Shown piece after piece: positions 1 through 64,000 of a stretch of DNA of 64,000 nucleotides. This DNA comes from Streptomyces sp. NBC_01717 (GTDB taxonomy: Bacteria > Actinomycetota > Actinomycetes > Streptomycetales > Streptomycetaceae), in NCBI RefSeq assembly GCF_036248255.1, contig NZ_CP109178.1:7259001-7323000 (forward strand), written 5' to 3'. A model generated the notes under the pieces. The model was given only the letters and a program-made list of their open reading frames with translations. It had not been told where the DNA came from and ran no database searches. Made by a program: the position numbers and the translations under genes. Numbering within the stretch: the first letter of the stretch is position 1; each line of letters begins with the position of its first letter.

Positions 1-2933
1 CGGGTCAGGAGCTCCGCGGCGCCCGGTTCATCCGTCCTCATCCGGAACCGGGCCAGTGCGGCCAGCGCGTACGGGGTGCACCATGCGGGCTGCCCGTCGG
101 TCTCCCGTGCCGCGGCCTCCGCGTGCTCCCGCGCCTCCTCGAACTCCCGTAGGAGCAAGTGGAGTTCGGCGAGGTTGGCCCGCTCGAAGGCGACCGCGGT
201 CGGGTCGCCGGTGTGCTCGGCGAGCCGCTGGGCCCGCCGGCCGAAGGAGACCGCCTCGGCGAGCCGGCCCGATCGCCTGGCATGCTCGCGCAGTACGGAG
301 ACGACGGTGGCCAGCAACTCCTGGTCGCCGTACGCCTCGGCATGCGGCAGCGCCAGATCGGCTGCCTCGCGGGCCTGCGCGAACCGGCCCGCGAGGCCGA
401 GCGAGGTCGCCTGCATCCCCAGGGCGCGGGCCAGCAGCCCCCGGCGTTCGCTGCCAGGTATTGCGTCCGCGGCGTCCTGTGCGGTACGGGCCGCGGTGTG
501 CGCCGACTCGTACCGGCCGGTCACGAACCGCAGGACCGCCGCCGCCAGATGGTGGGTCGCGGCGGCCAGCGGCAGGGTGGGCGGACCGGGTGGGTAGGTG
601 CGCAGCAGCTTCTCGCCCTCGTCGGTACCGCGGTACTTCACCAGCACCTCGGTCAGCCGGGCGGCGGCCAGCACCTGACCGTCCTCGTCGCCGCGCCGGA
701 CCATGTCGTCCAGCGCCTCGCGCAGCACTGCCGCCGCCTCCTGGTAGCGGGCCATCCGGCGCAGCACGACAGCGCGGTCGATCCGGGCCTGCGCCGCGTC
801 GGAGGCCAACGCGTCCAGCCGGGCGGTCAGTTCGGCGTAGTAGCGGTCCGCGGTGTCATTGGCGCACAGGGCTGCCGCACGTTCGGCCGCCTGGCGCAGA
901 TAGTGGGTGGCCCGGGGGTCATCGGCGCGGGCGAGATGTGAGGCCAGGGTGTCCACGGCGTCCGGCCTGCGCCGCAGCACCGCCTCCGCGTACGCCGAGT
1001 GCAGCTGCCGGCGACGGGCCGTGGACAGCCCGTCGTAGCAGGTCAGCCGGACCAGCGGATGCCGGAACGCGAGACCGGGCAGTGGCCGCCCGCCGACCAC
1101 CACGGTCCGCTCAGCCACCACCGAAGCCGCGATCGCCGCGTCCACGGCATCCGTCGCTTCGGCGGACGACAGCGGCGGATGCAGCCCGTGCTCGGTCATG
1201 TCTAGCACCTCGGACAGCGCGGCGCCGCCGCCTGCGACGGAGACGGCCTCCACGACCCGTCGCGCCGCCGGCCCCAGCCGTGCCAGGCGCGCCGCCACCA
1301 GCTGTCGTACGCCCTCCGGCGCACTGAGCGCGGCGGGATTCGTGCCCTCGTGGACGGTCCGGGCCAGTTCCAGGGCGAAGAGGGGGTTGCCCAGCGACAG
1401 TTCCCAGACCCGGTCGAGCCCGGTCCTGGCGCCCGCGTCCGCCGCGATCGCCAGACACTCCGCACGGTCGAGCCGCCCCAGCTCCAGGGTGCGGGCCAGC
1501 CCTTGACGCATCAGACCGTCCAACGCGGTGCGCCTGGGGTCCGCCGCCGCGAACTCCTCGGCCCGGTACGTCACGGCGAACCGCCAGTCGGCGCCGGTGG
1601 CCACCGCCCGCCGGGCCAGATGGCTGAGCAGCTGGTACGTCCCCGAGTCGGCGGCGTGCAGATCGTCCAGCACGAGCAGCACCGGCGCGGTGGCCGCCAG
1701 GTCGCCCAGCAACCCGGCCGTCGCCCGGAACAGCCGGTCGCGCTGTTCCTCCGGGCTGCGTTCCGCGCCCGCGTCGATCTGGCCCAACGAGGGCAGCAGC
1801 GAGGCGAGTTCGGGGTACTCGCCACCGATTCCGGCCCGTTCGGCGGACGGCCTGTCGGCCATCCAGGCGTCCAGTGCCTCGACGAAGGCGCCGTACGGCG
1901 TGTGGCCCTCGGCGTCGTGGCCCGCGCCCCACAGCACGGTCGTCCCGGCCTCGGCCGCCCGCCGGGCCGCCTCCGCCGTCAGCCGGGTCTTGCCCACCCC
2001 GGCCTCGCCCTCGATGAGCCGTACCGGCGGACCGTCGTCGGACAGCAGCACATCGAGCTCGTCGGTGCGGCCGCGCAGCGGCGGACCGGGCGGGGTGCGT
2101 ATCGCGGCCGGAAGCACGGGAGCGGAGACGGCGGGCAGCACCGCCGTGGCCGCGTCCAGGGCAAGCAGATGCAGCTGCTCGGTGGCGGGCCCCGGGCGCA
2201 CGCCCAGCTCCGCGTCGAGCGCTTCGCGGCACAGGTGGTACTGGCGCACGGCCTGGCGGCGCAGGCCCTGGCGCAGATAGGCGTCGATCAGCACCCGGTG
2301 GGCGCGCTCCTCGGCGGGCGCGGCGGCCACGGCACGCAGCGCCACCTCGGTGGCCAGTTCGGTTTCGCCGTCCGCGAGGTGGGCTTCGGCGAGGGCGATT
2401 CGTACCCGGTCGCACAGTGCGGACAGCTGCTCGCGCCGGGCCTCGGCCCAGAGGGCGTAACGGTCCTCGGGCAGCAGCTCGCCGGTGAACGCGGCGAGTG
2501 CGGTGGCCAGCGACTCGGCCGAACCCTCGGCCAGGGCCTCTTCGGCCAGGGTCTCGGCCTGATCGGCGTCGATCACCACGGTCTGTGGATCGAGCCGCAG
2601 CAGGGTGCCCTCGCCGGTCAGATAGGACGACGAGGCGCGGGCGGCCAGCTCCGGCTCGATGGCGCGGCGGGCGGCGTGCAGGGCGACCCGCAGACTGCCG
2701 AGTGCGGCCTGCGCGTCGGAGTCCGGCCAGCAGATCTCCATGGCCTGCTCGCGGTGGAGGCTGTGTCCGGGGGAGACGGCGAGGAGTTTCACGAGGGCGC
2801 GGGCGCTGGGGCGGGGCCACTTGTCGGCGAGCGGGGGCCCGCCGTCGCGAGTCACCCGGAACCCACCGAAAAGGTGCAGCCGCAGGAGCGGGGGGCCGGC
2901 CTGTGTGCCGTGTCCTGTGTGCTCCGCGTTCAT
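1..2933 (-). CDS. SARP-type (BTAD) transcriptional regulator with AAA ATPase domain, C-terminus cut off by window edge
   Basis: Reads from ATG at 2933 without a stop to position 1 (at least 977 residues; the C-terminal end lies outside). The N-terminus (about residues 15-95) resembles the winged-helix OmpR-like domain of SARP regulators and is followed by a bacterial transcriptional activation (BTAD) helical region to about 240. A Walker A motif, EGEAGVGKTRL, lies near residue 306 and a Walker B, LLVLDDLHAAD, near 416. The rest is alanine/arginine-rich helical repeat typical of the TPR-like tail of AfsR/LuxR-type large regulators. Role inferred: ATP-responsive transcription activator. A C-terminal LuxR helix-turn-helix cannot be judged because of truncation. 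The hairpin at 2968-3005 separates it from the upstream minus-strand gene. Confidence 0.85.
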   Translation of the reverse strand, partial: MNAEHTGHGTQAGPPLLRLHLFGGFRVTRDGGPPLADKWPRPSARALVKLLAVSPGHSLHREQAMEICWPDSDAQAALGSLRVALHAARRAIEPELAARASSSYLTGEGTLLRLDPQTVVIDADQAETLAEEALAEGSAESLATALAAFTGELLPEDRYALWAEARREQLSALCDRVRIALAEAHLADGETELATEVALRAVAAAPAEERAHRVLIDAYLRQGLRRQAVRQYHLCREALDAELGVRPGPATEQLHLLALDAATAVLPAVSAPVLPAAIRTPPGPPLRGRTDELDVLLSDDGPPVRLIEGEAGVGKTRLTAEAARRAAEAGTTVLWGAGHDAEGHTPYGAFVEALDAWMADRPSAERAGIGGEYPELASLLPSLGQIDAGAERSPEEQRDRLFRATAGLLGDLAATAPVLLVLDDLHAADSGTYQLLSHLARRAVATGADWRFAVTYRAEEFAAADPRRTALDGLMRQGLARTLELGRLDRAECLAIAADAGARTGLDRVWELSLGNPLFALELARTVHEGTNPAALSAPEGVRQLVAARLARLGPAARRVVEAVSVAGGGAALSEVLDMTEHGLHPPLSSAEATDAVDAAIAASVVAERTVVVGGRPLPGLAFRHPLVRLTCYDGLSTARRRQLHSAYAEAVLRRRPDAVDTLASHLARADDPRATHYLRQAAERAAALCANDTADRYYAELTARLDALASDAAQARIDRAVVLRRMARYQEAAAVLREALDDMVRRGDEDGQVLAAARLTEVLVKYRGTDEGEKLLRTYPPGPPTLPLAAATHHLAAAVLRFVTGRYESAHTAARTAQDAADAIPGSERRGLLARALGMQATSLGLAGRFAQAREAADLALPHAEAYGDQELLATVVSVLREHARRSGRLAEAVSFGRRAQRLAEHTGDPTAVAFERANLAELHLLLREFEEAREHAEAAARETDGQPAWCTPYALAALARFRMRTDEPGAAELLT

Positions 2934-2967
2934 GAGGGCGCCACTGTAACGCGCCTCGTCGCGCAGA

Positions 2968-3005
2968 CCGCGGGCCCCCCGGACCGGAGTCCGGGGGGCC
3001 CGCGG
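2968..3005 (-). terminator. Strong hairpin terminator after the FG-GAP gene
   Basis: A perfect 17-bp GC-rich stem with a CGGA-type tetraloop region lies 14 bp beyond the stop of the 3020-5962 gene. Outer bases (GCCTCGTC near 2954 and GACGAGGC near 3009) can extend it. There is no U-run, as is usual in Streptomyces. It separates the secreted-protein pair from the SARP gene. Confidence 0.8.
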
Positions 3006-3019
3006 CAGGACGAGGCCCG

Positions 3020-5962
3020 TCAGGAGAGCGTGGACACCGTCATCTGGGAGAGGGCGGTGAACTGGTTCAGATATCGACCGCCGAGCAGCTCGGTCATGCG
3101 GTCGAAGCCGGTCTCGTCGAAGCCGAGGTTCACGACCTCGTCGACACCGTCACCGTCGAGGTCGCCGGAGAAGTACTCCCGGGCTCCGATGAAGGTGGTG
3201 CCGCCCACGGCGGCGGGGTAGTCGTCGCCCGTCGTCAGCACGGACGGATCCCACAGCGTGAGTCCGCCCTGGATGCCGCCCACGAGGAGGCGTCGTCCGC
3301 CGGGACCGGTGAGGAACCCGCCGGTCTCCGTCGACGGCAGCGTGTAGATCCGGTGGTCCTGGCCGTCGGCCGCGTAGGTGCGGAAGGACGCCGTCCCCGC
3401 GAGGACGAGCCCCTCGGGTCCGGTGAAGTAGCTGCCTACGTTCCAGGGGCCTCCGGCGATGCCGTGGTGGAGGACCTCACCGGTGCGGCTGTCGCGGATC
3501 TCGACCACCGCGCGCAGGCCGGAACCGTCCGGCGTGCCCTCCGCCGTCGTCGAGGTCGCGGCGAGCCAGGTGTAGACGACCGCGTGACCGCCGGCGTACG
3601 GGATCTCCGGTGAGGTGAAGACGCCGTGGTTCAGGACGGCTCCGTACAGTTTGCCGTCCACGCTCTCGGCCGGGGCCTTGGGGCTCGCCGTCCAGCGCAC
3701 GGTGCCCGTCCTGGCGTCGAGCGCGGCGCCGTCGGCCGCGGGTGACTCCTTCTCGAAGGCGTCGGTGCTCGTGTACTGCGCGTACACCCGCCCCTCGCCC
3801 ACCGCGAGGTCACCGAAGACGACGCTGCCGGCACTGTCGGGCGCCGCGTACGTCCACAGCTTCGAGCCGTCACCGCGGTAGGCCCGCAGCTTGTCGGTCG
3901 GCACGACGATGTCGGCTCGCTTGTCGCCGTTGAGGTCGGCGACCGTGACCGAGCGGACGAACTGCCCGTTCCCGTCGATGCGCTCGATGACCTTGCCGGT
4001 GCGCCCGTCGAGAACCGCGACGGCCGTGTCCGCGGCCACCACGAAGTCGTCGTGGCCGTCGCCGTTGACGTCGCCCTTCTCGATCCGGTGCACCTGCCCG
4101 GGAACCGTGGCCTTCCACAGCAGCTCGGGCTTGCCCGCGGTCAGGGACGGACCCGAGTAGGCCCAGACACCGTTGGACGTGCCGCCGACGACCAGGTCCT
4201 TCTTCTTGTCGCCGTCGATGTCGGCCGACCGCGCGGACGACAGGTCGCCCTGGAGCGGCAGGACGCTCTGCTGCTTGCCGTTGCCGAACCCGTAGGTCCG
4301 GACGTTCTGGTCCTGGTCGACGGTGCGCACGTGCTGGCCGTCGGCGTCGCGGTAGACCTGGTTGAACATCGGCGAGGCGCCGACGCCCTTGACCTGCCAT
4401 CGCACGTCGCCGCTGCCGGAGAACACGGTGAGCGAGGCGTACTGCCCGCCCCCGGGGTTCTCGGCGGTGTCCATGCCGGTGTCGTCCTGGGCGGCCGTCA
4501 CGAGGCTCCCGTCGACGACGTCGAGGCTCCAGGCGCTCGGCCCGTCGTGGCCGTTGTCGGCGGCGCGCTTGACGGTGGAGGACCATAGGACGCTGCCGGG
4601 GTCTGTGCCGTCCACGACCCGCACGGTGTTGGCGTTGAGCCACAGCGTCGGGCTGAGGGTGGACTCGCTGACCACGTACTCGGTCTTCCGGTCGCCCCGC
4701 AGGTCGCCCGTCGTCATGTCGATGGGCACCGCGTTGATCCGGGTGTCGAGCGTGGTGCGCCTGCCGTCGGCCAGAGCGTAGGAGTCGATCTCGTACTTCA
4801 CGCCGTCGGTGGGGTCGGACTGCTCCAGTGCGACGAGCCGTCCGCGCGCGGTGTCCAGGTGCAGCTGGCGCGAGTAGAGGGCGGTGTCCGTCTGCCACTT
4901 GACGGAGCCGTCCCCGGTGTCGAGCACCAGGGTGTGGCCGCGGCCTGCGGCGGTCGTGGTCTTGCGCTGGTTGTACGACGCGGCGACAAGGCCGCCACCG
5001 AGGTCCTCCAGGGCTCCCCACGCCGTACCGGCGCGCACGCCGGTGTCGTACGTCCAGGTGTCGGAGGGGGTCAGCGCCCCGTCGGCGTACGAGAAGCGGA
5101 TGCCGGACACGGTGGCGGTCGCGGCGGCGGGGGAGTTGAGGTTGTAGTACGGCGCGTCCGTGACGACCAGCGTCTTGCCGACGAGCTTCACGTTGTAGGC
5201 GTACGCGTACAGCTTCGACCACAGCGTCTTGCCGGTCCTGCCGTCGAGAACTGTGACGAAGGTGCCGTTGGGCAGCGTGGAGCCGGGAGAGGTGAAGGGG
5301 CGGTACGGGGACACGCCCACGCTCGCCGAGAACACCACGTCGTCCACGCCGTCGCCGGTCAGGTCGCCGGTCACGTACCCCTGGTCGGACGCGGGCGTGA
5401 ACGGGCTCACCGCGTTGTAGCCCATGACGATGCGCGCCGGGTAGGGCTCGGTCTGCCAGGGCCGGGAGTTCTTGACCCCCCAGTCCGCGTACAGCGAGGC
5501 GTTGTCGCGCCGCCACAGGGCGGTGCCGTCGGCCTTGCTGCGCTGGACGCTGCCGAGGCTGTGCAGGGTGAAGTAGTCGCCGCCCTTGCCGGCCGGGAGG
5601 GTGGCGGCCAGGCCGCGTACGCCTTCCAGCGTGGACTTGGGGGAGACGGTCACGGCGGCGCCGGCGTCCGTGCCGGTGCCTTCGTCGAGGTGGGAGCCCG
5701 AGCCCTGGTCCGTGCCCTGGTCCGCGCCGGAGGTGCCGGATCCGGTGGTCGCGCCCTGCGGGTCGACGCTCTCGCGATCGGCTTCCGCGTAGGCGTTCAG
5801 CTGGGCGTGGTCCGCCAGCTTCTCGGCCTGGCTGTCCGTGAGGGTGAGCAGGCTGCTGCCGTCGTCGGCGGCCAGCGCGGGCGGCGCGGCGCTCAGCGCC
5901 AGACCGGCCGCGACCAGCGCGGAGGCGAGCCGCAGCGCCCGCCGGGAGTTGGTTCTCATCAC
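3020..5962 (-). CDS. Secreted FG-GAP/VCBS repeat (beta-propeller) protein
   Basis: 980 residues with a Sec signal peptide (Arg-rich start, hydrophobic core, cleavage near ALA-AD at about 31). The body has several FG-GAP/VCBS-type calcium-loop motifs: TGDLTGDGVDDVVF near 195, ADIDGDKKKDLVV near 577, GDVNGDGHDDFVV near 628, ADLNGDKRADIVV near 673 and GDLDGDGVDEVV near 932. Other repeats look PQQ/beta-propeller-like. No catalytic motif is visible. It starts inside the stop of the upstream protease (ATGATGA; ATG 5962 or 5959), so translation is coupled and the two products are probably exported together. A role as partner, substrate-binding adaptor or inhibitor of the protease is inference; an independent surface-binding protein is equally possible. 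Confidence 0.85.
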   Translation of the reverse strand: MMRTNSRRALRLASALVAAGLALSAAPPALAADDGSSLLTLTDSQAEKLADHAQLNAYAEADRESVDPQGATTGSGTSGADQGTDQGSGSHLDEGTGTDAGAAVTVSPKSTLEGVRGLAATLPAGKGGDYFTLHSLGSVQRSKADGTALWRRDNASLYADWGVKNSRPWQTEPYPARIVMGYNAVSPFTPASDQGYVTGDLTGDGVDDVVFSASVGVSPYRPFTSPGSTLPNGTFVTVLDGRTGKTLWSKLYAYAYNVKLVGKTLVVTDAPYYNLNSPAAATATVSGIRFSYADGALTPSDTWTYDTGVRAGTAWGALEDLGGGLVAASYNQRKTTTAAGRGHTLVLDTGDGSVKWQTDTALYSRQLHLDTARGRLVALEQSDPTDGVKYEIDSYALADGRRTTLDTRINAVPIDMTTGDLRGDRKTEYVVSESTLSPTLWLNANTVRVVDGTDPGSVLWSSTVKRAADNGHDGPSAWSLDVVDGSLVTAAQDDTGMDTAENPGGGQYASLTVFSGSGDVRWQVKGVGASPMFNQVYRDADGQHVRTVDQDQNVRTYGFGNGKQQSVLPLQGDLSSARSADIDGDKKKDLVVGGTSNGVWAYSGPSLTAGKPELLWKATVPGQVHRIEKGDVNGDGHDDFVVAADTAVAVLDGRTGKVIERIDGNGQFVRSVTVADLNGDKRADIVVPTDKLRAYRGDGSKLWTYAAPDSAGSVVFGDLAVGEGRVYAQYTSTDAFEKESPAADGAALDARTGTVRWTASPKAPAESVDGKLYGAVLNHGVFTSPEIPYAGGHAVVYTWLAATSTTAEGTPDGSGLRAVVEIRDSRTGEVLHHGIAGGPWNVGSYFTGPEGLVLAGTASFRTYAADGQDHRIYTLPSTETGGFLTGPGGRRLLVGGIQGGLTLWDPSVLTTGDDYPAAVGGTTFIGAREYFSGDLDGDGVDEVVNLGFDETGFDRMTELLGGRYLNQFTALSQMTVSTLS

Positions 5963-8508
5963 TTGGTCCCCTGCGCGATGCGGATGGCGGACCGGTCCTT
6001 GAGGACCGGCTCGTTGAAGGAGTACTGGAGGGCGTCGGTGCCGGCCTGGTTCTCGATGCCGACGGTGGCGCTCGCGCCGTTCTCGGGCGAGGCGGTGGAC
6101 AGGCCCTGGTACTGGAGGGTGACGGAGCCGGTGGCCTCCTCGAAGACGGCCTCGAAGGAGACGCGGGCCGAGGTGTTGCCGACGAAGGCGGCGTCGTTCC
6201 AGACGACCGCGAACTTGCGGCTGCCGGCTGTACCCGTGGTCGCCGTCTGCACGGTGGACTTCTTGTCGAGGACCAGGTCGTCCCAGAAGGCGGCGACGGT
6301 GCCGTTGGGCTTCTCGGCCGACGGCAGCGCGACGTTGTCGTAGTCGCCGAGCCGCGGCTCGAGGAAGTTGATCAGGCCGTTGGTGGTGACGCTCGCGCTG
6401 GAGTAGGAGACGCCGTACAGCTTCACCGGGAAGGGCAGTGTGATCGTCTTTGCGTCCTCGTCACCGCTGAGCGCGACCTTGCCGCTGCCGCCGATCCACG
6501 AGTACGTCGCCGGGGCGCAGCTGTTGCCGGCCGCGTCGGAGCGCGCCGGAACGCGGGCGGTCAGGGTCTCGTCGCCGTCGACGGCGAGGGAGCCGCTGTA
6601 GACGCCGTTGCACAGCACCGGCGCGGTGGGCGCAGCGGTCAGCGTGTACGAACCCTCGGCGACCTTCGGCAGGCTGAAGTGGCCGGAGGCGTCCGTGGTG
6701 ACGGAGGCGACCGGAGTGCCCGCGACCCGGACGGTGGCCTTGGCGAGAGGCTTGCCGGTGACGTCCAGGACGGTGCCGGACACCGCGTGGGAGGCGACCG
6801 CGCCGAGCGTGAAGTCCTTGGAGAGCTGCTCACCGGTGGCGACCGTGACACCGGACGCGGAACCGTCCGCGTATCCGTAGCCGCTGAGGGCGAAGTCGTA
6901 CGTGCCCACCGGCAGCGTGAGCCGGTAGGAGCCGTCCGCCGACGTGGTCACGGTGCGGGTCGAGGCGGAGCCCGAGGCCTTCACCGTGACGCCGGCGAGC
7001 GCGGAGCCGGTCGCCTTGTCGGTGACCTTGCCGGTGACGACCGCCGCGGTGTGCGGGGCCTTGTCGACGGACGCGAAGATGTCGAGCTTACCCTCGCCCC
7101 AGACGTTGTTCATGCCGGCGGTGCCGCCGCAGTGCGTGTCGTCGACATCGCGCGCACCCTGGTTGAGCAGCGCGCGGGTCTCGTCGATGTTGCCGATGAG
7201 AGAGGGGGCGGACGACCACAGCAGGGCGACCGCGCCCGCGACATGCGGCGTCGCCATCGACGTACCGTTGATGGACTTGTAGGTGTTGCCCGGCCAGGTG
7301 GAGCGGATGTTGACGCCGGGAGCCGAGATGTTCGGCTTGGCCGAGCCGTCGACGAGGGACGGGCCGAAGCCGGAGAAGCCCGCTATCTTCCCGGCCGAGT
7401 CATAGGCGCCCACGCCGTACGCGGGAGCCTGGGAACCCGGCGCGTGCGTGGTCGAACAGGTTGTGCCGTTTCCGTCGTTGCCCGCGGCGAACGCCTCGAA
7501 GATCCCGGCCGCGTTCCACGCCTCGACGATGTCCTGGTAGAAGGTCGTGTCACCGCCGCCCCAGGAGTTGTTGACGATGTCGGGGGCGAGGTCGGGACGC
7601 GGGTTCTGACCGGTGTGGTCGGTCGGCGCGAGGATCCACTGGCCTGCCGCGAGCAGTGAGGAGTCCGAACAGGAGCTGGACTCGCAGCCCTTGGCGGCGA
7701 TCCACTTGGCGCCGGGCGCGACACCGACGCCGCCGGCGCCGACCATGGTGCCCATGGTGTGCGTGCCGTGGCCGTTGTTGTCGCAGGGCGCCGACGTCGT
7801 GCACTGACCGGTCGGGTCGTACCAGTTGTAGTCGTGCGTGAAGGAGCCGTCGCCGTTGTTGCCGCGGTAGTTGCCCTTCAGCGCCGGGTGGTCGTACTGG
7901 ACGCCCGAGTCGACGTTGGCGATGACGATGCCCTCGCCGCGGTCGTCGTACTGGTCCCAGACCTGGTCGGCCTTGATGTCCTGGACGCCCCACTCGGCAG
8001 CGGTGGGGTCCGCGTCGGTGGCGGCGTCGGTCGACTTCGACTCGGTCCGGTCGAGCTTGTAGGTGTGCTCCTTGACGATGCTCGCCACATCAGGGCGCTT
8101 CGCCAGGGCGTCGACGAGGTTCTCGCCGCCGGTCACCTCGACCGCGTTGGCGATCCAGAAGGACCGGTAGCCGACCTTCTCCTTGTCCAGGAAGGCCTGG
8201 AGAGGCTGCTGACTGCTCTTCGCTTCGGCGCGCAGTGCCGAGAACGCCGACTTCGCCTTCGCGGCGTGGCTGCGCTTGCCCTTGGCAGCGGACAGGTCCG
8301 CCTGCTTCTTGAGGACGACGAAGAAGGTCGACTCCTTGCCCTTCGCGACGGTGTCGAGAACGGCGGAGTCGACCTTCGCGGTGACGGGGCTCGGGTCCGC
8401 CGCAGACTGCGCGAACGCGGGTGCGGGGCCGGACAGTGCGGCTGTGGCCGTGATCGCGGCCGCAGCCCACACGGCGGTTCTGCGCCGCGGGGATCGGGGC
8501 AGATGCAT
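5959..8508 (-). CDS. Secreted subtilisin-family (S8) serine protease with C-terminal carboxypeptidase-regulatory-like domains
   Basis: 849 residues. Signal peptide 1-34 (cleavage near AFA-QS); inhibitor I9-like propeptide about 40-150; S8 catalytic domain about 170-455 with Asp200 (ANVDSG), His247 (GHGTHTMG), oxyanion Asn344 (AAGNDG) and Ser417 (NGTSMATPHVAG). Two carboxypeptidase-regulatory-like beta-sandwiches follow (about 485-565 and 575-650), then a roughly 180-residue beta-rich C-terminal module seen in large actinobacterial proteases. All triad residues are present, so it is expected to be an active extracellular protease. It is first of a two-gene operon, with a 4-bp overlap to the FG-GAP gene. 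Confidence 0.93.
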   Translation of the reverse strand: MHLPRSPRRRTAVWAAAAITATAALSGPAPAFAQSAADPSPVTAKVDSAVLDTVAKGKESTFFVVLKKQADLSAAKGKRSHAAKAKSAFSALRAEAKSSQQPLQAFLDKEKVGYRSFWIANAVEVTGGENLVDALAKRPDVASIVKEHTYKLDRTESKSTDAATDADPTAAEWGVQDIKADQVWDQYDDRGEGIVIANVDSGVQYDHPALKGNYRGNNGDGSFTHDYNWYDPTGQCTTSAPCDNNGHGTHTMGTMVGAGGVGVAPGAKWIAAKGCESSSCSDSSLLAAGQWILAPTDHTGQNPRPDLAPDIVNNSWGGGDTTFYQDIVEAWNAAGIFEAFAAGNDGNGTTCSTTHAPGSQAPAYGVGAYDSAGKIAGFSGFGPSLVDGSAKPNISAPGVNIRSTWPGNTYKSINGTSMATPHVAGAVALLWSSAPSLIGNIDETRALLNQGARDVDDTHCGGTAGMNNVWGEGKLDIFASVDKAPHTAAVVTGKVTDKATGSALAGVTVKASGSASTRTVTTSADGSYRLTLPVGTYDFALSGYGYADGSASGVTVATGEQLSKDFTLGAVASHAVSGTVLDVTGKPLAKATVRVAGTPVASVTTDASGHFSLPKVAEGSYTLTAAPTAPVLCNGVYSGSLAVDGDETLTARVPARSDAAGNSCAPATYSWIGGSGKVALSGDEDAKTITLPFPVKLYGVSYSSASVTTNGLINFLEPRLGDYDNVALPSAEKPNGTVAAFWDDLVLDKKSTVQTATTGTAGSRKFAVVWNDAAFVGNTSARVSFEAVFEEATGSVTLQYQGLSTASPENGASATVGIENQAGTDALQYSFNEPVLKDRSAIRIAQGTK

Positions 8509-8692
8509 CGGAGTGCTCCTCCATGGCTGGTACGGGGAGCCCGCCGCGGTTCCGGGACCAGGGGGTGGGTACGGGAGGAGGCGGGCTGATCCGGGACGCT
8601 AGGAGGAGGCCGTTACTGGTGAATTACTGAGCCGCGCGGCGAAGTCCGGGTGAACGGCCCGGCCGCACGTGACGGGCGTCTCTGGCGCCCAA

Positions 8693-8711
8693 AAACTAAC
8701 GCCGCTAGTTT
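8693..8711. promoter_or_regulatory. TetR-type operator candidate upstream of aldehyde dehydrogenase
   Basis: A 19-bp near-perfect palindrome, AAACTAACGCCGCTAGTTT, with one mismatched pair, centred 56 bp upstream of the ATG at 8758. It shares AAACTA-R-C-N3-GCTA-R-TT with the site at 16471-16489 between a TetR gene and an acyl-CoA dehydrogenase. Likely bound by the TetR of 15768-16442 (inference). Confidence 0.6.
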
Positions 8712-8757
8712 GGGGTGCTGACGACATCGGCCGTATCCATGTCCGGGAGGAAATGCC

Positions 8758-10152
8758 ATGAAGGCCCACGACGGTATGTACATCGGCGGGGAGTGGCGCC
8801 CCTCATCGGGCGCGGACACGATCGCGGTCGTGAACCCGGCGGACGAGCAGGTCATCGCCCATGTCCCGGCCGGAACCGCCGAGGACATCGACGCCGCGGT
8901 ACGGGCCGCCCGAGCCGCGTTCCCCGGCTGGTCCGCCACCCCGCCCGCCGAACGGGCCGCGCGGATCGCCGCCCTGCGCGATGTCCTGGTGGCCCGCAAG
9001 GACGAGATCGCCGCCACCGTCACCGCCGAACTCGGCGCGCCGCTCGCGCTGTCGCAGGCGGTGCACGCGGGTGTGCCGGTCCTGGTCGCCGGTTCGTACG
9101 CGGAACTTGCCGCGTCGTACCCCTTCGAGGAGAAGCACGGCAACTCCACCGTCCTGCTGGAGCCCGTCGGTGTCGTCGGGGCGATCACCCCGTGGAACTA
9201 CCCGCTGCACCAGATCGTCGCCAAGGTGGCTCCGGCACTTGCGGCAGGCTGCACGATCGTCCTCAAGCCCGCCGAGGACACCCCGCTGACCGCACAGCTC
9301 TTCGCCGAGGCGACCGAGGAGGCCGGCCTGCCCGCCGGTGTCTTCAACCTGGTCACCGGCCTCGGCCCGGTCGCCGGACAGGCCCTCGCCGCGCACGAGG
9401 ACGTCGACCTGGTCTCGTTCACCGGCTCCACCGCCGTCGGGAAGCAGATCGGCGCCACCGCGGGCGGCGCGGTCAAGCGCGTCGCGCTGGAGCTCGGCGG
9501 CAAGTCCGCCAACGTCATCCTGCCCTCGGCCGATCTGGCCAAGGCCGTCAACGTCGGCGTCGCCAACGTGATGTCCAACTCCGGCCAGACGTGCAGCGCC
9601 TGGACCCGGATGCTCGTCGACGGCGAGCGGTACGAGGAAGCCGTCGCTCTCGCTGCTGCGGCCGTCGCCAAGTACGTACCGGGGGAGCGGGTCGGCCCCG
9701 TCGTCAACGCCAAGCAGCAGGCCCGGGTACGCGGTTACATCGAGAAGGGCATCGAGGAGGGCGCCCGGCTCGTCGCCGGTGGCCCAGCGGCCCCGCACCC
9801 GACCGGTTACTACGTCAGCCCCACCGTGTTCGCCGATGTCACCCCGGAGATGACGATCGCCCAGGAGGAGATCTTCGGCCCGGTCATTTCGATCCTGAAG
9901 TACGAGGACGAGGACGACGCGCTCCGGATCGCCAACGGCACGGTGTACGGGCTCGCGGGCGCCGTCTGGGCCGCCGACGATGCTGAAGCCGTCGCCTTCG
10001 CCCGCCGGATGGACACCGGGCAGGTCGACATCAACGGCGGCCGGTTCAACCCGATCGCCCCGTTCGGCGGCTACAAGCAGTCCGGCGTCGGCCGTGAGCT
10101 CGGTCAGCACGGCCTCGGTGAATATCTCCAGACCAAGTCCCTCCAGTTCTGA
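8758..10152 (+). CDS. NAD(P)-dependent aldehyde dehydrogenase
   Basis: 464 residues, full-length ALDH superfamily enzyme oxidising an aldehyde to the acid. Landmarks are TPWNYP with Asn147, general base Glu245 in LELGGKSAN, Cys279 in [10 protein letters not shown], and EEIFGPV near the C-terminal third. A GGAGG ribosome site precedes the ATG. The next gene, a zinc alcohol dehydrogenase, begins 38 bp downstream, so an alcohol-to-aldehyde-to-acid route is likely. The substrate cannot be read from sequence. A palindrome upstream (8693-8711) suggests TetR control. Confidence 0.93.
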
Positions 10153-10190
10153 ACCGTCCCCGCACACCCCGATCAGCAAGGAGCCGGTCC

Positions 10191-11270
10191 GTGGTCCGCG
10201 CCGCCGTACTGCCCGCCGTCGGAGCTCCCCTGGAGGTCACCGACATCGAACTCCCGGAGCCCGGACCCGGCCAGGTGAGGATCCGTCTCGCTGCCGCCGG
10301 GGTCTGCCACTCCGACCTGTCCCTGTCCGACGGCACCATGCGGGTGCCCGTCCCCGCCGTCCTCGGCCATGAGGGAGCAGGCACCGTCCTCTCCGTCGGC
10401 GAGGGCGTCACCCACGTGGCGCCGGGCGACGGCGTCGTACTCAACTGGGCGCCTTCCTGCGGCAGCTGCCACCACTGCGGGATCGGTGAGGTCTGGCTGT
10501 GCGCCGACGCGCTGACGGGTGCGGGCAACGTCCACGCCCGTACGGCCGACGGCACGGAACTCCACCCCGGCCTGAACGTCGCGGCGTTCGCCCAGGAGAC
10601 GGTCGTCGCGGCGAACTGCGCACTGCCCGCCCCGGCCGGCATCCCGCTGACCGACGCCGCCCTGCTCGGCTGCGCGGTCCTCACCGGATACGGCGCCGTC
10701 CACCACAGCGCCCGGGTCCGGTCCGGCGAGACGGTCGTCGTCTTCGGCATCGGCGGCGTCGGCCTGGCCGTGCTCCAGTCCGCCCGCATCGCCGGAGCCT
10801 CGAAGATCATCGCCGTCGATGTCTCCCCGGAGAAGGAGGAACTCGCCCGCCGGGCCGGCGCCACCGACTACGTCATCGCCTCCGACGCCACGCCGCGCGC
10901 GATCCGCAGGCTCACCGGTGGACAGGGCGCGGACGTCGCCGTCGAGTGCGTCGGCCGGCCCGCGACCATCCGCGGTGCGTGGGACTCCACCCGGCGCGGC
11001 GGCCGCACCACCGTCGTCGGCATCGGCGGCAAGGACCAGCAGGTGACCTTCAATGCCCTGGAGATCTTCCACTGGGGCCGTTCGCTGTCCGGCTGCGTCT
11101 ACGGGAACAGCGACCCCGCCCGCGATCTGCCCGTGCTCGCCGAGCACATCCGGGCCGGCAGGTTCGACCTCTCCATGATGGTCACCGAACGGATCGCGCT
11201 GGACGGGATCCCGGCAGCCTTCGACAACATGATCGCGGGCAAGGGCGGACGGGCCCTGGTGGTCTTCTAG
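10191..11270 (+). CDS. Zinc-dependent alcohol dehydrogenase (MDR family)
   Basis: 359 residues from GTG 10191 (AAGGAG ribosome site 8 bp upstream). Catalytic zinc ligands Cys39 and His60-Glu61 (GVCHSD, GHEGAG); structural zinc cysteines 90, 93, 96 and 104; Rossmann motif GIGGVG near 185. It belongs to the class III-like/mycothiol-type medium-chain dehydrogenases and is a paralogue of the 50095-51180 gene. Expected to oxidise an alcohol with NAD+ and hand the aldehyde to the preceding ALDH. The operon probably ends at the hairpin just downstream. Confidence 0.9.
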   Translation: MVRAAVLPAVGAPLEVTDIELPEPGPGQVRIRLAAAGVCHSDLSLSDGTMRVPVPAVLGHEGAGTVLSVGEGVTHVAPGDGVVLNWAPSCGSCHHCGIGEVWLCADALTGAGNVHARTADGTELHPGLNVAAFAQETVVAANCALPAPAGIPLTDAALLGCAVLTGYGAVHHSARVRSGETVVVFGIGGVGLAVLQSARIAGASKIIAVDVSPEKEELARRAGATDYVIASDATPRAIRRLTGGQGADVAVECVGRPATIRGAWDSTRRGGRTTVVGIGGKDQQVTFNALEIFHWGRSLSGCVYGNSDPARDLPVLAEHIRAGRFDLSMMVTERIALDGIPAAFDNMIAGKGGRALVVF

Positions 11271-11287
11271 CCGTTGCCCGGAAGGGA

Positions 11288-11315
11288 CCCCGGCCGCCCT
11301 CGGTGGCGGCCGGGG
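11288..11315 (+). terminator. Hairpin terminator after alcohol dehydrogenase
   Basis: Perfect 11-bp stem CCCCGGCCGCC/GGCGGCCGGGG with a 6-nt loop, 17 bp past the stop codon; factor-independent type without U-tract. Confidence 0.75.
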
Positions 11316-11402
11316 ATTTCGCCGTGTCCGGCCCTTCCTCGTCGCGGCCGTCTGAGTGTCATGTGAAGGTAAAAACTGCTGCTGCACGACCCGTTGACCG
11401 GC

Positions 11403-11420
11403 ATACCGTCCGGTCAGTAC
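11403..11420. promoter_or_regulatory. Possible TetR-type site upstream of MFS transporter
   Basis: ATACCGTCCGGTCAGTAC matches the operator half ATACCG-N-C-Y-GGT found at 25085 and 30691 (13 of 18 positions), and lies 67 bp before the start at 11487. Palindromic symmetry is imperfect, though ACCGT and ACGGT arms flank it. Weak candidate. Confidence 0.35.
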
Positions 11421-11486
11421 GGTCCCGGGACCGACGGATCAGCCCCGTCGGGACCCCGTCCCCCGCACCCACCGGAGTGTGCACGC

Positions 11487-12824
11487 ATGGACACGTCACC
11501 ATCCGCCAGCCCGGGCACCACCGAGACCGTCCCGACCCCCACCGAGACGCGGGCCCGCCGCAAGGTGGCCACCGCCGCAGCGCTCGCATCCGCGGTGGAG
11601 TGGTACGACTACTTCGTTTTCGGCATCGCCGCCGCCCTGGTCCTCGGAGACCTCTACTTCCCCGCGGGCAGTGGCTCCGCCGGTGTCCTCGCCGCGTTCG
11701 CGACCTTCGCCGTGGGCTTCCTGGCCCGTCCGCTCGGCGGCATCATCGCGGGCCAGCTCGGCGACAAGCGCGGTCGCAAACCCATGCTGGTCCTCGCGCT
11801 CACCCTGATGGGCGTGGCCACCACGGGCATCGGCCTGCTTCCCACGTACGAGACGATCGGCATCGCCGCTCCGGTGCTGCTCGTCACCCTGCGCGTCGTC
11901 CAGGGCATCGCAGTCGGCGCCCAGTGGGGCGGCGCCATGCTGATGGCCACCGAATACGCCCCCGAGGGCAAGCGCGGCGTCTACGGAAGCCTCGTCCAAC
12001 TCGGCGTCCCCATCGGTGTGGTGACCGCCAACACCGTCTTCCTCGCCGCAGGAGCCCTCACCAGTGACAGCGAGTTCGCCGCCTGGGGCTGGCGGGTGCC
12101 GTTCCTGGTCGGCCTGCTGGTCCTGGTCCTCGCCTGGTACATCCACACGCGCGTCGAGGAGACCCCCGAGTTCCGCGAGGCCGAGAAGGAACTGGCCGAG
12201 CAGGAGGCGAGCCGCTCCGCGCGCTCCCCGCTGCGCACCATCGTGCGGGAGCACCTCGGCACGGTCTTCCTCGCGGGCGGCTCGTTCGCCGTGAACACCG
12301 CGACCTTCTACATCATCATCACCGGCGTCCTGGACTACACGACCCGTGAGCTCGGCATGAAGCGCGAGGCCGTCCTCACGGTCTCGCTCTGCATCAGCCT
12401 CACCCAGCTCGTCCTGATACCGGCGTCGGCGGCGTTGTCCGACCGCATCGGGCGGCTTCGGATCTACGCGCTCGGGGCGGCCGGGCTCGCCGTGTGGGCG
12501 GTGCCGATGTTCCTGCTCATCGACACCAAGTCGCTGCTCTGGATGGCCGTCGGCACCTTTGTCACCAGCTGTTTCCTCAGCATCATGTACGGGCCGCAGG
12601 CGGCGTTGTTCGCCGAGCTGTTCACGGCCGAGATGCGCTACACCGGCGCCTCGCTCGGCTACCAGATCGCGGCGGTGTTCGGCGGCGGCCTGGCCCCGTT
12701 CGTGATGGTGCTGCTGCTGGAGGCGACGGGCACGTCGATGGCGGTGGCTGCCTACATCATAGGCTTGGCGGTCATCGCACTGGTCTCCATCAAGGTCCTT
12801 GCGGGGCGGGCGAGTTCACGCTGA
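11487..12824 (+). CDS. MFS transporter, metabolite:H+ symporter (MHS) type
   Basis: 445 residues from ATG 11487. An in-frame extension to 11394 has no hydrophobic content and would cover the presumptive promoter. About 12 membrane segments; the MHS-type N-terminus ASAVEWYDYFVFG and the MFS loop motif GDKRGRKPML follow TM2-3. The family imports organic acids such as citrate, shikimate, benzoate or ketoglutarate by proton symport. Its position behind aldehyde and alcohol dehydrogenase genes suggests uptake of the carbon source that they process, but the intervening hairpin makes it a separate transcript. Confidence 0.88.
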   Translation: MDTSPSASPGTTETVPTPTETRARRKVATAAALASAVEWYDYFVFGIAAALVLGDLYFPAGSGSAGVLAAFATFAVGFLARPLGGIIAGQLGDKRGRKPMLVLALTLMGVATTGIGLLPTYETIGIAAPVLLVTLRVVQGIAVGAQWGGAMLMATEYAPEGKRGVYGSLVQLGVPIGVVTANTVFLAAGALTSDSEFAAWGWRVPFLVGLLVLVLAWYIHTRVEETPEFREAEKELAEQEASRSARSPLRTIVREHLGTVFLAGGSFAVNTATFYIIITGVLDYTTRELGMKREAVLTVSLCISLTQLVLIPASAALSDRIGRLRIYALGAAGLAVWAVPMFLLIDTKSLLWMAVGTFVTSCFLSIMYGPQAALFAELFTAEMRYTGASLGYQIAAVFGGGLAPFVMVLLLEATGTSMAVAAYIIGLAVIALVSIKVLAGRASSR

Positions 12825-13010
12825 TCACGGCTCCCGGACCCGGTCCGGCTCCGGCACCGGTGGCTCCCCGCACCGGTCCCGGAGCCGCCGCGAGCCGGAC
12901 GGGAGGTGATCGCTGTGGACCCCCGCAGCACCTTGCGGCGACGGGACGCCGACCGGCGCAACGGGTCGCGGACAGGGGCTGCCGGGCCCTCGTGGTGTTC
13001 CGACCCGGGC

Positions 13011-14042
13011 TCACATCGTCGGCCCGGCCACCGACCGGTGCGTGGTGAGCAGCCGGGCATCCATCTCGCCCTGCTCGAAGAGCCGGGAGGCCGGACCCAC
13101 GATCAGCGGGTCCGGCTCGCGGACCACCGTCGTGTCCTTGTCCGGGTAGTCGAAGCGGTGCAGCACGTGCCGGATCGCCTCCAGCCTGGCCCGCTTCTTG
13201 TCGTTGCTCTTCACCACGGTCCAGGGCGCGTCCGCCGTGTCCGTGTGGAACAGCATCAGTTCCTTGGCCTCCGTGTACGCGTCCCACTTGTCCAGCGAGG
13301 CGAGGTCGACCGGGCTCAGTTTCCACTGCCGTACCGGGTCTATCTGGCGGATCATGAACCGGTTGCGCTGCTCGTTGCGGGAGACGGAGAACCAGAACTT
13401 CACCAGCTGGATGCCGTCCCGGGCGAGCATCCGCTCGAAGCCCGGTGCCTGGTGCATGAATTCGAGGTACTCGCGGGTCGTGCAGAACCCCATCACCCGC
13501 TCCACGCCTGCCCGGTTGTACCAGGAACGGTCGAAGAGCACGATCTCCCCGGCGCTCGGCAGATGTGCCGTGTACCGCTGGAAGTACCACTGGGTGCGTT
13601 CGCGTTCGGTGGGCTTCTCCAGCGCCACGACCCGCGCGCCACGGGGGTTGAGGTGCTCGGTGAACCGGTTGATCGTGCCGCCCTTGCCGGCCGCGTCGCG
13701 CCCCTCGAAGAGAATGACGAGCCGCTCGTTGCGCTCCTTCACCCAGTGCTGGAACTTGAGCAGCTCGATCTGCAGCGCGCGCTTGTCCTTCTCGTATGCC
13801 TTCCGGCCGAGCTTGTAGTTGTACGGATAGTCCTCGCGCCAGGCGTCGCGCGCCCGCCCGTCGGGCATCACCAGGACCGGATCGTCGTCCCCGCTGTCGG
13901 TCACGCCGAAGGCTTCGAGCTCGGCGCCACCGTGCCGGGCCGCCCAGGCGAGGGCGGCCTCCCTGTGGTCAGCGTCGTCGGCAGCCTTGTTCCTCTTCTT
14001 CCGTTTCCTGCGGCTGCTCGGATCCTTGGCGCTCCGGGTCAT
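13011..14042 (-). CDS. ppk2: Polyphosphate kinase 2 (PPK2 family)
   Basis: 343 residues. Walker A EGRDAAGKGGT at 113-123, lid-type basic motif GARVVALEKPTERERTQWYF near 135-153, and Walker B LFDRSWYNRAGVERVMGF near 169-186: the PPK2 signature. Transfers phosphate between polyphosphate and nucleotides. The start ATG 14042 is chosen because GGAGGGA sits 7 bp upstream and the N-terminal 80 residues are basic and poorly conserved. It overlaps the 3' end of the EamA transporter gene by 74 bp in another frame, so the two are probably cotranscribed. Single-domain PPK2 with one Walker set; the preferred nucleotide cannot be told. Confidence 0.92.
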   Translation of the reverse strand: MTRSAKDPSSRRKRKKRNKAADDADHREAALAWAARHGGAELEAFGVTDSGDDDPVLVMPDGRARDAWREDYPYNYKLGRKAYEKDKRALQIELLKFQHWVKERNERLVILFEGRDAAGKGGTINRFTEHLNPRGARVVALEKPTERERTQWYFQRYTAHLPSAGEIVLFDRSWYNRAGVERVMGFCTTREYLEFMHQAPGFERMLARDGIQLVKFWFSVSRNEQRNRFMIRQIDPVRQWKLSPVDLASLDKWDAYTEAKELMLFHTDTADAPWTVVKSNDKKRARLEAIRHVLHRFDYPDKDTTVVREPDPLIVGPASRLFEQGEMDARLLTTHRSVAGPTM

Positions 14043-15000
14043 GACGGCGTCCCTCCACCGGCTGTGCCCGACCATTTCGGGTGCGTCCAGTCTGCGGACG
14101 CTTCCGGGAGACCGCCACCCCGGCCAGACAGAGCAGGCCACCGCCGACCGTGAGCAGCGCGGGCACCTCGCCGAGCAGCAGCCACGACATCAGCACCACC
14201 AGCGCGGGGACCGCATATGTGGTGGCGCCCATCCGTCCCGCAGTGGTGCGGGCGAGCGCATAGGCCCAGGTGGTGAAGGCCAGGGCGGTCGGGAAGACGC
14301 CCAGATAGACCATGTTCAGCGTCGCGGACACCGGGGCGTCGGCCGCCTCGGAGATCAGCACACCGGAGAACGGCAGACAGGCGACGGTACCGACCACACA
14401 GCCGAACGCGGTGATCTGCAGCGCCGAGCCGTGCCGCAGCGCCGGCTTCTGGGCGACCACCCCGCCCGCGTACGCCGCCGCCGCCAGCAGGCAGAGCGCC
14501 ACCCCGAGCACCGACGAACTCCCGTCTCCCGACATGGAGAGACCGACCACCGCGGCGCCCGCGAACGACACGGCCATGCCCGTCAGCAGCCTGCGCGGCA
14601 GCCCCTCGCCCAGCAGCCGGGCGCCGAGCAGTGCGATCAGGATCGGGCCGATGTTCACGACCATGGCGGCCGTGCCCGCGTCGACCTGCTGCTCGCCCCA
14701 GTTCAGTACCACCATGTAGAGCCCGAACCAGAGCAGCCCGGACGTGACGATGCCCGGCCACGCCGCCCTGGACGGCAGCCCCTCGCGGCGTACGAGAAGG
14801 ATCGCGCCGAGCGTCAGCGAACCCGCGAGCAGCCGGCCGAGCGCGAGTGCACCGGGCGAGTAGGACTCACCGGCACTGCGGATGGAGACGAAGGCGGAGG
14901 CCCACAGCACCACGGTGGTGCCGGCCGCGGCGATCGCCCGCCGGTCGCGGACCGCGGGTCCGGTGGCGGGCGCGGCGGAGGCGGGTATGGGTGTCGTCAT
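13969..15000 (-). CDS. EamA/DMT-family transporter
   Basis: 343 residues with ten predicted membrane helices in two EamA repeats (about 25-155 and 165-300), for example TTVVLWASAFVSIRSAG in the first and an LVVLMSWLLLGEVPALLTVGGGLLCLAG-like last hairpin. The C-terminal 45 residues are polar, charged and low in complexity (Glu/Gln-rich then Arg), and are encoded partly in the overlap with ppk2. Family members export metabolites or amino acids; substrate unknown. The overlap means that part of the tail may be neutral sequence dictated by the other frame. Confidence 0.87.
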   Translation of the reverse strand: MTTPIPASAAPATGPAVRDRRAIAAAGTTVVLWASAFVSIRSAGESYSPGALALGRLLAGSLTLGAILLVRREGLPSRAAWPGIVTSGLLWFGLYMVVLNWGEQQVDAGTAAMVVNIGPILIALLGARLLGEGLPRRLLTGMAVSFAGAAVVGLSMSGDGSSSVLGVALCLLAAAAYAGGVVAQKPALRHGSALQITAFGCVVGTVACLPFSGVLISEAADAPVSATLNMVYLGVFPTALAFTTWAYALARTTAGRMGATTYAVPALVVLMSWLLLGEVPALLTVGGGLLCLAGVAVSRKRPQTGRTRNGRAQPVEGRRHDPERQGSEQPQETEEEEQGCRRR

Positions 15001-15033
15001 GAGCCCGACTCTAAACGGGGAACGGTTCGGCCC

Positions 15034-15753
15034 TCACCGAATGTTTTCCGGCTCGATTCCGAGCAGCTCGTGCAGCACCCGCTCCCCGTCCCCGGTCGCC
15101 TTCACCGCCCGCCCGGACCCGATCCTGACGCACCAGCCGGCATCCAGGGCGTGCCTGCACAACGCGGCGCCCGCCGCCCCTGCCAGATGAGGCCTGCGCT
15201 CCGTCCAGTCCAGACAGCTGCGTACGAGAGGACGCCGCGTCCCCGTGTCCAGACCGATGCCCAGCTCCGCGAACCAGCCGAGACCCATGTCGGTGAGCGC
15301 GAAGCCGGTGTCCTGCCGCAGCAGTCCCCGAGCGGTCATCGCGTCCGCGATCGCGATGCCGATCCGGCCCGCGAGGTGGTCGTAACAGGTGCGTCCGCGG
15401 GCCAGTGCGCTGCTCGTGCTTGCCGCCCGCAGGGTCTGTGGCCGCTCCCCGTCACCGGGTGCGGCCCGGGCGGCGAGGTCCTCGACGAGATGGGCGGTCC
15501 GTTCGTCGGCGAGCCGCACATAGCGGTGGCGGCCCTGCCGCTCCTCGGTCAGCAGCCCCCCGGCGATCAGCTTCCCCAGATGTTCGCTGGCGGTCGACGG
15601 CGCCACCGACGCGTACCGCGCCAGCTCCCCAGCCGTCCAGGCGCGGCCGTCGAGCAGGGCCAGACAGAAGGAGGCGCGGGTCTCGTCGGCGAGGAGTGCG
15701 GCCAGGGCGGCGAGGCGGGGCGCGGCCGGGTCGTGGGGTGCCATGCGTGCCAT
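15034..15753 (-). CDS. ArsR-like winged-helix transcriptional regulator
   Basis: About 239 residues (ATG 15753, or 15744 giving MAPHDP). An N-terminal ArsR-type winged helix at about 10-85 contains LADETRASFCLALLDG and WTAGELARYASVAPSTASEHLGKL, followed by the wing ERQGRHRYVRLA. The remaining 150 residues carry five Cys (about residues 125-215) but no obvious metal motif. It lies just downstream of the TetR gene on the same strand (14 bp gap) and may be cotranscribed. Effector and targets unknown. Confidence 0.8.
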   Translation of the reverse strand: MARMAPHDPAAPRLAALAALLADETRASFCLALLDGRAWTAGELARYASVAPSTASEHLGKLIAGGLLTEERQGRHRYVRLADERTAHLVEDLAARAAPGDGERPQTLRAASTSSALARGRTCYDHLAGRIGIAIADAMTARGLLRQDTGFALTDMGLGWFAELGIGLDTGTRRPLVRSCLDWTERRPHLAGAAGAALCRHALDAGWCVRIGSGRAVKATGDGERVLHELLGIEPENIR

Positions 15754-15767
15754 GCACCCAGGATGCG

Positions 15768-16442
15768 TCAGGAACGCTTCGGCGCCGGCCGAACCGTGTG
15801 CGCGGCAGAGCCCTGCTCGTACTGCAGGGCGAGGCCGTCGAGCAACGCCCGCAGCCCGGTCTCGAACGCGCCTTCGTCGACCTGCTGACGGCGGTCGGCC
15901 AGCAGATGGGCCTGGCCGAGGTGCGGATAGTCGGCGGGGTCGTACGCAGTCTCGTCGTCGACGAAGCCGCGCGCGAACGAGCCCAGCGCCGAGCCGGTGA
16001 TGAAGTACCGCATCAGTGCGCCGATGTACGTGGCCTGGGCGGGCGGCCAGCCCGCGCGGACCATCGCACCGAACGCCGCGTCGGCGACCCGCAGCCCGGC
16101 CGGACGGCGGCCGGGGCCCTGGGCCAGCACCGGGACGATGTGCGGGTGCTCGGCGAGCGCCGCCCGATAGGAGACCGCCCAGTCGTGCAGGGCCGCTTGC
16201 CAGTCGCGGCCGTCGGACTCGTCGAACATCGACAGATCGACCTGCGCGGACACGGCGTCCGCGACCGCGTCCAGGATCTCGTCCTTGTTGCGGAAGTGGT
16301 TGTAGAGCGAGGGTCCGCTGACCCCGAGTTCGGCCGCGAGCCGGCGGGTGGAGACGGCGTCGAGCCCCTCGGCGTCCACGAGCGCGCTCGCCGTCTCGAC
16401 GATGCGGTCTCTGCTGAGGAGGGGCTTGCGCGGTCGGGCCAT
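15768..16442 (-). CDS. TetR-family transcriptional regulator
   Basis: 224 residues from ATG 16442 (ATG 16451 also possible). The helix-turn-helix at about 24-60 is STRRLAAELGVSGPSLYNHFRNKDEIL. A C-terminal ligand domain follows. Divergent from the acyl-CoA dehydrogenase at 16509, with a palindrome at 16471-16489 between them, the usual layout of a repressor controlling itself and its neighbour. The ligand is probably an acyl-CoA or fatty acid (inference). The similar palindrome before the aldehyde dehydrogenase at 8758 suggests a wider regulon. Confidence 0.88.
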   Translation of the reverse strand: MARPRKPLLSRDRIVETASALVDAEGLDAVSTRRLAAELGVSGPSLYNHFRNKDEILDAVADAVSAQVDLSMFDESDGRDWQAALHDWAVSYRAALAEHPHIVPVLAQGPGRRPAGLRVADAAFGAMVRAGWPPAQATYIGALMRYFITGSALGSFARGFVDDETAYDPADYPHLGQAHLLADRRQQVDEGAFETGLRALLDGLALQYEQGSAAHTVRPAPKRS

Positions 16443-16470
16443 GCGGCACATAGTAGGGCCTGCGAACGTA

Positions 16471-16489
16471 AAACTAGCAGTGCTAATTA
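16471..16489. promoter_or_regulatory. TetR operator candidate between divergent tetR and acyl-CoA dehydrogenase
   Basis: AAACTAGCAGTGCTAATTA contains the perfect 11-bp palindrome TAGCAGTGCTA, extended on both sides by matching AA/TT. It lies 20 bp before the ATG at 16509 and 29 bp before the TetR start. It shares 13 of 19 positions with 8693-8711. Confidence 0.7.
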
Positions 16490-16508
16490 AAAGTGGGAGA
16501 ACCGAAGG

Positions 16509-17660
16509 ATGAACCTGGAGCTCAGCGAGGAGCAGGATGCCGTCCGGCAGCTCGCCAAGGACTTCGTCGCCCGCGAGATCACCCCGCATGTCGTCGAGTG
16601 GGACCGCGCCGAGAATGTCGACAGGCCGATCGTCAAGAAGCTGGGTTCCCTCGGCTTCCTCGGGCTGACCGTCCCGGAGGAGTACGGCGGCTCGGGCGGT
16701 GATCACCTGGCGTACTGCCTGGTCACCGAGGAACTCGGCCGCGGCGACTCCTCGGTCCGCGGTATCGTCTCGGTCTCCCTGGGGCTGGTCGCCAAGACCA
16801 TCGCCACCTGGGGCGACGAGGAGCAGAAGCGGCAGTGGCTGCCCCCGCTCACCGCGGGCGAGGCGATCGGCTGCTTCGGCCTCACCGAGCCCGGCACCGG
16901 CTCGGACGCCGGCAACCTGACGACGAAGGCCGTCCGCGACGGCGACTCGTACGTCATCAACGGCACCAAGATGTTCATCACCAACGGCACCTGGGCCGAC
17001 GTCGTACTGCTCTTCGCCCGCACCGGCGACGCCCCCGGCCACAAGGGCATATCCGCATTCCTGGTGCCCACCGACACTCCCGGTCTCACCCGCCGCACCA
17101 TCCACGGCAAGCTCGGTCTGCGCGGCCAGGCCACTGCCGAAGTGGTCCTGGAGGACGTCCGCGTCCCCGCCACCACGCTCCTGGGCCCCGAGGGCAAGGG
17201 CTTCTCCATCGCCATGTCCGCCCTCGCCAAGGGCCGGATGTCGGTCGCGGCCGGCTGTGTCGGCATCGCACAGGCCGCCCTCGACGCCGCCGTCGGCTAC
17301 GCGGGCGAACGTGAGCAGTTCGGCAAGTCCATCGCGAGCTACCAGCTCGTCCAGGAACTGATCAGCGATATCGCGGTGGACGTGGACGCCGCCCGGCTGC
17401 TGACCTGGCGGGTCGCCGACCTGATCGACCGCGGCGAGGACTTCGCCACCGCGGCGTCCAAGGCGAAGCTCTTCGCCTCCGAGGCCGCCGTCCGTGCAGC
17501 CAACAACGCCCTCCAGGTCTTCGGCGGTTACGGCTACATCGACGAGTACCCGGTCGGCAAGCTGCTGCGCGACGCCCGGGTGATGACGCTCTACGAAGGC
17601 ACCAGCCAGATCCAGAAGCTGATCATCGGCCGTGCCCTGACGGGGGTCTCCGCCTTCTGA
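16509..17660 (+). CDS. Acyl-CoA dehydrogenase
   Basis: 383 residues, the standard length. FAD/substrate-binding signature CFGLTEPGTGSDAGNL near 120-135, YVINGTKMFITNG near 150, and the C-terminal domain ending VMTLYEGTSQIQKLIIGRAL with the likely catalytic base Glu363. Catalyses the alpha,beta-desaturation of an acyl-CoA (short/medium-chain or branched type) and passes electrons to ETF. Divergent from a TetR gene with an operator palindrome between. Probably part of fatty-acid or branched-acid degradation. Confidence 0.93.
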   Translation: MNLELSEEQDAVRQLAKDFVAREITPHVVEWDRAENVDRPIVKKLGSLGFLGLTVPEEYGGSGGDHLAYCLVTEELGRGDSSVRGIVSVSLGLVAKTIATWGDEEQKRQWLPPLTAGEAIGCFGLTEPGTGSDAGNLTTKAVRDGDSYVINGTKMFITNGTWADVVLLFARTGDAPGHKGISAFLVPTDTPGLTRRTIHGKLGLRGQATAEVVLEDVRVPATTLLGPEGKGFSIAMSALAKGRMSVAAGCVGIAQAALDAAVGYAGEREQFGKSIASYQLVQELISDIAVDVDAARLLTWRVADLIDRGEDFATAASKAKLFASEAAVRAANNALQVFGGYGYIDEYPVGKLLRDARVMTLYEGTSQIQKLIIGRALTGVSAF

Positions 17661-17746
17661 GCCGTCGCACCCGAACGGGCGTCTGAGTACGGGGCTGAGT
17701 ACGGGGGCGGATGTGCCGGGCACCGCAGCGGTCGATGCTGTCCACC

Positions 17747-18037
17747 ATGAGTGAGACGACATCGGTCAAGCAGCAGAGCACCGCGGCCTTCTACGGACAG
17801 GCCGTCGCATCCTTCGGGGTGGCGATGGGTGCGGTGACCCTCGGCATCTACTTCCTCGACGCGAACGCCTGGGTGCGGGGCTTCCTCGCCATCGGCGTCC
17901 TCTACCTTGTCACGTCCTGCTTCACCCTCGCCAAGGTCATCCGGGACCGCCAGGAGGCGGGGCAGCTCATCAGCCGGGTCGACCAGGCCCGGCTGGAGAA
18001 GATCCTCGCCGAGCACGACCCCTTCCAGAAGCTCTGA
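17747..18037 (+). CDS. YiaA/YiaB-type small inner-membrane protein
   Basis: 96 residues from ATG 17747 (in-frame starts at 17711 and 17735 are also possible). Two membrane helices (about 15-38 and 43-65) in the YiaAB arrangement: FYGQAVASFGVAMGAVTLGIYFLD, then WVRGFLAIGVLYLVTSCFTLAKVIRD, followed by a charged cytosolic tail. Function unknown across the family. Lies 86 bp after the acyl-CoA dehydrogenase on the same strand. Confidence 0.82.
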   Translation: MSETTSVKQQSTAAFYGQAVASFGVAMGAVTLGIYFLDANAWVRGFLAIGVLYLVTSCFTLAKVIRDRQEAGQLISRVDQARLEKILAEHDPFQKL

Positions 18038-18057
18038 CGACCTCCACCCCCCGACCC

Positions 18058-18073
18058 CTAAGCGCTTGCTCAG
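18058..18073. promoter_or_regulatory. Operator candidate CTAAGCGCTTGCTCAG before tetR
   Basis: A 16-bp sequence containing the self-complementary core AAGCGCTT, 48 bp upstream of the TetR start at 18121. An identical 16-mer lies at 19299-19314 upstream of the MaoC gene. It resembles AGCAAGCGCTTGCT-type sites of actinobacterial TetR regulators of acyl-CoA metabolism. Likely autoregulation. Confidence 0.65.
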
Positions 18074-18120
18074 GTTCGGGGTATGGTGTGCGTCCTGGTG
18101 AACGGAAGGGGTCTGTGACG

Positions 18121-18744
18121 ATGAGCACGGCGGATGATACCGGCGGCGACGGTACGCCGTGGGGCGAGGTGACGCCCGAGGCGGCCAGACGGCTCCTCGT
18201 CGCGGCCGTCGACGCCTTCGCCGAGCGCGGGTACCACGCGACCACCACCCGGGACATCGCGGGCCGCGCCGGGATGAGCCCTGCCGCGCTCTACATCCAC
18301 TACAAGACGAAGGAAGAGCTGCTCCACCGGATCAGCAGGATCGGTCACGACCGGGCCCTGCTCCTCCTGGAGACGGCCGCGGACAGCGAAGGCACGGCGT
18401 CCGAGCGGCTCGCCCACGCCGTGCGGTCCTTCGTCCGCTGGCACGCGGAAGGGCACACCACCGCCCGCGTGGTCCAGTACGAACTCGACGCCCTCGGCCC
18501 GGAGCACCGCACCGAGATCGTCGCGCTGCGGCGCAGGAGCGACGCGGTGATCCGACGGATCATCAGTGAAGGCGTGGAGGCGGGGGAGTTCGACGTCCCC
18601 GACATCCCGGGCACCACGCTGGCCGTGCTCTCGCTCTGCATCGATGTGGCGCGCTGGTTCAGCGCGCAGGGGAGCCGGACGCCCGACGAGGTCGGCGCGC
18701 TCTACGCCGACCTCGTCCTGCGGATGGTCGCGGCCCAGCGGTAG
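18121..18744 (+). CDS. TetR-family transcriptional regulator
   Basis: 207 residues from ATG 18121 (GTG 18115 or 18088 possible; GGAAGGGG precedes). The N-terminal helix-turn-helix contains FAERGYHATTTRDIAGRAGMSPAALYIHYKTKEELLHRI at about 30-66, and the C-terminal ligand-binding domain resembles regulators of fatty-acid/acyl-CoA genes. Convergent with the MaoC gene, and both have the same 16-bp palindromic sequence in their promoter regions, so it is the natural candidate regulator of both. Confidence 0.88.
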   Translation: MSTADDTGGDGTPWGEVTPEAARRLLVAAVDAFAERGYHATTTRDIAGRAGMSPAALYIHYKTKEELLHRISRIGHDRALLLLETAADSEGTASERLAHAVRSFVRWHAEGHTTARVVQYELDALGPEHRTEIVALRRRSDAVIRRIISEGVEAGEFDVPDIPGTTLAVLSLCIDVARWFSAQGSRTPDEVGALYADLVLRMVAAQR

Positions 18745-18770
18745 GGCGACTCGGCGCCGTTCCGCTGGGC

Positions 18771-19232
18771 TCAGAAGTAGTAGCGCGACACCGACTCGGC
18801 GACGCAGACCGGCTTGTCGCCGCCCTCGCGCTCGACCGTGACGACGGCGGTGACCTGGACGCCGCCGCCCGCCTCCTCGACGCTCTTGAGGGCGGCTGTC
18901 GCCCGCAGTCGCGAGCCCACCGGCACGGTGGCCGGGAAACGGACCTTGTTGGTGCCGTAGTTGATGCCCATCTTCATGCCTTCGACCCGCATGATCTGCG
19001 GGACCAGCGCCGGAAGCAGCGAGAGCGTGAGATAGCCGTGCGCGATCGTCGTGCCGAACGGGCCGGCCGCGGCACGCTCCGGGTCCACATGGATCCACTG
19101 GTGGTCCCCGGTGGCATCGGCGAAGAGATCGACCCGCTTCTGGTCGATCTCCAACCAGTCGCTGTGCCCCAGCTGCTCGCCCACCCCGTCGCGCAGCTCC
19201 TGCGCGGACGTGAAGATCCTCGGCTCTGCCAT
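18771..19232 (-). CDS. MaoC-like (R)-specific enoyl-CoA hydratase / hotdog dehydratase
   Basis: 153 residues from ATG 19232 (in-frame upstream codons to 19289 encode a non-conserved, charged extension). Hotdog fold with the hydratase 2 motif FADATGDHQWIHVDPERA at about 35-52 (catalytic Asp/His) and TIAHGYLTLSLLP near 65. Likely hydrates enoyl-CoA in beta-oxidation, or acts on a related thioester. Regulated probably through the 16-mer at 19299-19314, 67 bp upstream, shared with the neighbouring tetR. Confidence 0.9.
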   Translation of the reverse strand: MAEPRIFTSAQELRDGVGEQLGHSDWLEIDQKRVDLFADATGDHQWIHVDPERAAAGPFGTTIAHGYLTLSLLPALVPQIMRVEGMKMGINYGTNKVRFPATVPVGSRLRATAALKSVEEAGGGVQVTAVVTVEREGGDKPVCVAESVSRYYF

Positions 19233-19298
19233 GTCCCTGGTCCTGCCTTCCCGCTCTCGACCGTGCATCGTCGTGCATGCGTCGTTCATCGCTACTGT

Positions 19299-19314
19299 CT
19301 AAGCGCTTGCTCAG
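19299..19314. promoter_or_regulatory. Second copy of CTAAGCGCTTGCTCAG, before maoC
   Basis: Identical 16-mer to 18058-18073. It lies in the divergent region between MaoC (minus, start 19232) and SoxR (plus, start 19382), about 67 bp before MaoC. Confidence 0.65.
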
Positions 19315-19381
19315 CATGGTTGGGTGTGGCGTTCCTGTCAACGACGGACCGGCCGGGGGGAGTGCACGTAGGGTTCGAGGG

Positions 19382-19855
19382 GTGCCCCAGATCCCACAGA
19401 CACTCCATGAACTCTCGGTCGGCCAGCTCTCCGCGCGCAGCGGTGCCGCCGTTTCGGCCCTGCACTTCTACGAGGCCAAGGGCCTGATCAGCAGCCGCCG
19501 CACCAGCGGCAACCAGCGCCGCTACAGCAGGGACGCGCTGCGCCGGGTCGCCTTCGTCCGTGCGGCGCAGCGGGTCGGCATACCGCTGGCCACGATCCGC
19601 GAGGCGCTGGCCGAGCTCCCGGAGGAGCGCACCCCGAACCGCGACGACTGGGCGCGGCTGTCCGAGGCGTGGCGCTCCGAACTCGACGAGCGGATCAAGC
19701 AGCTGGGCCGGCTGCGCGACCACCTCACCGACTGCATCGGCTGCGGCTGCCTGTCACTGGAGACATGCGTGCTCTCCAACCCGAACGACATCTCCGGGGA
19801 CTCGATCAGCGGCTCCCGGCTGATGCCGGAGCGCCGGTCGGCGGACTGCCGGTAA
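19382..19855 (+). CDS. soxR: Redox-sensing MerR-family regulator SoxR
   Basis: 157 residues from GTG 19382. MerR helix-turn-helix SVGQLSARSGAAVSALHFYEAKGL near 15-38, a dimerisation helix, and the [2Fe-2S] cluster motif CIGCGCLSLETC with Cys118, 121, 123 and 129: the complete SoxR signature. In Streptomyces, SoxR is activated by endogenous redox-active metabolites rather than driving a SoxS response (family knowledge), and the tail beyond the cluster is longer than in enteric SoxR. Target genes cannot be seen in this window; it is divergent from maoC. Confidence 0.94.
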   Translation: MPQIPQTLHELSVGQLSARSGAAVSALHFYEAKGLISSRRTSGNQRRYSRDALRRVAFVRAAQRVGIPLATIREALAELPEERTPNRDDWARLSEAWRSELDERIKQLGRLRDHLTDCIGCGCLSLETCVLSNPNDISGDSISGSRLMPERRSADCR

Positions 19856-19888
19856 GCGAGTCGCGGGCCGGGGCGGAGCGGGCACTCC

Positions 19889-20500
19889 TCATGCCGCGGA
19901 CGTCAGGTCCCTGGTCCGTATGCGCCGCGCCCTCGCCAGCGCCCTCGGCGTGAGCACCGGCTGCGGCACCACGATCCCGCAGTCGGTGCAGACCGGCCCC
20001 GACCACGGCTCGTGGTCGAGGTCCTGGCGCCAGACGATCCCGGTCCTCGCGCACACCGGGCAGGTCGTGCCCGGCTCCGACTCCAGCGCGGCGATCAGCC
20101 GGCCCAGCACCTCGCCCAGCGGTGCGGACGGATGGACCGCCGGATCGTCGCAGCGCGCCACCCCGTTCCCGCCCCACGTGCGCCGGTGCCAGTCGTCGAA
20201 CGCGCCCGGCCGGCGCAGCCCTTCGTGCTTCTCCCGCCTGCGGCGCTGGGCGAACCCCGCCTCGTACCCCAGCCAGACGGCCCGGGCCTCCTCCAGCTCC
20301 TCCAGCGCGCGCACCAGCCGCACCGGATCGGGGGCCCGGTCCTCGGGCTCGATCCGGTGCCGGGCACACAGATGGTGCCAGGTCGCCCGGTGACCGTAGG
20401 GGGCGAACCTCTCCAGGCACTTGCGCAGCGAGTACCGCCGTAGCGCCAGGTCACACCGCGGATCGCGGACCTGTCTCGCAAGACTGCGGAAACCGGCCAT
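19889..20500 (-). CDS. Conserved hypothetical protein with C-terminal zinc-ribbon cysteines
   Basis: 203 residues from ATG 20500. No enzyme family recognised. The N-terminal three quarters are helical and very rich in Arg, with LCARHRIEPEDRAP near 45. The C-terminus has two CxxC knuckles, CPVCARTG and CTDCGIVVPQP, spaced 25 residues apart, which would bind one zinc. This could be a nucleic-acid-binding or scaffold protein. Antisense frames here look arginine-rich and less protein-like. Convergent with soxR, with only a short gap. Confidence 0.72.
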   Translation of the reverse strand: MAGFRSLARQVRDPRCDLALRRYSLRKCLERFAPYGHRATWHHLCARHRIEPEDRAPDPVRLVRALEELEEARAVWLGYEAGFAQRRRREKHEGLRRPGAFDDWHRRTWGGNGVARCDDPAVHPSAPLGEVLGRLIAALESEPGTTCPVCARTGIVWRQDLDHEPWSGPVCTDCGIVVPQPVLTPRALARARRIRTRDLTSAA

Positions 20501-20760
20501 CGAACTGCCACCTCCGTCGCTCGTACTTCGGCGTCAAGGGATGGACGTACGACTGCCCGATTCGGCTCCATCGAAAGGTGATTCGCGTCCATTGGCCGAG
20601 ACAGTGCTCGTCGGACGCAGCTCAAACGGGTCGGACCCGGATCGAATCCGGCTCGGACGCGGCGGCATGTGGCGATTCGGAAAAGGTGACCGATGCTCAC
20701 CTTACCGACGGGTCATACCGCCAGTAACCTCCGGCGCATCGGCCTCCCGGAGGAGCACGC

Positions 20761-23589
20761 ATGCCCCCACGCACCGTCAAGTTCAGAGCCGCCACCGTTG
20801 CGGCGGTTCTCACCCTCGGTACCACCCTCCTCGCAGCCTCGCCGCAGTCCGGCGCCGCGGCGCCGGAACCCGTCCCCGTCGCCGACTACTGCCAGGGGCA
20901 GTGCGACGACATCCTGCCGCCCGGCGAGAACGGCAACGCCACCCTCGTCGAGATCCTCGGCAACCAGGCGTTCGGCACGCACCCCGCGCACAGCGACGAC
21001 CAACTCGACCGCTACAACGGCCTGGTGGCCGGGTACACCGGACTCACCGACCAGAAGCTGACCGACTTCTTCAACGACGCTTCGTTCGGCGTACCGAAGG
21101 ACCAGGTCGAGTCCGTCACCTCGCCGCGCGACGACGTCACCATCACCCGTGACAGGGCGTCAGGCGTCCCGCACATCAAGGGCACCACCCGTTACGGCAC
21201 CGAGTTCGGCGCCGGGTACGCGGCCGGGCAGGACCGGCTCTGGCTGATGGACCTCTTCCGGCACATCGGGCGCGGCGAACTGACCTCGTTCGCCGGCGGC
21301 GCACTCGCCAACCAGGGTCTCGAGCAGCAGTTCTGGCCGCAGGCCCCGTACACCGAGGCCGATCTCGAAGCCCAGGTCGCGTACATCAGGACCCATGAGG
21401 GCGCGCGCGGTGAGCAGGCCATGGCCGACGCGCAGGCGTATGTCGACGGCATCAACGCGTACCGCGACAAGTCCAAGAAGGGCCGCTACTTCCCCGGCGA
21501 GTACGTCCTCACCGGCAAGATCGACGCGATCACCAACATCGGTGAGATCCAGCCGTTCAAGCTGACCGACCTGATCTCCATCGCCTCGGTCGTCGGCGGT
21601 CAGTTCGGTGGCGGCGGTGGCGGCGAAGTGCAGGCGGCACTCTCGCTGCTGTCCGCCCAGCAGAAGTACGGGGTCGCCGAAGGCACCAAGGTCTGGGAGT
21701 CGTTCCGGCAGCGGAACGACCCCGAGGCCGTGCTGACCGTCCACGACGGCACGTCCTTCCCCTACGCCGGCAAGCCCGCCCAGGCGCGCGGTACCGCCCT
21801 TCCCGACCCGGGCTCGGTCACCCCCGAGCCGCTCGTCCACGACCGCACCGGCTCCGCGGGCACCGACCGGAAGGCCCCGGTCAAGGCCCCGGCCGCGCTC
21901 AGGAAGGCCCAGGGCATCTACGACGACGGCGTCATCCCGGAAGGCTCGCTGCCCGGCTCCGGCTCCGGCGCCCAGAAGCGCGGCATGTCCAACGCCCTGC
22001 TGGTCTCCGGCAAGCACACCGCGAGCGGAAACCCGATCGCCGTCTTCGGGCCGCAGACCGGCTACTTCGCGCCGCAGCTGATGATGCTCCAGGAGCTCCA
22101 GGGCCCCGGCATCAGCGCCCGCGGGGTCGCCTTCGCCGGTGTCGGCATGTACGTCCAGATGGGCCGCGGTCAGGACTACGCGTGGAGCGCAACCTCGGCC
22201 GGCCAGGACATCACCGACACGTACGCCATCGAACTGTGCGAGCCGGACGGTTCCGCGCCCACCAAGGACTCCACGCACTACCTCCACCACGGCACCTGCA
22301 CCGCGATGGAGAAGCTGGAGCGCACCAACTCCTGGACACCGACCGTCGCCGACTCCACGGCGAAGGGCTCCTACCGGATGCAGGTGTGGCGGACCGCGTA
22401 CGGCATCGTCACCCACCGCGCCACAGTGGGCGGCAAGCCCGTCGCGTACACGTCGCTGCGCACCACCTACCGCCACGAGGCCGACTCGATCATCGGCTTC
22501 CAGATGCTCAACGACCCGGCGTACGTGAAGGACGCCGCCTCCTTCCAGCAGGCGGCGAGCAACATCGACTACGCCTTCAACTGGTTCTACGCCGACTCCC
22601 GCACCGCCGCCTACTACAACAGCGGCATGAACCCGGTGCGTGCGGCCGGCGTCGACCCGGCCCTGCCCGTCAAGGCCGAGAAGGCGTACGAATGGCAGGG
22701 CTACGACCCGGTCGCCAACACCGCCGCCTACACCCCGTTCGCCGAGCACCCGCACTCCAGCGGCCAGGACTACTACGTCTCCTGGAACAACAAGCAGGCC
22801 GAGGGGTACGCCTCCGCGGGCTTCGGCCTCAGCGCGGTGCACCGGGCGGATCTGCTCGACGACCGGGTGGCGAAGCTGGTGGAGCAGGGCGGTGTCACCC
22901 GCGCCTCGCTCACCCGGGCGATGGCGGAAGCCGCACTCACCGACCTGCGCGGCGAGCAGCTGCTGCCCGAACTGCTGCAGGTACTCCGGTCCCGGCCGGT
23001 CGCCGACCCGGAACTGAACGCGGTCATCCAGCAGTTGGAGTCCTGGCGGGCTTCGGGGTCGCAGCGCCGGGAGAGCAGCCCCGGCTCGCACACGTACACC
23101 GACGCGGACGCGGTACGGATCATGGACGCGTGGTGGCCGAAGCTGGTCGAGGCCGAGTTCGAGCCGGGTCTCGGCGACAGCCTGTACGGGGCGCTGACCG
23201 CCGCTCTCGCCACCGACGAGTCACCGGCGGCCAGCCACGGCCCGAGCGGGGCACACAGCGGATCGGCGTTCCAGTACGGCTGGTGGGGTTTCGTGGACAA
23301 GGACCTGCGCCAGGTCCTCGGCCGGCCGGTCAAGGGGCCGCTCGCCAGGACGTACTGCGGAAACGGAGACCTGAGCAGCTGCCGGGACACCCTCCTCGCC
23401 TCGCTGAAACAGGCGGCGTCCGAACCGGCCGGCGAGGTCTACCCCGGTGACGACAACTGCGGCGCCGGCGAGCAGTGGTGCACGGACTCGATCATCCACC
23501 GCGCGCTGGGCGGGATCAGCCAGAAGGCGATCCACTGGCAGAACCGCCCGACGTACCAGCAGGTGGTGGAGTTCCCCACCCACCGGTAG
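20761..23589 (+). CDS. Secreted penicillin-acylase-family (Ntn) amidohydrolase
   Basis: 942 residues with a signal peptide of about 34. The layout is that of penicillin/acyl-homoserine-lactone acylases: an alpha-chain region with the TTRYGTEFGAGYAAGQDRLWLMD motif near 140-165, a spacer, and the autocatalytic Ser410 in KRGMSNALLVSG that would become the N-terminus of the beta chain. These enzymes hydrolyse amide-linked acyl chains (beta-lactams, N-acyl-homoserine lactones, aculeacin-like lipopeptides); substrate not predictable. AGGAGC precedes the ATG. The last 60 residues carry four Cys, probably disulphides. Confidence 0.9.
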   Translation: MPPRTVKFRAATVAAVLTLGTTLLAASPQSGAAAPEPVPVADYCQGQCDDILPPGENGNATLVEILGNQAFGTHPAHSDDQLDRYNGLVAGYTGLTDQKLTDFFNDASFGVPKDQVESVTSPRDDVTITRDRASGVPHIKGTTRYGTEFGAGYAAGQDRLWLMDLFRHIGRGELTSFAGGALANQGLEQQFWPQAPYTEADLEAQVAYIRTHEGARGEQAMADAQAYVDGINAYRDKSKKGRYFPGEYVLTGKIDAITNIGEIQPFKLTDLISIASVVGGQFGGGGGGEVQAALSLLSAQQKYGVAEGTKVWESFRQRNDPEAVLTVHDGTSFPYAGKPAQARGTALPDPGSVTPEPLVHDRTGSAGTDRKAPVKAPAALRKAQGIYDDGVIPEGSLPGSGSGAQKRGMSNALLVSGKHTASGNPIAVFGPQTGYFAPQLMMLQELQGPGISARGVAFAGVGMYVQMGRGQDYAWSATSAGQDITDTYAIELCEPDGSAPTKDSTHYLHHGTCTAMEKLERTNSWTPTVADSTAKGSYRMQVWRTAYGIVTHRATVGGKPVAYTSLRTTYRHEADSIIGFQMLNDPAYVKDAASFQQAASNIDYAFNWFYADSRTAAYYNSGMNPVRAAGVDPALPVKAEKAYEWQGYDPVANTAAYTPFAEHPHSSGQDYYVSWNNKQAEGYASAGFGLSAVHRADLLDDRVAKLVEQGGVTRASLTRAMAEAALTDLRGEQLLPELLQVLRSRPVADPELNAVIQQLESWRASGSQRRESSPGSHTYTDADAVRIMDAWWPKLVEAEFEPGLGDSLYGALTAALATDESPAASHGPSGAHSGSAFQYGWWGFVDKDLRQVLGRPVKGPLARTYCGNGDLSSCRDTLLASLKQAASEPAGEVYPGDDNCGAGEQWCTDSIIHRALGGISQKAIHWQNRPTYQQVVEFPTHR

Positions 23590-23634
23590 GCATTCGTTCC
23601 ACTCCGTCCGGTGCCCGGGGACGGAACCGGTCCG

Positions 23635-23666
23635 CCGGGCGGGTCCGAACCCTCGGACCCGCCCGG
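23635..23666. terminator. Bidirectional hairpin between convergent acylase and NamZ genes
   Basis: Perfect 13-bp stem CCGGGCGGGTCCG/CGGACCCGCCCGG with a 6-nt loop, centred between stops at 23589 and 23673. Confidence 0.8.
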
Positions 23667-23672
23667 TCCGCC

Positions 23673-24950
23673 TCACCGGTACTGCAAGTACCTCTTGCGT
23701 ACCGCCCGGAACGCGGTGAGATCCGCCGCCCAGGCCCCCACCACCTCATCCGTGTCCGCGCCCGCGTCGATCATCGTGCGGACCCGCGTGTTGCCGGTGA
23801 GCTTGTCGATCCAGTTGTCCGAGCGCCACGCGAACCCGCTCCACGTCTGCTTCGCCGTCACCAGGAGAGCGATCCCGGTGCGTACCGGGTCGAAGACCTC
23901 CCGGTCCTGCACATGCAGTTGCACGCCGCCGACCGTCTTCCCCTGGAACTTGGAGAACGTCGGCGCGAAGTACGCCTCGCGGAACGCGACTCCGGGCAGG
24001 TCTAGCGCGTTCGCGGCCGCCGCCCACCGGTGGTCGATGCCTTCCGCGCCGAGCAGTTCGAACGGCCGCGTGGTGCCGCGCCCCTCGGACAGGTTCGTAC
24101 CCTCGAAGAGGCAGGTCCCGGAGTACACCAGCGCGGTGTCCGGCGTCGGCATGTTGGGGCTCGGCGGCACCCACGGCAGTCCGGTCTCGTCGAAGAAGTC
24201 CGAGCGCCGCCATCCCGACATCTTCACGATGTCCAGTTCGACCGGCTGCTCGGCCAGGAACTCCGCGTTGAAGAGCAGCGCGAGCTCCGTGACCGTCATG
24301 CCGTGCGCCTGCGCGATCTCCCGGCGCCCCACGAAGGTCGAGAACGCCGGGTCGAGGACCGGCCCGAGCGCCGCCCGCCCGGTCACCGGGTTCGGCCGGT
24401 CCAGCACGACGAACCGCTTGCCCGCGAGCGCCGCCGCCTCCATGCAGTCGTAGAGCGTCCAGATGTACGTGTAGAAGCGTGCGCCCGCGTCCTGGATGTC
24501 GAAGACGATCGTGTCCACGCCGGACGCGGTGAAGACATCGGCGAGTGGCTGCCCGCTCTTCAAGTACGTGTCGTAGACGGGGAGTCCGGTGGCCGGATCG
24601 TCGTAGCGCCCCTCGGAGCCGCCCGCCTGCGCGGTGCCGCGGAAGCCGTGCTCGGGTCCGAAGACCGCGACCAGGTCCACCCGCTCGTCCGGGTGCATCA
24701 CGTCGACGATGTGGCGCACGTCGGACGTGATCCCGGTCGGGTTGGTGACGACCCCGACCTTCTGCCCCTTCAGCAGTGCGTAGCCGTCCGCGGCCAGCCG
24801 GTCGAAGCCGGTGAGGAGCCGGTTCCGCCCCGCGCCGTGCCCCTTCCCGGCCACGGGTCCCGCTGCGGCGGTCCCGGTTCCCGCAGTGGTCGCCGCGAGG
24901 GCTCCCACCGCACTGCCGGCGGCCAGCAAACCACGTCTGGACAGGCTCAT
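23673..24950 (-). CDS. Exported exo-beta-N-acetylmuramidase NamZ-like (DUF1343)
   Basis: 425 residues from ATG 24950 (GGAGGT 7 bp upstream; the longer in-frame extension to 25067 is not conserved-looking). Tat-type signal SRRGLLAAGSAVGALAA at 4-20. The DUF1343 body contains GLLxGFDRLAADG-like start, VGVVTNPTGITSD near 70, VAVFGPEHGFRG near 98, FDIQDAGARFYTYIWTL near 150, and VLDRPNPVTG near 185. The family founder NamZ removes MurNAc from the non-reducing end of peptidoglycan fragments. Likely peptidoglycan turnover outside the cell; convergent with the secreted acylase. Confidence 0.86.
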   Translation of the reverse strand: MSLSRRGLLAAGSAVGALAATTAGTGTAAAGPVAGKGHGAGRNRLLTGFDRLAADGYALLKGQKVGVVTNPTGITSDVRHIVDVMHPDERVDLVAVFGPEHGFRGTAQAGGSEGRYDDPATGLPVYDTYLKSGQPLADVFTASGVDTIVFDIQDAGARFYTYIWTLYDCMEAAALAGKRFVVLDRPNPVTGRAALGPVLDPAFSTFVGRREIAQAHGMTVTELALLFNAEFLAEQPVELDIVKMSGWRRSDFFDETGLPWVPPSPNMPTPDTALVYSGTCLFEGTNLSEGRGTTRPFELLGAEGIDHRWAAAANALDLPGVAFREAYFAPTFSKFQGKTVGGVQLHVQDREVFDPVRTGIALLVTAKQTWSGFAWRSDNWIDKLTGNTRVRTMIDAGADTDEVVGAWAADLTAFRAVRKRYLQYR

Positions 24951-25084
24951 TCGGCTACCTCCATGATCGCTCCGACTGTCATGGTCACGCACGCTAGCGC
25001 GCGCAAGCCCTCCGCGGAACGAGCCGGACGCGACTGCTGTGACAGGAGTGGCGACAACCAGGGCCAACCCCCTTCCCCGACGAC

Positions 25085-25102
25085 ATACCGACTGGTTAGT
25101 CT
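25085..25102. promoter_or_regulatory. TetR-type operator copy 1, before SDR/acyl-CoA ligase/tetR operon
   Basis: ATACCGACTGGTTAGTCT lies 34 bp upstream of the ATG at 25136. The 16 bases CGACATACCGACTGGT (25081-25096) recur exactly, inverted, at 30697-30712 in the promoter of the APH/acyl-CoA dehydrogenase operon. The right half of the palindrome is degenerate here. Confidence 0.7.
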
Positions 25103-25135
25103 GCTGGGGAAGTCGGCTGAGAGAGGCGGGACCCG

Positions 25136-25900
25136 ATGAGTACGGTGCAGGGCGCGGGCGTAGTGGTCACCGGAGCCGGAGGCGGCATCGGCGCCGCTCT
25201 GGCCCGCAGATTCGCCGCGGAAGGCGCCAGGGTCGTCGTCAACGACCTCGACGAGGCCCGGATCAAGACGCTTGCCGAGGAGATCGGCGGCACCGCCGTC
25301 GCCGGTGACGCCTCACGGATCGTGGATGCCGCCCGGGACGCTCTGGACGGCACCGTCGACATCTACTGCGCCAACGCGGGCCTTGCCTCGCCCGGCGACG
25401 TCTTCGCCGACGAGGAGGTCTGGGCGGCGGCCTGGGACGTCAATGTGATGGCCCACGTCCGCGCGGCCCGGGCGCTGCTGCCGGACTGGCTGGAGCGCGG
25501 CAGCGGCCGGTTCGTCTCCACCGCGTCCGCCGCCGGTCTGCTGACGATGATCGGCGCGGCGCCGTACAGCGTCACCAAGCACGGGGTCGTCGCCTTCGCC
25601 GAATGGCTCTCGCTCACCTACCGCCACCGCGGCGTCAAGGTCCACGCGATCTGCCCGCAGGGCGTACGTACGGACATGCTCACCGCCGCGGGTTCGGCTG
25701 GTGAGCTCGTGCTCGCCCCCAGCGCCATCGAGCCGGAGGCCGTCGCCGACGCGCTCTTCGACGCCATGGCCGAGGACCGCTTCCTCGTCCTGCCGCACCC
25801 CGAGGTCGCCGGGTACTACCGGGCGCGCACCAAGGACACCGACCACTGGCTCACCAACATGAACCACCTTCAGCAGAAGTGGGAGGAGACCGGCGCATGA
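25136..25900 (+). CDS. Short-chain dehydrogenase/reductase (candidate 4-oxoacyl-CoA reductase, LvaD-like role)
   Basis: 254 residues; classical SDR with cofactor motif TGAGGGIG at 12-19, NAG at 80-82, Ser131, and Tyr144-x3-Lys148 (PYSVTK). Asp37 after the second strand (VVVNDL) favours NAD(H). First gene of an operon: its stop overlaps the acyl-CoA ligase start by 4 bp (ATGA), followed by tetR. By analogy with the levulinate pathway it may interconvert 4-oxo- and 4-hydroxyacyl-CoA; that assignment is inference from cluster content. Confidence 0.9.
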   Translation: MSTVQGAGVVVTGAGGGIGAALARRFAAEGARVVVNDLDEARIKTLAEEIGGTAVAGDASRIVDAARDALDGTVDIYCANAGLASPGDVFADEEVWAAAWDVNVMAHVRAARALLPDWLERGSGRFVSTASAAGLLTMIGAAPYSVTKHGVVAFAEWLSLTYRHRGVKVHAICPQGVRTDMLTAAGSAGELVLAPSAIEPEAVADALFDAMAEDRFLVLPHPEVAGYYRARTKDTDHWLTNMNHLQQKWEETGA

Positions 25901-27579
25901 CCCAGTCCGACACCGACGCCGCCACCGGGTCCATCTACGCGGCAAAGCCCTGGATCTCCCTGCTCAGCGAGGCCCAGCGGGCTCCCGTCAGCCCCGCCGA
26001 GACCTTGGTGCACGCCTTTCGCGCCTCCGTCGCCCGCACCCCCGAGCACCCGGCGCTCGCCTACTTCGACGGGCGCCTCAGCTACCGCGAGACCGATGCG
26101 CTCTCCGACTCGGTGGCCGGTCATCTCGCCGCGAAGGGCCTGGAGCGCGGCGACCGGGTCGCGATCATGCTGCAGAACTCCCCGCAGTTCGTACTCGCGC
26201 TGCTCGGCGCCTGGAAGGCGGGGGCGACCGTCGTCCCGCTCAACCCGATGTACAAGTCCGGAGAGGTCGGCCATGTACTGAAGGACGCCGAGGTCACCGT
26301 GCTGATCTGCGCGGACCGGGCATGGGAGTCGTATCTGCGGGACACCGCGGCCGCCGCCCCGACCGTACGGATCGCCGTCACCGCCTGCGAGCTCGACCTC
26401 CAGAGCCAGAACGACGACCGGGTCCTGAACTTCGAGCGGCTGCCGGCCCCCGAGGACGCCGACGACCTGATGGCCGTCGCCCGCCGCGGGCTCGCCGCCC
26501 CCGAAGGCCGCGAGCTCACCGCCGCCGACGTGGCGCTGATCAGCTACACCTCCGGGACCAGCGGCACCCCCAAGGGCGCCATGAACTCCCACGGCAACAT
26601 CATGGTCAACGCCGAGCGCCAGCGGACCGGACACCCGGTCGCCGAGGGCTCCTCGTACTTCGCGCTCGCCCCGCTCTTCCACATCACCGGCATGGTGTGC
26701 CAGCTGGCCGCCTGTCTCACCAACGCGGGCACCCTCGTCCTCGCGTACCGCTTCCACCCCGGTGTCGTCCTCGACGCGTTCGCCGAGCACCGCCCCGCGT
26801 ACACCGTCGGCCCGTCGACCGCCTTCATGGCGCTCGCCGCCCACCCCGATGTGACCCGTGAGCACTTCGCCTCGTTCCAGGTGATCTCCTCCGGCGGTGC
26901 ACCGCTGCCGCCCGCGCTCGTGGAGAAATTCCGTGCGGGCTTCGGCCCGTACATCCGCAACGGCTACGGCCTCACCGAGTGCACGGCGCCCTGCGCCGCC
27001 GTACCGCCCGAGCGGGAGGCCCCCGTCGACCCGGTCTCCGGGACGCTCTCCGTCGGCGTTCCCGGCCCGGACACAATCGTCCGGATCCTCGACGAGAACG
27101 GCGACGAGGTGCCGTTCGGCGAACAGGGCGAGATCGCCGTCCGCGGCCCCCAGGTCGTCTCCGGCTACTGGCGGCTGCCCGACGCCACCGCCGCCGCCTT
27201 CCCGGACGGTGAGCTGCGGACGGGCGACATCGGCTTCATGGACCGCGACGGCTGGCTGTACGTCGTCGACCGCAAGAAGGACATGATCAACGCCTCCGGC
27301 TTCAAGGTCTGGCCGCGCGAGGTGGAAGATGTCCTGTACACCCACCCGGCGGTACGGGAGGCGGCCGTCGTCGGCGTCCCCGACGCCTACCGCGGCGAGA
27401 CCGTCCGGGCGTACGTCAGCCTGCGGCCCGGTGCGGTGGTCGAGCCCGGAGAGCTGGGCGCGTACTGCAAGGAGCGGCTCGCCGCCTACAAGTACCCGCG
27501 CGAGGTCGAGATCCTGGCTGAACTCCCGAAGACGGCAAGTGGGAAGATCCTCAGGCGGGAACTGCGTTCAGCGCAGTAG
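25897..27579 (+). CDS. AMP-forming acyl-CoA synthetase (ANL superfamily)
   Basis: 560 residues from ATG 25897, overlapping the SDR stop. ANL core motifs: ISYTSGTSGTPKGAMNSH (P-loop-like A3) near 213, ISSGGAPLPP near 333, NGYGLTEC (A5) near 358, RTGDIGFMDRDGWLYVVDRKKDMI (A7/A8) near 440-463, and C-terminal Lys in PKTASGKILRREL (A10). Activates a carboxylic acid to acyl-CoA via acyl-AMP. It would supply the CoA thioester for the SDR, kinase and dehydrogenase in the same regulon (LvaE-like role, inferred). Chain length preference unknown. Confidence 0.92.
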   Translation: MTQSDTDAATGSIYAAKPWISLLSEAQRAPVSPAETLVHAFRASVARTPEHPALAYFDGRLSYRETDALSDSVAGHLAAKGLERGDRVAIMLQNSPQFVLALLGAWKAGATVVPLNPMYKSGEVGHVLKDAEVTVLICADRAWESYLRDTAAAAPTVRIAVTACELDLQSQNDDRVLNFERLPAPEDADDLMAVARRGLAAPEGRELTAADVALISYTSGTSGTPKGAMNSHGNIMVNAERQRTGHPVAEGSSYFALAPLFHITGMVCQLAACLTNAGTLVLAYRFHPGVVLDAFAEHRPAYTVGPSTAFMALAAHPDVTREHFASFQVISSGGAPLPPALVEKFRAGFGPYIRNGYGLTECTAPCAAVPPEREAPVDPVSGTLSVGVPGPDTIVRILDENGDEVPFGEQGEIAVRGPQVVSGYWRLPDATAAAFPDGELRTGDIGFMDRDGWLYVVDRKKDMINASGFKVWPREVEDVLYTHPAVREAAVVGVPDAYRGETVRAYVSLRPGAVVEPGELGAYCKERLAAYKYPREVEILAELPKTASGKILRRELRSAQ

Positions 27580-27616
27580 AGCAGCGGAATCATCGTACGG
27601 AAGGCAGGTGGCGGCA

Positions 27617-28210
27617 ATGGCCAGAACGACGGACGGGAACGATGCCCCGGTCCCGCAGCGGCTGCTGGCCGCCGCCACCCGGCTCTTCGCCGAGCACGGT
27701 TACGACCGCACGTCGGTCCAGGAGATCGTCGAGGCGGCGGGCGTCACCAAGGGGGCGCTGTACCACTACTTCGGGTCCAAGGAGGACCTCCTCCAGGAGG
27801 TCTACGCCCGGGTGCTGCGGCTCCAGCAGGAGCGGCTCGACGCCTTCGCCGACGCCGAGGCGCCGGTCGAGCAGCGGCTGCGGGACGCGGCTGCGGATGT
27901 CGTCGTCACGACGATCGAGAACCTCGACGACGCGTCGATCTTCTTCCGGTCCATGCACCATCTGAGCCCGGAGAAGAACAAGCAGGTGCGGGTGGAGCGG
28001 CGCCGCTACCACGAGCGGTTCCGGGCGCTGGTCGAAGAGGGGCAGCAGAGCGGGGTGTTCTCGACGGCGACGCCGGCGGATCTGGTGGTGGACTACCACT
28101 TCGGTTCGGTGCACCACCTGTCGACGTGGTACCGACCGGACGGCCCGCTCAGCCAGCAGGAAGTCGCCGACCATCTGGCCGACCTGCTGCTGCGTGCGCT
28201 GCGACCGTAG
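27617..28210 (+). CDS. TetR-family regulator of the ligase/SDR/kinase/dehydrogenase regulon (predicted)
   Basis: 197 residues from ATG 27617. Helix-turn-helix FAEHGYDRTSVQEIVEAAGVTKGALYHYFGSKEDLLQEV at about 19-56; the C-terminal domain includes SIFFRSMHHLSPEKNKQVRVERRRYHERF, similar to acyl-CoA-responsive TetR proteins. Third gene of the operon, 37 bp after the ligase. The palindromes at 25085 and 30691 have the form of TetR operators, and this is the only regulator in the cluster, so autoregulation plus control of the facing operon is the simplest model. Confidence 0.88.
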   Translation: MARTTDGNDAPVPQRLLAAATRLFAEHGYDRTSVQEIVEAAGVTKGALYHYFGSKEDLLQEVYARVLRLQQERLDAFADAEAPVEQRLRDAAADVVVTTIENLDDASIFFRSMHHLSPEKNKQVRVERRRYHERFRALVEEGQQSGVFSTATPADLVVDYHFGSVHHLSTWYRPDGPLSQQEVADHLADLLLRALRP

Positions 28211-28230
28211 GCACCGGGGTGCGGTAGTTG

Positions 28231-28365
28231 CCGCTCCGTCCTCGACCGCCGGGCGGCCTTGATCCTCCCCGCCCGTGACCAGCCCGTTCGTCCTCCATCG
28301 CCGGACGGGCTCGTGATGCCCGCACGACAGCGTCGAGCCCGTCCCGCGTTCGAGGACGGAGGCGG
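28231..28365. repeat. Composite inverted repeat between convergent genes
   Basis: Outer arms CCGCTCCGTCCTCGA (28231-28245) and TCGAGGACGGAGGCGG (28350-28365) are complementary with one bulged base. Inside are smaller GC-rich arms around CGCCGGACGGGCT (28289-28301) and GAGCCCGTCC (28335-28344). The internal motif resembles a dispersed intergenic palindrome common in Streptomyces genomes. Likely a bidirectional terminator between tetR and the acyl-CoA dehydrogenase. Confidence 0.6.
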
Positions 28366-28405
28366 CGACCGGACGCACCCGGTCACCGCCCGTCCCGGCC
28401 ACCGC

Positions 28406-29620
28406 CTACAGGTACCGCTTGATCTCGCGCCGCGCCAGCGACCTCTGGTGCACCTCGTCGGGCCCGTCCGCCAGCCGCAGCGTCCGCGCCGCCGCCCACA
28501 GCTCCGCCAGCGGGAAGTCCTGGCTGACGCCGCCCGCACCGTGCAGTTGCACCGCCTGGTCGAGGATGTCGACCACCGCGCGCGGGGTGGCGATCTTGAT
28601 GGCCTGGATCTCCGTGTGGGCACCCCGGTTGCCGACCGTGTCCATCAGCCACGCCGTCTTCAGCACCAGCAGCCGCAGCTGCTCCACCGTGACCCGCGCG
28701 TCCGCGATCCAGTTCTGCACGACGCCCTGCTGGGCGAGCGGCTTGCCGAAGGCCGTACGGGACACCGCCCGCCTGCACATCAGCTCGATGGCCCGCTCGG
28801 CCATCCCGATCAGCCGCATGCAGTGGTGGATCCGGCCCGGACCGAGACGCGCCTGGGCGATGGCGAAGCCGCCGCCCTCCTCGCCGATCAGGTTCGCGGC
28901 GGGCACCCGCACATCGGTGAACACGACTTCCGCGTGACCGCCGTGGTAGTGGTCCTCGTACCCGTACACCTGCATCGCGCGCCGCACTTCGAGGCCGGGC
29001 GTGTCGCGCGGGACCAGGATCATCGACTGCTGGCGGCGGATGTCGGGTCCGTCCGGGTCGGTCTTGCCCATCACGATGAAGATCCGGCAGTCCGGGTTCA
29101 TCGCCCCGGAGATGTACCACTTGCGGCCGTTGATGACGTAGTCGTCACCGTCCCGCACGATCCGGGTCTCGATGTTGGTCGCGTCCGACGACGCCACCTC
29201 GGGCTCGGTCATGGCGAACGCCGACCGGATCTCACCGGCGAGCAGCGGCTCCAGCCACTGCTTCTTCTGCTCCTCCGTGCCGAACTGGAAGAGCACCTCC
29301 ATGTTGCCGGTGTCCGGCGCCGCGCAGTTCAGCGCGGTCGGCGCCAACTGCGGGGAGCGGCCGGTGATTTCGGCGAGCGGAGCGTACTGGAGGTTGGACA
29401 GCCCGGCACCGTACTCCGCGTCGGGCAGGAAAAGGTTCCACAGGCCCTGCTTGCGCGCCTCCGCCTTCAGGTCCTCGACGACCTGCGGGGTGTCCCACGG
29501 GGAGGCGAGCAGTGCGCGCTGCTCGTCCGCGATCTTCTCGGCCGGGAGGACATGCTCGTCCATGAAGGCGAGCAGCTTGGTGCGCAGCTCTTCCGTGCGG
29601 GCGTCGAATGCGAAATCCAT
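28406..29620 (-). CDS. Acyl-CoA dehydrogenase, ACAD10/11-LvaC type
   Basis: 404 residues, slightly longer than classical ACADs. Motifs: AFAMTEPEVASSDATNIETR near 137, VINGRKWYISGAMNPDCRIFIVMG near 165, QVYGYEDHYHGGHAEVVFTDVRVPAANLIG near 210-240, and the C-terminal LADGPDEVHQRSLARREI in place of the YEGTSQIQ of standard ACADs; this tail is typical of the ACAD10/11 branch. Lies 7 bp downstream of an APH-type kinase gene. In mammals the two activities are fused in one protein. Expected to eliminate phosphate from 4-phosphoacyl-CoA to give enoyl-CoA (inference). Confidence 0.9.
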   Translation of the reverse strand: MDFAFDARTEELRTKLLAFMDEHVLPAEKIADEQRALLASPWDTPQVVEDLKAEARKQGLWNLFLPDAEYGAGLSNLQYAPLAEITGRSPQLAPTALNCAAPDTGNMEVLFQFGTEEQKKQWLEPLLAGEIRSAFAMTEPEVASSDATNIETRIVRDGDDYVINGRKWYISGAMNPDCRIFIVMGKTDPDGPDIRRQQSMILVPRDTPGLEVRRAMQVYGYEDHYHGGHAEVVFTDVRVPAANLIGEEGGGFAIAQARLGPGRIHHCMRLIGMAERAIELMCRRAVSRTAFGKPLAQQGVVQNWIADARVTVEQLRLLVLKTAWLMDTVGNRGAHTEIQAIKIATPRAVVDILDQAVQLHGAGGVSQDFPLAELWAAARTLRLADGPDEVHQRSLARREIKRYL

Positions 29621-29627
29621 GGGCTGA

Positions 29628-30650
29628 TCAGCCTTCCTGAAGGGTGGTGAGGCCGTGCTCGATGAAGACGGGGACGAGATCGCCGATCCGGTCGAAGCCG
29701 GCGCCGACCGTCTGGCCGAGGGTGTAGCGGTAGTGGATGCCCTCCAGGATCACGGCGAGCTTGAACCACGCGAACGCCGTGTACCAGGAGATGGCGGAGG
29801 TGTCCCGGCCGGAGCGGGCGGCGTAGCGCTCGATCAGTTCGGCGGGGGCGGGGTGGCCGGCCGCGCCGCTGGTGGTGGAGACCGGGGACTTGGGCAGACC
29901 GAGATCGGAGCTGTACATCACCAGGAGGCCGAGGTCGGTCAGCGGGTCGCCGAGTGTCGACATCTCCCAGTCGAGGACGGCCTTGATCTCGTCGTTTGAG
30001 CCGATCAGCACGTTGTCCAGGCGGTAGTCGCCGTGGATGACGGTGGGCGCGGGGGAGACGGGCAGCTCGCGCCCGAGCGCGGCGTGGAGCTCGTCGATGC
30101 CGGGCAGCTCGCGGTTGCGGGAGGCGTCCAGCTGCTTGCCCCAGCGGCGCAGCTGCCGGTCGAGGAAGCCCTCGGGGCGTCCGAAGTCGGCGAGCCCCAC
30201 CGACTCGGGGTCCACCGCGTGCAGTTCCACCAGCGTGTCGACCAGCCCGAGGACGGCGGCCCGGGTGCGCTCGGGGCCGAGCGGGGCGAGCTGCTCGGCG
30301 GTGCGGTACGGGGTCCCCTCGACGTACTCCATGAGGTAGAACTGCGACCCGATGACCGAGTCGTCCTCGCAGAGCAGCACCGGCTCGGGCACCGGCACGG
30401 CGGTCGGATGCAGTGCGCTGATCACCCGGTGCTCGCGCTTCATGTCGTGCGCGGTGGCGAGGACATGGCCGAGCGGCGGCCGGCGCACGACCCAGTGGCC
30501 GGTGCCGTCCGTGACGATGTACGTCAGGTTGGAGCGACCGCCCTCGATGAGGCGGGCTTCGAGCGGTCCGTTCACCAGACCCGGCCGCTCGCGGTCGAGA
30601 TATCCGCGGAGCCGGTCCAGGTCGAGACCTGGCGGGTGGACTGAGCTCAT
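29628..30650 (-). CDS. APH/ACAD10-type phosphotransferase (candidate 4-hydroxyacyl-CoA kinase, LvaA-like)
   Basis: 340 residues from ATG 30650 (GGAGGTG 7 bp upstream; the in-frame extension to 30929 would run through the promoter palindrome). Aminoglycoside-phosphotransferase fold: YIVTDGTGHWVVRRPP near 37, LMEYVEGTPY near 100, Brenner motif VIHGDYRLDNVL near 200 and metal-binding VLDWEMSTLGDPLTDLG near 222. This subfamily pairs with acyl-CoA dehydrogenases, as in LvaA/LvaC or vertebrate ACAD11, and phosphorylates a hydroxyacyl-CoA rather than an antibiotic. First gene of a two-gene operon with a TetR-type site 41 bp upstream. Confidence 0.9.
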   Translation of the reverse strand: MSSVHPPGLDLDRLRGYLDRERPGLVNGPLEARLIEGGRSNLTYIVTDGTGHWVVRRPPLGHVLATAHDMKREHRVISALHPTAVPVPEPVLLCEDDSVIGSQFYLMEYVEGTPYRTAEQLAPLGPERTRAAVLGLVDTLVELHAVDPESVGLADFGRPEGFLDRQLRRWGKQLDASRNRELPGIDELHAALGRELPVSPAPTVIHGDYRLDNVLIGSNDEIKAVLDWEMSTLGDPLTDLGLLVMYSSDLGLPKSPVSTTSGAAGHPAPAELIERYAARSGRDTSAISWYTAFAWFKLAVILEGIHYRYTLGQTVGAGFDRIGDLVPVFIEHGLTTLQEG

Positions 30651-30690
30651 CGTGCGCACCTCCGGGGTGAAAAAGACGTCGAAGGTCATG

Positions 30691-30708
30691 ATGCCGACCA
30701 GTCGGTAT
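30691..30708. promoter_or_regulatory. TetR-type operator copy 2, before APH kinase/acyl-CoA dehydrogenase operon
   Basis: ATGCCGACCAGTCGGTAT is an 18-bp palindrome with 7 of 9 pairs matched (core CCGAC-N2-GTCGG). The flanking 16-mer matches 25081-25096 exactly in inverted orientation. It also lies about 100 bp before the divergent glucarate dehydratase gene. Confidence 0.75.
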
Positions 30709-30804
30709 GTCGTCCAGTGAACTCCTGGATTCCCCTTGTGCGGACTCAGGCCCCAGCGGTCCCGGACTCTGGCGCTCGGTCCTGTCTCTGAATAAGGTTC
30801 ACGT

Positions 30805-32094
30805 ATGGATACTGCGTTGCTGATCGACGAAGTCCGGCTGACCCCGATCCTCATAGCCGACCCGCCGCTGCTCAACACCCAGGGCGTCCACCAGCCGTAC
30901 ACCCCACGGCTCGTCGTGGAGGTCATCACGCGCGGTGGGACGACCGGCGTCGGGGAGACCTACGGGGACGGCAAGTACCTCGAACTCGCCGAGCCGCTCG
31001 CCCAGGCCCTGGTCGGCCGCTCGGTCAGCGATCTGAACGGCCTCTTCGCCCTCGCGGAGGAGGTGTGCGGTGATTCACGCGCCGCCGACGAGCGCGTGGA
31101 GGCCGGCGGGCTGCGCGGCGTCCAGACCGCCGACAAGCTCCGGCTCTCCGTCGTCTCCGGCTTCGAGGTCGCCTGCCTGGACGCCCTGGGTAAATCCCTC
31201 GGCCTGCCCGTGCACGCGCTGCTCGGCGGCAAGGTCCGCGACAGCGTCGAGTACAGCGCGTACCTCTTCTACCGCTGGGCCACCCACCCCGAGGGCGGCG
31301 AACAGGACGACTGGGGTGCCGCCGTCGACCCGGCCGGAGTCGTCGCCCAGGCACGTCGGTTCGCCGGCGAGTACGGCTTCTCCTCCTTCAAGCTCAAGGG
31401 TGGTGTCTTCGAACCCGACCAGGAGATCGCCGCGATCCGCGCTCTCGCCGAGGCGTTCCCCGGGCAGCCGCTGCGGCTGGACCCGAACGGCGCCTGGTCC
31501 GTCGAGACCTCGCTCCACGTCGCCGAGCAGCTGAAGGACGTACTCGAATATCTGGAGGACCCGGCGACCGGCACGGACCTGATGGCCGCCGTCGCCGCGG
31601 GCACCGACGTACCGCTCGCCACGAACATGTGCGTCACGACCCTCGCCGAGGTCCCGGAGGCCTTCGCCCGCGGCGCCGTCCAGGTCGTGCTCTCCGACCA
31701 CCACTACTGGGGCGGCCTGCACCGCACCCGTGAGCTGGCCGGGATCTGCCGCACCTTCGGAGTCGGACTCTCCATGCACTCCAACACCCACCTGGGGATC
31801 AGCCTCGCCGCGATGACCCATGTCGCGGCCACCGTCCCCAACCTCGACTACGCCTGCGACAGCCACTACCCCTGGCAGACCGAGGACGTCATCACCACCC
31901 GTCATGTGTTCAAGGACGGCCGGCTGACCGTCTCCGACGCCCCGGGGCTCGGCGTCGAACTCGACCGGGGGCGCCTGGCCGTACTGCACCGGCGGTGGCT
32001 CGCCGACGACGGCACGATGCGCGAGCGCGACGACGCGGCGGCCATGCGCAAGGCCGAGCCGGAGTGGGTGACGCCGGCCATCCCGCGCTGGTGA
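30805..32094 (+). CDS. gudD: Glucarate dehydratase (enolase superfamily)
   Basis: 429 residues. Enolase-superfamily barrel with base pair Lys196-x-Lys198 (FKLKGG), metal ligands Asp226 (LRLDPNGAW), Glu251 and Asn274 (LATNMC), and His325 in LSMHSNTHLGIS: the glucarate dehydratase pattern. Removes water from D-glucarate (and probably L-idarate) to give 5-keto-4-deoxyglucarate. No aldolase or glucarate permease is adjacent, so the rest of the pathway lies elsewhere. It is divergent from the APH kinase operon; the TetR site between them might affect both. Confidence 0.9.
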   Translation: MDTALLIDEVRLTPILIADPPLLNTQGVHQPYTPRLVVEVITRGGTTGVGETYGDGKYLELAEPLAQALVGRSVSDLNGLFALAEEVCGDSRAADERVEAGGLRGVQTADKLRLSVVSGFEVACLDALGKSLGLPVHALLGGKVRDSVEYSAYLFYRWATHPEGGEQDDWGAAVDPAGVVAQARRFAGEYGFSSFKLKGGVFEPDQEIAAIRALAEAFPGQPLRLDPNGAWSVETSLHVAEQLKDVLEYLEDPATGTDLMAAVAAGTDVPLATNMCVTTLAEVPEAFARGAVQVVLSDHHYWGGLHRTRELAGICRTFGVGLSMHSNTHLGISLAAMTHVAATVPNLDYACDSHYPWQTEDVITTRHVFKDGRLTVSDAPGLGVELDRGRLAVLHRRWLADDGTMRERDDAAAMRKAEPEWVTPAIPRW

Positions 32095-32119
32095 GCGCGG
32101 GGCGGGCCAGGTGTCGGGA

Positions 32120-32185
32120 GGCGGCCACCGCGGCCTCGATCCGGGGGCGGGCGTCCGGCCCCGGCCCGCCCACGCCGTGGCCGCC
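32120..32185 (+). terminator. Nested hairpin after glucarate dehydratase
   Basis: Outer arms GGCGGCCAC/GTGGCCGCC (9 bp) enclose inner GC-rich arms (GGGCGGGC/GCCCGCCC), 26 bp past the stop codon. No U-tract. Confidence 0.5.
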
Positions 32186-32240
32186 GTCCGAGGCCGCCAC
32201 CGTCTGAGTTGCGTCCGGCCTGAGCAGCCCGGATGGTCGG

Positions 32241-33179
32241 ATGATGAAGGCGATCAGCTACAGCAGGTACGGCGGGGCCGAGGTCCTCGAGTACGGCGAG
32301 CGGCCCGACCCGAAGGTCGGCCCGGACAGTGTGCTGGTGAAAGTGCGGGCAGCGGCCGTCAACCCGGTCGACTGGAAGGCCAGGGAGGGCCATCTCCAGT
32401 CGGGACTGGAGGCCGTCTTTCCGGTGATCCCCGGCTGGGACGTCTCCGGAGTCGTCGTACAGCCCGGTATCGCCGTCGACGAATTCGCTGTCGGCGACGA
32501 GGTCATCGGCTATGTGCGGGAGGACTTCCTGTCCCGCGGCACCTTCGCCGAGTACGTCGCCGCCCCCGTGCGCACCCTCGCCCGCAAGCCGCTGAGCCTG
32601 AGCTTCGAGGCGGCGGCGGGCCTGCCGCTGGCCGGGCTCACCGCCTACCAGGTGCTGCACCGCTCGCTGCGGATCCGGGAGGGCGACACCGTGCTGGTCC
32701 ACGCGGCCGCGGGCGGGGTGGGCTCACTGGCCGTCCAGCTCGCCCGGCACGCGGGCGCCCGCGTCATCGGCACCGCCAGCGACCACAACCACGACCATGT
32801 GCGAGGGCTCGGCGGCGAACCGGTGGCGTACGGCGAAGGGCTCGCCGACCGGATCCGGGCCCTGGCTCCCGACGGGGTCGACGCCGCCTTCGACACCGTC
32901 GGCGGCGAGGCCCTGCGCGTCTCCGCGGAGGTGCTGAAGCCCGGGGGCCGGCTGGTGTCCATCGCGGACGGCGAGGTCTTCTCGTACGGCGGCCGCTATG
33001 CCTTCGTACGGCCCGACACCGACGACCTCGCCGAGCTGAGCGCCCTGGCCGAGGAGGGCGTCATCTCGGTCCATGTCGACCGGACCTTCCCGCTGGAACA
33101 GGCCGCGGACGCCTACCGGCTGAACGAGGAGGGGCGCACCCGGGGGAAGATCGTCGTCACCGTCCCCTGGGACAGCTGA
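32241..33179 (+). CDS. NADP-dependent quinone oxidoreductase-like protein (MDR, zinc-free)
   Basis: 312 residues (ATG 32241 or 32244). Medium-chain dehydrogenase without zinc ligands: GroES-like N-terminus with AAAVNPVDWKAREG near 37, the QOR fingerprint GDTVLVHAAAGGVGSLAVQLA near 150-170, and FDTVGGEAL near 217. Reduces quinones, alkenals or similar enones with NADPH. Stands alone; preceded by the glucarate dehydratase hairpin. Confidence 0.88.
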   Translation: MMKAISYSRYGGAEVLEYGERPDPKVGPDSVLVKVRAAAVNPVDWKAREGHLQSGLEAVFPVIPGWDVSGVVVQPGIAVDEFAVGDEVIGYVREDFLSRGTFAEYVAAPVRTLARKPLSLSFEAAAGLPLAGLTAYQVLHRSLRIREGDTVLVHAAAGGVGSLAVQLARHAGARVIGTASDHNHDHVRGLGGEPVAYGEGLADRIRALAPDGVDAAFDTVGGEALRVSAEVLKPGGRLVSIADGEVFSYGGRYAFVRPDTDDLAELSALAEEGVISVHVDRTFPLEQAADAYRLNEEGRTRGKIVVTVPWDS

Positions 33180-33197
33180 CGGCCCCGGCACGGCCCC

Positions 33198-33509
33198 TCA
33201 GAAGATCATCGCCGCTGCGAACACCGCGAGCGCCACCGTGCACACCGCCGCTGTCAGGGCGCCGCGCGGCGACAGGGGCCGCGGCTGAGCGGTCCCCATC
33301 ACCCGGACCCGCCGGTGCGCCACCTGCAGAAAGCCCAGCCAGGCCAGCACGCTCAGTGACAGGGCGACGAGCCCGGCCGGGGTCACACCGTCGTGCAGGG
33401 CCTGCTTGCCCGCCAGCAGAGCCACCACCGTGCAGGACAGGGTGGTACGCCGCCACGCCAGCCGGGTCCGCTCGGGCTGCAGCCCGGGGTCCCGGACGGC
33501 GGCCGTCAA
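33198..33509 (-). CDS. DUF202 small membrane protein (second of pair), TTG start
   Basis: 103 residues. The TTG at 33509 overlaps the stop of the preceding DUF202 gene (TTGA) and has GGAGG 4 bp upstream, which decides the start. DUF202 signature RTRLAWRRTTLSCTVVALLAGKQA near 14, then two further helices; three TM segments in all. Function unknown. The tandem arrangement of a short and a YidH-like DUF202 protein suggests a heteromeric membrane complex (inference). Confidence 0.82.
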   Translation of the reverse strand: MTAAVRDPGLQPERTRLAWRRTTLSCTVVALLAGKQALHDGVTPAGLVALSLSVLAWLGFLQVAHRRVRVMGTAQPRPLSPRGALTAAVCTVALAVFAAAMIF

Positions 33510-33901
33510 CGGGCCTCCCAGCCGAAGACGACGACCACCACCATCGCGACGGCGACGACGGCGACCGCAAGGCCGAGCAGCGCCGGGAAGCGGGAGACCG
33601 GCAGGTCCTCGCCGCGCCGCATCGCCCGCTCGCACCGCACCCAGTGGTTGACCGCCCGCAGCGCACACAGCACACCGGCCGCGAGCAGGGCGAGCGCCAG
33701 CCCCGTTCTGACCCCCCAGGCCAGGTCGGGCAGGAACTGGTCGACGGCGAAGCCGCCCCCGATGAGTGCCAGAGCCGTCCGGATCCAGGCGAGGAAGGTG
33801 CGCTCGTTGGCGAGCGAGAAGCGGTAGTCGGGGGTGTCGCCCTCGTCACGGATCCGCTCCGGCGCGAACCACAGCCTCAGACCTTGTACGAAGTCGTTCA
33901 C
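33506..33901 (-). CDS. DUF202/YidH-family membrane protein (first of pair)
   Basis: 131 residues. YidH-type signature YRFSLANERTFLAWIRTALALIGGGFAVDQF at about 26-56, followed by helices near 64-84 and 106-126. Three TM segments; role unknown. Follows the Nudix gene with a 9-bp gap and overlaps the next DUF202 gene by 4 bp, so the three genes probably form one operon. Confidence 0.87.
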   Translation of the reverse strand: MNDFVQGLRLWFAPERIRDEGDTPDYRFSLANERTFLAWIRTALALIGGGFAVDQFLPDLAWGVRTGLALALLAAGVLCALRAVNHWVRCERAMRRGEDLPVSRFPALLGLAVAVVAVAMVVVVVFGWEAR

Positions 33902-33910
33902 GACCGAACC

Positions 33911-34453
33911 CTAACCAGCGCTCCGCCGGTCGCCTGCCGGGACCCGGCCCGCCCGGAACTCCCGCAGCCGGCGATACGTCTCCAGTCCGTCCGGCACCCA
34001 CTCCCAGTCGCCGAGCCGCTCCGTCAGCTCGTCATCGGTGAGGAAGGTGTGCCAGGCGACCTCCTCCACCTGCGGGTTCACCGGCAGCTCGCACCGCACC
34101 TGGTAGACGTGCGACCACCAGGTGTGCTCCGCGCTCTGGTAGAGGAACTTGAAGAGCGGTTCGGGGCGGGGGAGCCCCGTGACACCGAGCTCCTCCTCGG
34201 CCTCGCGCAGCGCCGCGTCGTCGTACGACTCGCCCGCGCCGACCACCCCGCCGACGAACATGTCGTAGTGCGAGGGGAAGACCAGCTTGGTCGGGGTCCT
34301 GCGGTGCACGAAGAGCCGGCCGTCGGCGTCCCTGGCCTCGATGAAGACACAGCGATGGCGCAGGCCCCGCGCGGTCGCCTCACCGCGCGGGGCCTGACCG
34401 ACGACCTCGTCGTTCTCGTCGACGATGTCCAGAATTTCGTCAGCAGCAGTCAT
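33911..34453 (-). CDS. Nudix hydrolase
   Basis: 180 residues from ATG 34453 (ATG 34462 also possible). Nudix box at about 68-91, GGVVGAGESYDDAALREAEEELGV-type, with both Glu pairs intact. The N-terminus IVDENDEVVGQAPRGEATARGLRHRCVFI matches the isopentenyl-isomerase-like/YfcD branch. Hydrolyses a nucleoside-diphosphate-linked substrate, not identifiable. First gene of an apparent operon with two DUF202 proteins. Confidence 0.88.
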   Translation of the reverse strand: MTAADEILDIVDENDEVVGQAPRGEATARGLRHRCVFIEARDADGRLFVHRRTPTKLVFPSHYDMFVGGVVGAGESYDDAALREAEEELGVTGLPRPEPLFKFLYQSAEHTWWSHVYQVRCELPVNPQVEEVAWHTFLTDDELTERLGDWEWVPDGLETYRRLREFRAGRVPAGDRRSAG

Positions 34454-34549
34454 GAGGCCCATCCAACCCCAGCTACCGGGCCGGGGATCGCCGACCGGGC
34501 AGCACCGGGCGGGTGGACGCATGATCCGCCCGCCCGGGCGAGCCGCCCG

Positions 34550-35443
34550 TCAGTGCGGCTGCAGGCTGCGCTTCCGGCGGTGGTGGTCGTGGCCCGTCGG
34601 CATCGCCGGATGCAGCCCCAGCAGCACGATCCCGACGACGATCGCCACCAGCCCGGCCGCCTGCCAGGCCAGCGCACCCGTGTCGGTGCGCACCTGGTCG
34701 CCGAGGAAACCGATCCCGCAGGCGATCCCGGCCAGCGGCTGGGCGGCGGTCAGCGCGGGCAGCGACATCCGCAGCGGCGCCGTCTCGAACGCGCTCTGCA
34801 CCAGGATCAGCCCCGTCACGCCCAGCACCACCACCGCGTACGGCTGCCAGCTCGTCACCAGTGCCGTCCACCCCGCGTCCGACAGCAGCTGCCCGCTCAT
34901 CCGGGTCAGTGCGTCCTGGAGGCCGTACAGCAGCCCGGCGGCCACCGCGAGCAGCGCCGCGGCCGCTCCGTGCTGCGAGCGCTTGGCGAAGGTGGTGAGC
35001 AGCAGGGCTATACCCACGACCACGCCGACCACCAGCCAGTGCCGCAGTGCGTTCGTGATCGTCTCGCCGCCCTGAGGCCGGCCCCCCAGCAGGAAGGCGG
35101 TGACGCCGCCTGCCAGCAGCCAGAGCCCGGCCCAGCCCTGCCGGCCGAGCCGCTGGCCGGTGCGATGGCGCGACAGGGCCATGGCGAAGAGCAGATTGGT
35201 CGCCAGGAGAGGCTCGACGACGGACACCTCGCCCTTGCCGAGGGCCAGCGCCCCAAGCGCCATGCCGCTGACCATCAGGCCGATCCCGGCCAGCCAGCTC
35301 CGTACCCGCATCAGGTCGAGCAGCAGCCGGGGGGAGAGATAGTCCCTCCTCGGGGCGTGCCGGGCGGCAGCCTGCTGCAGGACGAAGCCGAATCCCAGAC
35401 AGCAGGCGGCGCTCACGGCGAGTACGAGCACCAGCACCGACAC
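34550..35443 (-). CDS. DMT-superfamily (EamA-like) membrane transporter
   Basis: 297 residues from GTG 35443 (GAGGTAG upstream). Nine to ten membrane helices; GKGEVSVVEPLLATNLLFAMAL near 70 and QSAFETAPLRMSLPALTAAQPLAGIACG near 215 fit the NIPA/DMT type common in Streptomyces. The tail has a His-rich HPAMPTGHDHHRRKR stretch. Substrate unknown; single-gene unit. Confidence 0.83.
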   Translation of the reverse strand: MSVLVLVLAVSAACCLGFGFVLQQAAARHAPRRDYLSPRLLLDLMRVRSWLAGIGLMVSGMALGALALGKGEVSVVEPLLATNLLFAMALSRHRTGQRLGRQGWAGLWLLAGGVTAFLLGGRPQGGETITNALRHWLVVGVVVGIALLLTTFAKRSQHGAAAALLAVAAGLLYGLQDALTRMSGQLLSDAGWTALVTSWQPYAVVVLGVTGLILVQSAFETAPLRMSLPALTAAQPLAGIACGIGFLGDQVRTDTGALAWQAAGLVAIVVGIVLLGLHPAMPTGHDHHRRKRSLQPH

Positions 35444-35651
35444 GCTTCTCTACCTCAAGTCCGGCCAGGAGAGGGTGATTTGTTTCGACGATAGCGCCTT
35501 CGAGGTGACAGTGCGGCCGGAGCGCGTCCGACCGGGCGGTTGACGCCGCAGCGGCCGGTGCCGAAGATCTGACGCACGAGTAACTTCCGGTGCTCCCTCC
35601 GGACCCCGTCCCACCCCGCTCGCCCCGACTCGCCCGACAAGGATGGAACCC

Positions 35652-37307
35652 ATGGCGTACGACGCTGATGTGATCGTGATCGGGGCAGGGCTCGCGGGTC
35701 TGGTGGCCACCGCCGAGCTCGTCGACGCGGGCCGCACGGTGATCCTGCTCGACCAGGAGCCCGAGCAGTCGATCGGCGGCCAGGCACACTGGTCCTTCGG
35801 CGGCCTCTTCCTCGTCGACTCACCCGAGCAGCGCCGCATGCGGATCAAGGACAGCCACGAGCTGGCCCTCCAGGACTGGCTCGGTACGGCCGGTTTCGAC
35901 CGCAAGGAGGACCACTGGCCACGGAAGTGGGCCGAGGCGTACGTCGACTTCGCGGCCGGTGAGAAGCGGTCCTGGCTGCACGCCCAGGGGCTGCGGATCT
36001 TCCCCGTCGTCGGCTGGGCCGAACGTGGCGGCTACGACGCGAACGGCCACGGCAACTCCGTACCCCGCTTCCACATCACCTGGGGCACCGGCCCCGGTGT
36101 CGTGGCCCCCTTCGAGCGCCGGGTCCGCGAGGGCGTCGCCAAGGGGCTCGTCCAGCTGAGGTTCCGCCACCGGGTCACCGGCCTCGGCCGCACCGCGGGC
36201 GCGATCGACACCGTGACCGGTGAACTCCTCGAACCGAGCGGCGCCCAGCGCGGCACCGCGAGCAGCCGCGAGGCGACCGGCGCCTTCGAGCTGAAGGCCC
36301 AGGCGGTGATCGTCACCTCCGGCGGCATCGGCGGCAACCACGACCTCGTACGCAAGCAGTGGCCCGAACGGCTCGGCACCCCGCCCGCGAAGATGCTCTC
36401 CGGGGTCCCCGCCCACGTCGACGGGCTGATGCTCGGCATCACCGAGGAAGCGGGCGCCCACCACATCAACCGCGACCGGATGTGGCACTACACCGAGGGC
36501 ATCGAGAACTGGAACCCGATCTGGGCCAAGCACGGCATCCGGATCCTGCCGGGACCGTCCTCGCTCTGGCTGGACGCCCGGGGCAAGCGGCTGCCGGTCC
36601 CGCTCTTCCCCGGCTTCGACACGCTCGGCACTCTCGAGCACATCACGAAGTCCGGCTACGACTACACCTGGTTCGTTCTCGACCAGAAGATCATCGGCAA
36701 GGAGTTCGCGCTCTCCGGCTCGGAGCAGAATCCCGACCTGACCGGTAAGTCGATCCGCGGCGTGATCGGCCGAGCGCGTGCGGACGTGCCGGGTCCGGTG
36801 AAGGCGTTCATGGACAACGGCGTGGACTTCGTCGTGGAGAAGGACCTCGAATCGCTGGTCCGTGGCATGAACGCGCTCACCGACGAACCGCTGATCGACG
36901 CGGCTGAGCTGCGCCGCGAGATCACCGCCCGGGACCGCGAGACGGCCAACCCGTTCACCAAGGACCTGCAGATCACGGCGATCCGCGGCGCCCGCACCTA
37001 TCTCGGCGACAAGCTGATCCGTACGGCGGCCCCGCACCGCATCCTGGACCCCGCGGCCGGTCCGCTGATCGCCGTACGACTCAACATCCTGACCCGGAAG
37101 TCGCTCGGCGGCCTGGAGACGGACCTGTCGTCACGGGTGCTCAGGGAGGACGGCACGCCCCTGTCCGGCGTGTACGCGGCGGGGGAGGCGGCAGGCTTCG
37201 GCGGCGGCGGGGTGCACGGCTACCGCTCGCTCGAAGGAACGTTCCTCGGCGGCTGCATCTTCTCCGGGCGGGCTGCGGGCCGGGCCGCGGCGGAGGCGGT
37301 CGGCTGA
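35652..37307 (+). CDS. FAD-binding dehydrogenase (3-ketosteroid dehydrogenase/fumarate reductase flavoprotein family)
   Basis: 551 residues from ATG 35652 (AAGGA 9 bp upstream; ATG 35643 adds three residues). Rossmann FAD motif VIVIGAGLAGLVATAELVDAG at 7-27, ribose-binding Asp in LLDQEPEQSIGGQAHWSFGG, and C-terminal FAD motif GVYAAGEAAGFGGGGVHGYRSLEGTFLGGCIFSGRAAGRAA-type near 505-545. Oxidises or reduces C-C bonds adjacent to a carbonyl; substrate unknown. The tyrosines of true KstD were not identified, so the name is kept general. Confidence 0.87.
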   Translation: MAYDADVIVIGAGLAGLVATAELVDAGRTVILLDQEPEQSIGGQAHWSFGGLFLVDSPEQRRMRIKDSHELALQDWLGTAGFDRKEDHWPRKWAEAYVDFAAGEKRSWLHAQGLRIFPVVGWAERGGYDANGHGNSVPRFHITWGTGPGVVAPFERRVREGVAKGLVQLRFRHRVTGLGRTAGAIDTVTGELLEPSGAQRGTASSREATGAFELKAQAVIVTSGGIGGNHDLVRKQWPERLGTPPAKMLSGVPAHVDGLMLGITEEAGAHHINRDRMWHYTEGIENWNPIWAKHGIRILPGPSSLWLDARGKRLPVPLFPGFDTLGTLEHITKSGYDYTWFVLDQKIIGKEFALSGSEQNPDLTGKSIRGVIGRARADVPGPVKAFMDNGVDFVVEKDLESLVRGMNALTDEPLIDAAELRREITARDRETANPFTKDLQITAIRGARTYLGDKLIRTAAPHRILDPAAGPLIAVRLNILTRKSLGGLETDLSSRVLREDGTPLSGVYAAGEAAGFGGGGVHGYRSLEGTFLGGCIFSGRAAGRAAAEAVG

Positions 37308-37570
37308 CGCCGAGCCGTTCGGCGGGCCGTCCGGGGAGGTTTCGGCCGGCCACGTGGTCACCGGTCTCGGTGCCCGCGCTATTGAAATGTCATGGGCATG
37401 TAAATTTTCTCCTTGGGGTCTACCCGCATAGACCTCGGGGCGTCATCCTGATCGCGTACCTCGACCGGCGCCCGCTCGTACGAGGGTCGAGCGCCACGCT
37501 CCACTGTCCACGCACGGAACGAAGCCCCGTTCGCAGATCGGATCTCCCACGTGACAGGAGAGGATGAGCA

Positions 37571-37879
37571 ATGAGGATCGTGACCAAGGTGCTGGTCGCC
37601 ACGGCCTCCGCCGCCGTGTTGGCCATGGGGGCGCCGGCGCAGGCGGTGGTGCCGCCCGAGCACGCGGTGATCGTGTGTCAGAGCGCGAGCTTCTACGCCA
37701 ACTACGACAGTTCCTCCGGGCCCACCGGACTGATCCGTGTCCTCGGCTACGGCAACAAGGTCGGCCACACCCGCGGCGCCCACCCCGTCTACAACGGCTG
37801 GGCCGCCACCTTCGACTTCGGCAAGGGCGACTGGGGCTACGTCCGCAACGAATGCCTCGGCGGCTACGGCTCCTGGTAA
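37571..37879 (+). CDS. Small secreted SH3-like protein, copy A
   Basis: 102 residues with a signal peptide (cleavage near AQA-VV at 26). The mature part is short, aromatic-rich and has two Cys (in VICQSASFY and RNECLG) that probably form a disulphide. The IVCQSASFYANYDSSSGPTG and GDWGYVRNECL segments resemble bacterial SH3 modules. AGGAGAGG precedes. An AT-rich stretch at about 37380-37412 upstream may be the promoter. Followed after a single in-frame TAA by a second secreted protein of the same design. Confidence 0.83.
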   Translation: MRIVTKVLVATASAAVLAMGAPAQAVVPPEHAVIVCQSASFYANYDSSSGPTGLIRVLGYGNKVGHTRGAHPVYNGWAATFDFGKGDWGYVRNECLGGYGSW

Positions 37880-37904
37880 CGCAGTCGCTCCTGGTCACGC
37901 AGTC
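37869..37904 (+). repeat. Tandem 18-bp duplication spanning the stop codon of the first SH3-like gene
   Basis: GCTCCTGGTAACGCAGTC (37869-37886) is followed directly by GCTCCTGGTCACGCAGTC (37887-37904). The only difference turns the TAA stop of copy 1 into TCA in copy 2. Confidence 0.9.
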
Positions 37905-37945
37905 CCGAACGTCATACCGCACGCCGATCTCCGGAAGGACTCGTC

Positions 37946-38233
37946 ATGCCCGCACCCCGCACCGTCCGAGCAGTCGCAGCCGTGGGAGCCCTGACCGCGG
38001 GCCTGCTCATGGCCGCCGGCCCGGCCCAGGCCGCGAACGGCACCATCGGTCAGCGTGAAACTGTGTGCGCCCAGGACCTGTATGTGCGTACGGACCCCGG
38101 CGGGGCCTGGACCGGGACCCTCTACAAGGGACAGACCTTCACGGTGGAGAGCAAGCAGAGCGGCTGGGCCTACGGGTTCGCCTACGGCGACATCAACCGT
38201 CACGGCTGGGTGCAGGACGGCTGGTTCTGCTGA
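37946..38233 (+). CDS. Small secreted SH3-like protein, copy B
   Basis: 95 residues. Signal peptide to about AQA-AN (29); mature VCAQDLYVRTDPGGAWTGTLYKGQTFTVE is a typical bacterial SH3 beta-strand pattern, ending GWVQDGWFC, with two Cys. GGAAGGA lies upstream. Same strand and same reading frame as copy A, 66 bp apart, so cotranscription is likely. Function unknown; probably cell-wall or extracellular binding. Confidence 0.83.
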   Translation: MPAPRTVRAVAAVGALTAGLLMAAGPAQAANGTIGQRETVCAQDLYVRTDPGGAWTGTLYKGQTFTVESKQSGWAYGFAYGDINRHGWVQDGWFC

Positions 38234-38290
38234 TCCTCTGCACAGCGGCACGCCAGGTCCATGCGCAGCTCGACGGCGGCCGGGCGGAGG

Positions 38291-38761
38291 TCAGTCCTGC
38301 GTACCGCCGGTCGGCCGGTCCTCCGCCCCGACGACCGGAACGAGCTGCTCGACGACCCGGAACCGTTCGGCGACGACCAGTGTGTCGTCGTCGACCGTGA
38401 ACTCCGGGTCGCCGAGCGCCTCCCGCATCTCCTCGCCCTGCCAGAACCGCTCATGGCTCGCGCGCCATTCGGCCACCGAGGTGTCGCCCTCGCCCTCGTC
38501 GACCGCGTGCTGGAGATCGATGTCGCCGAGCCGCAGGATCCGTACCTCGGTGACCTCCACCACCGCGACCTCCCGGCCGGCCGAGTCGATCACCGCCGAT
38601 CGCTCGCCCACCGGAGGCAGCTCCTCCTTCTCCGCCTCGTACTCCGCCAGCAGCCCTGTCGTCGACACCTTCGCGCCCGAGAGCACCGCCCTCACCAGCT
38701 GATCGCGCAGCGGCCCGGGAAAGGCGAGAAGAAAGGGCTTGAGAGGCTCACGGTTCGACAT
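38291..38761 (-). CDS. ASCH-domain protein
   Basis: 156 residues. LRDQLVRAVLSGAKVSTTGLLAEYE near 18-42, then VGERSAVIDSAGREVAVVEVTEVRIL, and SVAEWRASHERFW near 96: the ASCH (YhfF-like) beta-barrel fold related to PUA domains, thought to bind RNA or nucleotides. Some members hydrolyse N4-acetylcytidine (YqfB), but those are shorter. No neighbour suggests a role. Confidence 0.82.
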   Translation of the reverse strand: MSNREPLKPFLLAFPGPLRDQLVRAVLSGAKVSTTGLLAEYEAEKEELPPVGERSAVIDSAGREVAVVEVTEVRILRLGDIDLQHAVDEGEGDTSVAEWRASHERFWQGEEMREALGDPEFTVDDDTLVVAERFRVVEQLVPVVGAEDRPTGGTQD

Positions 38762-39000
38762 GGCGCAAGTCTGGCATGGCCCGTCAGGTACGTGACGAGG
38801 GCTGACGAATGCCGGGTTCCGGCCAACTCTTCTGCAAATGACTGCAGTTGATCAAGGTCAACTCTTGACGCGGAGCCTTGCCTACCGCTTGGCTGTGCGC
38901 GATCAGGAATGCCCGCGCACCACCACTCTCGCCCCAGCTCCCACCGCCGACCTTTTCCAGCCCGTACCTGCGCGTACCCGTTTCGCAAAGGAAGCCAGCG

Positions 39001-39960
39001 GTGTCCCCGCCCCCGCCTCCCCTGGGCCGCTCCCGAAGACGGGGCGGACGCTCCGGCCATCCCTTCGATCCGGCGCTCGACGACACCGAACTCATCGAGG
39101 TACGAGGGCAGTTCACCCAGGGGCGGTGGACCCGAGCCCGCTCCCTGCTGGTCGCCACCGGCAGCGACTGGGACCGTCGCGGCCATCGCGTCGTCGCCCT
39201 CGCCGAGACTCCGTCCTCCGCCGGCTGGGCCCGCGACTGGCTGCTCGCCGAACCCGACAGCGCCGACGCCGCCACCCTGCTGGCCTGCGCCACCGTGGTC
39301 CGCGCCCTGCATGGCAAGGACACGCCTCAGGCGGCCCGCGAGGCCTGTGTGCGCGCGGCGCGACTGGCCCCCGACGACCCCACGCCCTGGCTGGGACAGC
39401 TGATGCTGGCCCGTACGTACGGCACCCAGGAAGAGGCGGGGAAGCTCTTCGACGCGGTACGCATCCGCCACCCCGACCACCACCACGCGCATCATCTGAT
39501 GACGGCCCGGCTCGCCGAGAACCACCCCGACAGCGGCCAGGACCCGCTGCACGAGGTCTACGACTTCGCGGCCTGGGCCGCCGAACAGGCGCCCGCCGAT
39601 TCGCCGCTCGCCGTCCTCCCCGTCGTCGCCCACGCCGAGCGCTACCGCGTCCTGGTCGCGGCGGGCAGCGAGTCCGACGACCCGGTGCGCTCCGGGCACT
39701 GGTCGGGGCGGCGGGCCCGGCAGGTGATGAAGGCCGCGTTCGACTGGTGGCTGGAATGGGAGCGCGAGGACCACCCGCGCAACCGCGCCGACCTCAACTT
39801 CCTCGCCCACGCCAAGGTCTGCGAGGGCAGGCCGGCCGAGGCCGCCGCCCTCTTCCTCCGCATCGGGCCCCACGCGACGGCCGCACCCTGGTCGTACTCG
39901 GGCCGGGACCCGTACCAGGCCTTCCTCACGGCGCGCGGCACCGCGCTCGGTACGCCTTGA
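39001..39960 (+). CDS. Conserved hypothetical protein, helical-repeat (TPR-like)
   Basis: 319 residues from GTG 39001 (GGAAG 7 bp upstream; an in-frame ATG at 38878 would add a Pro-rich, non-conserved stretch). The basic N-terminus RSRRRGGRSGHPFDP is followed by helix pairs with TPR-like spacing (ARSLLVATGSDWDRRGHRVVALAE, AREACVRAARLAPDDPTPWLGQLMLARTYG). There is no signal peptide or catalytic motif. Family function unknown to me; probably a cytosolic scaffold. The APC permease follows 105 bp downstream. Confidence 0.75.
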   Translation: MSPPPPPLGRSRRRGGRSGHPFDPALDDTELIEVRGQFTQGRWTRARSLLVATGSDWDRRGHRVVALAETPSSAGWARDWLLAEPDSADAATLLACATVVRALHGKDTPQAAREACVRAARLAPDDPTPWLGQLMLARTYGTQEEAGKLFDAVRIRHPDHHHAHHLMTARLAENHPDSGQDPLHEVYDFAAWAAEQAPADSPLAVLPVVAHAERYRVLVAAGSESDDPVRSGHWSGRRARQVMKAAFDWWLEWEREDHPRNRADLNFLAHAKVCEGRPAEAAALFLRIGPHATAAPWSYSGRDPYQAFLTARGTALGTP

Positions 39961-39972
39961 GGAGCCACCCGC

Positions 39973-40002
39973 CGCAGATCAACCCGCCTCAGATCCACCC
40001 GC
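39973..40002 (+). repeat. Imperfect 15-bp tandem repeat in permease leader
   Basis: CGCAGATCAACCCGC followed directly by CTCAGATCCACCCGC (13 of 15 identical), between the hypothetical gene and the permease. No known motif. Confidence 0.6.
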
Positions 40003-40065
40003 TGCTGTGCAGCAACTCCCAGTGTTTCTCCCCTGTTTCTCCTCAACGAAGGGACCACCCCCGCC

Positions 40066-41628
40066 ATGTCGACGGGCAGTTCGAGAACGAGTGAGGCCGG
40101 CGTGACCGGCGATACGGGCGGTATCAGCACCTACAAGGGTGAGGAGCGGGCCCTGCGTGCGGACCGGCTCGGCACCGCGGGGCTGCTGCTCTCGGTGCTC
40201 GCCGCAAGCGCCCCCCTGATGGTCGTCGCCGGGGTGATGCCCACCGTCTTCGGCGTGATGGGCATCGTGGGCCAGCCCCTGCTGTACGTCATCCTCGGCG
40301 TCGTCCTGATGCTGTTCAGCGTCGGCTACGCGGAGATGAGCCGGCACGTCCACAACGCCGGAGCCTTCTACGCCTACATCGCCCGTGGGCTCGGCCCGAC
40401 CGCGGGCGCCGGTGCCTCGCTCGTCGCCCTCGTCGCGTACAGCGCCATGCAGGTCGGCATCTACGGCATCCTCGGCTTCGAGGTCTCCGGACTCTTCTCC
40501 ACCTACCTGGAGATGGACGTCGCCTGGTGGATACCGGCCGCCGTCGCCGTACTGGTCGTCGGTGTCCTCGGCTGGCTGAAGATCGACCTCAACGCCAAGG
40601 TCCTCGGCGTGCTGCTGGTCGTCGAATGCGCGCTCGTCGTGATCTTCGACATCGCGGCCGTCTCCAAGCCGGGACCTGAGGGCCTGTCCCTGCACGCCTT
40701 CAACCCCGACACCCTCACCGGCGCCGGACTCGGCACCGCGCTCTGCTTCTGCATCGCCGCGTTCGTCGGCTTCGAGCAGGCCCCGGTGTACGCGGAGGAG
40801 ACCAGCCGCCCGCAGATCGTCGTCTCCCGGGTGATGTTCCTCGCCGTCGGTTACGCCGCGCTGTTCCTCGCGCTCAGCTCCTGGGCGCTGACCGTCGCCG
40901 CGGGCCCCGGGTTCATCGCGGACAGCTCGCTCAAGGAGGGGCCGGCGCTGCTGTTCGGTCTCACCGAGGACCGGCTCGGCACGACCTTCACCGATGTGCT
41001 GCACGTGCTCTTCGTCACCGGCATGTTCGCCGCGCTGCTCAGCTTCCACAACGTCGTCGCCCGCTACGCGTTCGCGATGGGGCGCGAGAGCCTGCTGCCC
41101 GCCGCCTTCGGCCGTACCAACAAGTCCAGCGGCGCCCCCGCCACCGGCTCAGTCCTGCAGTCCGTCGTCTCCCTGGTCATCGTCCTGGCCTTCGCGTTCA
41201 CCGACGACAACCCGGTCGGTGACCCGACCGCCCCCGTGCTGCACCTGTTCACCTGGATGGGCAACGTCGGCGCGCTCGGCGTCATCCTGCTGATGGCGGC
41301 GGCCTCCTTCGCCGTGATCGCCTTCTTCGTGAAGCGCGGCGCGGGCCGGGCGCAGCTGCCGCGGCTGATCGCCTCCGGCCTGGCCGGGGTGGCGTTGCTG
41401 GCGATCGCCGTCTTCACGGTCCGGGACTTCGACGTACTGGTCGGCTCGGGCCCGGGCTCGGTGCTCAACTGGGTGCTGCCCGGCGTTGTCGTCGCCTCGC
41501 TCGTCATCGGCCTGGTCTACGGCGCGGTCCTGCGATCCGCGAAGCCGGAGGTGCACGCCAGGATCGGCCTGGGCAACGAGGCGTTCCAGTTGGAGAAGGC
41601 GGCCGAGAGCGGTGCGGTCCACCACTGA
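40066..41628 (+). CDS. APC-superfamily amino-acid permease
   Basis: 520 residues with about 12 to 14 membrane helices; the conserved APC start LLLSVLAASAPLMVVAGVMPTVFG near 40, AGAFYAYIARGLGP near 108, and FVGFEQAPVYAEE near 228. A cytosolic N-terminus of about 35 residues. Likely imports an amino acid or amine with protons; substrate not predictable. AAGGGA lies before the ATG. Confidence 0.88.
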   Translation: MSTGSSRTSEAGVTGDTGGISTYKGEERALRADRLGTAGLLLSVLAASAPLMVVAGVMPTVFGVMGIVGQPLLYVILGVVLMLFSVGYAEMSRHVHNAGAFYAYIARGLGPTAGAGASLVALVAYSAMQVGIYGILGFEVSGLFSTYLEMDVAWWIPAAVAVLVVGVLGWLKIDLNAKVLGVLLVVECALVVIFDIAAVSKPGPEGLSLHAFNPDTLTGAGLGTALCFCIAAFVGFEQAPVYAEETSRPQIVVSRVMFLAVGYAALFLALSSWALTVAAGPGFIADSSLKEGPALLFGLTEDRLGTTFTDVLHVLFVTGMFAALLSFHNVVARYAFAMGRESLLPAAFGRTNKSSGAPATGSVLQSVVSLVIVLAFAFTDDNPVGDPTAPVLHLFTWMGNVGALGVILLMAAASFAVIAFFVKRGAGRAQLPRLIASGLAGVALLAIAVFTVRDFDVLVGSGPGSVLNWVLPGVVVASLVIGLVYGAVLRSAKPEVHARIGLGNEAFQLEKAAESGAVHH

Positions 41629-41705
41629 GCCCGGTCGTCTTACCGAAGTGTGACGGACACCCGCAGCCCCTGGTGACGGGCGGCTGCGGGTGTTCGAATG
41701 GTCGG

Positions 41706-42431
41706 GTGAACAGTCGCCCTCCCGATGCCGAAGGCACACCCGTCGGCCGCCGCCTGGTCCTGACCATGCTCGGGGTCGGCGCCGCCGCAGTCGTGGCGGC
41801 GCCCGCCCTTCAGCGGGTGATGGAATCCGGGCTCGGCGCGGTCGCCGACAAGGACCCCACCGGCCTGACCGGGCTGCTGCCCAATGGCGGCGGCTTCCGC
41901 TACTACTCCGTCGCCTCGTCCGTACCGAGGAAGAGCGCCGCCGACTACCGGCTGAAGATCGACGGCCTCGTCGACCGGCCCGCCACGTACACCCTGGACG
42001 GGCTCCGCGCCCTGCCGCAGACCAGGCTGGTCCGCGACGTCCAGTGCGTCACCGGCTGGCGGGTCCCCGAGACCCCGTTCGAGGGCGTCCGGCTCTCCGC
42101 GCTGCTGGAAGCGGCCGGGGTGCGGCCCGGAGCGAAGGCGATCCGCTTCACCTGCTTCGACGGCACGTACAGCGAGAGCCTCACCCTCGACCAGGCACGG
42201 CGCCCCGATGTGCTGGTCGCCCTGCGCATGCAGGACAAGCCGGTGGCCCACTCGCACGGCGGTCCGGTCCGCCTCTATGTCGCCCCGATGTACTTCTACA
42301 AGTCGGCGAAATGGCTCTCCGGGATCACCGTCACCGACTCCGTGAAGCCCGGCTACTGGGAGGAACTCGGATATGACGTCGATGCCTGGGTCGGGCGGTC
42401 CAACGGCCGCGACGACGACCCCACCGGCTGA
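41706..42431 (+). CDS. Molybdopterin-dependent oxidoreductase (sulfite-oxidase/MsrP fold)
   Basis: 241 residues from GTG 41706 (an in-frame ATG at 41673 adds 11 residues; start uncertain). Twin-arginine-type signal VGRRLVLTMLGVGAAAVVAAPAL at 13-35. Oxidoreductase molybdopterin-binding domain with YYSVASSVP, DYRLKIDGLVDRP and the molybdenum-ligating Cys114 in VRDVQCVTGWRVPETPFEGVRLS. Periplasmic-type molybdoenzyme anchored or exported by Tat. Followed, with overlap, by a cytochrome b that would connect it to the quinone pool. Confidence 0.9.
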   Translation: MNSRPPDAEGTPVGRRLVLTMLGVGAAAVVAAPALQRVMESGLGAVADKDPTGLTGLLPNGGGFRYYSVASSVPRKSAADYRLKIDGLVDRPATYTLDGLRALPQTRLVRDVQCVTGWRVPETPFEGVRLSALLEAAGVRPGAKAIRFTCFDGTYSESLTLDQARRPDVLVALRMQDKPVAHSHGGPVRLYVAPMYFYKSAKWLSGITVTDSVKPGYWEELGYDVDAWVGRSNGRDDDPTG

Positions 42432-43080
42432 CCCCGCCGGACGGATGCGCCGCTTCAGCGGTGCGGAGCGCTGGGTGCACCGCACCACGGCCTGGCTGAT
42501 GCTGGTGTGCGTGGCGACCGCGGCCTGCCTGTACGTACCCCAGCTCGCCGAACTGGTCGGCCGCCGCCATCTCGTGGTCACTGTCCACCAATGGTCCGGG
42601 CTGCTGATCCCCGTCCCGCTGCTGGCCGGTCTCGTCTCCCGGGCGCTGCGCGCCGACCTGTCCCGGCTCAACCGGTTCGGGCCGCACGACCGGGTGTGGC
42701 TACGGGCGGTGCGCCACCGTGACCACCGGCCCGGGTCCCGCCCGGCCGGAAAGTTCAACGCGGGCCAGAAGCTGTACGCGGCCTGGATCGCGGGCGCCGT
42801 GCTGGTCATGATCGGCACCGGGCTGCTGATGTGGTTCACCGGTCTCGCCCCGCTGATGTGGCGTACCGGCGCCACCTTCGTACACGACTGGCTCGCGCTC
42901 GCGATCGGGATCGTGCTGGCCGGACACATGGCGATGGCGCTCGCCGACCCGGAGGCACGCCGTGGCATGCGCACCGGGTCGGTCGAGCGCCATTGGGCGC
43001 GGACCGAACACCCCCTGTGGGGGAAATCCGCCGACGCGCCGGACGATGATCCGACGCGTCGCCAGGAGCTGTCCGGCTAG
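42373..43080 (+). CDS. Membrane cytochrome b561/b558-like subunit
   Basis: 235 residues; four membrane helices with candidate haem histidines in ERWVHRTT (first helix), VTVHQWSG (second), FVHDWLAL (third) and VLAGHMAMAL (fourth). Starts at ATG 42373, inside the preceding molybdoenzyme gene (59-bp overlap, other frame), so coexpression is near certain. Likely transfers electrons between quinol and the molybdenum subunit. It differs from MsrQ, having a short, four-helix plan. The stop TAG shares CTAG with the stop of gntP on the other strand. Confidence 0.87.
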   Translation: MTSMPGSGGPTAATTTPPADPAGRMRRFSGAERWVHRTTAWLMLVCVATAACLYVPQLAELVGRRHLVVTVHQWSGLLIPVPLLAGLVSRALRADLSRLNRFGPHDRVWLRAVRHRDHRPGSRPAGKFNAGQKLYAAWIAGAVLVMIGTGLLMWFTGLAPLMWRTGATFVHDWLALAIGIVLAGHMAMALADPEARRGMRTGSVERHWARTEHPLWGKSADAPDDDPTRRQELSG

Positions 43081-44474
43081 AGGATCAGCGACAGCAGCAG
43101 GATGAAGGCCAGCGAGACCACGGAGATGATGGTCTCCATCACCGACCAGGTCTTCACCGTCTGGCCGACGCTCATCCCGAAGTACTCCTTCACCAGCCAG
43201 AAACCGGCGTCGTTGACGTGGCTGAAGAAGAGCGAGCCCGCACCGACGGCGAGGACCAGCAGCGCAGCGTGCGACGTCGACATGTCGGCGGCGAGCGGGG
43301 CGACCAGACCAGCCGCCGAGATCGTGGCCACGGTCGCCGAGCCGGTCGCGAGCCGGATCGTGACGGCGATCAGCCAGCCCAGCAGGAGCGCCGGGATCGA
43401 CCAGTCCTTGGAGAAGTCCAGGATCATCTGGCCCACACCGGCGTCGATGAGGGTCTGCTTGAAGCCACCGCCCGCACCGACGATCAGCAGCACACCCGCG
43501 ATCGGGGCGAGGGACTTCTCGACGGTGGTGGAGAGCCGCGCCTTGGTGAAACCGGCGGCCCGGCCCAGCGTGAACATGCCGACTATGACGGCCGCGAGGA
43601 GAGCGATCAGCGGCGAGCCGATCACATCGGTGACCCGCTGGACGTGGTTCTCCGGGTTGTCCACGACGATGTCGACGAGGGCCTTGGCCAGCATCAGCAC
43701 GACGGGCAGCAGGATGGTCGCCAGCGTGGCACCGAAGCTGGGACGGTGCTCCAGCTCCTCGGACGGGCGCAGCGGGATCATCTTCTCCGGCGCCTTGATG
43801 TCCACCCAGCGGGCGGCGTACCGGGAGAAGACCGGGCCCGCGATGATCACTGTCGGGATGGCGACCAGCACACCGAGCGCCAGCGTGACACCGAGGTTGG
43901 CACCGAGGGCGTCGATCGCGACCAGCGGGCCGGGGTGCGGCGGGATCAACCCGTGCATCACGGAGAGACCGGCGAGCGCCGGGATGCCGATGCGCATCAG
44001 GGAGTAGTTGCCGCGCTTGGCGACGAGCAGCACCACCGGGATCAGCAGCACGATGCCGACTTCGAAGAAGAGCGGCAGACCGATGATCGAGGCGATCAGC
44101 ACCATGGCCCACGGCATGGCTCGCCCGCTCGCCTTCGCGAGGATCGTGTCGACGATCTGGTCCGCGCCGCCGGAGTCGGCGAGCAGCTTGCCCAGAATGG
44201 CGCCGAGGGCGATCAGGACACCGACGCCCGCGACCGTGGAGCCGAGGCCGGCGGTGAAGCTGGCGATCGTCTTGGCGGGAGCGGCGCCGGCGAAGGAGCC
44301 GAGCGCGAGCGATCCGATGGTCAGCGCCAGGAAGGCATGCAACTTGAACTTGGTGATGAGCAGAACGATGACGGCGATGCCCGCCAGAACGGCGATGCCC
44401 AGCTGCGCGTTACCGGCCGAAGTTATGGGTTCGACGGCGTCCGCTGCCAGCATCTCGACGCTGAGACTGGTCAC
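43077..44474 (-). CDS. gntP: Gluconate:H+ symporter, GntP family
   Basis: 465 residues from GTG 44474 (AAGGA 8 bp upstream; next in-frame ATG at 44453). GntP signature segments: GIGxLLADSGGADQIVDTIL-like near 95, AMVLIASIIGLPLFFEVGIVLLIPVV near 115-140, HGLIPPHPGPLVAIDALGANLG near 168, and FFSHVNDAGFWLVKEYFGMS near 415. About 12 membrane helices. Imports gluconate for the kinase encoded 12 bp upstream (gntK), in one operon under the divergent GntR. Confidence 0.94.
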   Translation of the reverse strand: MTSLSVEMLAADAVEPITSAGNAQLGIAVLAGIAVIVLLITKFKLHAFLALTIGSLALGSFAGAAPAKTIASFTAGLGSTVAGVGVLIALGAILGKLLADSGGADQIVDTILAKASGRAMPWAMVLIASIIGLPLFFEVGIVLLIPVVLLVAKRGNYSLMRIGIPALAGLSVMHGLIPPHPGPLVAIDALGANLGVTLALGVLVAIPTVIIAGPVFSRYAARWVDIKAPEKMIPLRPSEELEHRPSFGATLATILLPVVLMLAKALVDIVVDNPENHVQRVTDVIGSPLIALLAAVIVGMFTLGRAAGFTKARLSTTVEKSLAPIAGVLLIVGAGGGFKQTLIDAGVGQMILDFSKDWSIPALLLGWLIAVTIRLATGSATVATISAAGLVAPLAADMSTSHAALLVLAVGAGSLFFSHVNDAGFWLVKEYFGMSVGQTVKTWSVMETIISVVSLAFILLLSLIL

Positions 44475-44485
44475 GGTGATGATCC

Positions 44486-44995
44486 TTAGACTTCGAGCCG
44501 GCGCAACGCGGCGACGGCTCGCTGAGTGATTTCTTCGGGGGTGCCGGACACGTCGACGGAGACGCCGGCCTCGTCGTCCTGCAGCGGCTGCAGGGTGGCG
44601 AACTGCGAATCGAGCAGGGCGGTCGGCATGAAGTGGCCCTTCCGCTCCGCCATCCGCTCCTCGATGAGGGCGCGGTCGCCGGTCAGATGGAGGAAGACGG
44701 CCCCGGGGGCCTCGGCCCGCAGCCGGTCGCGGTAGACCCGCTTCAGCGCCGAACTGCTGACGACGCCACCGAGTCCGGCCCGGCCGTGCGCCCACTGCCC
44801 GATCGCATCGAGCCAGGGCCACCGGTCGGAGTCGTCCAGCGGGGTGCCGGCCGACATCTTGGCGATGTTCGCCGCGGGATGGAAGTCGTCGCCCTCGGCG
44901 TACGGAACGCCGAGTTCGGCTGCGAGCAGGGGGCCGATCGTGGTCTTGCCGGTCCCTGCTACGCCCATCACCACGACGACGTGGGGGGTGCTCAT
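44486..44995 (-). CDS. gntK: Gluconokinase
   Basis: 169 residues. P-loop GVAGTGKTT at 11-19, YAEGDDFHPAANIAKMSAGTPLDDSDRWPWLDAI near 32-65, SSSALKRVYRDRLR near 80, and ERKGHFMPTALLDSQFATLQPL near 117: the bacterial gluconokinase pattern. Phosphorylates gluconate to 6-phosphogluconate, feeding the pentose phosphate pathway. First gene of gntK-gntP, divergent from gntR. Confidence 0.95.
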   Translation of the reverse strand: MSTPHVVVVMGVAGTGKTTIGPLLAAELGVPYAEGDDFHPAANIAKMSAGTPLDDSDRWPWLDAIGQWAHGRAGLGGVVSSSALKRVYRDRLRAEAPGAVFLHLTGDRALIEERMAERKGHFMPTALLDSQFATLQPLQDDEAGVSVDVSGTPEEITQRAVAALRRLEV

Positions 44996-45064
44996 TGGTG
45001 GTGCCTCGCTGTCTCCGTCGACGTCTTCCTCGACATCGGTCCGTCGCGCTACTGAAACCTATAC

Positions 45065-45103
45065 GTACGACTTATTCAAGATGCTGTGACATAAACGTCG
45101 TAC
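45065..45103. promoter_or_regulatory. Inverted GTACGAC/GTCGTAC repeat between gntK and gntR (GntR operator candidate)
   Basis: GTACGAC (45065-45071) and GTCGTAC (45097-45103) are complementary, 25 bp apart, in an unusually AT-rich intergenic region. Viewed as direct elements, CGTACGACTTATT and CGTCGTACTTTTT match at 10 of 13 positions. Placement suits binding by the FadR-type GntR and control of both promoters. Confidence 0.5.
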
Positions 45104-45139
45104 TTTTTGTTCCCGAAGGGTGCCCCGTAGGCTTTGTCC

Positions 45140-45841
45140 ATGACCACACAGGGCCCCGGCCTGCATACACACGTGCTGGACACCCTGGGCCTGGAGATCG
45201 CCGCGGGGGACTGCCCGCCGGGCCAGGTGCTGCGCACCGACGAGCTCGCCCAGCGTTTCGACGTCTCCCGCACGGTCGTACGCGAAGTGGTCCGAGTCCT
45301 GGAGTCCATGCACCTGGTCGAGTCCAGGCGCCGGGTCGGTGTGACCGTGCGGCCGACCGAGGCCTGGAACGTCTACGATCCGCAGGTCATCCGGTGGCGA
45401 CTGGCGGGCGCCGACCGGCCGCGCCAGCTGCGCTCCCTGACCGTGCTGCGCTCGGCGATCGAACCGGTCGCGGCGGGGCTCGCGGCCCGGCATGCCACGC
45501 CGGACCAGTGCGTGGCCCTCACCGAATGCGCGCTCGGGATGGTCGCGACCTCACGCGGTCAGCAGCTGGAGCGGTATCTGGAACACGACATCGCGTTCCA
45601 CCGGATCGTGCTCAACGCCTCCGGGAACGAGATGTTCGCGCGCCTCGGGGACGTCGTCGCCGAGGTCCTGGCAGGGCGTACCCACCACCAGGTGATGTTC
45701 GAGGACCCCGATCCGGCGGCGGTCACACTCCACGTACGGCTCGCGGAGGCGGTGCGGGAGGGCGACGCGGTGGAGTCCGAGCGGCTGACGAAGGAGATCG
45801 CCGTGGGTGCCCTGCACGAGCTGGACGTCCTCGCGCCCTGA
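45140..45841 (+). CDS. gntR: GntR-family (FadR subfamily) regulator of gluconate genes
   Basis: 233 residues from ATG 45140 (TTG 45134 also in frame). Winged helix LRTDELAQRFDVSRTVVREVVRVLESMHLVESRRRVGVTVRP at about 31-72, and an all-helical FCD effector domain with the metal-type residues in EHDIAFHRIVLNASGN (near 150). Divergent from gntK-gntP, so it probably represses them until gluconate or 6-phosphogluconate is present. Confidence 0.92.
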   Translation: MTTQGPGLHTHVLDTLGLEIAAGDCPPGQVLRTDELAQRFDVSRTVVREVVRVLESMHLVESRRRVGVTVRPTEAWNVYDPQVIRWRLAGADRPRQLRSLTVLRSAIEPVAAGLAARHATPDQCVALTECALGMVATSRGQQLERYLEHDIAFHRIVLNASGNEMFARLGDVVAEVLAGRTHHQVMFEDPDPAAVTLHVRLAEAVREGDAVESERLTKEIAVGALHELDVLAP

Positions 45842-45909
45842 GGCCGTTCCTCGAGGCGCCGTGCACGAGCCGTTCGTCCACCGGGACCTGAGGTCCGGCG
45901 GGTCCGGCC

Positions 45910-46638
45910 TCAGGCGCCGGACGAGTTCGCCGTGACATGCTGCAGCCGCGCCGCGGCCGCCGCGAGCATCATCTCCAGTGCCGCCGGATAGCCGCTGCGG
46001 CCCATCTCCGCCACCAGCACCGGCGCGGTCGCCGCGATGTGCGGATGCGTGGTCCGCTCCAGTCGTGCGTACGTCTGCGGCCACGTCTGCACCTCCAGCG
46101 CGCGGGCCCGCTCCGACAGCACCAGCGTCGAGGCGTCCAGCGCTGCGAACGACAGCGTCTGGTCGACGAACACGTGGTAGATCCGCACCGCCTCGCCGTC
46201 CGGGAAGCCCGCCCCGCGCAGAATCCCGAGGATGGTCTCCACCGCCTGGATCTCGTGCGTACGGCCGGTGACCCGGGCACACGTCAGCAGGGCCGCCTGC
46301 GGATGGGCCAGATAGTCGGCATGCATGCGCAACCCCAGGTCACGCAGGTCGGCCCGCCAGTCCCCGGTCGCCCGCCAGCCGGACAGCGTACGGCCGATCA
46401 GCTCGTCGGCCACCGCGAGCAGCAGCTCGTCCGTGTCCCGGAAGTACCGGTAGATCGCGCTCGGATCGCATCCCAGGGCGGCGCCGAGCCGGCGCACGGT
46501 GAGCGCCGCCGCCCCGTGCTCGCCGATCAGCCGCAGCGCCGTCTCCACGATCAGCTGTTCCGACAGCACCGTGCCCTGCTTGGTGGGACGCCTGCGGCGC
46601 CGCGCCCCCTCCGCCACCACCCGCTCGCTCGCACTCAT
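45910..46638 (-). CDS. TetR-family transcriptional regulator
   Basis: 242 residues from ATG 46638. Arg-rich lead (EGARRRRRPTKQG), helix-turn-helix LTVRRLGAALGCDPSAIYRYFRDTDELLLAVADEL at about 45-80, and a TetR_C domain with ATGDWRADLRDLGLRMHADYLAHP. Divergent from an APC permease and amidohydrolase operon, which it probably controls. CAAC-N3-GTTG (46662-46672) in the 100-bp intergenic region is a possible but weak operator. Confidence 0.87.
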   Translation of the reverse strand: MSASERVVAEGARRRRRPTKQGTVLSEQLIVETALRLIGEHGAAALTVRRLGAALGCDPSAIYRYFRDTDELLLAVADELIGRTLSGWRATGDWRADLRDLGLRMHADYLAHPQAALLTCARVTGRTHEIQAVETILGILRGAGFPDGEAVRIYHVFVDQTLSFAALDASTLVLSERARALEVQTWPQTYARLERTTHPHIAATAPVLVAEMGRSGYPAALEMMLAAAAARLQHVTANSSGA

Positions 46639-46738
46639 GCGGCGCACCTTATGACAACAGCGTTGACGTGCGGAACCCCCGAGGAGTTCGATGTGCCGCC
46701 ATCGGGGCCGAAGAGCGCCCCTCGGCGAAGGAGCCACC

Positions 46739-48244
46739 GTGACGGACTCACCCACCCCCTACGGCAGCGACCCACCAGGAGCCGCGTCCCTCAGGAAGAG
46801 CCTCGGCGTCGTCGACGGCTTCGCCATCGCCGCGTCCTCCACCGCCGCAACCACGAGCATCGGCATCGGTCTCGGCGTCACCGCGGGCGCCGTCGGCCTC
46901 CATCTGCCGATCATCATGCTGCTCGGCTTCCTGCCCATCCTGGGCATCGCGAGCGCCTACTCCCGGCTCAACCGGGTCGAGCCGAACATGGGCAGCGGCT
47001 ACGTCTGGGTCGGCCGCTCCCTCAGCCCTTGGCTCGGCTTCCTCGTCGGCTGGATCGGCATCGTCTCCACGGTCGTCTTCCTCTCGTACACCACGACGGT
47101 CACCGGATCCGCCCTGCTCCAACTCGCGGGCGAGGGCGGGCTGCACACCCTCGCCGGGCTCCACCTCGACCCGGACTCCACCGCCCAGTCGACCGCCCTC
47201 GGCATCGCCGTCCTGATCGCCGTCACCTTCACCGCGATCACCGGCATACGGTCCGCCGCCAACCTGCAGAAGTACCTGCTCGTCTTCGAGTACGTCGTGC
47301 TGCTCGGGTTCTGCGGGTACGGACTGGTCGTCGGCCCGCACCCGTTCAGCCTGGACTGGATCAACCCGTTCACCATCCCCTCCGGGCAGCAACTCGCCCA
47401 GGGGCTTCTCCTCTCGGTCTTCTGTTACTGGGGATTCGAGTCCTCGTTCAGCGTCAACGAGGAGGTCCGCGACCCGCAGGACGCCTCCAGGGCCGGGCTC
47501 ATCACCCTCTTCACCATGCTCGGCCTCTTCCTCCTCGGCTCCTTCGCCTTCCAGCGCGTGCTCTCGCTGGACGAGCTGACCGGTCACGGCGCCCAGGGGC
47601 TCACCTACTTCGGTGACCGGCTCGCCGGCCAGCCGCTCGCCGCGCTCCCGCTGATCGCCCTCACCTTCTCCGCCGTGGCCTCCCTCCAGTCCGGTGTGAT
47701 CCCGACCGTGCGCGGCATGTTCGCGATGAGCCGGGACCGTACGCTCGGCCCGCTCTGGACCAAGGTCAGCCCGCGGTTCGGCACACCGGCGGCCGGAACG
47801 GTCGCGATCGGCTGTGTCGCCGCCGCCGTCGCGGTGCTGTCCCTCGTCATCCCGAAGGTCGGCGACCTGATCCTGGCCTCCGTCAACGCGATCGGCGTCG
47901 TCGTCTCGGTCTACTACGCGCTCACCGCACTGGCCGCCGCCGCACGCTTCCGCGGCCTGCTGCGCGAAAGCCCTTCCGAGGCGCTGCGTGCCGTCGTACT
48001 CCCGGTGCTCAGCGCCGTCGCACTGCTCGGCCTCGGCGGCTATCTCTGCTGGTCCTTCTACACCTCCGCCGACCACTTCGCGATCAGCCCGGACAACGGC
48101 TGGTTCATGCTCTTCTGCCCGGCGGCCATGCTGTTGACCGGCGTGGGCGCGGCGGCCTGGGCCAAGTGGGTAAGGAAGTCCCCGTATTTCGTCACGGGCC
48201 GCTCCCTCGCCCCTGTCGAACCCGCGGTCACCGAATCGGCCTGA
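46739..48244 (+). CDS. APC-superfamily permease
   Basis: 501 residues from GTG 46739, chosen because AAGGAG sits 5 bp upstream. About 12 membrane helices; the N-terminal APC motif VVDGFAIAASSTAATTSIGIGLG near 24, the RVEPNMGSGYVWVGRSLSPWLGFLVGWIG segment near 80-110, and CYWGFESSFSVNEEVRDPQDASRAG near 230. Only distantly similar to the permease at 40066. It is followed 45 bp later by an amidohydrolase, suggesting uptake of a cyclic or acylated amide or amino acid that the enzyme then opens. Confidence 0.87.
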   Translation: MTDSPTPYGSDPPGAASLRKSLGVVDGFAIAASSTAATTSIGIGLGVTAGAVGLHLPIIMLLGFLPILGIASAYSRLNRVEPNMGSGYVWVGRSLSPWLGFLVGWIGIVSTVVFLSYTTTVTGSALLQLAGEGGLHTLAGLHLDPDSTAQSTALGIAVLIAVTFTAITGIRSAANLQKYLLVFEYVVLLGFCGYGLVVGPHPFSLDWINPFTIPSGQQLAQGLLLSVFCYWGFESSFSVNEEVRDPQDASRAGLITLFTMLGLFLLGSFAFQRVLSLDELTGHGAQGLTYFGDRLAGQPLAALPLIALTFSAVASLQSGVIPTVRGMFAMSRDRTLGPLWTKVSPRFGTPAAGTVAIGCVAAAVAVLSLVIPKVGDLILASVNAIGVVVSVYYALTALAAAARFRGLLRESPSEALRAVVLPVLSAVALLGLGGYLCWSFYTSADHFAISPDNGWFMLFCPAAMLLTGVGAAAWAKWVRKSPYFVTGRSLAPVEPAVTESA

Positions 48245-48289
48245 TCCCGAGCGCGCCACCCCACGACTCCCACGGAAACGGAATCACCC

Positions 48290-49933
48290 ATGCACCACGC
48301 CCCCGCCGATCTCGTCCTCACCGGCGGCCCCGTCCTCACCATGGACCCGGCCCGCAGCCGCGCCACCACGGTGGCCGTCACCGGCGACCGCATCACCGCC
48401 GTCGGCCACGACGAGGTGCGTGAACTGATCGGTCCGAGGACCGAAGTCGTCGACCTCTCCGGCCGACTGCTCGTTCCCGGCTTCCAGGACGCGCACATCC
48501 ACCCGGTCACCGCCGGCCTCGAACTCGGGCAGTGCAACCTCACGGAGTCCCGTACGGCGGCGGACACCCTCGCCGCGGTACGGGCCTACGCCGACAGCCA
48601 TCCGAACCAGGAGTGGATCACCGGCGGCGGCTGGTCCATGGAGGCCTTCGACGGTGGCAGCCCGACCCGGGACCGGCTCGACACCGTCGTACCCGACCGT
48701 CCCGTCTTCCTGGTCAACCGCGACCATCACGGCGCCTGGGTCAACACCCGCGCCCTGACGCTCGCCGGCATCACCCGCGACACCCCCGACCCGGCCGACG
48801 GCCGTATCGAACGCGACGACCGGGGCGAGCCCACCGGACTCCTCCAGGAGGGCGCCATGGACCTGGTCGCCCAGCACACCCCGCGCTCCACGCCCGCCGA
48901 CCGGCTCACCGCCCTGCTCCGAGCCCAGCGCCTCCTCCACTCCTACGGGATCACCGCCTGGCAGGACGCCATCGTCGGCGTCTACGGCTCGATGGACGAC
49001 GCGTCCGACGCCTATCTCACCGCGGCCCGCGACGGATCGCTGACCGCCCGTGTCGTCGGCGCCCTGTGGTGGGACCGCGAGCGCGGCGCCGAGCAGATTC
49101 CCGAACTCGTCGCCAGGCGGAAGGAGCTGACAGACGGAAGGTTCCGGGCCGGCTCGGTGAAGATCATGCAGGACGGGGTCGCCGAGACGGGCACCGCCGC
49201 CCTGCTCACCCCGTACCTCGACGCCTGCGGCTGCGCCACCACCAACAGCGGCACCAGCTTCGTCGACCCCGTCGAGCTGCGCCGGTACGTCACCGAACTG
49301 GACGCCCTCGGCTTCCAGACCCACTTCCACGCCCTCGGTGACCGCGCCGTGCGCGAGGCACTCGACGCCGTCGAGGCGGCCCGCACCGCGAACGGCCGCA
49401 CCGACACCCGGCCCCACCTCGCCCACCTCCAGATCGTCCACCCCGACGACATCCCCAGGTTCCGCGAGCTCGGTGCCACAGCCAACATCCAGCCGCTGTG
49501 GGCCGCCCATGAACCGCAGATGGACGAGCTGACCATCCCCTTTCTCGGCGACGAACGCGCCGCGCTGCAGTACCCGTTCGGCGCGCTGCTGCGGTCCGGC
49601 GCAACCGTCGCGGCGGGCAGCGACTGGCCGGTCAGCAGCGCCGAACCGCTGCACGGCATCCACACCGCGGTCAACCGGATCGCCCCGGACGGCGAAGGAC
49701 CGGTCTTCCTGCCCGGGGAGCGCATCGGGCTCACCGCCGCCATCGCCGCGTACACGGCAGGATCGGCCCATGTGAACCACCTGGACGACACCGGCTCCAT
49801 CCGCGCCGGAGCCCTCGCCGACCTGGTGGTCCTGGACCGCGACGTGTACGCGGGCCCGCCCGAGGAGATCGGCGCCACCCGCGTGCTCCAGACGTACGTC
49901 GGCGGACACCGGGTCCACGACACGGAGGCCTGA
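48290..49933 (+). CDS. Amidohydrolase, YtcJ-like family
   Basis: 547 residues. Amidohydrolase_3 plan: ADLVLTGGPVLTMDP at 7-21, metal-binding VPGFQDAHIHPVTAGLE (HxH) near 62-78, VKIMQDGVAETGTAALL with the expected carboxylated-Lys/metal region near 288, HFHALGDRAVREAL near 346 and GSDWPVSSAEPLHGIHTAVNR near 443. Hydrolyses an amide, N-acyl or ring substrate; unknown. Probably cotranscribed with the upstream permease. Confidence 0.88.
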   Translation: MHHAPADLVLTGGPVLTMDPARSRATTVAVTGDRITAVGHDEVRELIGPRTEVVDLSGRLLVPGFQDAHIHPVTAGLELGQCNLTESRTAADTLAAVRAYADSHPNQEWITGGGWSMEAFDGGSPTRDRLDTVVPDRPVFLVNRDHHGAWVNTRALTLAGITRDTPDPADGRIERDDRGEPTGLLQEGAMDLVAQHTPRSTPADRLTALLRAQRLLHSYGITAWQDAIVGVYGSMDDASDAYLTAARDGSLTARVVGALWWDRERGAEQIPELVARRKELTDGRFRAGSVKIMQDGVAETGTAALLTPYLDACGCATTNSGTSFVDPVELRRYVTELDALGFQTHFHALGDRAVREALDAVEAARTANGRTDTRPHLAHLQIVHPDDIPRFRELGATANIQPLWAAHEPQMDELTIPFLGDERAALQYPFGALLRSGATVAAGSDWPVSSAEPLHGIHTAVNRIAPDGEGPVFLPGERIGLTAAIAAYTAGSAHVNHLDDTGSIRAGALADLVVLDRDVYAGPPEEIGATRVLQTYVGGHRVHDTEA

Positions 49934-49943
49934 CACACCGGTA

Positions 49944-49976
49944 GGCGGCCCCCGCGGAACCTCCGGTGGGGCCGCC
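49944..49976 (+). terminator. Hairpin terminator after amidohydrolase
   Basis: 9-bp perfect stem GGCGGCCCC/GGGGCCGCC starting 11 bp after the stop codon, with further partial pairing in the loop. Confidence 0.7.
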
Positions 49977-50094
49977 CCGCCGCGCCACCGCTGCCGTGAC
50001 ACCCACCCACCGCGTACGGTTGTTCGCGTTCGATCACCGGGCATCGGTCGTACGTCGCAGAAGCCCGGACCGTCACGAAAAGGGAGACCGCGGT

Positions 50095-51180
50095 ATGGCG
50101 CAGCAGGTACAAGGGGTCATCGCACCGGGGAAGAACGAGCCGGTACGGGTCGAGACCATCGTGATCCCGGACGCCGGCCCCGGCGAGGCTGTCGTGAAGA
50201 TCCAGGCGTGCGGCGTCTGCCACACCGATCTGCACTACAAGCAGGGCGGCATCAACGACGACTTCCCGTTCCTGCTCGGTCATGAGGCCGCGGGCATCGT
50301 GGAGTCCGTCGGCGAGGGCGTCACGGACGTCGAGCCCGGCGACTTCGTCATCCTCAACTGGCGTGCGGTCTGCGGGCAGTGCCGGGCGTGTCTGCGCGGC
50401 CGCCCCTGGTACTGCTTCAACACCCACAACGCCAGGCAGAAGATGACGCTGCTGGACGGCACCGAGCTGTCGCCCGCGCTCGGCATCGGTGCGTTCGCGG
50501 AGAAGACCCTGGTCGCCGCGGGCCAGTGCACCAAGGTCGACCCCGAGGTCTCGCCGGCCGTCGCCGGGCTGCTCGGCTGCGGCGTCATGGCGGGCATCGG
50601 CGCCGCCATCAACACCGGCGAGGTCGGCCGCGGCGACTCGGTCGCCGTCATCGGCTGTGGTGGCGTCGGCGACGCGGCCGTCGTCGGCGCGCGGCTGGCC
50701 GGCGCGGCGAAGATCATCGCGGTGGACATCGACGACCGCAAGCTGGACACGGCGAAGAAGATGGGCGCCACCCACACCGTCAACTCCCGCTCCACCGACC
50801 CGGTCGAGGCGATCCGTGCCCTGACCGGCGGCAACGGCGCCGACGTCGTCATCGAGGCGGTGGGCCGCCCGGAGACGTACAAGCAGGCGTTCTACGCCCG
50901 CGACCTCGCCGGCACCGTCGTCCTCGTCGGCGTCCCCACCCCCGAGATGCAGCTCGAACTGCCGCTCCTCGACGTGTTCGGCCGTGGTGGCTCACTCAAG
51001 TCCTCCTGGTACGGCGACTGTCTGCCCTCGCGCGACTTCCCGATGCTGATCGACCTGCACCAGCAGGGCCGGATCGACCTCGGCGCGTTCGTCACCGAGA
51101 CCATCGGACTCGGTGACATCGAGCAGGCCTTCACCCGGATGCACGAAGGCGACGTGCTGCGCTCGGTGGTGGTCTTCTGA
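50095..51180 (+). CDS. mscR: S-(hydroxymethyl)mycothiol dehydrogenase
   Basis: 361 residues from ATG 50095 (AGGGAGA upstream). Zinc MDR enzyme: catalytic Cys42 ([26 protein letters not shown]) with His63-Glu64, structural Cys93, 96, 99 and 107, and NAD motif IGCGGVGD near 185. The N-terminus and [22 protein letters not shown] match mycothiol-dependent formaldehyde dehydrogenases of actinomycetes, which oxidise the mycothiol-formaldehyde adduct to S-formylmycothiol. Its stop overlaps the start of an MBL-fold hydrolase (TGATG). Confidence 0.92.
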
Positions 51181-51809
51181 TGACCGCCCGCATCGACCAC
51201 CTCGTCACGTCCGGCACCTTCGCCCTCGACGGCGGCGAGTGGGACGTCGACAACAACGTCTGGATCGTCGGCGACGACACCGAGGCGATCGTCATCGACG
51301 CCGCCCATGACGCCGCTGCCATCGAGGCCGCCCTGGGCGGCCGTACGCTGCGCGCCATCGTCTGCACGCACGCGCACAACGACCACATCGACGCGGCCCC
51401 GGCCCTCGCCGACGCCACCGGTGCGCCGATCCTGCTGCACCCCGACGATCTGCCGCTGTGGAAGCAGACCCATCCGCACCGCACCCCCGACGCCGAACTG
51501 GCCGAGGGCCAGGAGCTGGAGATCGCCGGGACCACGCTCCAGGTCCTGCACACGCCCGGCCATGCCCCGGGTGCGGTCTGTCTGTACGCCCCCGAGCTGG
51601 CCACCGTCTTCACCGGGGACACGCTCTTCCAGGGCGGCCCCGGCGCCACCGGACGGTCCTTCTCGCACTTCCCGACGATCGTCGAGTCGATCAGGGACCG
51701 GCTGCTCGCGCTGCCGGCGGAGACCATCGTCCGTACCGGACACGGCGACTCCACCACGATCGGCGCGGAGGCACCCCACCTGGACGAGTGGATCGCCCGG
51801 GGCCACTGA
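51180..51809 (+). CDS. MBL-fold hydrolase coupled to mycothiol formaldehyde dehydrogenase
   Basis: 209 residues. Metallo-beta-lactamase fold with His64-x-His66-x-Asp68-His69 (THAHNDHID), His near 125 (LHTPGHAPG), Asp in TGDTLFQGGPGATGR near 143, and a final TGHGD His. ATG overlaps the dehydrogenase stop, so they are translated together. Glyoxalase II-like; the expected job is to hydrolyse S-formylmycothiol to formate plus mycothiol (inference from context). Confidence 0.9.
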   Translation: MTARIDHLVTSGTFALDGGEWDVDNNVWIVGDDTEAIVIDAAHDAAAIEAALGGRTLRAIVCTHAHNDHIDAAPALADATGAPILLHPDDLPLWKQTHPHRTPDAELAEGQELEIAGTTLQVLHTPGHAPGAVCLYAPELATVFTGDTLFQGGPGATGRSFSHFPTIVESIRDRLLALPAETIVRTGHGDSTTIGAEAPHLDEWIARGH

Positions 51810-51821
51810 CCGCGCGGGGTC

Positions 51822-52757
51822 TCACCGGTCCGGCCACGCGGACAGCCGCAGCCCGCTCTCGAAGCGGCGCGGTCCGCCCGTGACCGGATCGGTGAACTCC
51901 AGGACCCGGGCCAGGAGTTGCAGCGGACGCGTCCAGTCGTCCGCCGCACCCTCCGGCTCGATCACCGGATAGACCGGATCGTGGACGAGCGGCAGTCCCA
52001 GACCTCTCATGTGCACCCGCAGCTGGTGGGTCCGGCCGGTGGCGGGCAGCAACCGGTAGTGGCCGAGCCCCTCCCGGTGCTCCAGCAGTTCGATCCGGCT
52101 CTCGCTGTTCGGCTCGCCCGGCTCCTCCCGGGCGGCGATCACTCCGCGCTCCTTGACGATCCGGCTCCGTACCGTACGGGGGAAGGCGATCGAGGGGTCG
52201 TACGGTGCCACCGCCTCGTACTCCTTGCGCACCAGCTTGTCCCGGAACAGCGTCTGGTACGCACCGCGGTCCTCGGGCCGCACGACGAAGAGCACCAGGC
52301 CCGCGGTCAGCCGGTCCAGCCGGTGTGCGGGCTGCAGCGACGGCAGCCCCAGTTCCCGGCGGAGCCGCGCCACGGCCGTCTCGGTGATGTGCCGGCCGCG
52401 CGGTGTCGTGGCGAGGAAGTGCGGCTTGTCGGCGATGACGAGCCGGGCGTCGCGGTACACCACACCGACCGGGAACGGCACCGGTTCCTCGGGCGCGAAG
52501 TCCCGGTGGAACCAGAGGAAACGGCCTGCTGTGTACGGCTCGTCGGGGGCCACGGGCCCCAGCACCGATACGAACCGGCCGTCGGCGAACATGGCGTCCA
52601 CCCGGTCCGCTCCGATCGCACCGGCGAACCGCGCCAGCAGATGATCGCGGACCGTCGCCCACTCCTCGCCCGGATCCTCGGGGAGCCGCACCCTGACCGG
52701 ATCGATCCCGTCCCGCTGCGGCAGAGGCGCCGGCGGAGGCTTCGCACGGCCTCTCAT
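51822..52757 (-). CDS. RluA-family RNA pseudouridine synthase
   Basis: 311 residues from ATG 52757; a longer in-frame read-through to 53150 is not protein-like. Pseudouridine synthase motif PAHRLDRLTAGLVLF with catalytic Asp148, then RPEDRGAYQTLFRDKLVRKEYEAVA and LLPATGRTHQLRVHMRGLGLPLVHDPVY near 250. An N-terminal roughly 100 residues replace the S4 domain. Isomerises uridine in rRNA or tRNA; target site unknown. Convergent with the MBL gene, 12 bp apart. Confidence 0.9.
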   Translation of the reverse strand: MRGRAKPPPAPLPQRDGIDPVRVRLPEDPGEEWATVRDHLLARFAGAIGADRVDAMFADGRFVSVLGPVAPDEPYTAGRFLWFHRDFAPEEPVPFPVGVVYRDARLVIADKPHFLATTPRGRHITETAVARLRRELGLPSLQPAHRLDRLTAGLVLFVVRPEDRGAYQTLFRDKLVRKEYEAVAPYDPSIAFPRTVRSRIVKERGVIAAREEPGEPNSESRIELLEHREGLGHYRLLPATGRTHQLRVHMRGLGLPLVHDPVYPVIEPEGAADDWTRPLQLLARVLEFTDPVTGGPRRFESGLRLSAWPDR

Positions 52758-52980
52758 CGCGCGGGCCCTGCCTGTTCGTCGGCGCCCGGGGCGCGGCGGC
52801 TCGAGGTGCTGGTGGTCATGGTGCGGCAATCCTGTCACAGCGTCGGCGCAGGTCAGCGACGGCTGCGCGGTCACGCCCCACCGGCATCGGGCGGGCGGCA
52901 GCGCCCTCTCCCCGGTGGCCGCAGCCGATGCGCTCGGCCACGTGGCCACCGAGGAGGAACGGGCCCCGCTCACCTCCTGC

Positions 52981-53193
52981 TCACTCCACGGTCGAGAACA
53001 CGAACGAGAACTGTGCCGCCGCCGCGTCGAGCCGGTACTGCGGCAGCACGCCCGGACCGCACGACTGCGAACCGATGCCCTGCATCGCGTGATCCAGATT
53101 GACCCGGACGGTCTCCCGGGCCACCAGATCCGGCAGATGCTCCGCCGCATCCAGCTGCTCGTTGGTCCACCGCCGGGCGGTGAACCAGAACGG
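52981..53193 (-). pseudogene. Remnant of a GH2 beta-galactosidase (C-terminal small-chain end only)
   Basis: 70 codons ending in TGA encode PFWFTARRWTNEQLDAAEH, then DLVARETVRVNLDHAMQGIG and SCGPGVLPQYRLDA, the well-known C-terminal motif block of LacZ-type enzymes (beta-galactosidase small chain: FTAxxYTxxxLxxAxHxxDL, LDxAxxGxGxxSCGP). The preceding reading frame turns into Arg/Pro-rich, non-homologous sequence and no catalytic domain is present. About 950 residues of the usual enzyme are missing. A decayed gene end. It reads in an open frame from ATG 53277 or further, so expression of a short peptide cannot be excluded. Confidence 0.85.
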
Positions 53194-53503
53194 CTCAGTT
53201 CCTTCGCGGGGCTCCGGGCGGGACCGCCTGCGCCGCGCCGGCGGCGTCGGGCGTCCCGGGCGGGTCATTGGCCCGGTTGCGTGACATTCCCGCCCCCGCC
53301 GGGACCGCTCTGCGCGCCGGGTCCGGGCCGCTCGCCGCGCTCGGTGTTCCCTTCCTGGGGAAGGCGGCGCGGCGCGAAAGGGCTCGCTTCTGCTCCCGGC
53401 AGGACGGCGCGGCGACGCCCTTCCCACAAGCGACTGCCGGTTCAGCGGCCCGCCCGGCGGCCATGTCTGCCGACGGGCCGCCCTGAATGCCGAAGGAGAA
53501 GTC
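53194..53503. other. Non-coding stretch between lacZ remnant and SDR
   Basis: 310 bp with no credible gene: frames in all directions are Arg/Pro/Ala-rich without motifs. It holds a 7-bp hairpin (GGCGGCC 53456-53462 / GGCCGCC 53476-53482) just before the AAGGAG ribosome site of the SDR, and presumably the SDR promoter. Some of it may be degenerated beta-galactosidase sequence, but nothing recognisable remains. Confidence 0.5.
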
Positions 53504-54346
53504 GTGGTGGCTGGAAGTACCGGTGAGGTCCGGGGCGCGATGTCCGCGCGGCTCGTCGCAGGGCAGAAGGCGCTGGTGACCGGGGCCAATTCAGGTATCG
53601 GCAGGGCGACCGCGATCGCACTCGGACGGGCCGGTGCGGACGTCGTGGTCAACTACGTCGCCGGTGAGGACGAGGCCGAGCAGGTCGTCGCGGAGATCAA
53701 GGGCTTCGGGGTCCGCGCCTACGCCCATCAGGCCGATGTCTCCGACGAGGCCCAGGTCGTCGGCATGGTCGCCCGCATGGTCGAGGAGTTCGACACCATC
53801 GACATCCTGGTGGCCAACGCGGGCCTCCAGCGGGATGCGCCGAGCGTGGAGATGACGCTCGCCCAGTGGCAGAAGGTCATCGACGTCAACCTCACCGGCC
53901 AGTTCCTCTGCGCGCGGGAGGCCGTCAAGGAGTTCGTGCGGCGCGGCGTCGTGCCGGAGGTCTCCCGGTCTGCCGGGAAAATCGTCTGCATGAGCTCGGT
54001 CCACCAGATCGTCCCCTGGGCGGGCCACGTGAACTACGCCTCCTCCAAAGGCGGCGTGGGCATGATGATGGAGACCCTCGCGCAGGAGCTGGCCCCCCAG
54101 GGAATCCGGGTGAACGCCGTTGCGCCGGGCGCCGTCCGCACCCCCATCAACAGGAGTGCCTGGGACACCCCGGAGGCCGAGTCCGACCTCCTGCGGCTGA
54201 TCCCGTACCGCCGGGTCGGGGAGCCGGAGGACATCGCCAACGCCGTCGTCGTGGTGGCATCCGATCTGCTCGACTATGTCGTGGGCGCCACGCTGTATGT
54301 GGACGGCGGAATGACACTCTTCCCCGGCTTCGCCACCGGAGGCTGA
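53504..54346 (+). CDS. Short-chain dehydrogenase (glucose 1-dehydrogenase-like)
   Basis: 280 residues from GTG 53504 (GAAGGAGA upstream). SDR motifs: TGANSGIG at 26-33, NAG near 105, Ser164-165 (CMSSVHQIVPW), and Tyr178-x3-Lys182 (NYASSK). The VNYVAGEDEAEQVVAEI stretch and INRSAWDTPE region match glucose 1-dehydrogenase-type SDRs (NADP-preferring Asn after strand 2). Substrate likely a sugar or polyol; unproven. Neighbours (GH15 hydrolase, aldose epimerase) fit sugar metabolism. Confidence 0.9.
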   Translation: MVAGSTGEVRGAMSARLVAGQKALVTGANSGIGRATAIALGRAGADVVVNYVAGEDEAEQVVAEIKGFGVRAYAHQADVSDEAQVVGMVARMVEEFDTIDILVANAGLQRDAPSVEMTLAQWQKVIDVNLTGQFLCAREAVKEFVRRGVVPEVSRSAGKIVCMSSVHQIVPWAGHVNYASSKGGVGMMMETLAQELAPQGIRVNAVAPGAVRTPINRSAWDTPEAESDLLRLIPYRRVGEPEDIANAVVVVASDLLDYVVGATLYVDGGMTLFPGFATGG

Positions 54347-54455
54347 ACGCTCCTGCCTGGCGTGGCTGTGTGGCCATGGACCGTGATCCTCCCGGAGAGC
54401 CGGCCGGGCGGCTGCCCGGGCGAGCGGTCTGCCGGCGGCGGCCGGGACGGCAGGG

Positions 54456-56279
54456 TCAGCGGCCCTCCTCCAGGTCGAGCGCCGCGTCGAGCGTGGTGGC
54501 GGCCATGATCAGGGACAGGTGGGTGAACGCCTGCGGGAAGTTGCCCAGTTGCTCACCGCTCGGGCCGATCTCCTCGGCGAACAGCCCGACGTGGTTGGCG
54601 TAGGTCTGCATCTTCTCGAAGGCGTATCTCGCCAGCGGGAGCCGGCCCGCGCGGGCCGTCGCGTCGACGTACAGGAAGGTGCAGAGACTGAACGTGCCCT
54701 CGGAGCCGCGCAGACCGTCCGGTGAGGCCGCGGGGTCGTACCGGTAGACGAGGCTGTCCGAGACGAGTGTGCGATCCATGGCGTCCAGCGTGGACAGCCA
54801 TGCCGGGTCCTTGGGGGCGATGAACCCGACTCTCGGCATCAGCAGCAGTGAGGCGTCCAGCACGTCGCCGCCGTACTGCTGGACGAAGGCCTTCTCCGAC
54901 TCGCTCCAGCCACGCTCCATGATCTGCTCGAAAATGGCGTCCCTGGTCCTCGTCCACCTGATGGTGTCGGCAGGCCTGCGGAAGACGTCCGCCAGGCGAA
55001 GCCCGTTGTCGAAGGCGGCCCACGTCATCACCCGGCTGTACGTGAAGTCCTTGCGGCCGCCACGGGTCTCCCAGATGCCTTCGTCCGGCCGGTCCCAGGC
55101 GTCCGCGAGCCAGTCGAGCGTCGTGGTGAGTGCCTTCCAGCCCGAGTAGGTGGCGTGCTGGCTGATCTCGCGGCCCTGCGCCAGTGCGTAGACGGCTTCG
55201 CCGTAGATGTCCAGCTGGAGCTGGCCGGCCGCGCCGTTGCCCGCACGGACGGGGTACGAGCCCTGATACCCCTCGAAGTGCGTCAGGGTCTGCTCGGGCA
55301 GGTTCGGGTCACCGTCCACCCGGTACACGGTCTGCAGAGGCTCCCCGCCCTTTCCCTCGCGCTCGTGCAGCCGGGCGACCAGCCAGTGGACGAACGCGAC
55401 CGCCTCCTCGACGAAGCCGAGATCCATCAGGGCACGCACGGACAGCGAACCGTCGCGGATCCAGGTGTACCGGTAGTCCCAGTTGCGCTCTCCGCCGACC
55501 TGTTCCGGCAGCCCCATGGTCGGCGCGGCGACCATGGCGCCGGTGGGGGCGTAGATGAGCAGCTTCAGGGTGATCGCCGAGCGGTGTACGAGCTCGGGCC
55601 ACCGGCCCCGGTAGCGCGAGGTGCGCAGCCACGCCTTCCAGAAGTGGATGACGTCCCAGGACCGTGCGGTGATCCCGTCGATGGTCAGGGGCGGGGGAGC
55701 CTCACCGCCCGGATCGCAGACGGTGAACACGGCGCAGCCGATCTCGCCCGCCCTCAGGGTCACCGTGCCCCGGACGTCCCGGCCGTCGCGCTCCAGCGGG
55801 AAGGTGCTCTGCAGGTGGGCGCTGATGCCGGGGGCCCGGAAGAGCGCGCCGTCCGGACCGAGGTCGAGCTCGTGCTCGGCCCGGCCGTAGTCGAAACGCG
55901 GCCTGCACCGGAGCGTGAAACCGACGGTCCCCCGCACGACCCGCACCAAACGGACCAGGGTGTGCCGGTCGGTGGCGGTACCCGTCCGGTCGGGAGGCAT
56001 GTAGTCGACCACTTCGCCCACCCCGTCCGGCGACATGAATCGGGTCACCAGGACCGCCGTGTCGGGGTAGTAGAGCTGCTTGCAGCTGATGCCGGGCTGC
56101 TCCGGCGCCAACTGGAAATACCCCCCGCGTTCGACGTCGAGCAGCGCCGCGAAGATGCTGGGAGAGTCGAATCGGGGGGCGGCGAACCAGTCGATGACAC
56201 CCCGGGACGAGACGAGCGCGGCAGTCTGCAGATCGCCGACCAGCCCGTGCTCGGCGATCGGCGGATAGCGTTCGTCCAT
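54456..56279 (-). CDS. Glycoside hydrolase family 15 (glucoamylase/trehalase-like)
   Basis: 607 residues from ATG 56279 (GGAG 8 bp upstream). N-terminal DUF5911-like beta domain YPPIAEHGLVGDLQTAALVSSRGVIDWFAAPRFDSPSIF-type at 4-45. Catalytic (alpha/alpha)6 barrel from about 230: GERNWDYRYTWIRDGSLSVRALMDLG near 268, first acid in DEGIWETRGGRKDFTYSRVMTWAAFDNG near 395, and second acid in GLFAEEIGPSGEQLGNFPQAFTHLSLI near 565. No signal peptide, so intracellular. Mycobacterial relatives hydrolyse trehalose; glucoamylase-type activity is also possible. Confidence 0.9.
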   Translation of the reverse strand: MDERYPPIAEHGLVGDLQTAALVSSRGVIDWFAAPRFDSPSIFAALLDVERGGYFQLAPEQPGISCKQLYYPDTAVLVTRFMSPDGVGEVVDYMPPDRTGTATDRHTLVRLVRVVRGTVGFTLRCRPRFDYGRAEHELDLGPDGALFRAPGISAHLQSTFPLERDGRDVRGTVTLRAGEIGCAVFTVCDPGGEAPPPLTIDGITARSWDVIHFWKAWLRTSRYRGRWPELVHRSAITLKLLIYAPTGAMVAAPTMGLPEQVGGERNWDYRYTWIRDGSLSVRALMDLGFVEEAVAFVHWLVARLHEREGKGGEPLQTVYRVDGDPNLPEQTLTHFEGYQGSYPVRAGNGAAGQLQLDIYGEAVYALAQGREISQHATYSGWKALTTTLDWLADAWDRPDEGIWETRGGRKDFTYSRVMTWAAFDNGLRLADVFRRPADTIRWTRTRDAIFEQIMERGWSESEKAFVQQYGGDVLDASLLLMPRVGFIAPKDPAWLSTLDAMDRTLVSDSLVYRYDPAASPDGLRGSEGTFSLCTFLYVDATARAGRLPLARYAFEKMQTYANHVGLFAEEIGPSGEQLGNFPQAFTHLSLIMAATTLDAALDLEEGR

Positions 56280-56625
56280 CGTGGCTCCGGTGGTAGGAAG
56301 CCCCGAGCCCCACCCACCACTATCCGACAGAACGGATACCCGCGCCTGGTCTGTACGGGGTACGGGCGTCGCCGCCCGGCCGGTGTCACGGCGTAACCCC
56401 TCGACCACATCGTGGCCCTGGTGCAGTGGACGGGCGGCGGTGCAGTGGACCGCCACGTATGGCCCCCGTGGGCGAACTTGCCCGGCCATCGGAGCAGGAC
56501 GTTCGTGTCCCGCTTGACTCGCCGGGTCGTTGTCCGCACGCTCCCGAGAGGCGGCCGACGGCCCGGCCGCCACCCAGCCCGGGCTTGCGGGCCGTCCGCC
56601 TTCGAGCAGACCGAGGAGGCCACGC
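56280..56625. other. 346-bp divergent intergenic region between GH15 and aldose epimerase
   Basis: No gene-like frame. Contains a palindrome at 56321-56338 (listed separately) and a tandem GTACGGG-GTACGGG (56353-56366). Promoters of both genes must lie here, but no convincing -35/-10 pair could be picked. Confidence 0.5.
56321..56338. promoter_or_regulatory. Operator-like palindrome TATCCG-N6-CGGATA
   Basis: Perfect 6-bp inverted arms with a 6-bp spacer, 42-59 bp upstream of the GH15 start, in the divergent control region. No regulator gene is adjacent. Confidence 0.5.
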
Positions 56626-57546
56626 GTGCACGAGAGCCGGACCGGACGGCAGGTGACTCTCCGCCATGGGGACCGGAGCGCGGTCGTCGTCGAACTCGGA
56701 GCGGCCCTACGCCATTACGCCGTCGGCGACCGGCTCGTACTCGACGGATTCGCGCCGGACGACCGGATCACCGGCGGGCGCGGTCAGATCCTCGCGCCGT
56801 GGCCCAACCGGATCCAGGACGGCCGCTACCGCTGGGACGGGCAGGACCAGCAACTGCCTCTGACCGAACCGGAGAACGGCAACGCCATCCACGGCCTGCT
56901 CCGCTGGACATCGTGGCGGATCGTCGAGGCGCAGGACGACCGGGCGGTGCTCGATGTCTCCCTGTGGCCCCAGCCCGGATACCCCTTCCACCTCCGGGTC
57001 CGAGCCGAGTACACCCTGGATGACGACGGCCTCGCTGTGGCCGTCGTCGCACGCAACGTCGGCGAGAACGCCGCACCCTACGGGGTCGGCCAGCACCCCT
57101 ACCTCACGGTCGGCACCGGGACCGTGGACGACGCGCTGCTGACCGTACCGGCGCGGACACGGCTGCGCACCGGCGAGCGGGGGCTGCCGGTGGCTGCGGA
57201 ACCGGTCCAGGACTCTCCGTACGACTTCCGCACGCCTCGAGCCATCGGGACCCAGCGACTGGACACCCCGTTCTGCGACCTCGACCGGGATGCGCGCGGG
57301 CGGGCCGTGGTCAGCCTCGCCCATTCCTCCGGCGCATGGGGTACCGACGTATGGCTGGGTGAGGGCGCCGGGCACGTCCAGGTGTACACCGGTGACACCC
57401 TGCCCGAAGGGGAGCGCCGCCGCTCCGTCGCCATCGAGCCGATGTCGTGCCCGCCGGACGCGTTCCGCACCGGCACGGGCCTTGTCACTCTGGGGCCCGG
57501 TGAGGAGCACACAGTCCGCTGGGGGATCACCCCGTGGCAGGAATGA
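56626..57546 (+). CDS. Aldose 1-epimerase-like protein
   Basis: 306 residues from GTG 56626, set by GAGGAGG 6 bp upstream. Galactose-mutarotase fold: GGRGQILAPWPNRIQDGRYRWDG near 45, NGNAIHGLLRW near 85 (His), GVGQHPYLTVG with the catalytic His near 152, and VAIEPMSCPPDAF with the catalytic Glu near 268. Interconverts alpha- and beta-anomers of an aldose or acts on a phosphorylated relative. Same strand as the antiporter 100 bp downstream, divergent from GH15, consistent with sugar release. Confidence 0.9.
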   Translation: MHESRTGRQVTLRHGDRSAVVVELGAALRHYAVGDRLVLDGFAPDDRITGGRGQILAPWPNRIQDGRYRWDGQDQQLPLTEPENGNAIHGLLRWTSWRIVEAQDDRAVLDVSLWPQPGYPFHLRVRAEYTLDDDGLAVAVVARNVGENAAPYGVGQHPYLTVGTGTVDDALLTVPARTRLRTGERGLPVAAEPVQDSPYDFRTPRAIGTQRLDTPFCDLDRDARGRAVVSLAHSSGAWGTDVWLGEGAGHVQVYTGDTLPEGERRRSVAIEPMSCPPDAFRTGTGLVTLGPGEEHTVRWGITPWQE

Positions 57547-57645
57547 CGGTCGCGCCGCGGCGCTCGATGCCGCCCGTTCCCCGGGGCGCCCGCGTCAGGA
57601 GCATCCACCGGCCGGTCGGATGACCCGGCACCGCGGAGGCGCCGC

Positions 57646-59445
57646 ATGACGACGGATCAGGTCCTCCTGGGCGTGGGACTGACCCTGGTGCTAGCCGTCG
57701 GATCGCAGGTCCTGGCAGGCCGGCTGCGTATCCCGGCACTCATCGTGCTGCTGCCGGTCGGGTTCACCGCCGGTGCGCTGGTGGACGAGCTCGACCCGCA
57801 CCGGCTGCTGGGTCCGGCGTTCTCCCCTCTCGTGTCACTCGCCGTCGCGGTGATCCTCTACGACGCGGGTATCGGGCTCGATCTCAGGAGACTGAAGGGC
57901 CATGTCCGCCGCGTCGTCATCAGGCTGATCTGGATCGGGGTCCTGATCACCTGGGTGCTCGGCACACTCCTCGCCGTGCCACTGCTGGGCATGGACCGGC
58001 GGGCGGCCGTCATGCTGGGCGCGATCCTCGTGGTCTCCGGACCGACCGTGGTGGGGCCGCTGCTCAGCTTCGTCCGGCCGAAGGAACGGCCGCAGCACAT
58101 CCTGGTCTGGGAGGGCTCCCTCATCGACCCGGTCGGCGGCATCCTGGGAGCGCTCGTCTTCCATCTCGTCGAAGCGAGCACCGGTCGTCACGTCGGCAGC
58201 GGAGCGCTGAACTTCCTCGGCAGCGTCGGTGTCGGGATGACGGGAGGCATTGCCGGAACCGTGCTCCTGTGGGTGCTGTTCCGCCGGCTCCGGCCCGGCG
58301 AGATCCTCGGGACCACTGCCCAGCTCGCCGCGGTGATCGCGGTGGCGGCCTGCTGCGATGTCGTGCGCGAGGACTCCGGACTCATCGCCGCTGTGATGAT
58401 GGGCCTGGCAGTCGCCAACCATCCGGGTTTCGACGTCCCGGCACGCCGGCCCTTCTTCGAGACCTTGGTCAGTCTGATTCTCGGCCTGCTCTTCATCTCC
58501 ATCTCGGCCACTGTCACCCCGCAGTCGCTGCGGCACGTGGTACTTCCCGCGCTGGGCCTCACCGTTGTCCTCGTGCTCGTGGTCAGGCCACTGGTGGCGT
58601 TCATGTCGACGCTCGGCACGGACCTGACCAGGGGCGAGCGGGGCTTCATCGGCTGGATGGCACCGCGAGGCATCGTCGCGGCGGCGACCGCCTCGACGTT
58701 CTCCGCCACCCTGGTCGCGAAGGGAATCGGCGGCGCTTCGAAGATTCTTCCCACCACCTTCGTCGTCATCGTGGCCACGGTGACGCTGTACGGGCTGACG
58801 GCATCGGCGGTCGCCAGGGGCCTGGGCGTCGTCAGACCGTCCCGCTCACGTCCGCTGCTGGTCGGTGGCGAGCCATGGGTGGTGGACCTCGGGCGGGCGT
58901 TGAGAGCGGCGGGGCTGCAGGTACTGATGTGGGCCGGCCTGGACCAGCAGCGTGAGCGCATCGGACAGGCGGGACTCGAGCTGGCCCCGGGGGAGCTGCT
59001 GGCTGCCGCCACCGGGGAGGGCGCCGAGCTGGAGGGCATCACGGCGGTGTTCCTCCTGACAGCCGAGGACGATTTCAACGCGCTGGCGGCCACCGTCCTG
59101 CGTGGCAGCGTCGAGGGATCCGTCCATCGAGTCGGTTCTCCGCGCGAGAGCGTCGGTGTGGTGGCCCCGTTCATCGGCGGCGAGGTCCTGTTCGGTACGG
59201 AGCTGACCGGGATGGCACTGACCCGGAGGTACGAGGAAGGGGCGTCCATCGTGACGAGGCCCGCAGATCAGGCCGCACCGGCCGGCTGGGACATGCTGTT
59301 CCTGGTCCGGGGCGACGGCCGGCTCGATCCGGTCACCGAGGGGAACCGTCCGCTACCCGGACCGGGGGACCTCGCCGTCCTCCTGGCTCCCGCCTCCACC
59401 GGTCGATCCGCTGTGCCACCCGCTCCGGGGCAGACACCGGCGTAG
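57646..59445 (+). CDS. Cation:proton antiporter (CPA family) with C-terminal regulatory domain
   Basis: 599 residues. About 12 membrane helices in residues 1-395: GFTAGALVDELDPHRLLG, VAVILYDAGIGLDL, GAILVVSGPTVVGPLLSFVRP (conserved unwound-helix region) and WEGSLIDPVGGILGALVF (carboxylates for ion binding). Residues about 400-590 are soluble and resemble a TrkA/RCK-like nucleotide-sensing domain (VVDLGRALRAAGLQVLMWAGLDQ, AVFLLTAEDDFNALAATVLRG), though the glycine motif is poor. Exchanges Na+ or K+ for H+ in pH or salt homeostasis. Confidence 0.88.
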   Translation: MTTDQVLLGVGLTLVLAVGSQVLAGRLRIPALIVLLPVGFTAGALVDELDPHRLLGPAFSPLVSLAVAVILYDAGIGLDLRRLKGHVRRVVIRLIWIGVLITWVLGTLLAVPLLGMDRRAAVMLGAILVVSGPTVVGPLLSFVRPKERPQHILVWEGSLIDPVGGILGALVFHLVEASTGRHVGSGALNFLGSVGVGMTGGIAGTVLLWVLFRRLRPGEILGTTAQLAAVIAVAACCDVVREDSGLIAAVMMGLAVANHPGFDVPARRPFFETLVSLILGLLFISISATVTPQSLRHVVLPALGLTVVLVLVVRPLVAFMSTLGTDLTRGERGFIGWMAPRGIVAAATASTFSATLVAKGIGGASKILPTTFVVIVATVTLYGLTASAVARGLGVVRPSRSRPLLVGGEPWVVDLGRALRAAGLQVLMWAGLDQQRERIGQAGLELAPGELLAAATGEGAELEGITAVFLLTAEDDFNALAATVLRGSVEGSVHRVGSPRESVGVVAPFIGGEVLFGTELTGMALTRRYEEGASIVTRPADQAAPAGWDMLFLVRGDGRLDPVTEGNRPLPGPGDLAVLLAPASTGRSAVPPAPGQTPA

Positions 59446-59456
59446 GACCACAAAAA

Positions 59457-59496
59457 AGCAGATGCGGATCGAGTACCTACTCGATCCGCATCTGCT
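59457..59496. terminator. 19-bp perfect hairpin between antiporter and tRNA-Leu
   Basis: AGCAGATGCGGATCGAGTA (59457-59475) and its exact complement (59478-59496), only 2 nt apart. On the minus strand the stem is followed by TTTTTT (59457-59452), making a canonical intrinsic terminator for the tRNA gene, which is rare in this GC-rich genome. It serves the antiporter gene from the other side. Confidence 0.9.
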
Positions 59497-59526
59497 ACGT
59501 CTTCCTGCACAAAAGGGGAAGACCGC

Positions 59527-59614
59527 TGGTGTCCGAGGGGGGACTTGAACCCCCACGCCCGATAAAGGGCACTAGCACCTCAAGCTAGCGCGTCTGCCAT
59601 TCCGCCACCCGGAC
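59527..59614 (-). tRNA. tRNA-Leu (anticodon GAG)
   Basis: Minus-strand class II tRNA, 88 nt including encoded CCA (59527-59529). Acceptor stem GTCCGGG/CTCGGAC (one G-U pair), discriminator A, anticodon stem CTAGC/GCTAG with loop TTGAGGT (anticodon GAG at 59579-59581), long variable arm GCCC-N-GGGC, and T arm GGGGGTTCAAGTCCCCC. Reads CUC/CUU leucine codons. Confidence 0.97.
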
Positions 59615-59798
59615 AAGGTGTCTGTCTCGCGGGCCGTGCCCGTTCCGACGTGGAAAACAATAGCAAACATTCGGGGGTGCTCGATCACGCCACTGGCCGT
59701 GCGAACGGTGCATGACGGGGGGACGGGCGGCCTTGGGTGAGCGGGCCCGGCGCGGGAGGATGGGCGGGAGCACCAGGGTGACAGTGGAAGGAAGCAGT

Positions 59799-61124
59799 GT
59801 GAGCGAGACGAACACGGTCGGCGGCCCGTCCGGCGAGGACGAGGTCGTGGACCTCTGCCGCGAGCTGATCCGGATCGACACCAGCAACTACGGAGACCAC
59901 TCGGGTCCGGGTGAACGGGTGGCCGCCGAGTACATCGCCGAGCAGCTCGCCGAGGTCGGGCTCGAACCGAAGATCTTCGAATCCCACAAGGGCCGTGCCT
60001 CGACGGTGGCCCGGATCGAGGGCGAGGACCCGTCGAGGCCCGCGCTGCTCATCCACGGCCACACCGACGTCGTGCCGGCCAATGCCCAGGACTGGACGCA
60101 CGACCCGTTCTCGGGCGAGATCGCGGACGGCTGCGTGTGGGGCCGCGGCGCGGTCGACATGAAGGACATGGACGCGATGACCCTCGCGGTCGTCCGCGAC
60201 CGGATGCGCAGTGGCCGCAAGCCCCCGCGCGACATCGTGCTGGCGTTCCTGGCCGACGAGGAGGCCGGTGGTACGTACGGTGCGCGGTATCTCGTCGACA
60301 AGCACCCGGACCTCTTCGACGGCGTCAGCGAGGCGATCGGTGAGGTCGGCGGCTTCTCCTTCACGGTCAACGAGAAGCTGCGGCTCTATCTCGTCGAGAC
60401 GGCCCAGAAGGGCATGCACTGGATGAAGCTCACCGTGGACGGTACCGCCGGGCACGGCTCGATGACCAACGACGACAACGCGATCACCGAGCTCTGCGAG
60501 GCCGTCGGGCGGCTCGGGCGGCACAAGTGGCCGGTCAGGGTGACCAAGACCGTACGGTCCTTCCTCGACGAGCTGTCCGACGCGCTCGGCACCCCGCTCG
60601 ACCCGGAGGACATGGACGCCACGCTCGCCAAGCTGGGCGGCATCGCCAAGATGATCGGTGCCACCCTGCGCAACTCGGCCGCCCCGACCATGCTGGGCGC
60701 CGGGTACAAGGTGAACGTGATCCCGGGCCAGGCCGTCGCCCATGTCGACGGCCGCTTCCTGCCCGGCTTCGAGGACGAGTTCCTGGCCGACCTGGACCGG
60801 ATCCTCGGCCCGCGGGTGAGGCGCGAGGACGTGCACGGCGACAAGGCGCTGGAGACCAGCTTCGACGGCTCCCTGGTCGATGCCATGCAGGTCGCGCTGA
60901 AGGCGGAGGACCCGATCGCCCGCGCCGTCCCGTACATGCTCTCCGGCGGCACCGACGCCAAGTCCTTCGACGACCTCGGCATCCGCTGCTTCGGATTCGC
61001 GCCGCTGAAGCTGCCGCCGGAGCTCGACTTCGCGGGCATGTTCCACGGTGTGGACGAGCGAGTGCCGGTCGACGGTCTGAAATTCGGCGTGCGGGTGCTC
61101 GACCGTTTCATCGACAACTGCTGA
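59799..61124 (+). CDS. M20 family metallopeptidase/deacylase (ArgE/DapE type)
   Basis: 441 residues from GTG 59799 (GGAAGGAAG upstream; the in-frame ATG 59712 gives a non-conserved lead). Metal ligands His88 (LIHGHTDVVP), Asp120 (WGRGAVDMKDMDA), Glu154-155 (FLADEEAGGTYGARYLV) and a late His in FHGVDERVPV; dimerisation domain in the middle (VDGTAGHGSMTNDDNAI). Di-zinc hydrolase of peptides or N-acyl amino acids; substrate unclear. Its 3' end is followed by chpH. Confidence 0.92.
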   Translation: MSETNTVGGPSGEDEVVDLCRELIRIDTSNYGDHSGPGERVAAEYIAEQLAEVGLEPKIFESHKGRASTVARIEGEDPSRPALLIHGHTDVVPANAQDWTHDPFSGEIADGCVWGRGAVDMKDMDAMTLAVVRDRMRSGRKPPRDIVLAFLADEEAGGTYGARYLVDKHPDLFDGVSEAIGEVGGFSFTVNEKLRLYLVETAQKGMHWMKLTVDGTAGHGSMTNDDNAITELCEAVGRLGRHKWPVRVTKTVRSFLDELSDALGTPLDPEDMDATLAKLGGIAKMIGATLRNSAAPTMLGAGYKVNVIPGQAVAHVDGRFLPGFEDEFLADLDRILGPRVRREDVHGDKALETSFDGSLVDAMQVALKAEDPIARAVPYMLSGGTDAKSFDDLGIRCFGFAPLKLPPELDFAGMFHGVDERVPVDGLKFGVRVLDRFIDNC

Positions 61125-61266
61125 ATCATCACGCCGGTAATCGCCAGCGTGTACGTATGTGACCGGAACGAGTGAAAGGAACCATACGCTCGTAGCCCCA
61201 TTACTTCTTCCTCGTTACAGGTGGTGCGGTCCGCGGCTGGGGCCGCATTGCCAACTAGGAGGAATA

Positions 61267-61500
61267 ATGATCAAGAAGGTCGTCGCTGCTGCGGCAGTCA
61301 CTGGCGGTCTGGTGCTCGCGGGTGCGGGCATGGCCGTCGCCGACTCGGGCGCGCAGGGTGCCGCTGTCGGGAGCCCCGGCGTGATCTCGGGCAACACGAT
61401 CCAGGTTCCCGTGCACGTGCCGGTGAACGTGTGCGGCAACACGATCTCCGTGATCGGGCTGCTCAACCCCGCCTTCGGCAACGGCTGCGTCAACGGCTGA
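61267..61500 (+). CDS. chpH: Short chaplin ChpH
   Basis: 77 residues from ATG 61267 (AGGAGG 5 bp upstream). Signal peptide to about AVA-DS (26). One chaplin domain, SPGVISGNTIQVPVHVPVNVCGNTISVIGLLNPAFGNGC, with Cys56 and Cys74 forming the conserved disulphide. Secreted amyloid-like surfactant that coats aerial hyphae and lowers surface tension. The near-identity to S. coelicolor ChpH (from memory) and the adjacent long chaplin support the name. Expected to be under developmental (Bld) control; no sigma-factor site could be fixed. Confidence 0.95.
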   Translation: MIKKVVAAAAVTGGLVLAGAGMAVADSGAQGAAVGSPGVISGNTIQVPVHVPVNVCGNTISVIGLLNPAFGNGCVNG

Positions 61501-61528
61501 TGTTGTGCATCAACCCGTAAGGGTTTGA

Positions 61529-61577
61529 GCCCGGTCGGCCCCGGGGTGCACGCCATGCACTCCGGGGCCGACCGGGC
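61529..61577 (+). terminator. 22-bp stem terminator after chpH
   Basis: GCCCGGTCGGCCCCGGGGTGCA pairs with the downstream complement ending at 61577 around a 5-nt loop CGCCA, with one G-T pair. Very stable. It explains how chpH can be expressed apart from chpC. Confidence 0.85.
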
Positions 61578-61639
61578 ACTCCGCCCCCCGCACGGTCGAG
61601 TCCGGGGGTTTTCCGGAAGGTAGAAGGCAGGAACAACCT

Positions 61640-62425
61640 ATGCGACAGGTCACGCGTAAAGGCCTGATCACCATGGCGGCAGCGGGCGGAGTGCTCGCGC
61701 TGAGTGGTGGCTATGCGCACGCCGACGCGGGAGCGACCGGCGACGCATCGAATTCCCCGGGGGTGCTGTCAGGGAATTCGATCGAGATCCCGGTCCACGT
61801 ACCGGTCAATGCATGCGGTAACTCCGTGAGTGTCGTCGGACTGCTCAATCCCGCAGCCGGAAACGCTTGCGGAAGCGGTTCGGGAAGTGATTCGGGAAGC
61901 GCGACTTCGAGCCGACACGGCTCGGCCGCCCCCGCATCGGGCAGCCGGGCGTCGAACCACAGCGCCCAGGACCCGTCGGCAGTCGACCTCGGGCCGGGAA
62001 CCGGCAAGCACCGGGCCGTCGGCAGCGACAGCAGGAACGGGGCGACCGCCGAGGGGTACACGCAGGGCTCGCCCGGCATCCTCTCGGGCAACACCGTCCA
62101 GGCGCCCATCGACATCCCGGTGAACGCCTGCGGAAACAGCATCACCATCGGCGGACTCCTCAGCCCGTCCTCCGGCAACAGCTGCGAGAACGACCCTGAC
62201 GTCGCACCACCGCCGGTCAGGCAGGTCACCCCGGGCAAGCCCACCCCCCCGATGGGGCTCACGGGGTTCGGAGTGCCCAGCACCCCGAATGCACCCGAGC
62301 CCCAGGCGGTCGAACTCGCACACACCGGAGCGGGCGGGCTCGACCTGCTCGTCCCGGCGAGCGCGGGCCTGCTGCTGGCGGGCGCGGGCACGGTGCTGTA
62401 CCGCCGCTCCCGCATGTCCGCGTAA
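61640..62425 (+). CDS. chpC: Long chaplin ChpC, sortase-anchored
   Basis: 261 residues. Signal peptide (to about AHA-DA, 28); first chaplin domain about 37-76 (NSPGVLSGNSIEIPVHVPVNACGNSV), a Ser/Gly-rich linker, second chaplin domain about 141-182 (GSPGILSGNTVQAPIDIPVNACGNSI), a Pro-rich spacer, and the sorting signal LAHTG at 226-230 followed by a hydrophobic helix and YRRSRMSA. Anchored to peptidoglycan by class E sortase, it tethers short chaplins to the wall. Confidence 0.95.
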   Translation: MRQVTRKGLITMAAAGGVLALSGGYAHADAGATGDASNSPGVLSGNSIEIPVHVPVNACGNSVSVVGLLNPAAGNACGSGSGSDSGSATSSRHGSAAPASGSRASNHSAQDPSAVDLGPGTGKHRAVGSDSRNGATAEGYTQGSPGILSGNTVQAPIDIPVNACGNSITIGGLLSPSSGNSCENDPDVAPPPVRQVTPGKPTPPMGLTGFGVPSTPNAPEPQAVELAHTGAGGLDLLVPASAGLLLAGAGTVLYRRSRMSA

Positions 62426-62455
62426 CAGCAGGACGAACACGGGCACAGGCGGAAC

Positions 62456-62496
62456 GAAACGAGCGGGCCCCGCGAATGCGGGGCCCGCTCCGTTTC
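62456..62496. terminator. Bidirectional hairpin between chpC and DUF5703 gene
   Basis: GAGCGGGCCCCGC/GCGGGGCCCGCTC (13 bp) with loop GAAT, extended by GAAAC/GTTTC across one bulged base; lies between convergent genes. Confidence 0.85.
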
Positions 62497-62683
62497 ACCA
62501 GGTGGCCCGTAGCTGGCGGATGATCCGCCGGCGCAGCCGCACCCTGCGGCTGCCGTCACGGCGCAGCGTCAGTCGGTCCAACTCCCAGTGCCCGTACTCG
62601 GCATGGTCGGTCAGCAGGCGGGCCGTCTCCTTCCGGGACACCCCGCGCGGCACGTACACGTCGACAAATTCGTATTCCGGCAT
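62495..62683 (-). CDS. DUF5703 family small protein
   Basis: 62 residues: PEYEFVDVYVPRGVSRKETARLLTDHAEYGHWELDRL, then a very basic Arg-rich tail (RRDGSRRVRLRRRIIRQ). Matches the small actinobacterial DUF5703 family; function unknown, and the basic tail suggests nucleic-acid contact. Divergent from 62731, with a short 47-bp gap. There is no clear ribosome site, so it may be leaderless or weakly translated. Confidence 0.85.
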   Translation of the reverse strand: MPEYEFVDVYVPRGVSRKETARLLTDHAEYGHWELDRLTLRRDGSRRVRLRRRIIRQLRATW

Positions 62684-62730
62684 CGCATCTATTGTGCGGG
62701 CAGAGGCTGTGTACGGATAGCGTCTGCACT

Positions 62731-63390
62731 ATGTCTGATGCTGCGCAGCCCACCGCTGCCGAGGTACGCGCCGCCGCCGATGCCGTCAAAGCCGCGCTCG
62801 ACCATCACCTCGAGGCGGTCGAGCGCCGGTCCGGGGACGACGACCCGGCCGTCTACGACGCGTTCAACGCACTGGCCGCTGCGGCCGAGGTCTACGACGA
62901 ACTCCTCTACGACCGCTATGACGAGGTCACCCCCTTCGAGATTCCCGGCGTCGACGACTCCATGCCGCCGTACGCCGGCCCCGAGGAGCCGAACGCGCTC
63001 AGCGTGCTGATCCGCCGCGACTACGCGGTGGTGGAGCCGCCCCGGCTGCTCGCACAGGCGCAGCGGATCGCCGACGCGGATCCGGGCGACGGCGGCAAGG
63101 GGGCCGGCGCCGCGGCCGGGACCAGTGTCCATGCGGCGCTCGGTGTGCTCTTCGGCGAGTACGAACCGGACGAGATCGCCTCCCGGCATCAGGAGTTCGG
63201 CCTGGAGGAGGGCGACTCGACGCTCTGGGTCTCGGCGGCCGAGGAACTGCCCGAGGCGGGGGAGTGGCTCGGCGCCCCATTCGACGAGGCCGACCCGCAG
63301 CTGGTGGTCTGCCGCTTCGACGTCAGTTCCGTCTTCGACGAGGACGACCTCGACGAGGAGCTGGACGACCTGGCGGCCGACAGCTCCTGA
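62731..63390 (+). CDS. Conserved hypothetical acidic protein
   Basis: 219 residues from ATG 62731 (in-frame TTG/GTG codons upstream to 62692 are possible; no ribosome site, and a TACGGATAG element 13 bp before suggests leaderless transcription). Strongly acidic, Ala/Asp/Glu-rich: helical N-terminus AAADAVKAALDHHLEAVERR, middle YDELLYDRYDEVTPFEIPGVDDS, C-terminal run SSVFDEDDLDEELDDLAAD. No family function known to me. It is recurrent in Streptomyces next to chaplin and DUF5703 genes (from memory). Confidence 0.8.
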   Translation: MSDAAQPTAAEVRAAADAVKAALDHHLEAVERRSGDDDPAVYDAFNALAAAAEVYDELLYDRYDEVTPFEIPGVDDSMPPYAGPEEPNALSVLIRRDYAVVEPPRLLAQAQRIADADPGDGGKGAGAAAGTSVHAALGVLFGEYEPDEIASRHQEFGLEEGDSTLWVSAAEELPEAGEWLGAPFDEADPQLVVCRFDVSSVFDEDDLDEELDDLAADSS

Positions 63391-63451
63391 TCCCGTCGCC
63401 GACGGAGCCGGAGGACCGCTGCAGTGTGCGGTCCTCCGGCCCTCCGGTCGT

Positions 63452-64000
63452 CTAGACCGTGGCCGTCGGCAGCGCCTCCAGCAGGGCGCGCAGCCGGGTC
63501 GTGCGGTCCTGGGACGGGGACTGGGCCACCGCGCGCGGCAGCGCCTGGTCCACCCCGTGCACCACGGACAGATGCCGCTCCCCACGGCTGAACGCGGTGT
63601 ACACCCACGCCCGGCTCAGCCCCTGCGCGGCGTCACCGGGCAGTACGACGACCACTGCCGGCCATCGCATCCCGGTCGCCTGGTGGGCGCTGAGGGCCCA
63701 GCCGTGGCGTACCGACGACTCCACCCGCTCCTGCGGTACGACGACCGGCGTGCCCGCGCAGTCCAGATGCAGGCCCTCGGCGTCGGCCGAGACGACCACG
63801 CCGGGGACCGTCCTGCCGGGCGTCGGGATGTGCACGACCCGGTCGCCCGGGTCGAAACCGCCGAACCGTCCGGGGCCGGCGTTCAGCCGCTGCTTGAGCG
63901 CTGTGTTGAGCGCCCGGGTGCCCGCCGGGCCGCCGTGCCCGACGGTGATCACCTGTGTGTCCGCCGACGGTACGCCGATCGCGCGCGGCACCGAGTCGGC
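63452..64000 (-). CDS. RecD2-like ATP-dependent helicase, C-terminal part
   Basis: Frame is open to the right edge, so only the last 183 residues are seen. They contain LNTALKQRLNAGPGRFGGFDPGDRVVH and the UvrD_C_2 motif block SAHQATGMRWPAVVVVLPG with SRAWVYTAFSRGERHLSVVHG, diagnostic of RecD/TraA superfamily 1 helicases (motifs V-VI, Arg finger in FSRGERH). Likely a RecD2-type or helix-hairpin-helix helicase acting on recombination or repair intermediates. Walker motifs lie beyond the window. Confidence 0.85.
   Translation of the reverse strand, partial: ADSVPRAIGVPSADTQVITVGHGGPAGTRALNTALKQRLNAGPGRFGGFDPGDRVVHIPTPGRTVPGVVVSADAEGLHLDCAGTPVVVPQERVESSVRHGWALSAHQATGMRWPAVVVVLPGDAAQGLSRAWVYTAFSRGERHLSVVHGVDQALPRAVAQSPSQDRTTRLRALLEALPTATV

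Follow-up and report, generated by a model that had tools for sequence, protein, structure and literature searches.

We analysed a gene set in a 64,000-nucleotide stretch of Streptomyces sp. NBC_01717 (the window), which probably represents a Streptomyces-wide regulon for 4-hydroxyacyl-CoA catabolism, built on an LvaB-free ACAD10/11 lineage and controlled by a PfmR-like repressor. Judged by the encoded proteins, the locus appears to be a bacterial counterpart of the mammalian ACAD10/11 route, in which 4-hydroxy fatty acids are burned after receiving a phosphate tag.

The locus comprises two convergent units, as described in the first-pass annotation and borne out by gene calls and Pfam matches. 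The plus-strand unit encodes an SDR oxidoreductase (25136–25900; Pfam adh_short), an acyl-CoA ligase (25897–27579; AMP-binding, PF00501 and PF13193) and a predicted TetR repressor (27617–28210). The minus-strand unit encodes an APH-fold kinase (29628–30650; PF01636, E = 8.7e-58), predicted to act on 4-hydroxyacyl-CoA, and an ACAD10/11-type acyl-CoA dehydrogenase (ACAD, 28406–29620), predicted to eliminate phosphate from 4-phosphoacyl-CoA. MaoC and thiolase genes were not found within the two units. Pfam assigns the locus proteins to generic families only, and none of them exceeded the cut-off of an NCBIfam model among the matches listed. A kinase match was obtained in 58 of 61 Streptomyces genomes (a few matches being fragmentary), and this near-universal presence of the set suggests a general rather than a special substrate.

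The dehydrogenase is 56.9% identical to mouse ACAD11 and 36.8% identical to LvaC. Each of the mouse ACAD11 residues R626, H634, R637, D753 and H597 is matched by the identical residue in the window ACAD as well as in the remaining aligned ACAD11-like and LvaC-like sequences, whereas two ordinary ACADs included for contrast carry none of the five; the presence of R626, H634, R637 and D753 in LvaC means that they mark the chemistry and not the clade. Of the named loci, all 72 that could be assessed keep H634, R637 and D753, as do 41 of 41 other loci; R626 is kept in 72 of 73 named loci (one has leucine) and in 41 of 41 others. The catalytic residue is an aspartate instead of a glutamate. According to section 7 of PMC12440821, replacement of R626, H634 or R637 of mouse ACAD11 by alanine or leucine is most disruptive to the ACAD step, and H597 matters less. 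For the locus ACAD, 4-phosphoacyl-CoA chemistry is probable: it carries residues specific to ACAD10/11, and mutating these in mouse ACAD11 disrupts the turnover of 4-phosphoacyl-CoA. A tree of 17 sequences places it among the ACAD11-like proteins, apart from the Lva group and the ordinary ACADs (support 1.000), with a weakly resolved order inside the ACAD11-like group. LvaC, Thermus TTHB015 and an Azospirillum sequence form a separate group (support 0.977), and the window ACAD lies outside it.

The catalytic Asp and Asn are present in the kinase (D220 and N225), together with R176 and the arginine preceding the αC glutamate, and the active-site residues are conserved across loci. R86 of PMC12440821 was matched by its description; the number itself fell on no arginine in the residue count. 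The kinase shares 35% identity with the ACAD11 kinase domain and 23.3% with LvaA over the alignment. In a 13-sequence tree, which has no outgroup and a poorly resolved deep order, LvaA and the Azospirillum and Thermus kinases form their own group (support 1.000) that joins the mouse kinase weakly (0.398). The window kinase does not group with the ACAD11 and Cupriavidus kinases in this rootless tree. At E ≤ 1e-55 the kinase lies within 5 kb of the ACAD in 8 of 47 ACAD-bearing genomes, four of the eight being Streptomyces; beyond Streptomyces, the best-matching kinase and ACAD mostly lie apart. In an incomplete gene table, the surroundings of the ACADs of Cupriavidus pHG1 and Comamonas include no annotated phosphotransferase. 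In Tsukamurella, Deinococcus and Rhodococcus, related kinase/ACAD pairs are accompanied by FabG, MaoC or thiolase genes.

The Ser/Tyr/Lys triad of the SDR (Ser131, Tyr144, Lys148) is present in all 117 aligned sequences, the window included, and Asp37 in 115 of 115 assessable ones. An aspartate at this cofactor position is typical of NAD-type enzymes. LvaD has an arginine there and shares 28% identity over 191 residues, so that the suggested role of the SDR as its counterpart is not supported. The SDR was also rejected as a general partner of the ACAD: in the draw from the phylum, an SDR of the window type occurred near an ACAD only in four Streptomyces genomes and as a second copy in G196. 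The SDR-ACAD link is seen again on plasmids of Tsukamurella and Deinococcus and within a paralogous cluster in genome G001. The ligase, 33% identical to LvaE, is not a core part of the set, because it is missing from 8 of 40 loci (32 have a match) and, at ≥60% identity, from 25 of 80 named loci (55 have it). Ligases are promiscuous, and many relatives lack this one.

An identical 16-mer, inverted on the map, had been reported at both promoters; it is exact at 25081–25096 (+) and 30697–30712 (−). With up to three mismatches it has three matches in the window versus 0.57 expected by chance. The palindrome said to contain the second copy is also present, as the 18-mer ATGCCGACCAGTCGGTAT at 30691–30708, though it is imperfect (one arm mismatch). 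Both sites have the same orientation relative to their own gene and lie 40–62 nt before the start codons. The putative operator cores, defined by motif search and conservation, are ACCGACTGGTTAGT upstream of the SDR gene (25087–25100, +) and ACCGACTGGTCGGC upstream of the APH gene (30693–30706, −). Alignment of 38 sites points to a −35 box TTCCCC (25073–25078, +, partly conserved columns) and a −10 box TAGTCT (25097–25102, +, conserved columns) in the SDR promoter, the latter overlapping the operator. For the APH promoter, 41 aligned sites suggest a −35 region CTGGAC (30712–30717, −, conserved columns) and a −10 box CATCAT (30688–30693, −, mostly conserved columns).

In a set made up of the window and 40 further Streptomyces loci, the APH-type site was found in 41 of 41 and an SDR-type site in 38 of 41. 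Among 80 named loci, a set that shares at least some strains with the former, the motif lies upstream of the SDR gene in 78 of 79 and of the APH gene in 72 of 72 assessable cases. This conservation at both promoters shows that the shared sites are not due to chance. At ≤1 mismatch genome G000 contains only four sites, two of which are the SDR and APH sites, versus none for the backwards control; 22 of 26 genomes have an operator match at this threshold, including 16 of 16 Streptomyces. A wide regulon was rejected: at ≤2 mismatches sites in G000 are hardly richer than in the backwards control (28 versus 22), and therefore only sites with ≤1 mismatch were considered. A third conserved operator site is located ~150 kb away, before a family VIII esterase gene. 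A histidine phosphatase beside this esterase was discarded as a set member, adjoining it in just 8 of 25 cases, and the Thermus serine hydrolase TTHB021 has no recognisable kinship to the esterase. A related site with a changed centre occurs at window position 11402 by an MFS transporter gene, in three of four loci holding that gene.

The regulator is a TetR protein, as had been stated, with a TetR_C_24 domain. By domain and sequence it is of the PfmR type: it is 35% identical to Thermus PfmR over 184 aa, and its best solved match is 3vpr. It is 97% identical to a protein of Streptomyces sp. NBC_01669 and a search at E ≤ 1e-30 across 149 genomes of the phylum detected it in four, each of them Streptomyces. 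A ACCGACYGGTYGGT-like operator is present at its own promoter. Regarding the single TetR regulon proposed at first, the TetR-like operator is indeed kept at both promoters; regulation by this TetR is what we infer from sequence. Thermus PfmR has ACCGACCGGTTGGT and ACCGACCGGTCGGT upstream. The palindrome that it recognises according to PMC7022988 is very similar to the Streptomyces operator, and Table 5 of that paper lists TTHB015 and TTHB014 as raised upon PfmR deletion. The same operator type precedes a Cytobacillus run (SDR-ACAD-TetR-thioesterase-APH-FabG-MaoC-MaoC) by 62 nt and lies before a TetR and before an ACAD gene in Nonomuraea. PfmR-type repressors with a ACCGACYGGTYGGT-like operator might represent an ancient type of sensor, dedicated to 4-hydroxyacyl-CoA or to its 4-phospho form, that has been retained in Actinomycetota, Bacillota and Deinococcota even as the enzymes under its control were swapped: Thermus has the LvaABC clade plus DUF6285, Streptomyces and Cytobacillus have LvaB-free ACAD10/11-like enzymes. 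On this view the Streptomyces regulon would take in the distant esterase, which would feed 4-hydroxy acids into it. We hold this extension only tentatively, and slightly more so because the Nonomuraea locus, with TetR, ACAD and both sites, has no kinase match (nor an SDR or ligase match) in 18.5 kb.

We propose the following working model. The PfmR-like TetR would repress both promoters via ACCGACYGGTYRGY, conserved between the putative −35 and −10 boxes, and would be released when a pathway acyl-CoA accumulates. The ligase, where present, would activate the free acid, which the distant esterase under the same operator may liberate from esters or lactones. By residue-level homology to ACAD10/11, the APH protein is expected to phosphorylate the 4-hydroxyl group of 4-hydroxyacyl-CoA, and the ACAD to eliminate the phosphate with redox-active FAD, yielding a 2-enoyl-CoA for β-oxidation. 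The SDR would serve as an NAD-linked hydroxyacyl dehydrogenase, either in 3-hydroxyacyl-CoA oxidation or in 4-hydroxy/4-oxo interconversion.

The first-pass annotation had read the locus as a complete LvaA/C/D/E-like set for 4-hydroxy or 4-oxo acids, lactones or levulinate. The kinase/ACAD10/11-type pair with its diagnostic phosphate-binding residues stands; the clades and the SDR differ from Lva, the ligase is not a core part, and the phylogeny proposed as a check puts both APH and ACAD outside the LvaA and LvaC clades. Its remark that no LvaB-like protein is visible extends to the genus: LvaB matches DUF6285 (PF19802), which occurs in 0 of 61 Streptomyces genomes, the window's own included, versus 2 of 14 control genomes. 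This fits the ACAD10/11 lineage. By eye, neither LvaF/LvaG nor a sigma-54 regulator was recognised among the called genes of the window. A genuine Lva-type pathway for levulinate or 4-oxo acids, in which the SDR would reduce 4-oxoacyl-CoA like LvaD, would explain the same enzyme types and the ligase similarity to LvaE, but the clade placement, the cofactor residue of the SDR and the absence of LvaB led us to reject it, and we consider it quite improbable. Levulinate is an unlikely main substrate. Given the non-Lva clades, the NAD-type SDR and the dispensable ligase, levulinate or 4-oxo acids are weakly supported as substrates, and 4-hydroxyacyl-CoA is the better guess.

The pair could instead act on a special Streptomyces hydroxyacyl-CoA, such as a steroid-, terpenoid- or polyketide-derived 4-hydroxyacyl-CoA, rather than on simple 4-hydroxy fatty acids. 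The position of the kinase outside the ACAD11/Cupriavidus group and a related pair adjoining AfsA-like and ketosynthase genes on a Streptomyces plasmid point that way, but with the set near-universal in the genus we regard it as unlikely. It is harder still to assign the shared sites to another TetR, with the operon's own repressor binding elsewhere. A second TetR_C_24 protein, 30% identical to the locus TetR, is encoded ~9 kb away (18124–18744) and could recognise related sites, and such sites exist elsewhere, including the paralogous cluster of G001 with its different TetR; yet the operator precedes the unit of the locus TetR itself, stands directly before the TetR gene in locus L059 and in Nonomuraea, and resembles the palindrome of the Thermus homologue. 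Ordinary β-oxidation genes, a plain ACAD beside an unrelated small-molecule kinase, would suit the generic Pfam families and the lack of an NCBIfam assignment, but are very hard to reconcile with the catalytic aspartate, the R/H/R pocket and kinase active-site residues conserved across loci, and the operator common to both units.

If the preferred reading, a 4-hydroxyacyl-CoA regulon, is true, it gives a role to a near-universal Streptomyces gene set for which the literature searched showed no assignment among the matches listed; 'DUF6285' was not found in that literature. The ACAD10/11 route, whose mammalian enzymes were reported in 2024–2025, would then also exist in bacteria, regulated and LvaB-free, and a ready genetic system for it would be at hand. 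The reading would also provide a likely pathway for Thermus PfmR and predict a biosensor for acyl-CoA based on a short, conserved operator.

Among known systems, the PfmR (TTHB023) operon on pTT27 of Thermus thermophilus has a TetR homologous to that of the locus, a palindrome much like the Streptomyces one, and genes for a phosphotransferase, an ACAD, an SDR and an AMP-binding protein; its kinase and ACAD, however, belong to the Lva clade (TTHB015 is 50% identical to LvaC), and DUF6285 and histidine phosphatase genes follow. The Pseudomonas lva operon (LvaABCDE; reference, plasmid copy L140) likewise combines a kinase, an ACAD-family enzyme, an SDR and a CoA ligase, whereas the Streptomyces kinase and ACAD are of other clades, the SDR is a distant NAD-type enzyme, DUF6285/LvaB is absent and a TetR takes the place of the PrpR-type regulator. 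In the lva-like cluster of Pseudomonas citronellolis LA18T, too, no lvaB was found, but according to PMC6692424 it has LvaC- and LvaD-type enzymes (78% and 67% identical to P. putida) and an LvaR-type regulator. The mammalian ACAD10/ACAD11 pathway (PMC12440821, PMC11342911) resembles the locus in ACAD similarity, in every phosphate-pocket residue tested, and in the fold and catalytic residues of the kinase, and LvaB is mentioned 0 times in PMC11342911; in Streptomyces, by contrast, the kinase and the dehydrogenase are encoded as two proteins, identity between the kinases is only 35%, and the pair is predicted to be under TetR control.

The five genes form two convergent transcription units, as judged by gene calls and domain searches in the window. 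Three lie on the plus strand: an SDR (25136–25900), an AMP-binding acyl-CoA ligase (25897–27579), the start of which overlaps the SDR stop, and a TetR regulator (27617–28210). On the minus strand an APH-fold kinase (29628–30650) is followed downstream by an acyl-CoA dehydrogenase (ACAD, 28406–29620). Near the two units (16509–18744) lie a second TetR_C_24 regulator, 30% identical to the first TetR, and an ordinary ACAD. Next to the SDR promoter is a NamZ-type exo-N-acetylmuramidase gene (23673–25067), an arrangement seen in most of the Streptomyces loci read and probably mere neighbourhood.

The first-pass annotation had described one 16-mer at both promoters, inverted on the map. A pattern search of the window confirmed exact copies of CGACATACCGACTGGT at 25081–25096 (+) and 30697–30712 (−), in identical orientation relative to each gene and 40–62 nt 5′ of the start codons; with up to three mismatches, the window holds three matches against 0.57 expected. 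Of 61 genomes from the genus of the window, Streptomyces judging by its nearest named relatives, 58 gave a kinase match (E ≤ 1e-40), a few being fragmentary. We fetched 17-kb stretches from 40 of the 58, all containing ACAD and APH in an identical layout, together with TetR in 39, SDR in 37 and ligase in 32 (one partial). Eighty named loci, collected via the TetR and partly from the same strains, contain the SDR in 79 cases; by the identity cuts applied, the five genes are complete in 53 loci, the ligase alone is missing from 19, and 8 show other gaps, some of them on short contigs.

The operator core, a candidate TetR target, lies 5′ of APH with at most one mismatch in all 41 loci (40 fetched plus the window) and 5′ of SDR in 36 of the 38 loci with an SDR match, the remaining two having 2 and 3 mismatches. 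A strict pattern gave an SDR-type site in 38/41 loci and an APH-type site in 41/41. In L059, a fetched locus without an SDR match, the operator precedes TetR itself. Among the named loci the motif was found 5′ of SDR in 78/79 and 5′ of APH in 72/72 assessable cases. The aligned sites have sharp conservation edges. At the APH promoter a CTGGAC block precedes the operator and CATCAT lies at its downstream end; at the SDR promoter a TTCC-like block precedes it and TAGTCT overlaps the 3′ half-site. We infer that these blocks are putative −35 and −10 boxes, and operators placed between or over them would fit simple repression. A related site, CATACCGTCCGGTCAGT, is located at 11402–11418 before an MFS gene (11487–12824), which itself comes after genes for a probable aldehyde dehydrogenase and an alcohol dehydrogenase; this type of site is present in 3 of 4 relatives having the transporter gene. 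Perfect operator matches in two genomes of the genus (L184, ~5238; L185, ~5089) lie, by eye, beside an LLM-class oxidoreductase-like gene.

The genome containing the window (G000) has only four sites within one mismatch, against none for a backwards control. One is located 67 nt 5′ of a family VIII-like PF00144 esterase gene (G000:C1:7440734–7441882, ~118 kb past the window's right end; further copies in loci L148–L177), the nearest solved protein being fenoxaprop-p-ethyl hydrolase. Esterase matches occur in 30/61 genomes. Of the 30 loci read, 25 (own copy included) reach at least 68% identity, and an exact site within 200 nt upstream is found in 24 of the 25; the five more distant loci have no exact site in that interval. 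Only 8 of the 25 close loci share the upstream neighbour gene of G000, so the site tracks the esterase, not the neighbourhood. A home-made helix-turn-helix model, which gave four TetR matches in the window, found none in 19 kb around the esterase (within ~9 kb) in 4/4 genomes. We infer that a remote TetR would serve the esterase, and that this would be the TetR at 27617–28210.

The genes had been read as an LvaA/C/D/E-like set, after the Pseudomonas levulinate pathway. The reference was a Pseudomonas plasmid that carries the complete lva operon, lvaB annotated; identities to its proteins are 37% for ACAD, 33% over 219 aa for APH and 33% for the ligase. In a tree of 17 hand-picked ACAD sequences, LvaC clusters with Thermus TTHB015 and an Azospirillum protein (support 0.977); this group and ordinary ACADs are split from all ACAD11-like sequences, the window ACAD among the latter (1.000), with weak branching order within them. 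In a kinase tree of 13 sequences, LvaA groups with the Azospirillum and Thermus proteins (1.000) and the window kinase falls outside; in this tree without outgroup the Lva group joins weakly (0.398) beside the mouse kinase. This placement of ACAD and kinase speaks against Lva orthology for the set, which by its sequences looks like the ACAD10/11 lineage of the mammalian 4-hydroxy acid route. The remark that no LvaB-like small protein is visible was upheld: DUF6285, the domain (PF19802) found in the reference LvaB, occurs in 0/61 genomes of the genus, with 2/14 control genomes positive. Its absence is expected here, because a DUF6285 gene adjoins the kinase in all three Lva-group loci, and ACAD10/11 and Burkholderia orthologues are active with LvaB nowhere mentioned in the source (PMC11342911).

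The window ACAD matches mouse ACAD11 with E 3.8e-141. According to PMC12440821, R626, H634 and R637 (mouse numbering) touch the 4-phosphate in modelling, Ala or Leu at these positions were the most disruptive replacements, D753 is the catalytic base and redox-active FAD is required. These phosphate-contact and catalytic residues are all present in the window ACAD, LvaC and the aligned ACAD11-like sequences. They are invariant in 41/41 loci (fetched plus window); the named set retains H634, R637 and D753 in 72/72 assessable cases and R626 in 72/73. Thermus TTHB022 and the second window ACAD (16509–17660) have none of R626, H634, R637 and H597, and Glu at D753. The kinase retains the catalytic Asp, the Asn after it, R176 and the Arg preceding the αC Glu; R86 of PMC12440821 was matched by description, its number not falling on an Arg in the count used. 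The earlier observation is of a real, well-conserved system. The 4-hydroxyacyl-CoA chemistry named for the kinase/ACAD pair is plausible given the conserved diagnostic residues, as a predicted activity, but the lineage looks like ACAD10/11 and not Lva.

An Asp closing the second strand marks an SDR as NAD type. All 115 assessable SDR sequences have this Asp where LvaD has Arg, and identity to LvaD is 28% over 191 aa. With a (3R)-hydroxyacyl-CoA dehydrogenase as the closest solved relative, a reductase role like that of LvaD is doubtful.

Among 149 Actinomycetota genomes drawn, TetR (E ≤ 1e-30) was found in 4, all of the genus, ACAD (E ≤ 1e-130) in 47 and the kinase (E ≤ 1e-55) in 59. ACAD and kinase are adjacent in 8 of the 47 ACAD-bearing genomes, so the pairing is lineage-specific. 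In Cytobacillus an operator of the same type lies 62 nt 5′ of SDR in an SDR-ACAD-TetR-thioesterase-APH-FabG-MaoC-MaoC run. A Nonomuraea locus, in which a kinase search gave no match, has such operators before TetR and before ACAD. A paralogous cluster in another genome (G001; L186, 4210–10001) has the operator flanked by an alpha/beta hydrolase gene and a thiolase gene, then TetR, SDR (47%) and an ACAD (53%) that is incomplete, ending at the locus end. On a Streptomyces plasmid (L144, 4853–13203) the APH/ACAD pair adjoins ketosynthase and AfsA-like hotdog genes, a hint of a role in biosynthesis.

Among solved structures the TetR comes closest to 3vpr, which is PfmR. Thermus TTHB023 (PfmR) is 35% identical to the TetR over 184 aa, and ACCGACCGGTTGGT and ACCGACCGGTCGGT are located upstream of its gene. 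In PMC7022988, PfmR has an earlier consensus, TACCGACCGNTNGGTN, and a broader selected one, bound at 2 nM; its sites overlap promoters, and pfmR deletion raises TTHB015 and TTHB014 (LogFC 1.68 and 1.86). Identity to LvaC is 50% for TTHB015, and TTHB014 shares 37% with LvaA; an operon for 4-hydroxyacyl-CoA may therefore lie behind the published phenylacetic/fatty acid label. The gene order on Thermus thermophilus pTT27 (L136, 5044–13746) points the same way, as DUF6285 and histidine phosphatase genes come after the Lva-clade kinase and dehydrogenase. The two systems are alike in their homologous TetR proteins and their very similar palindromes. They differ in that the kinase and ACAD of the PfmR operon belong to the Lva clade with DUF6285, whereas the window pair has an ACAD11-like ACAD without DUF6285.
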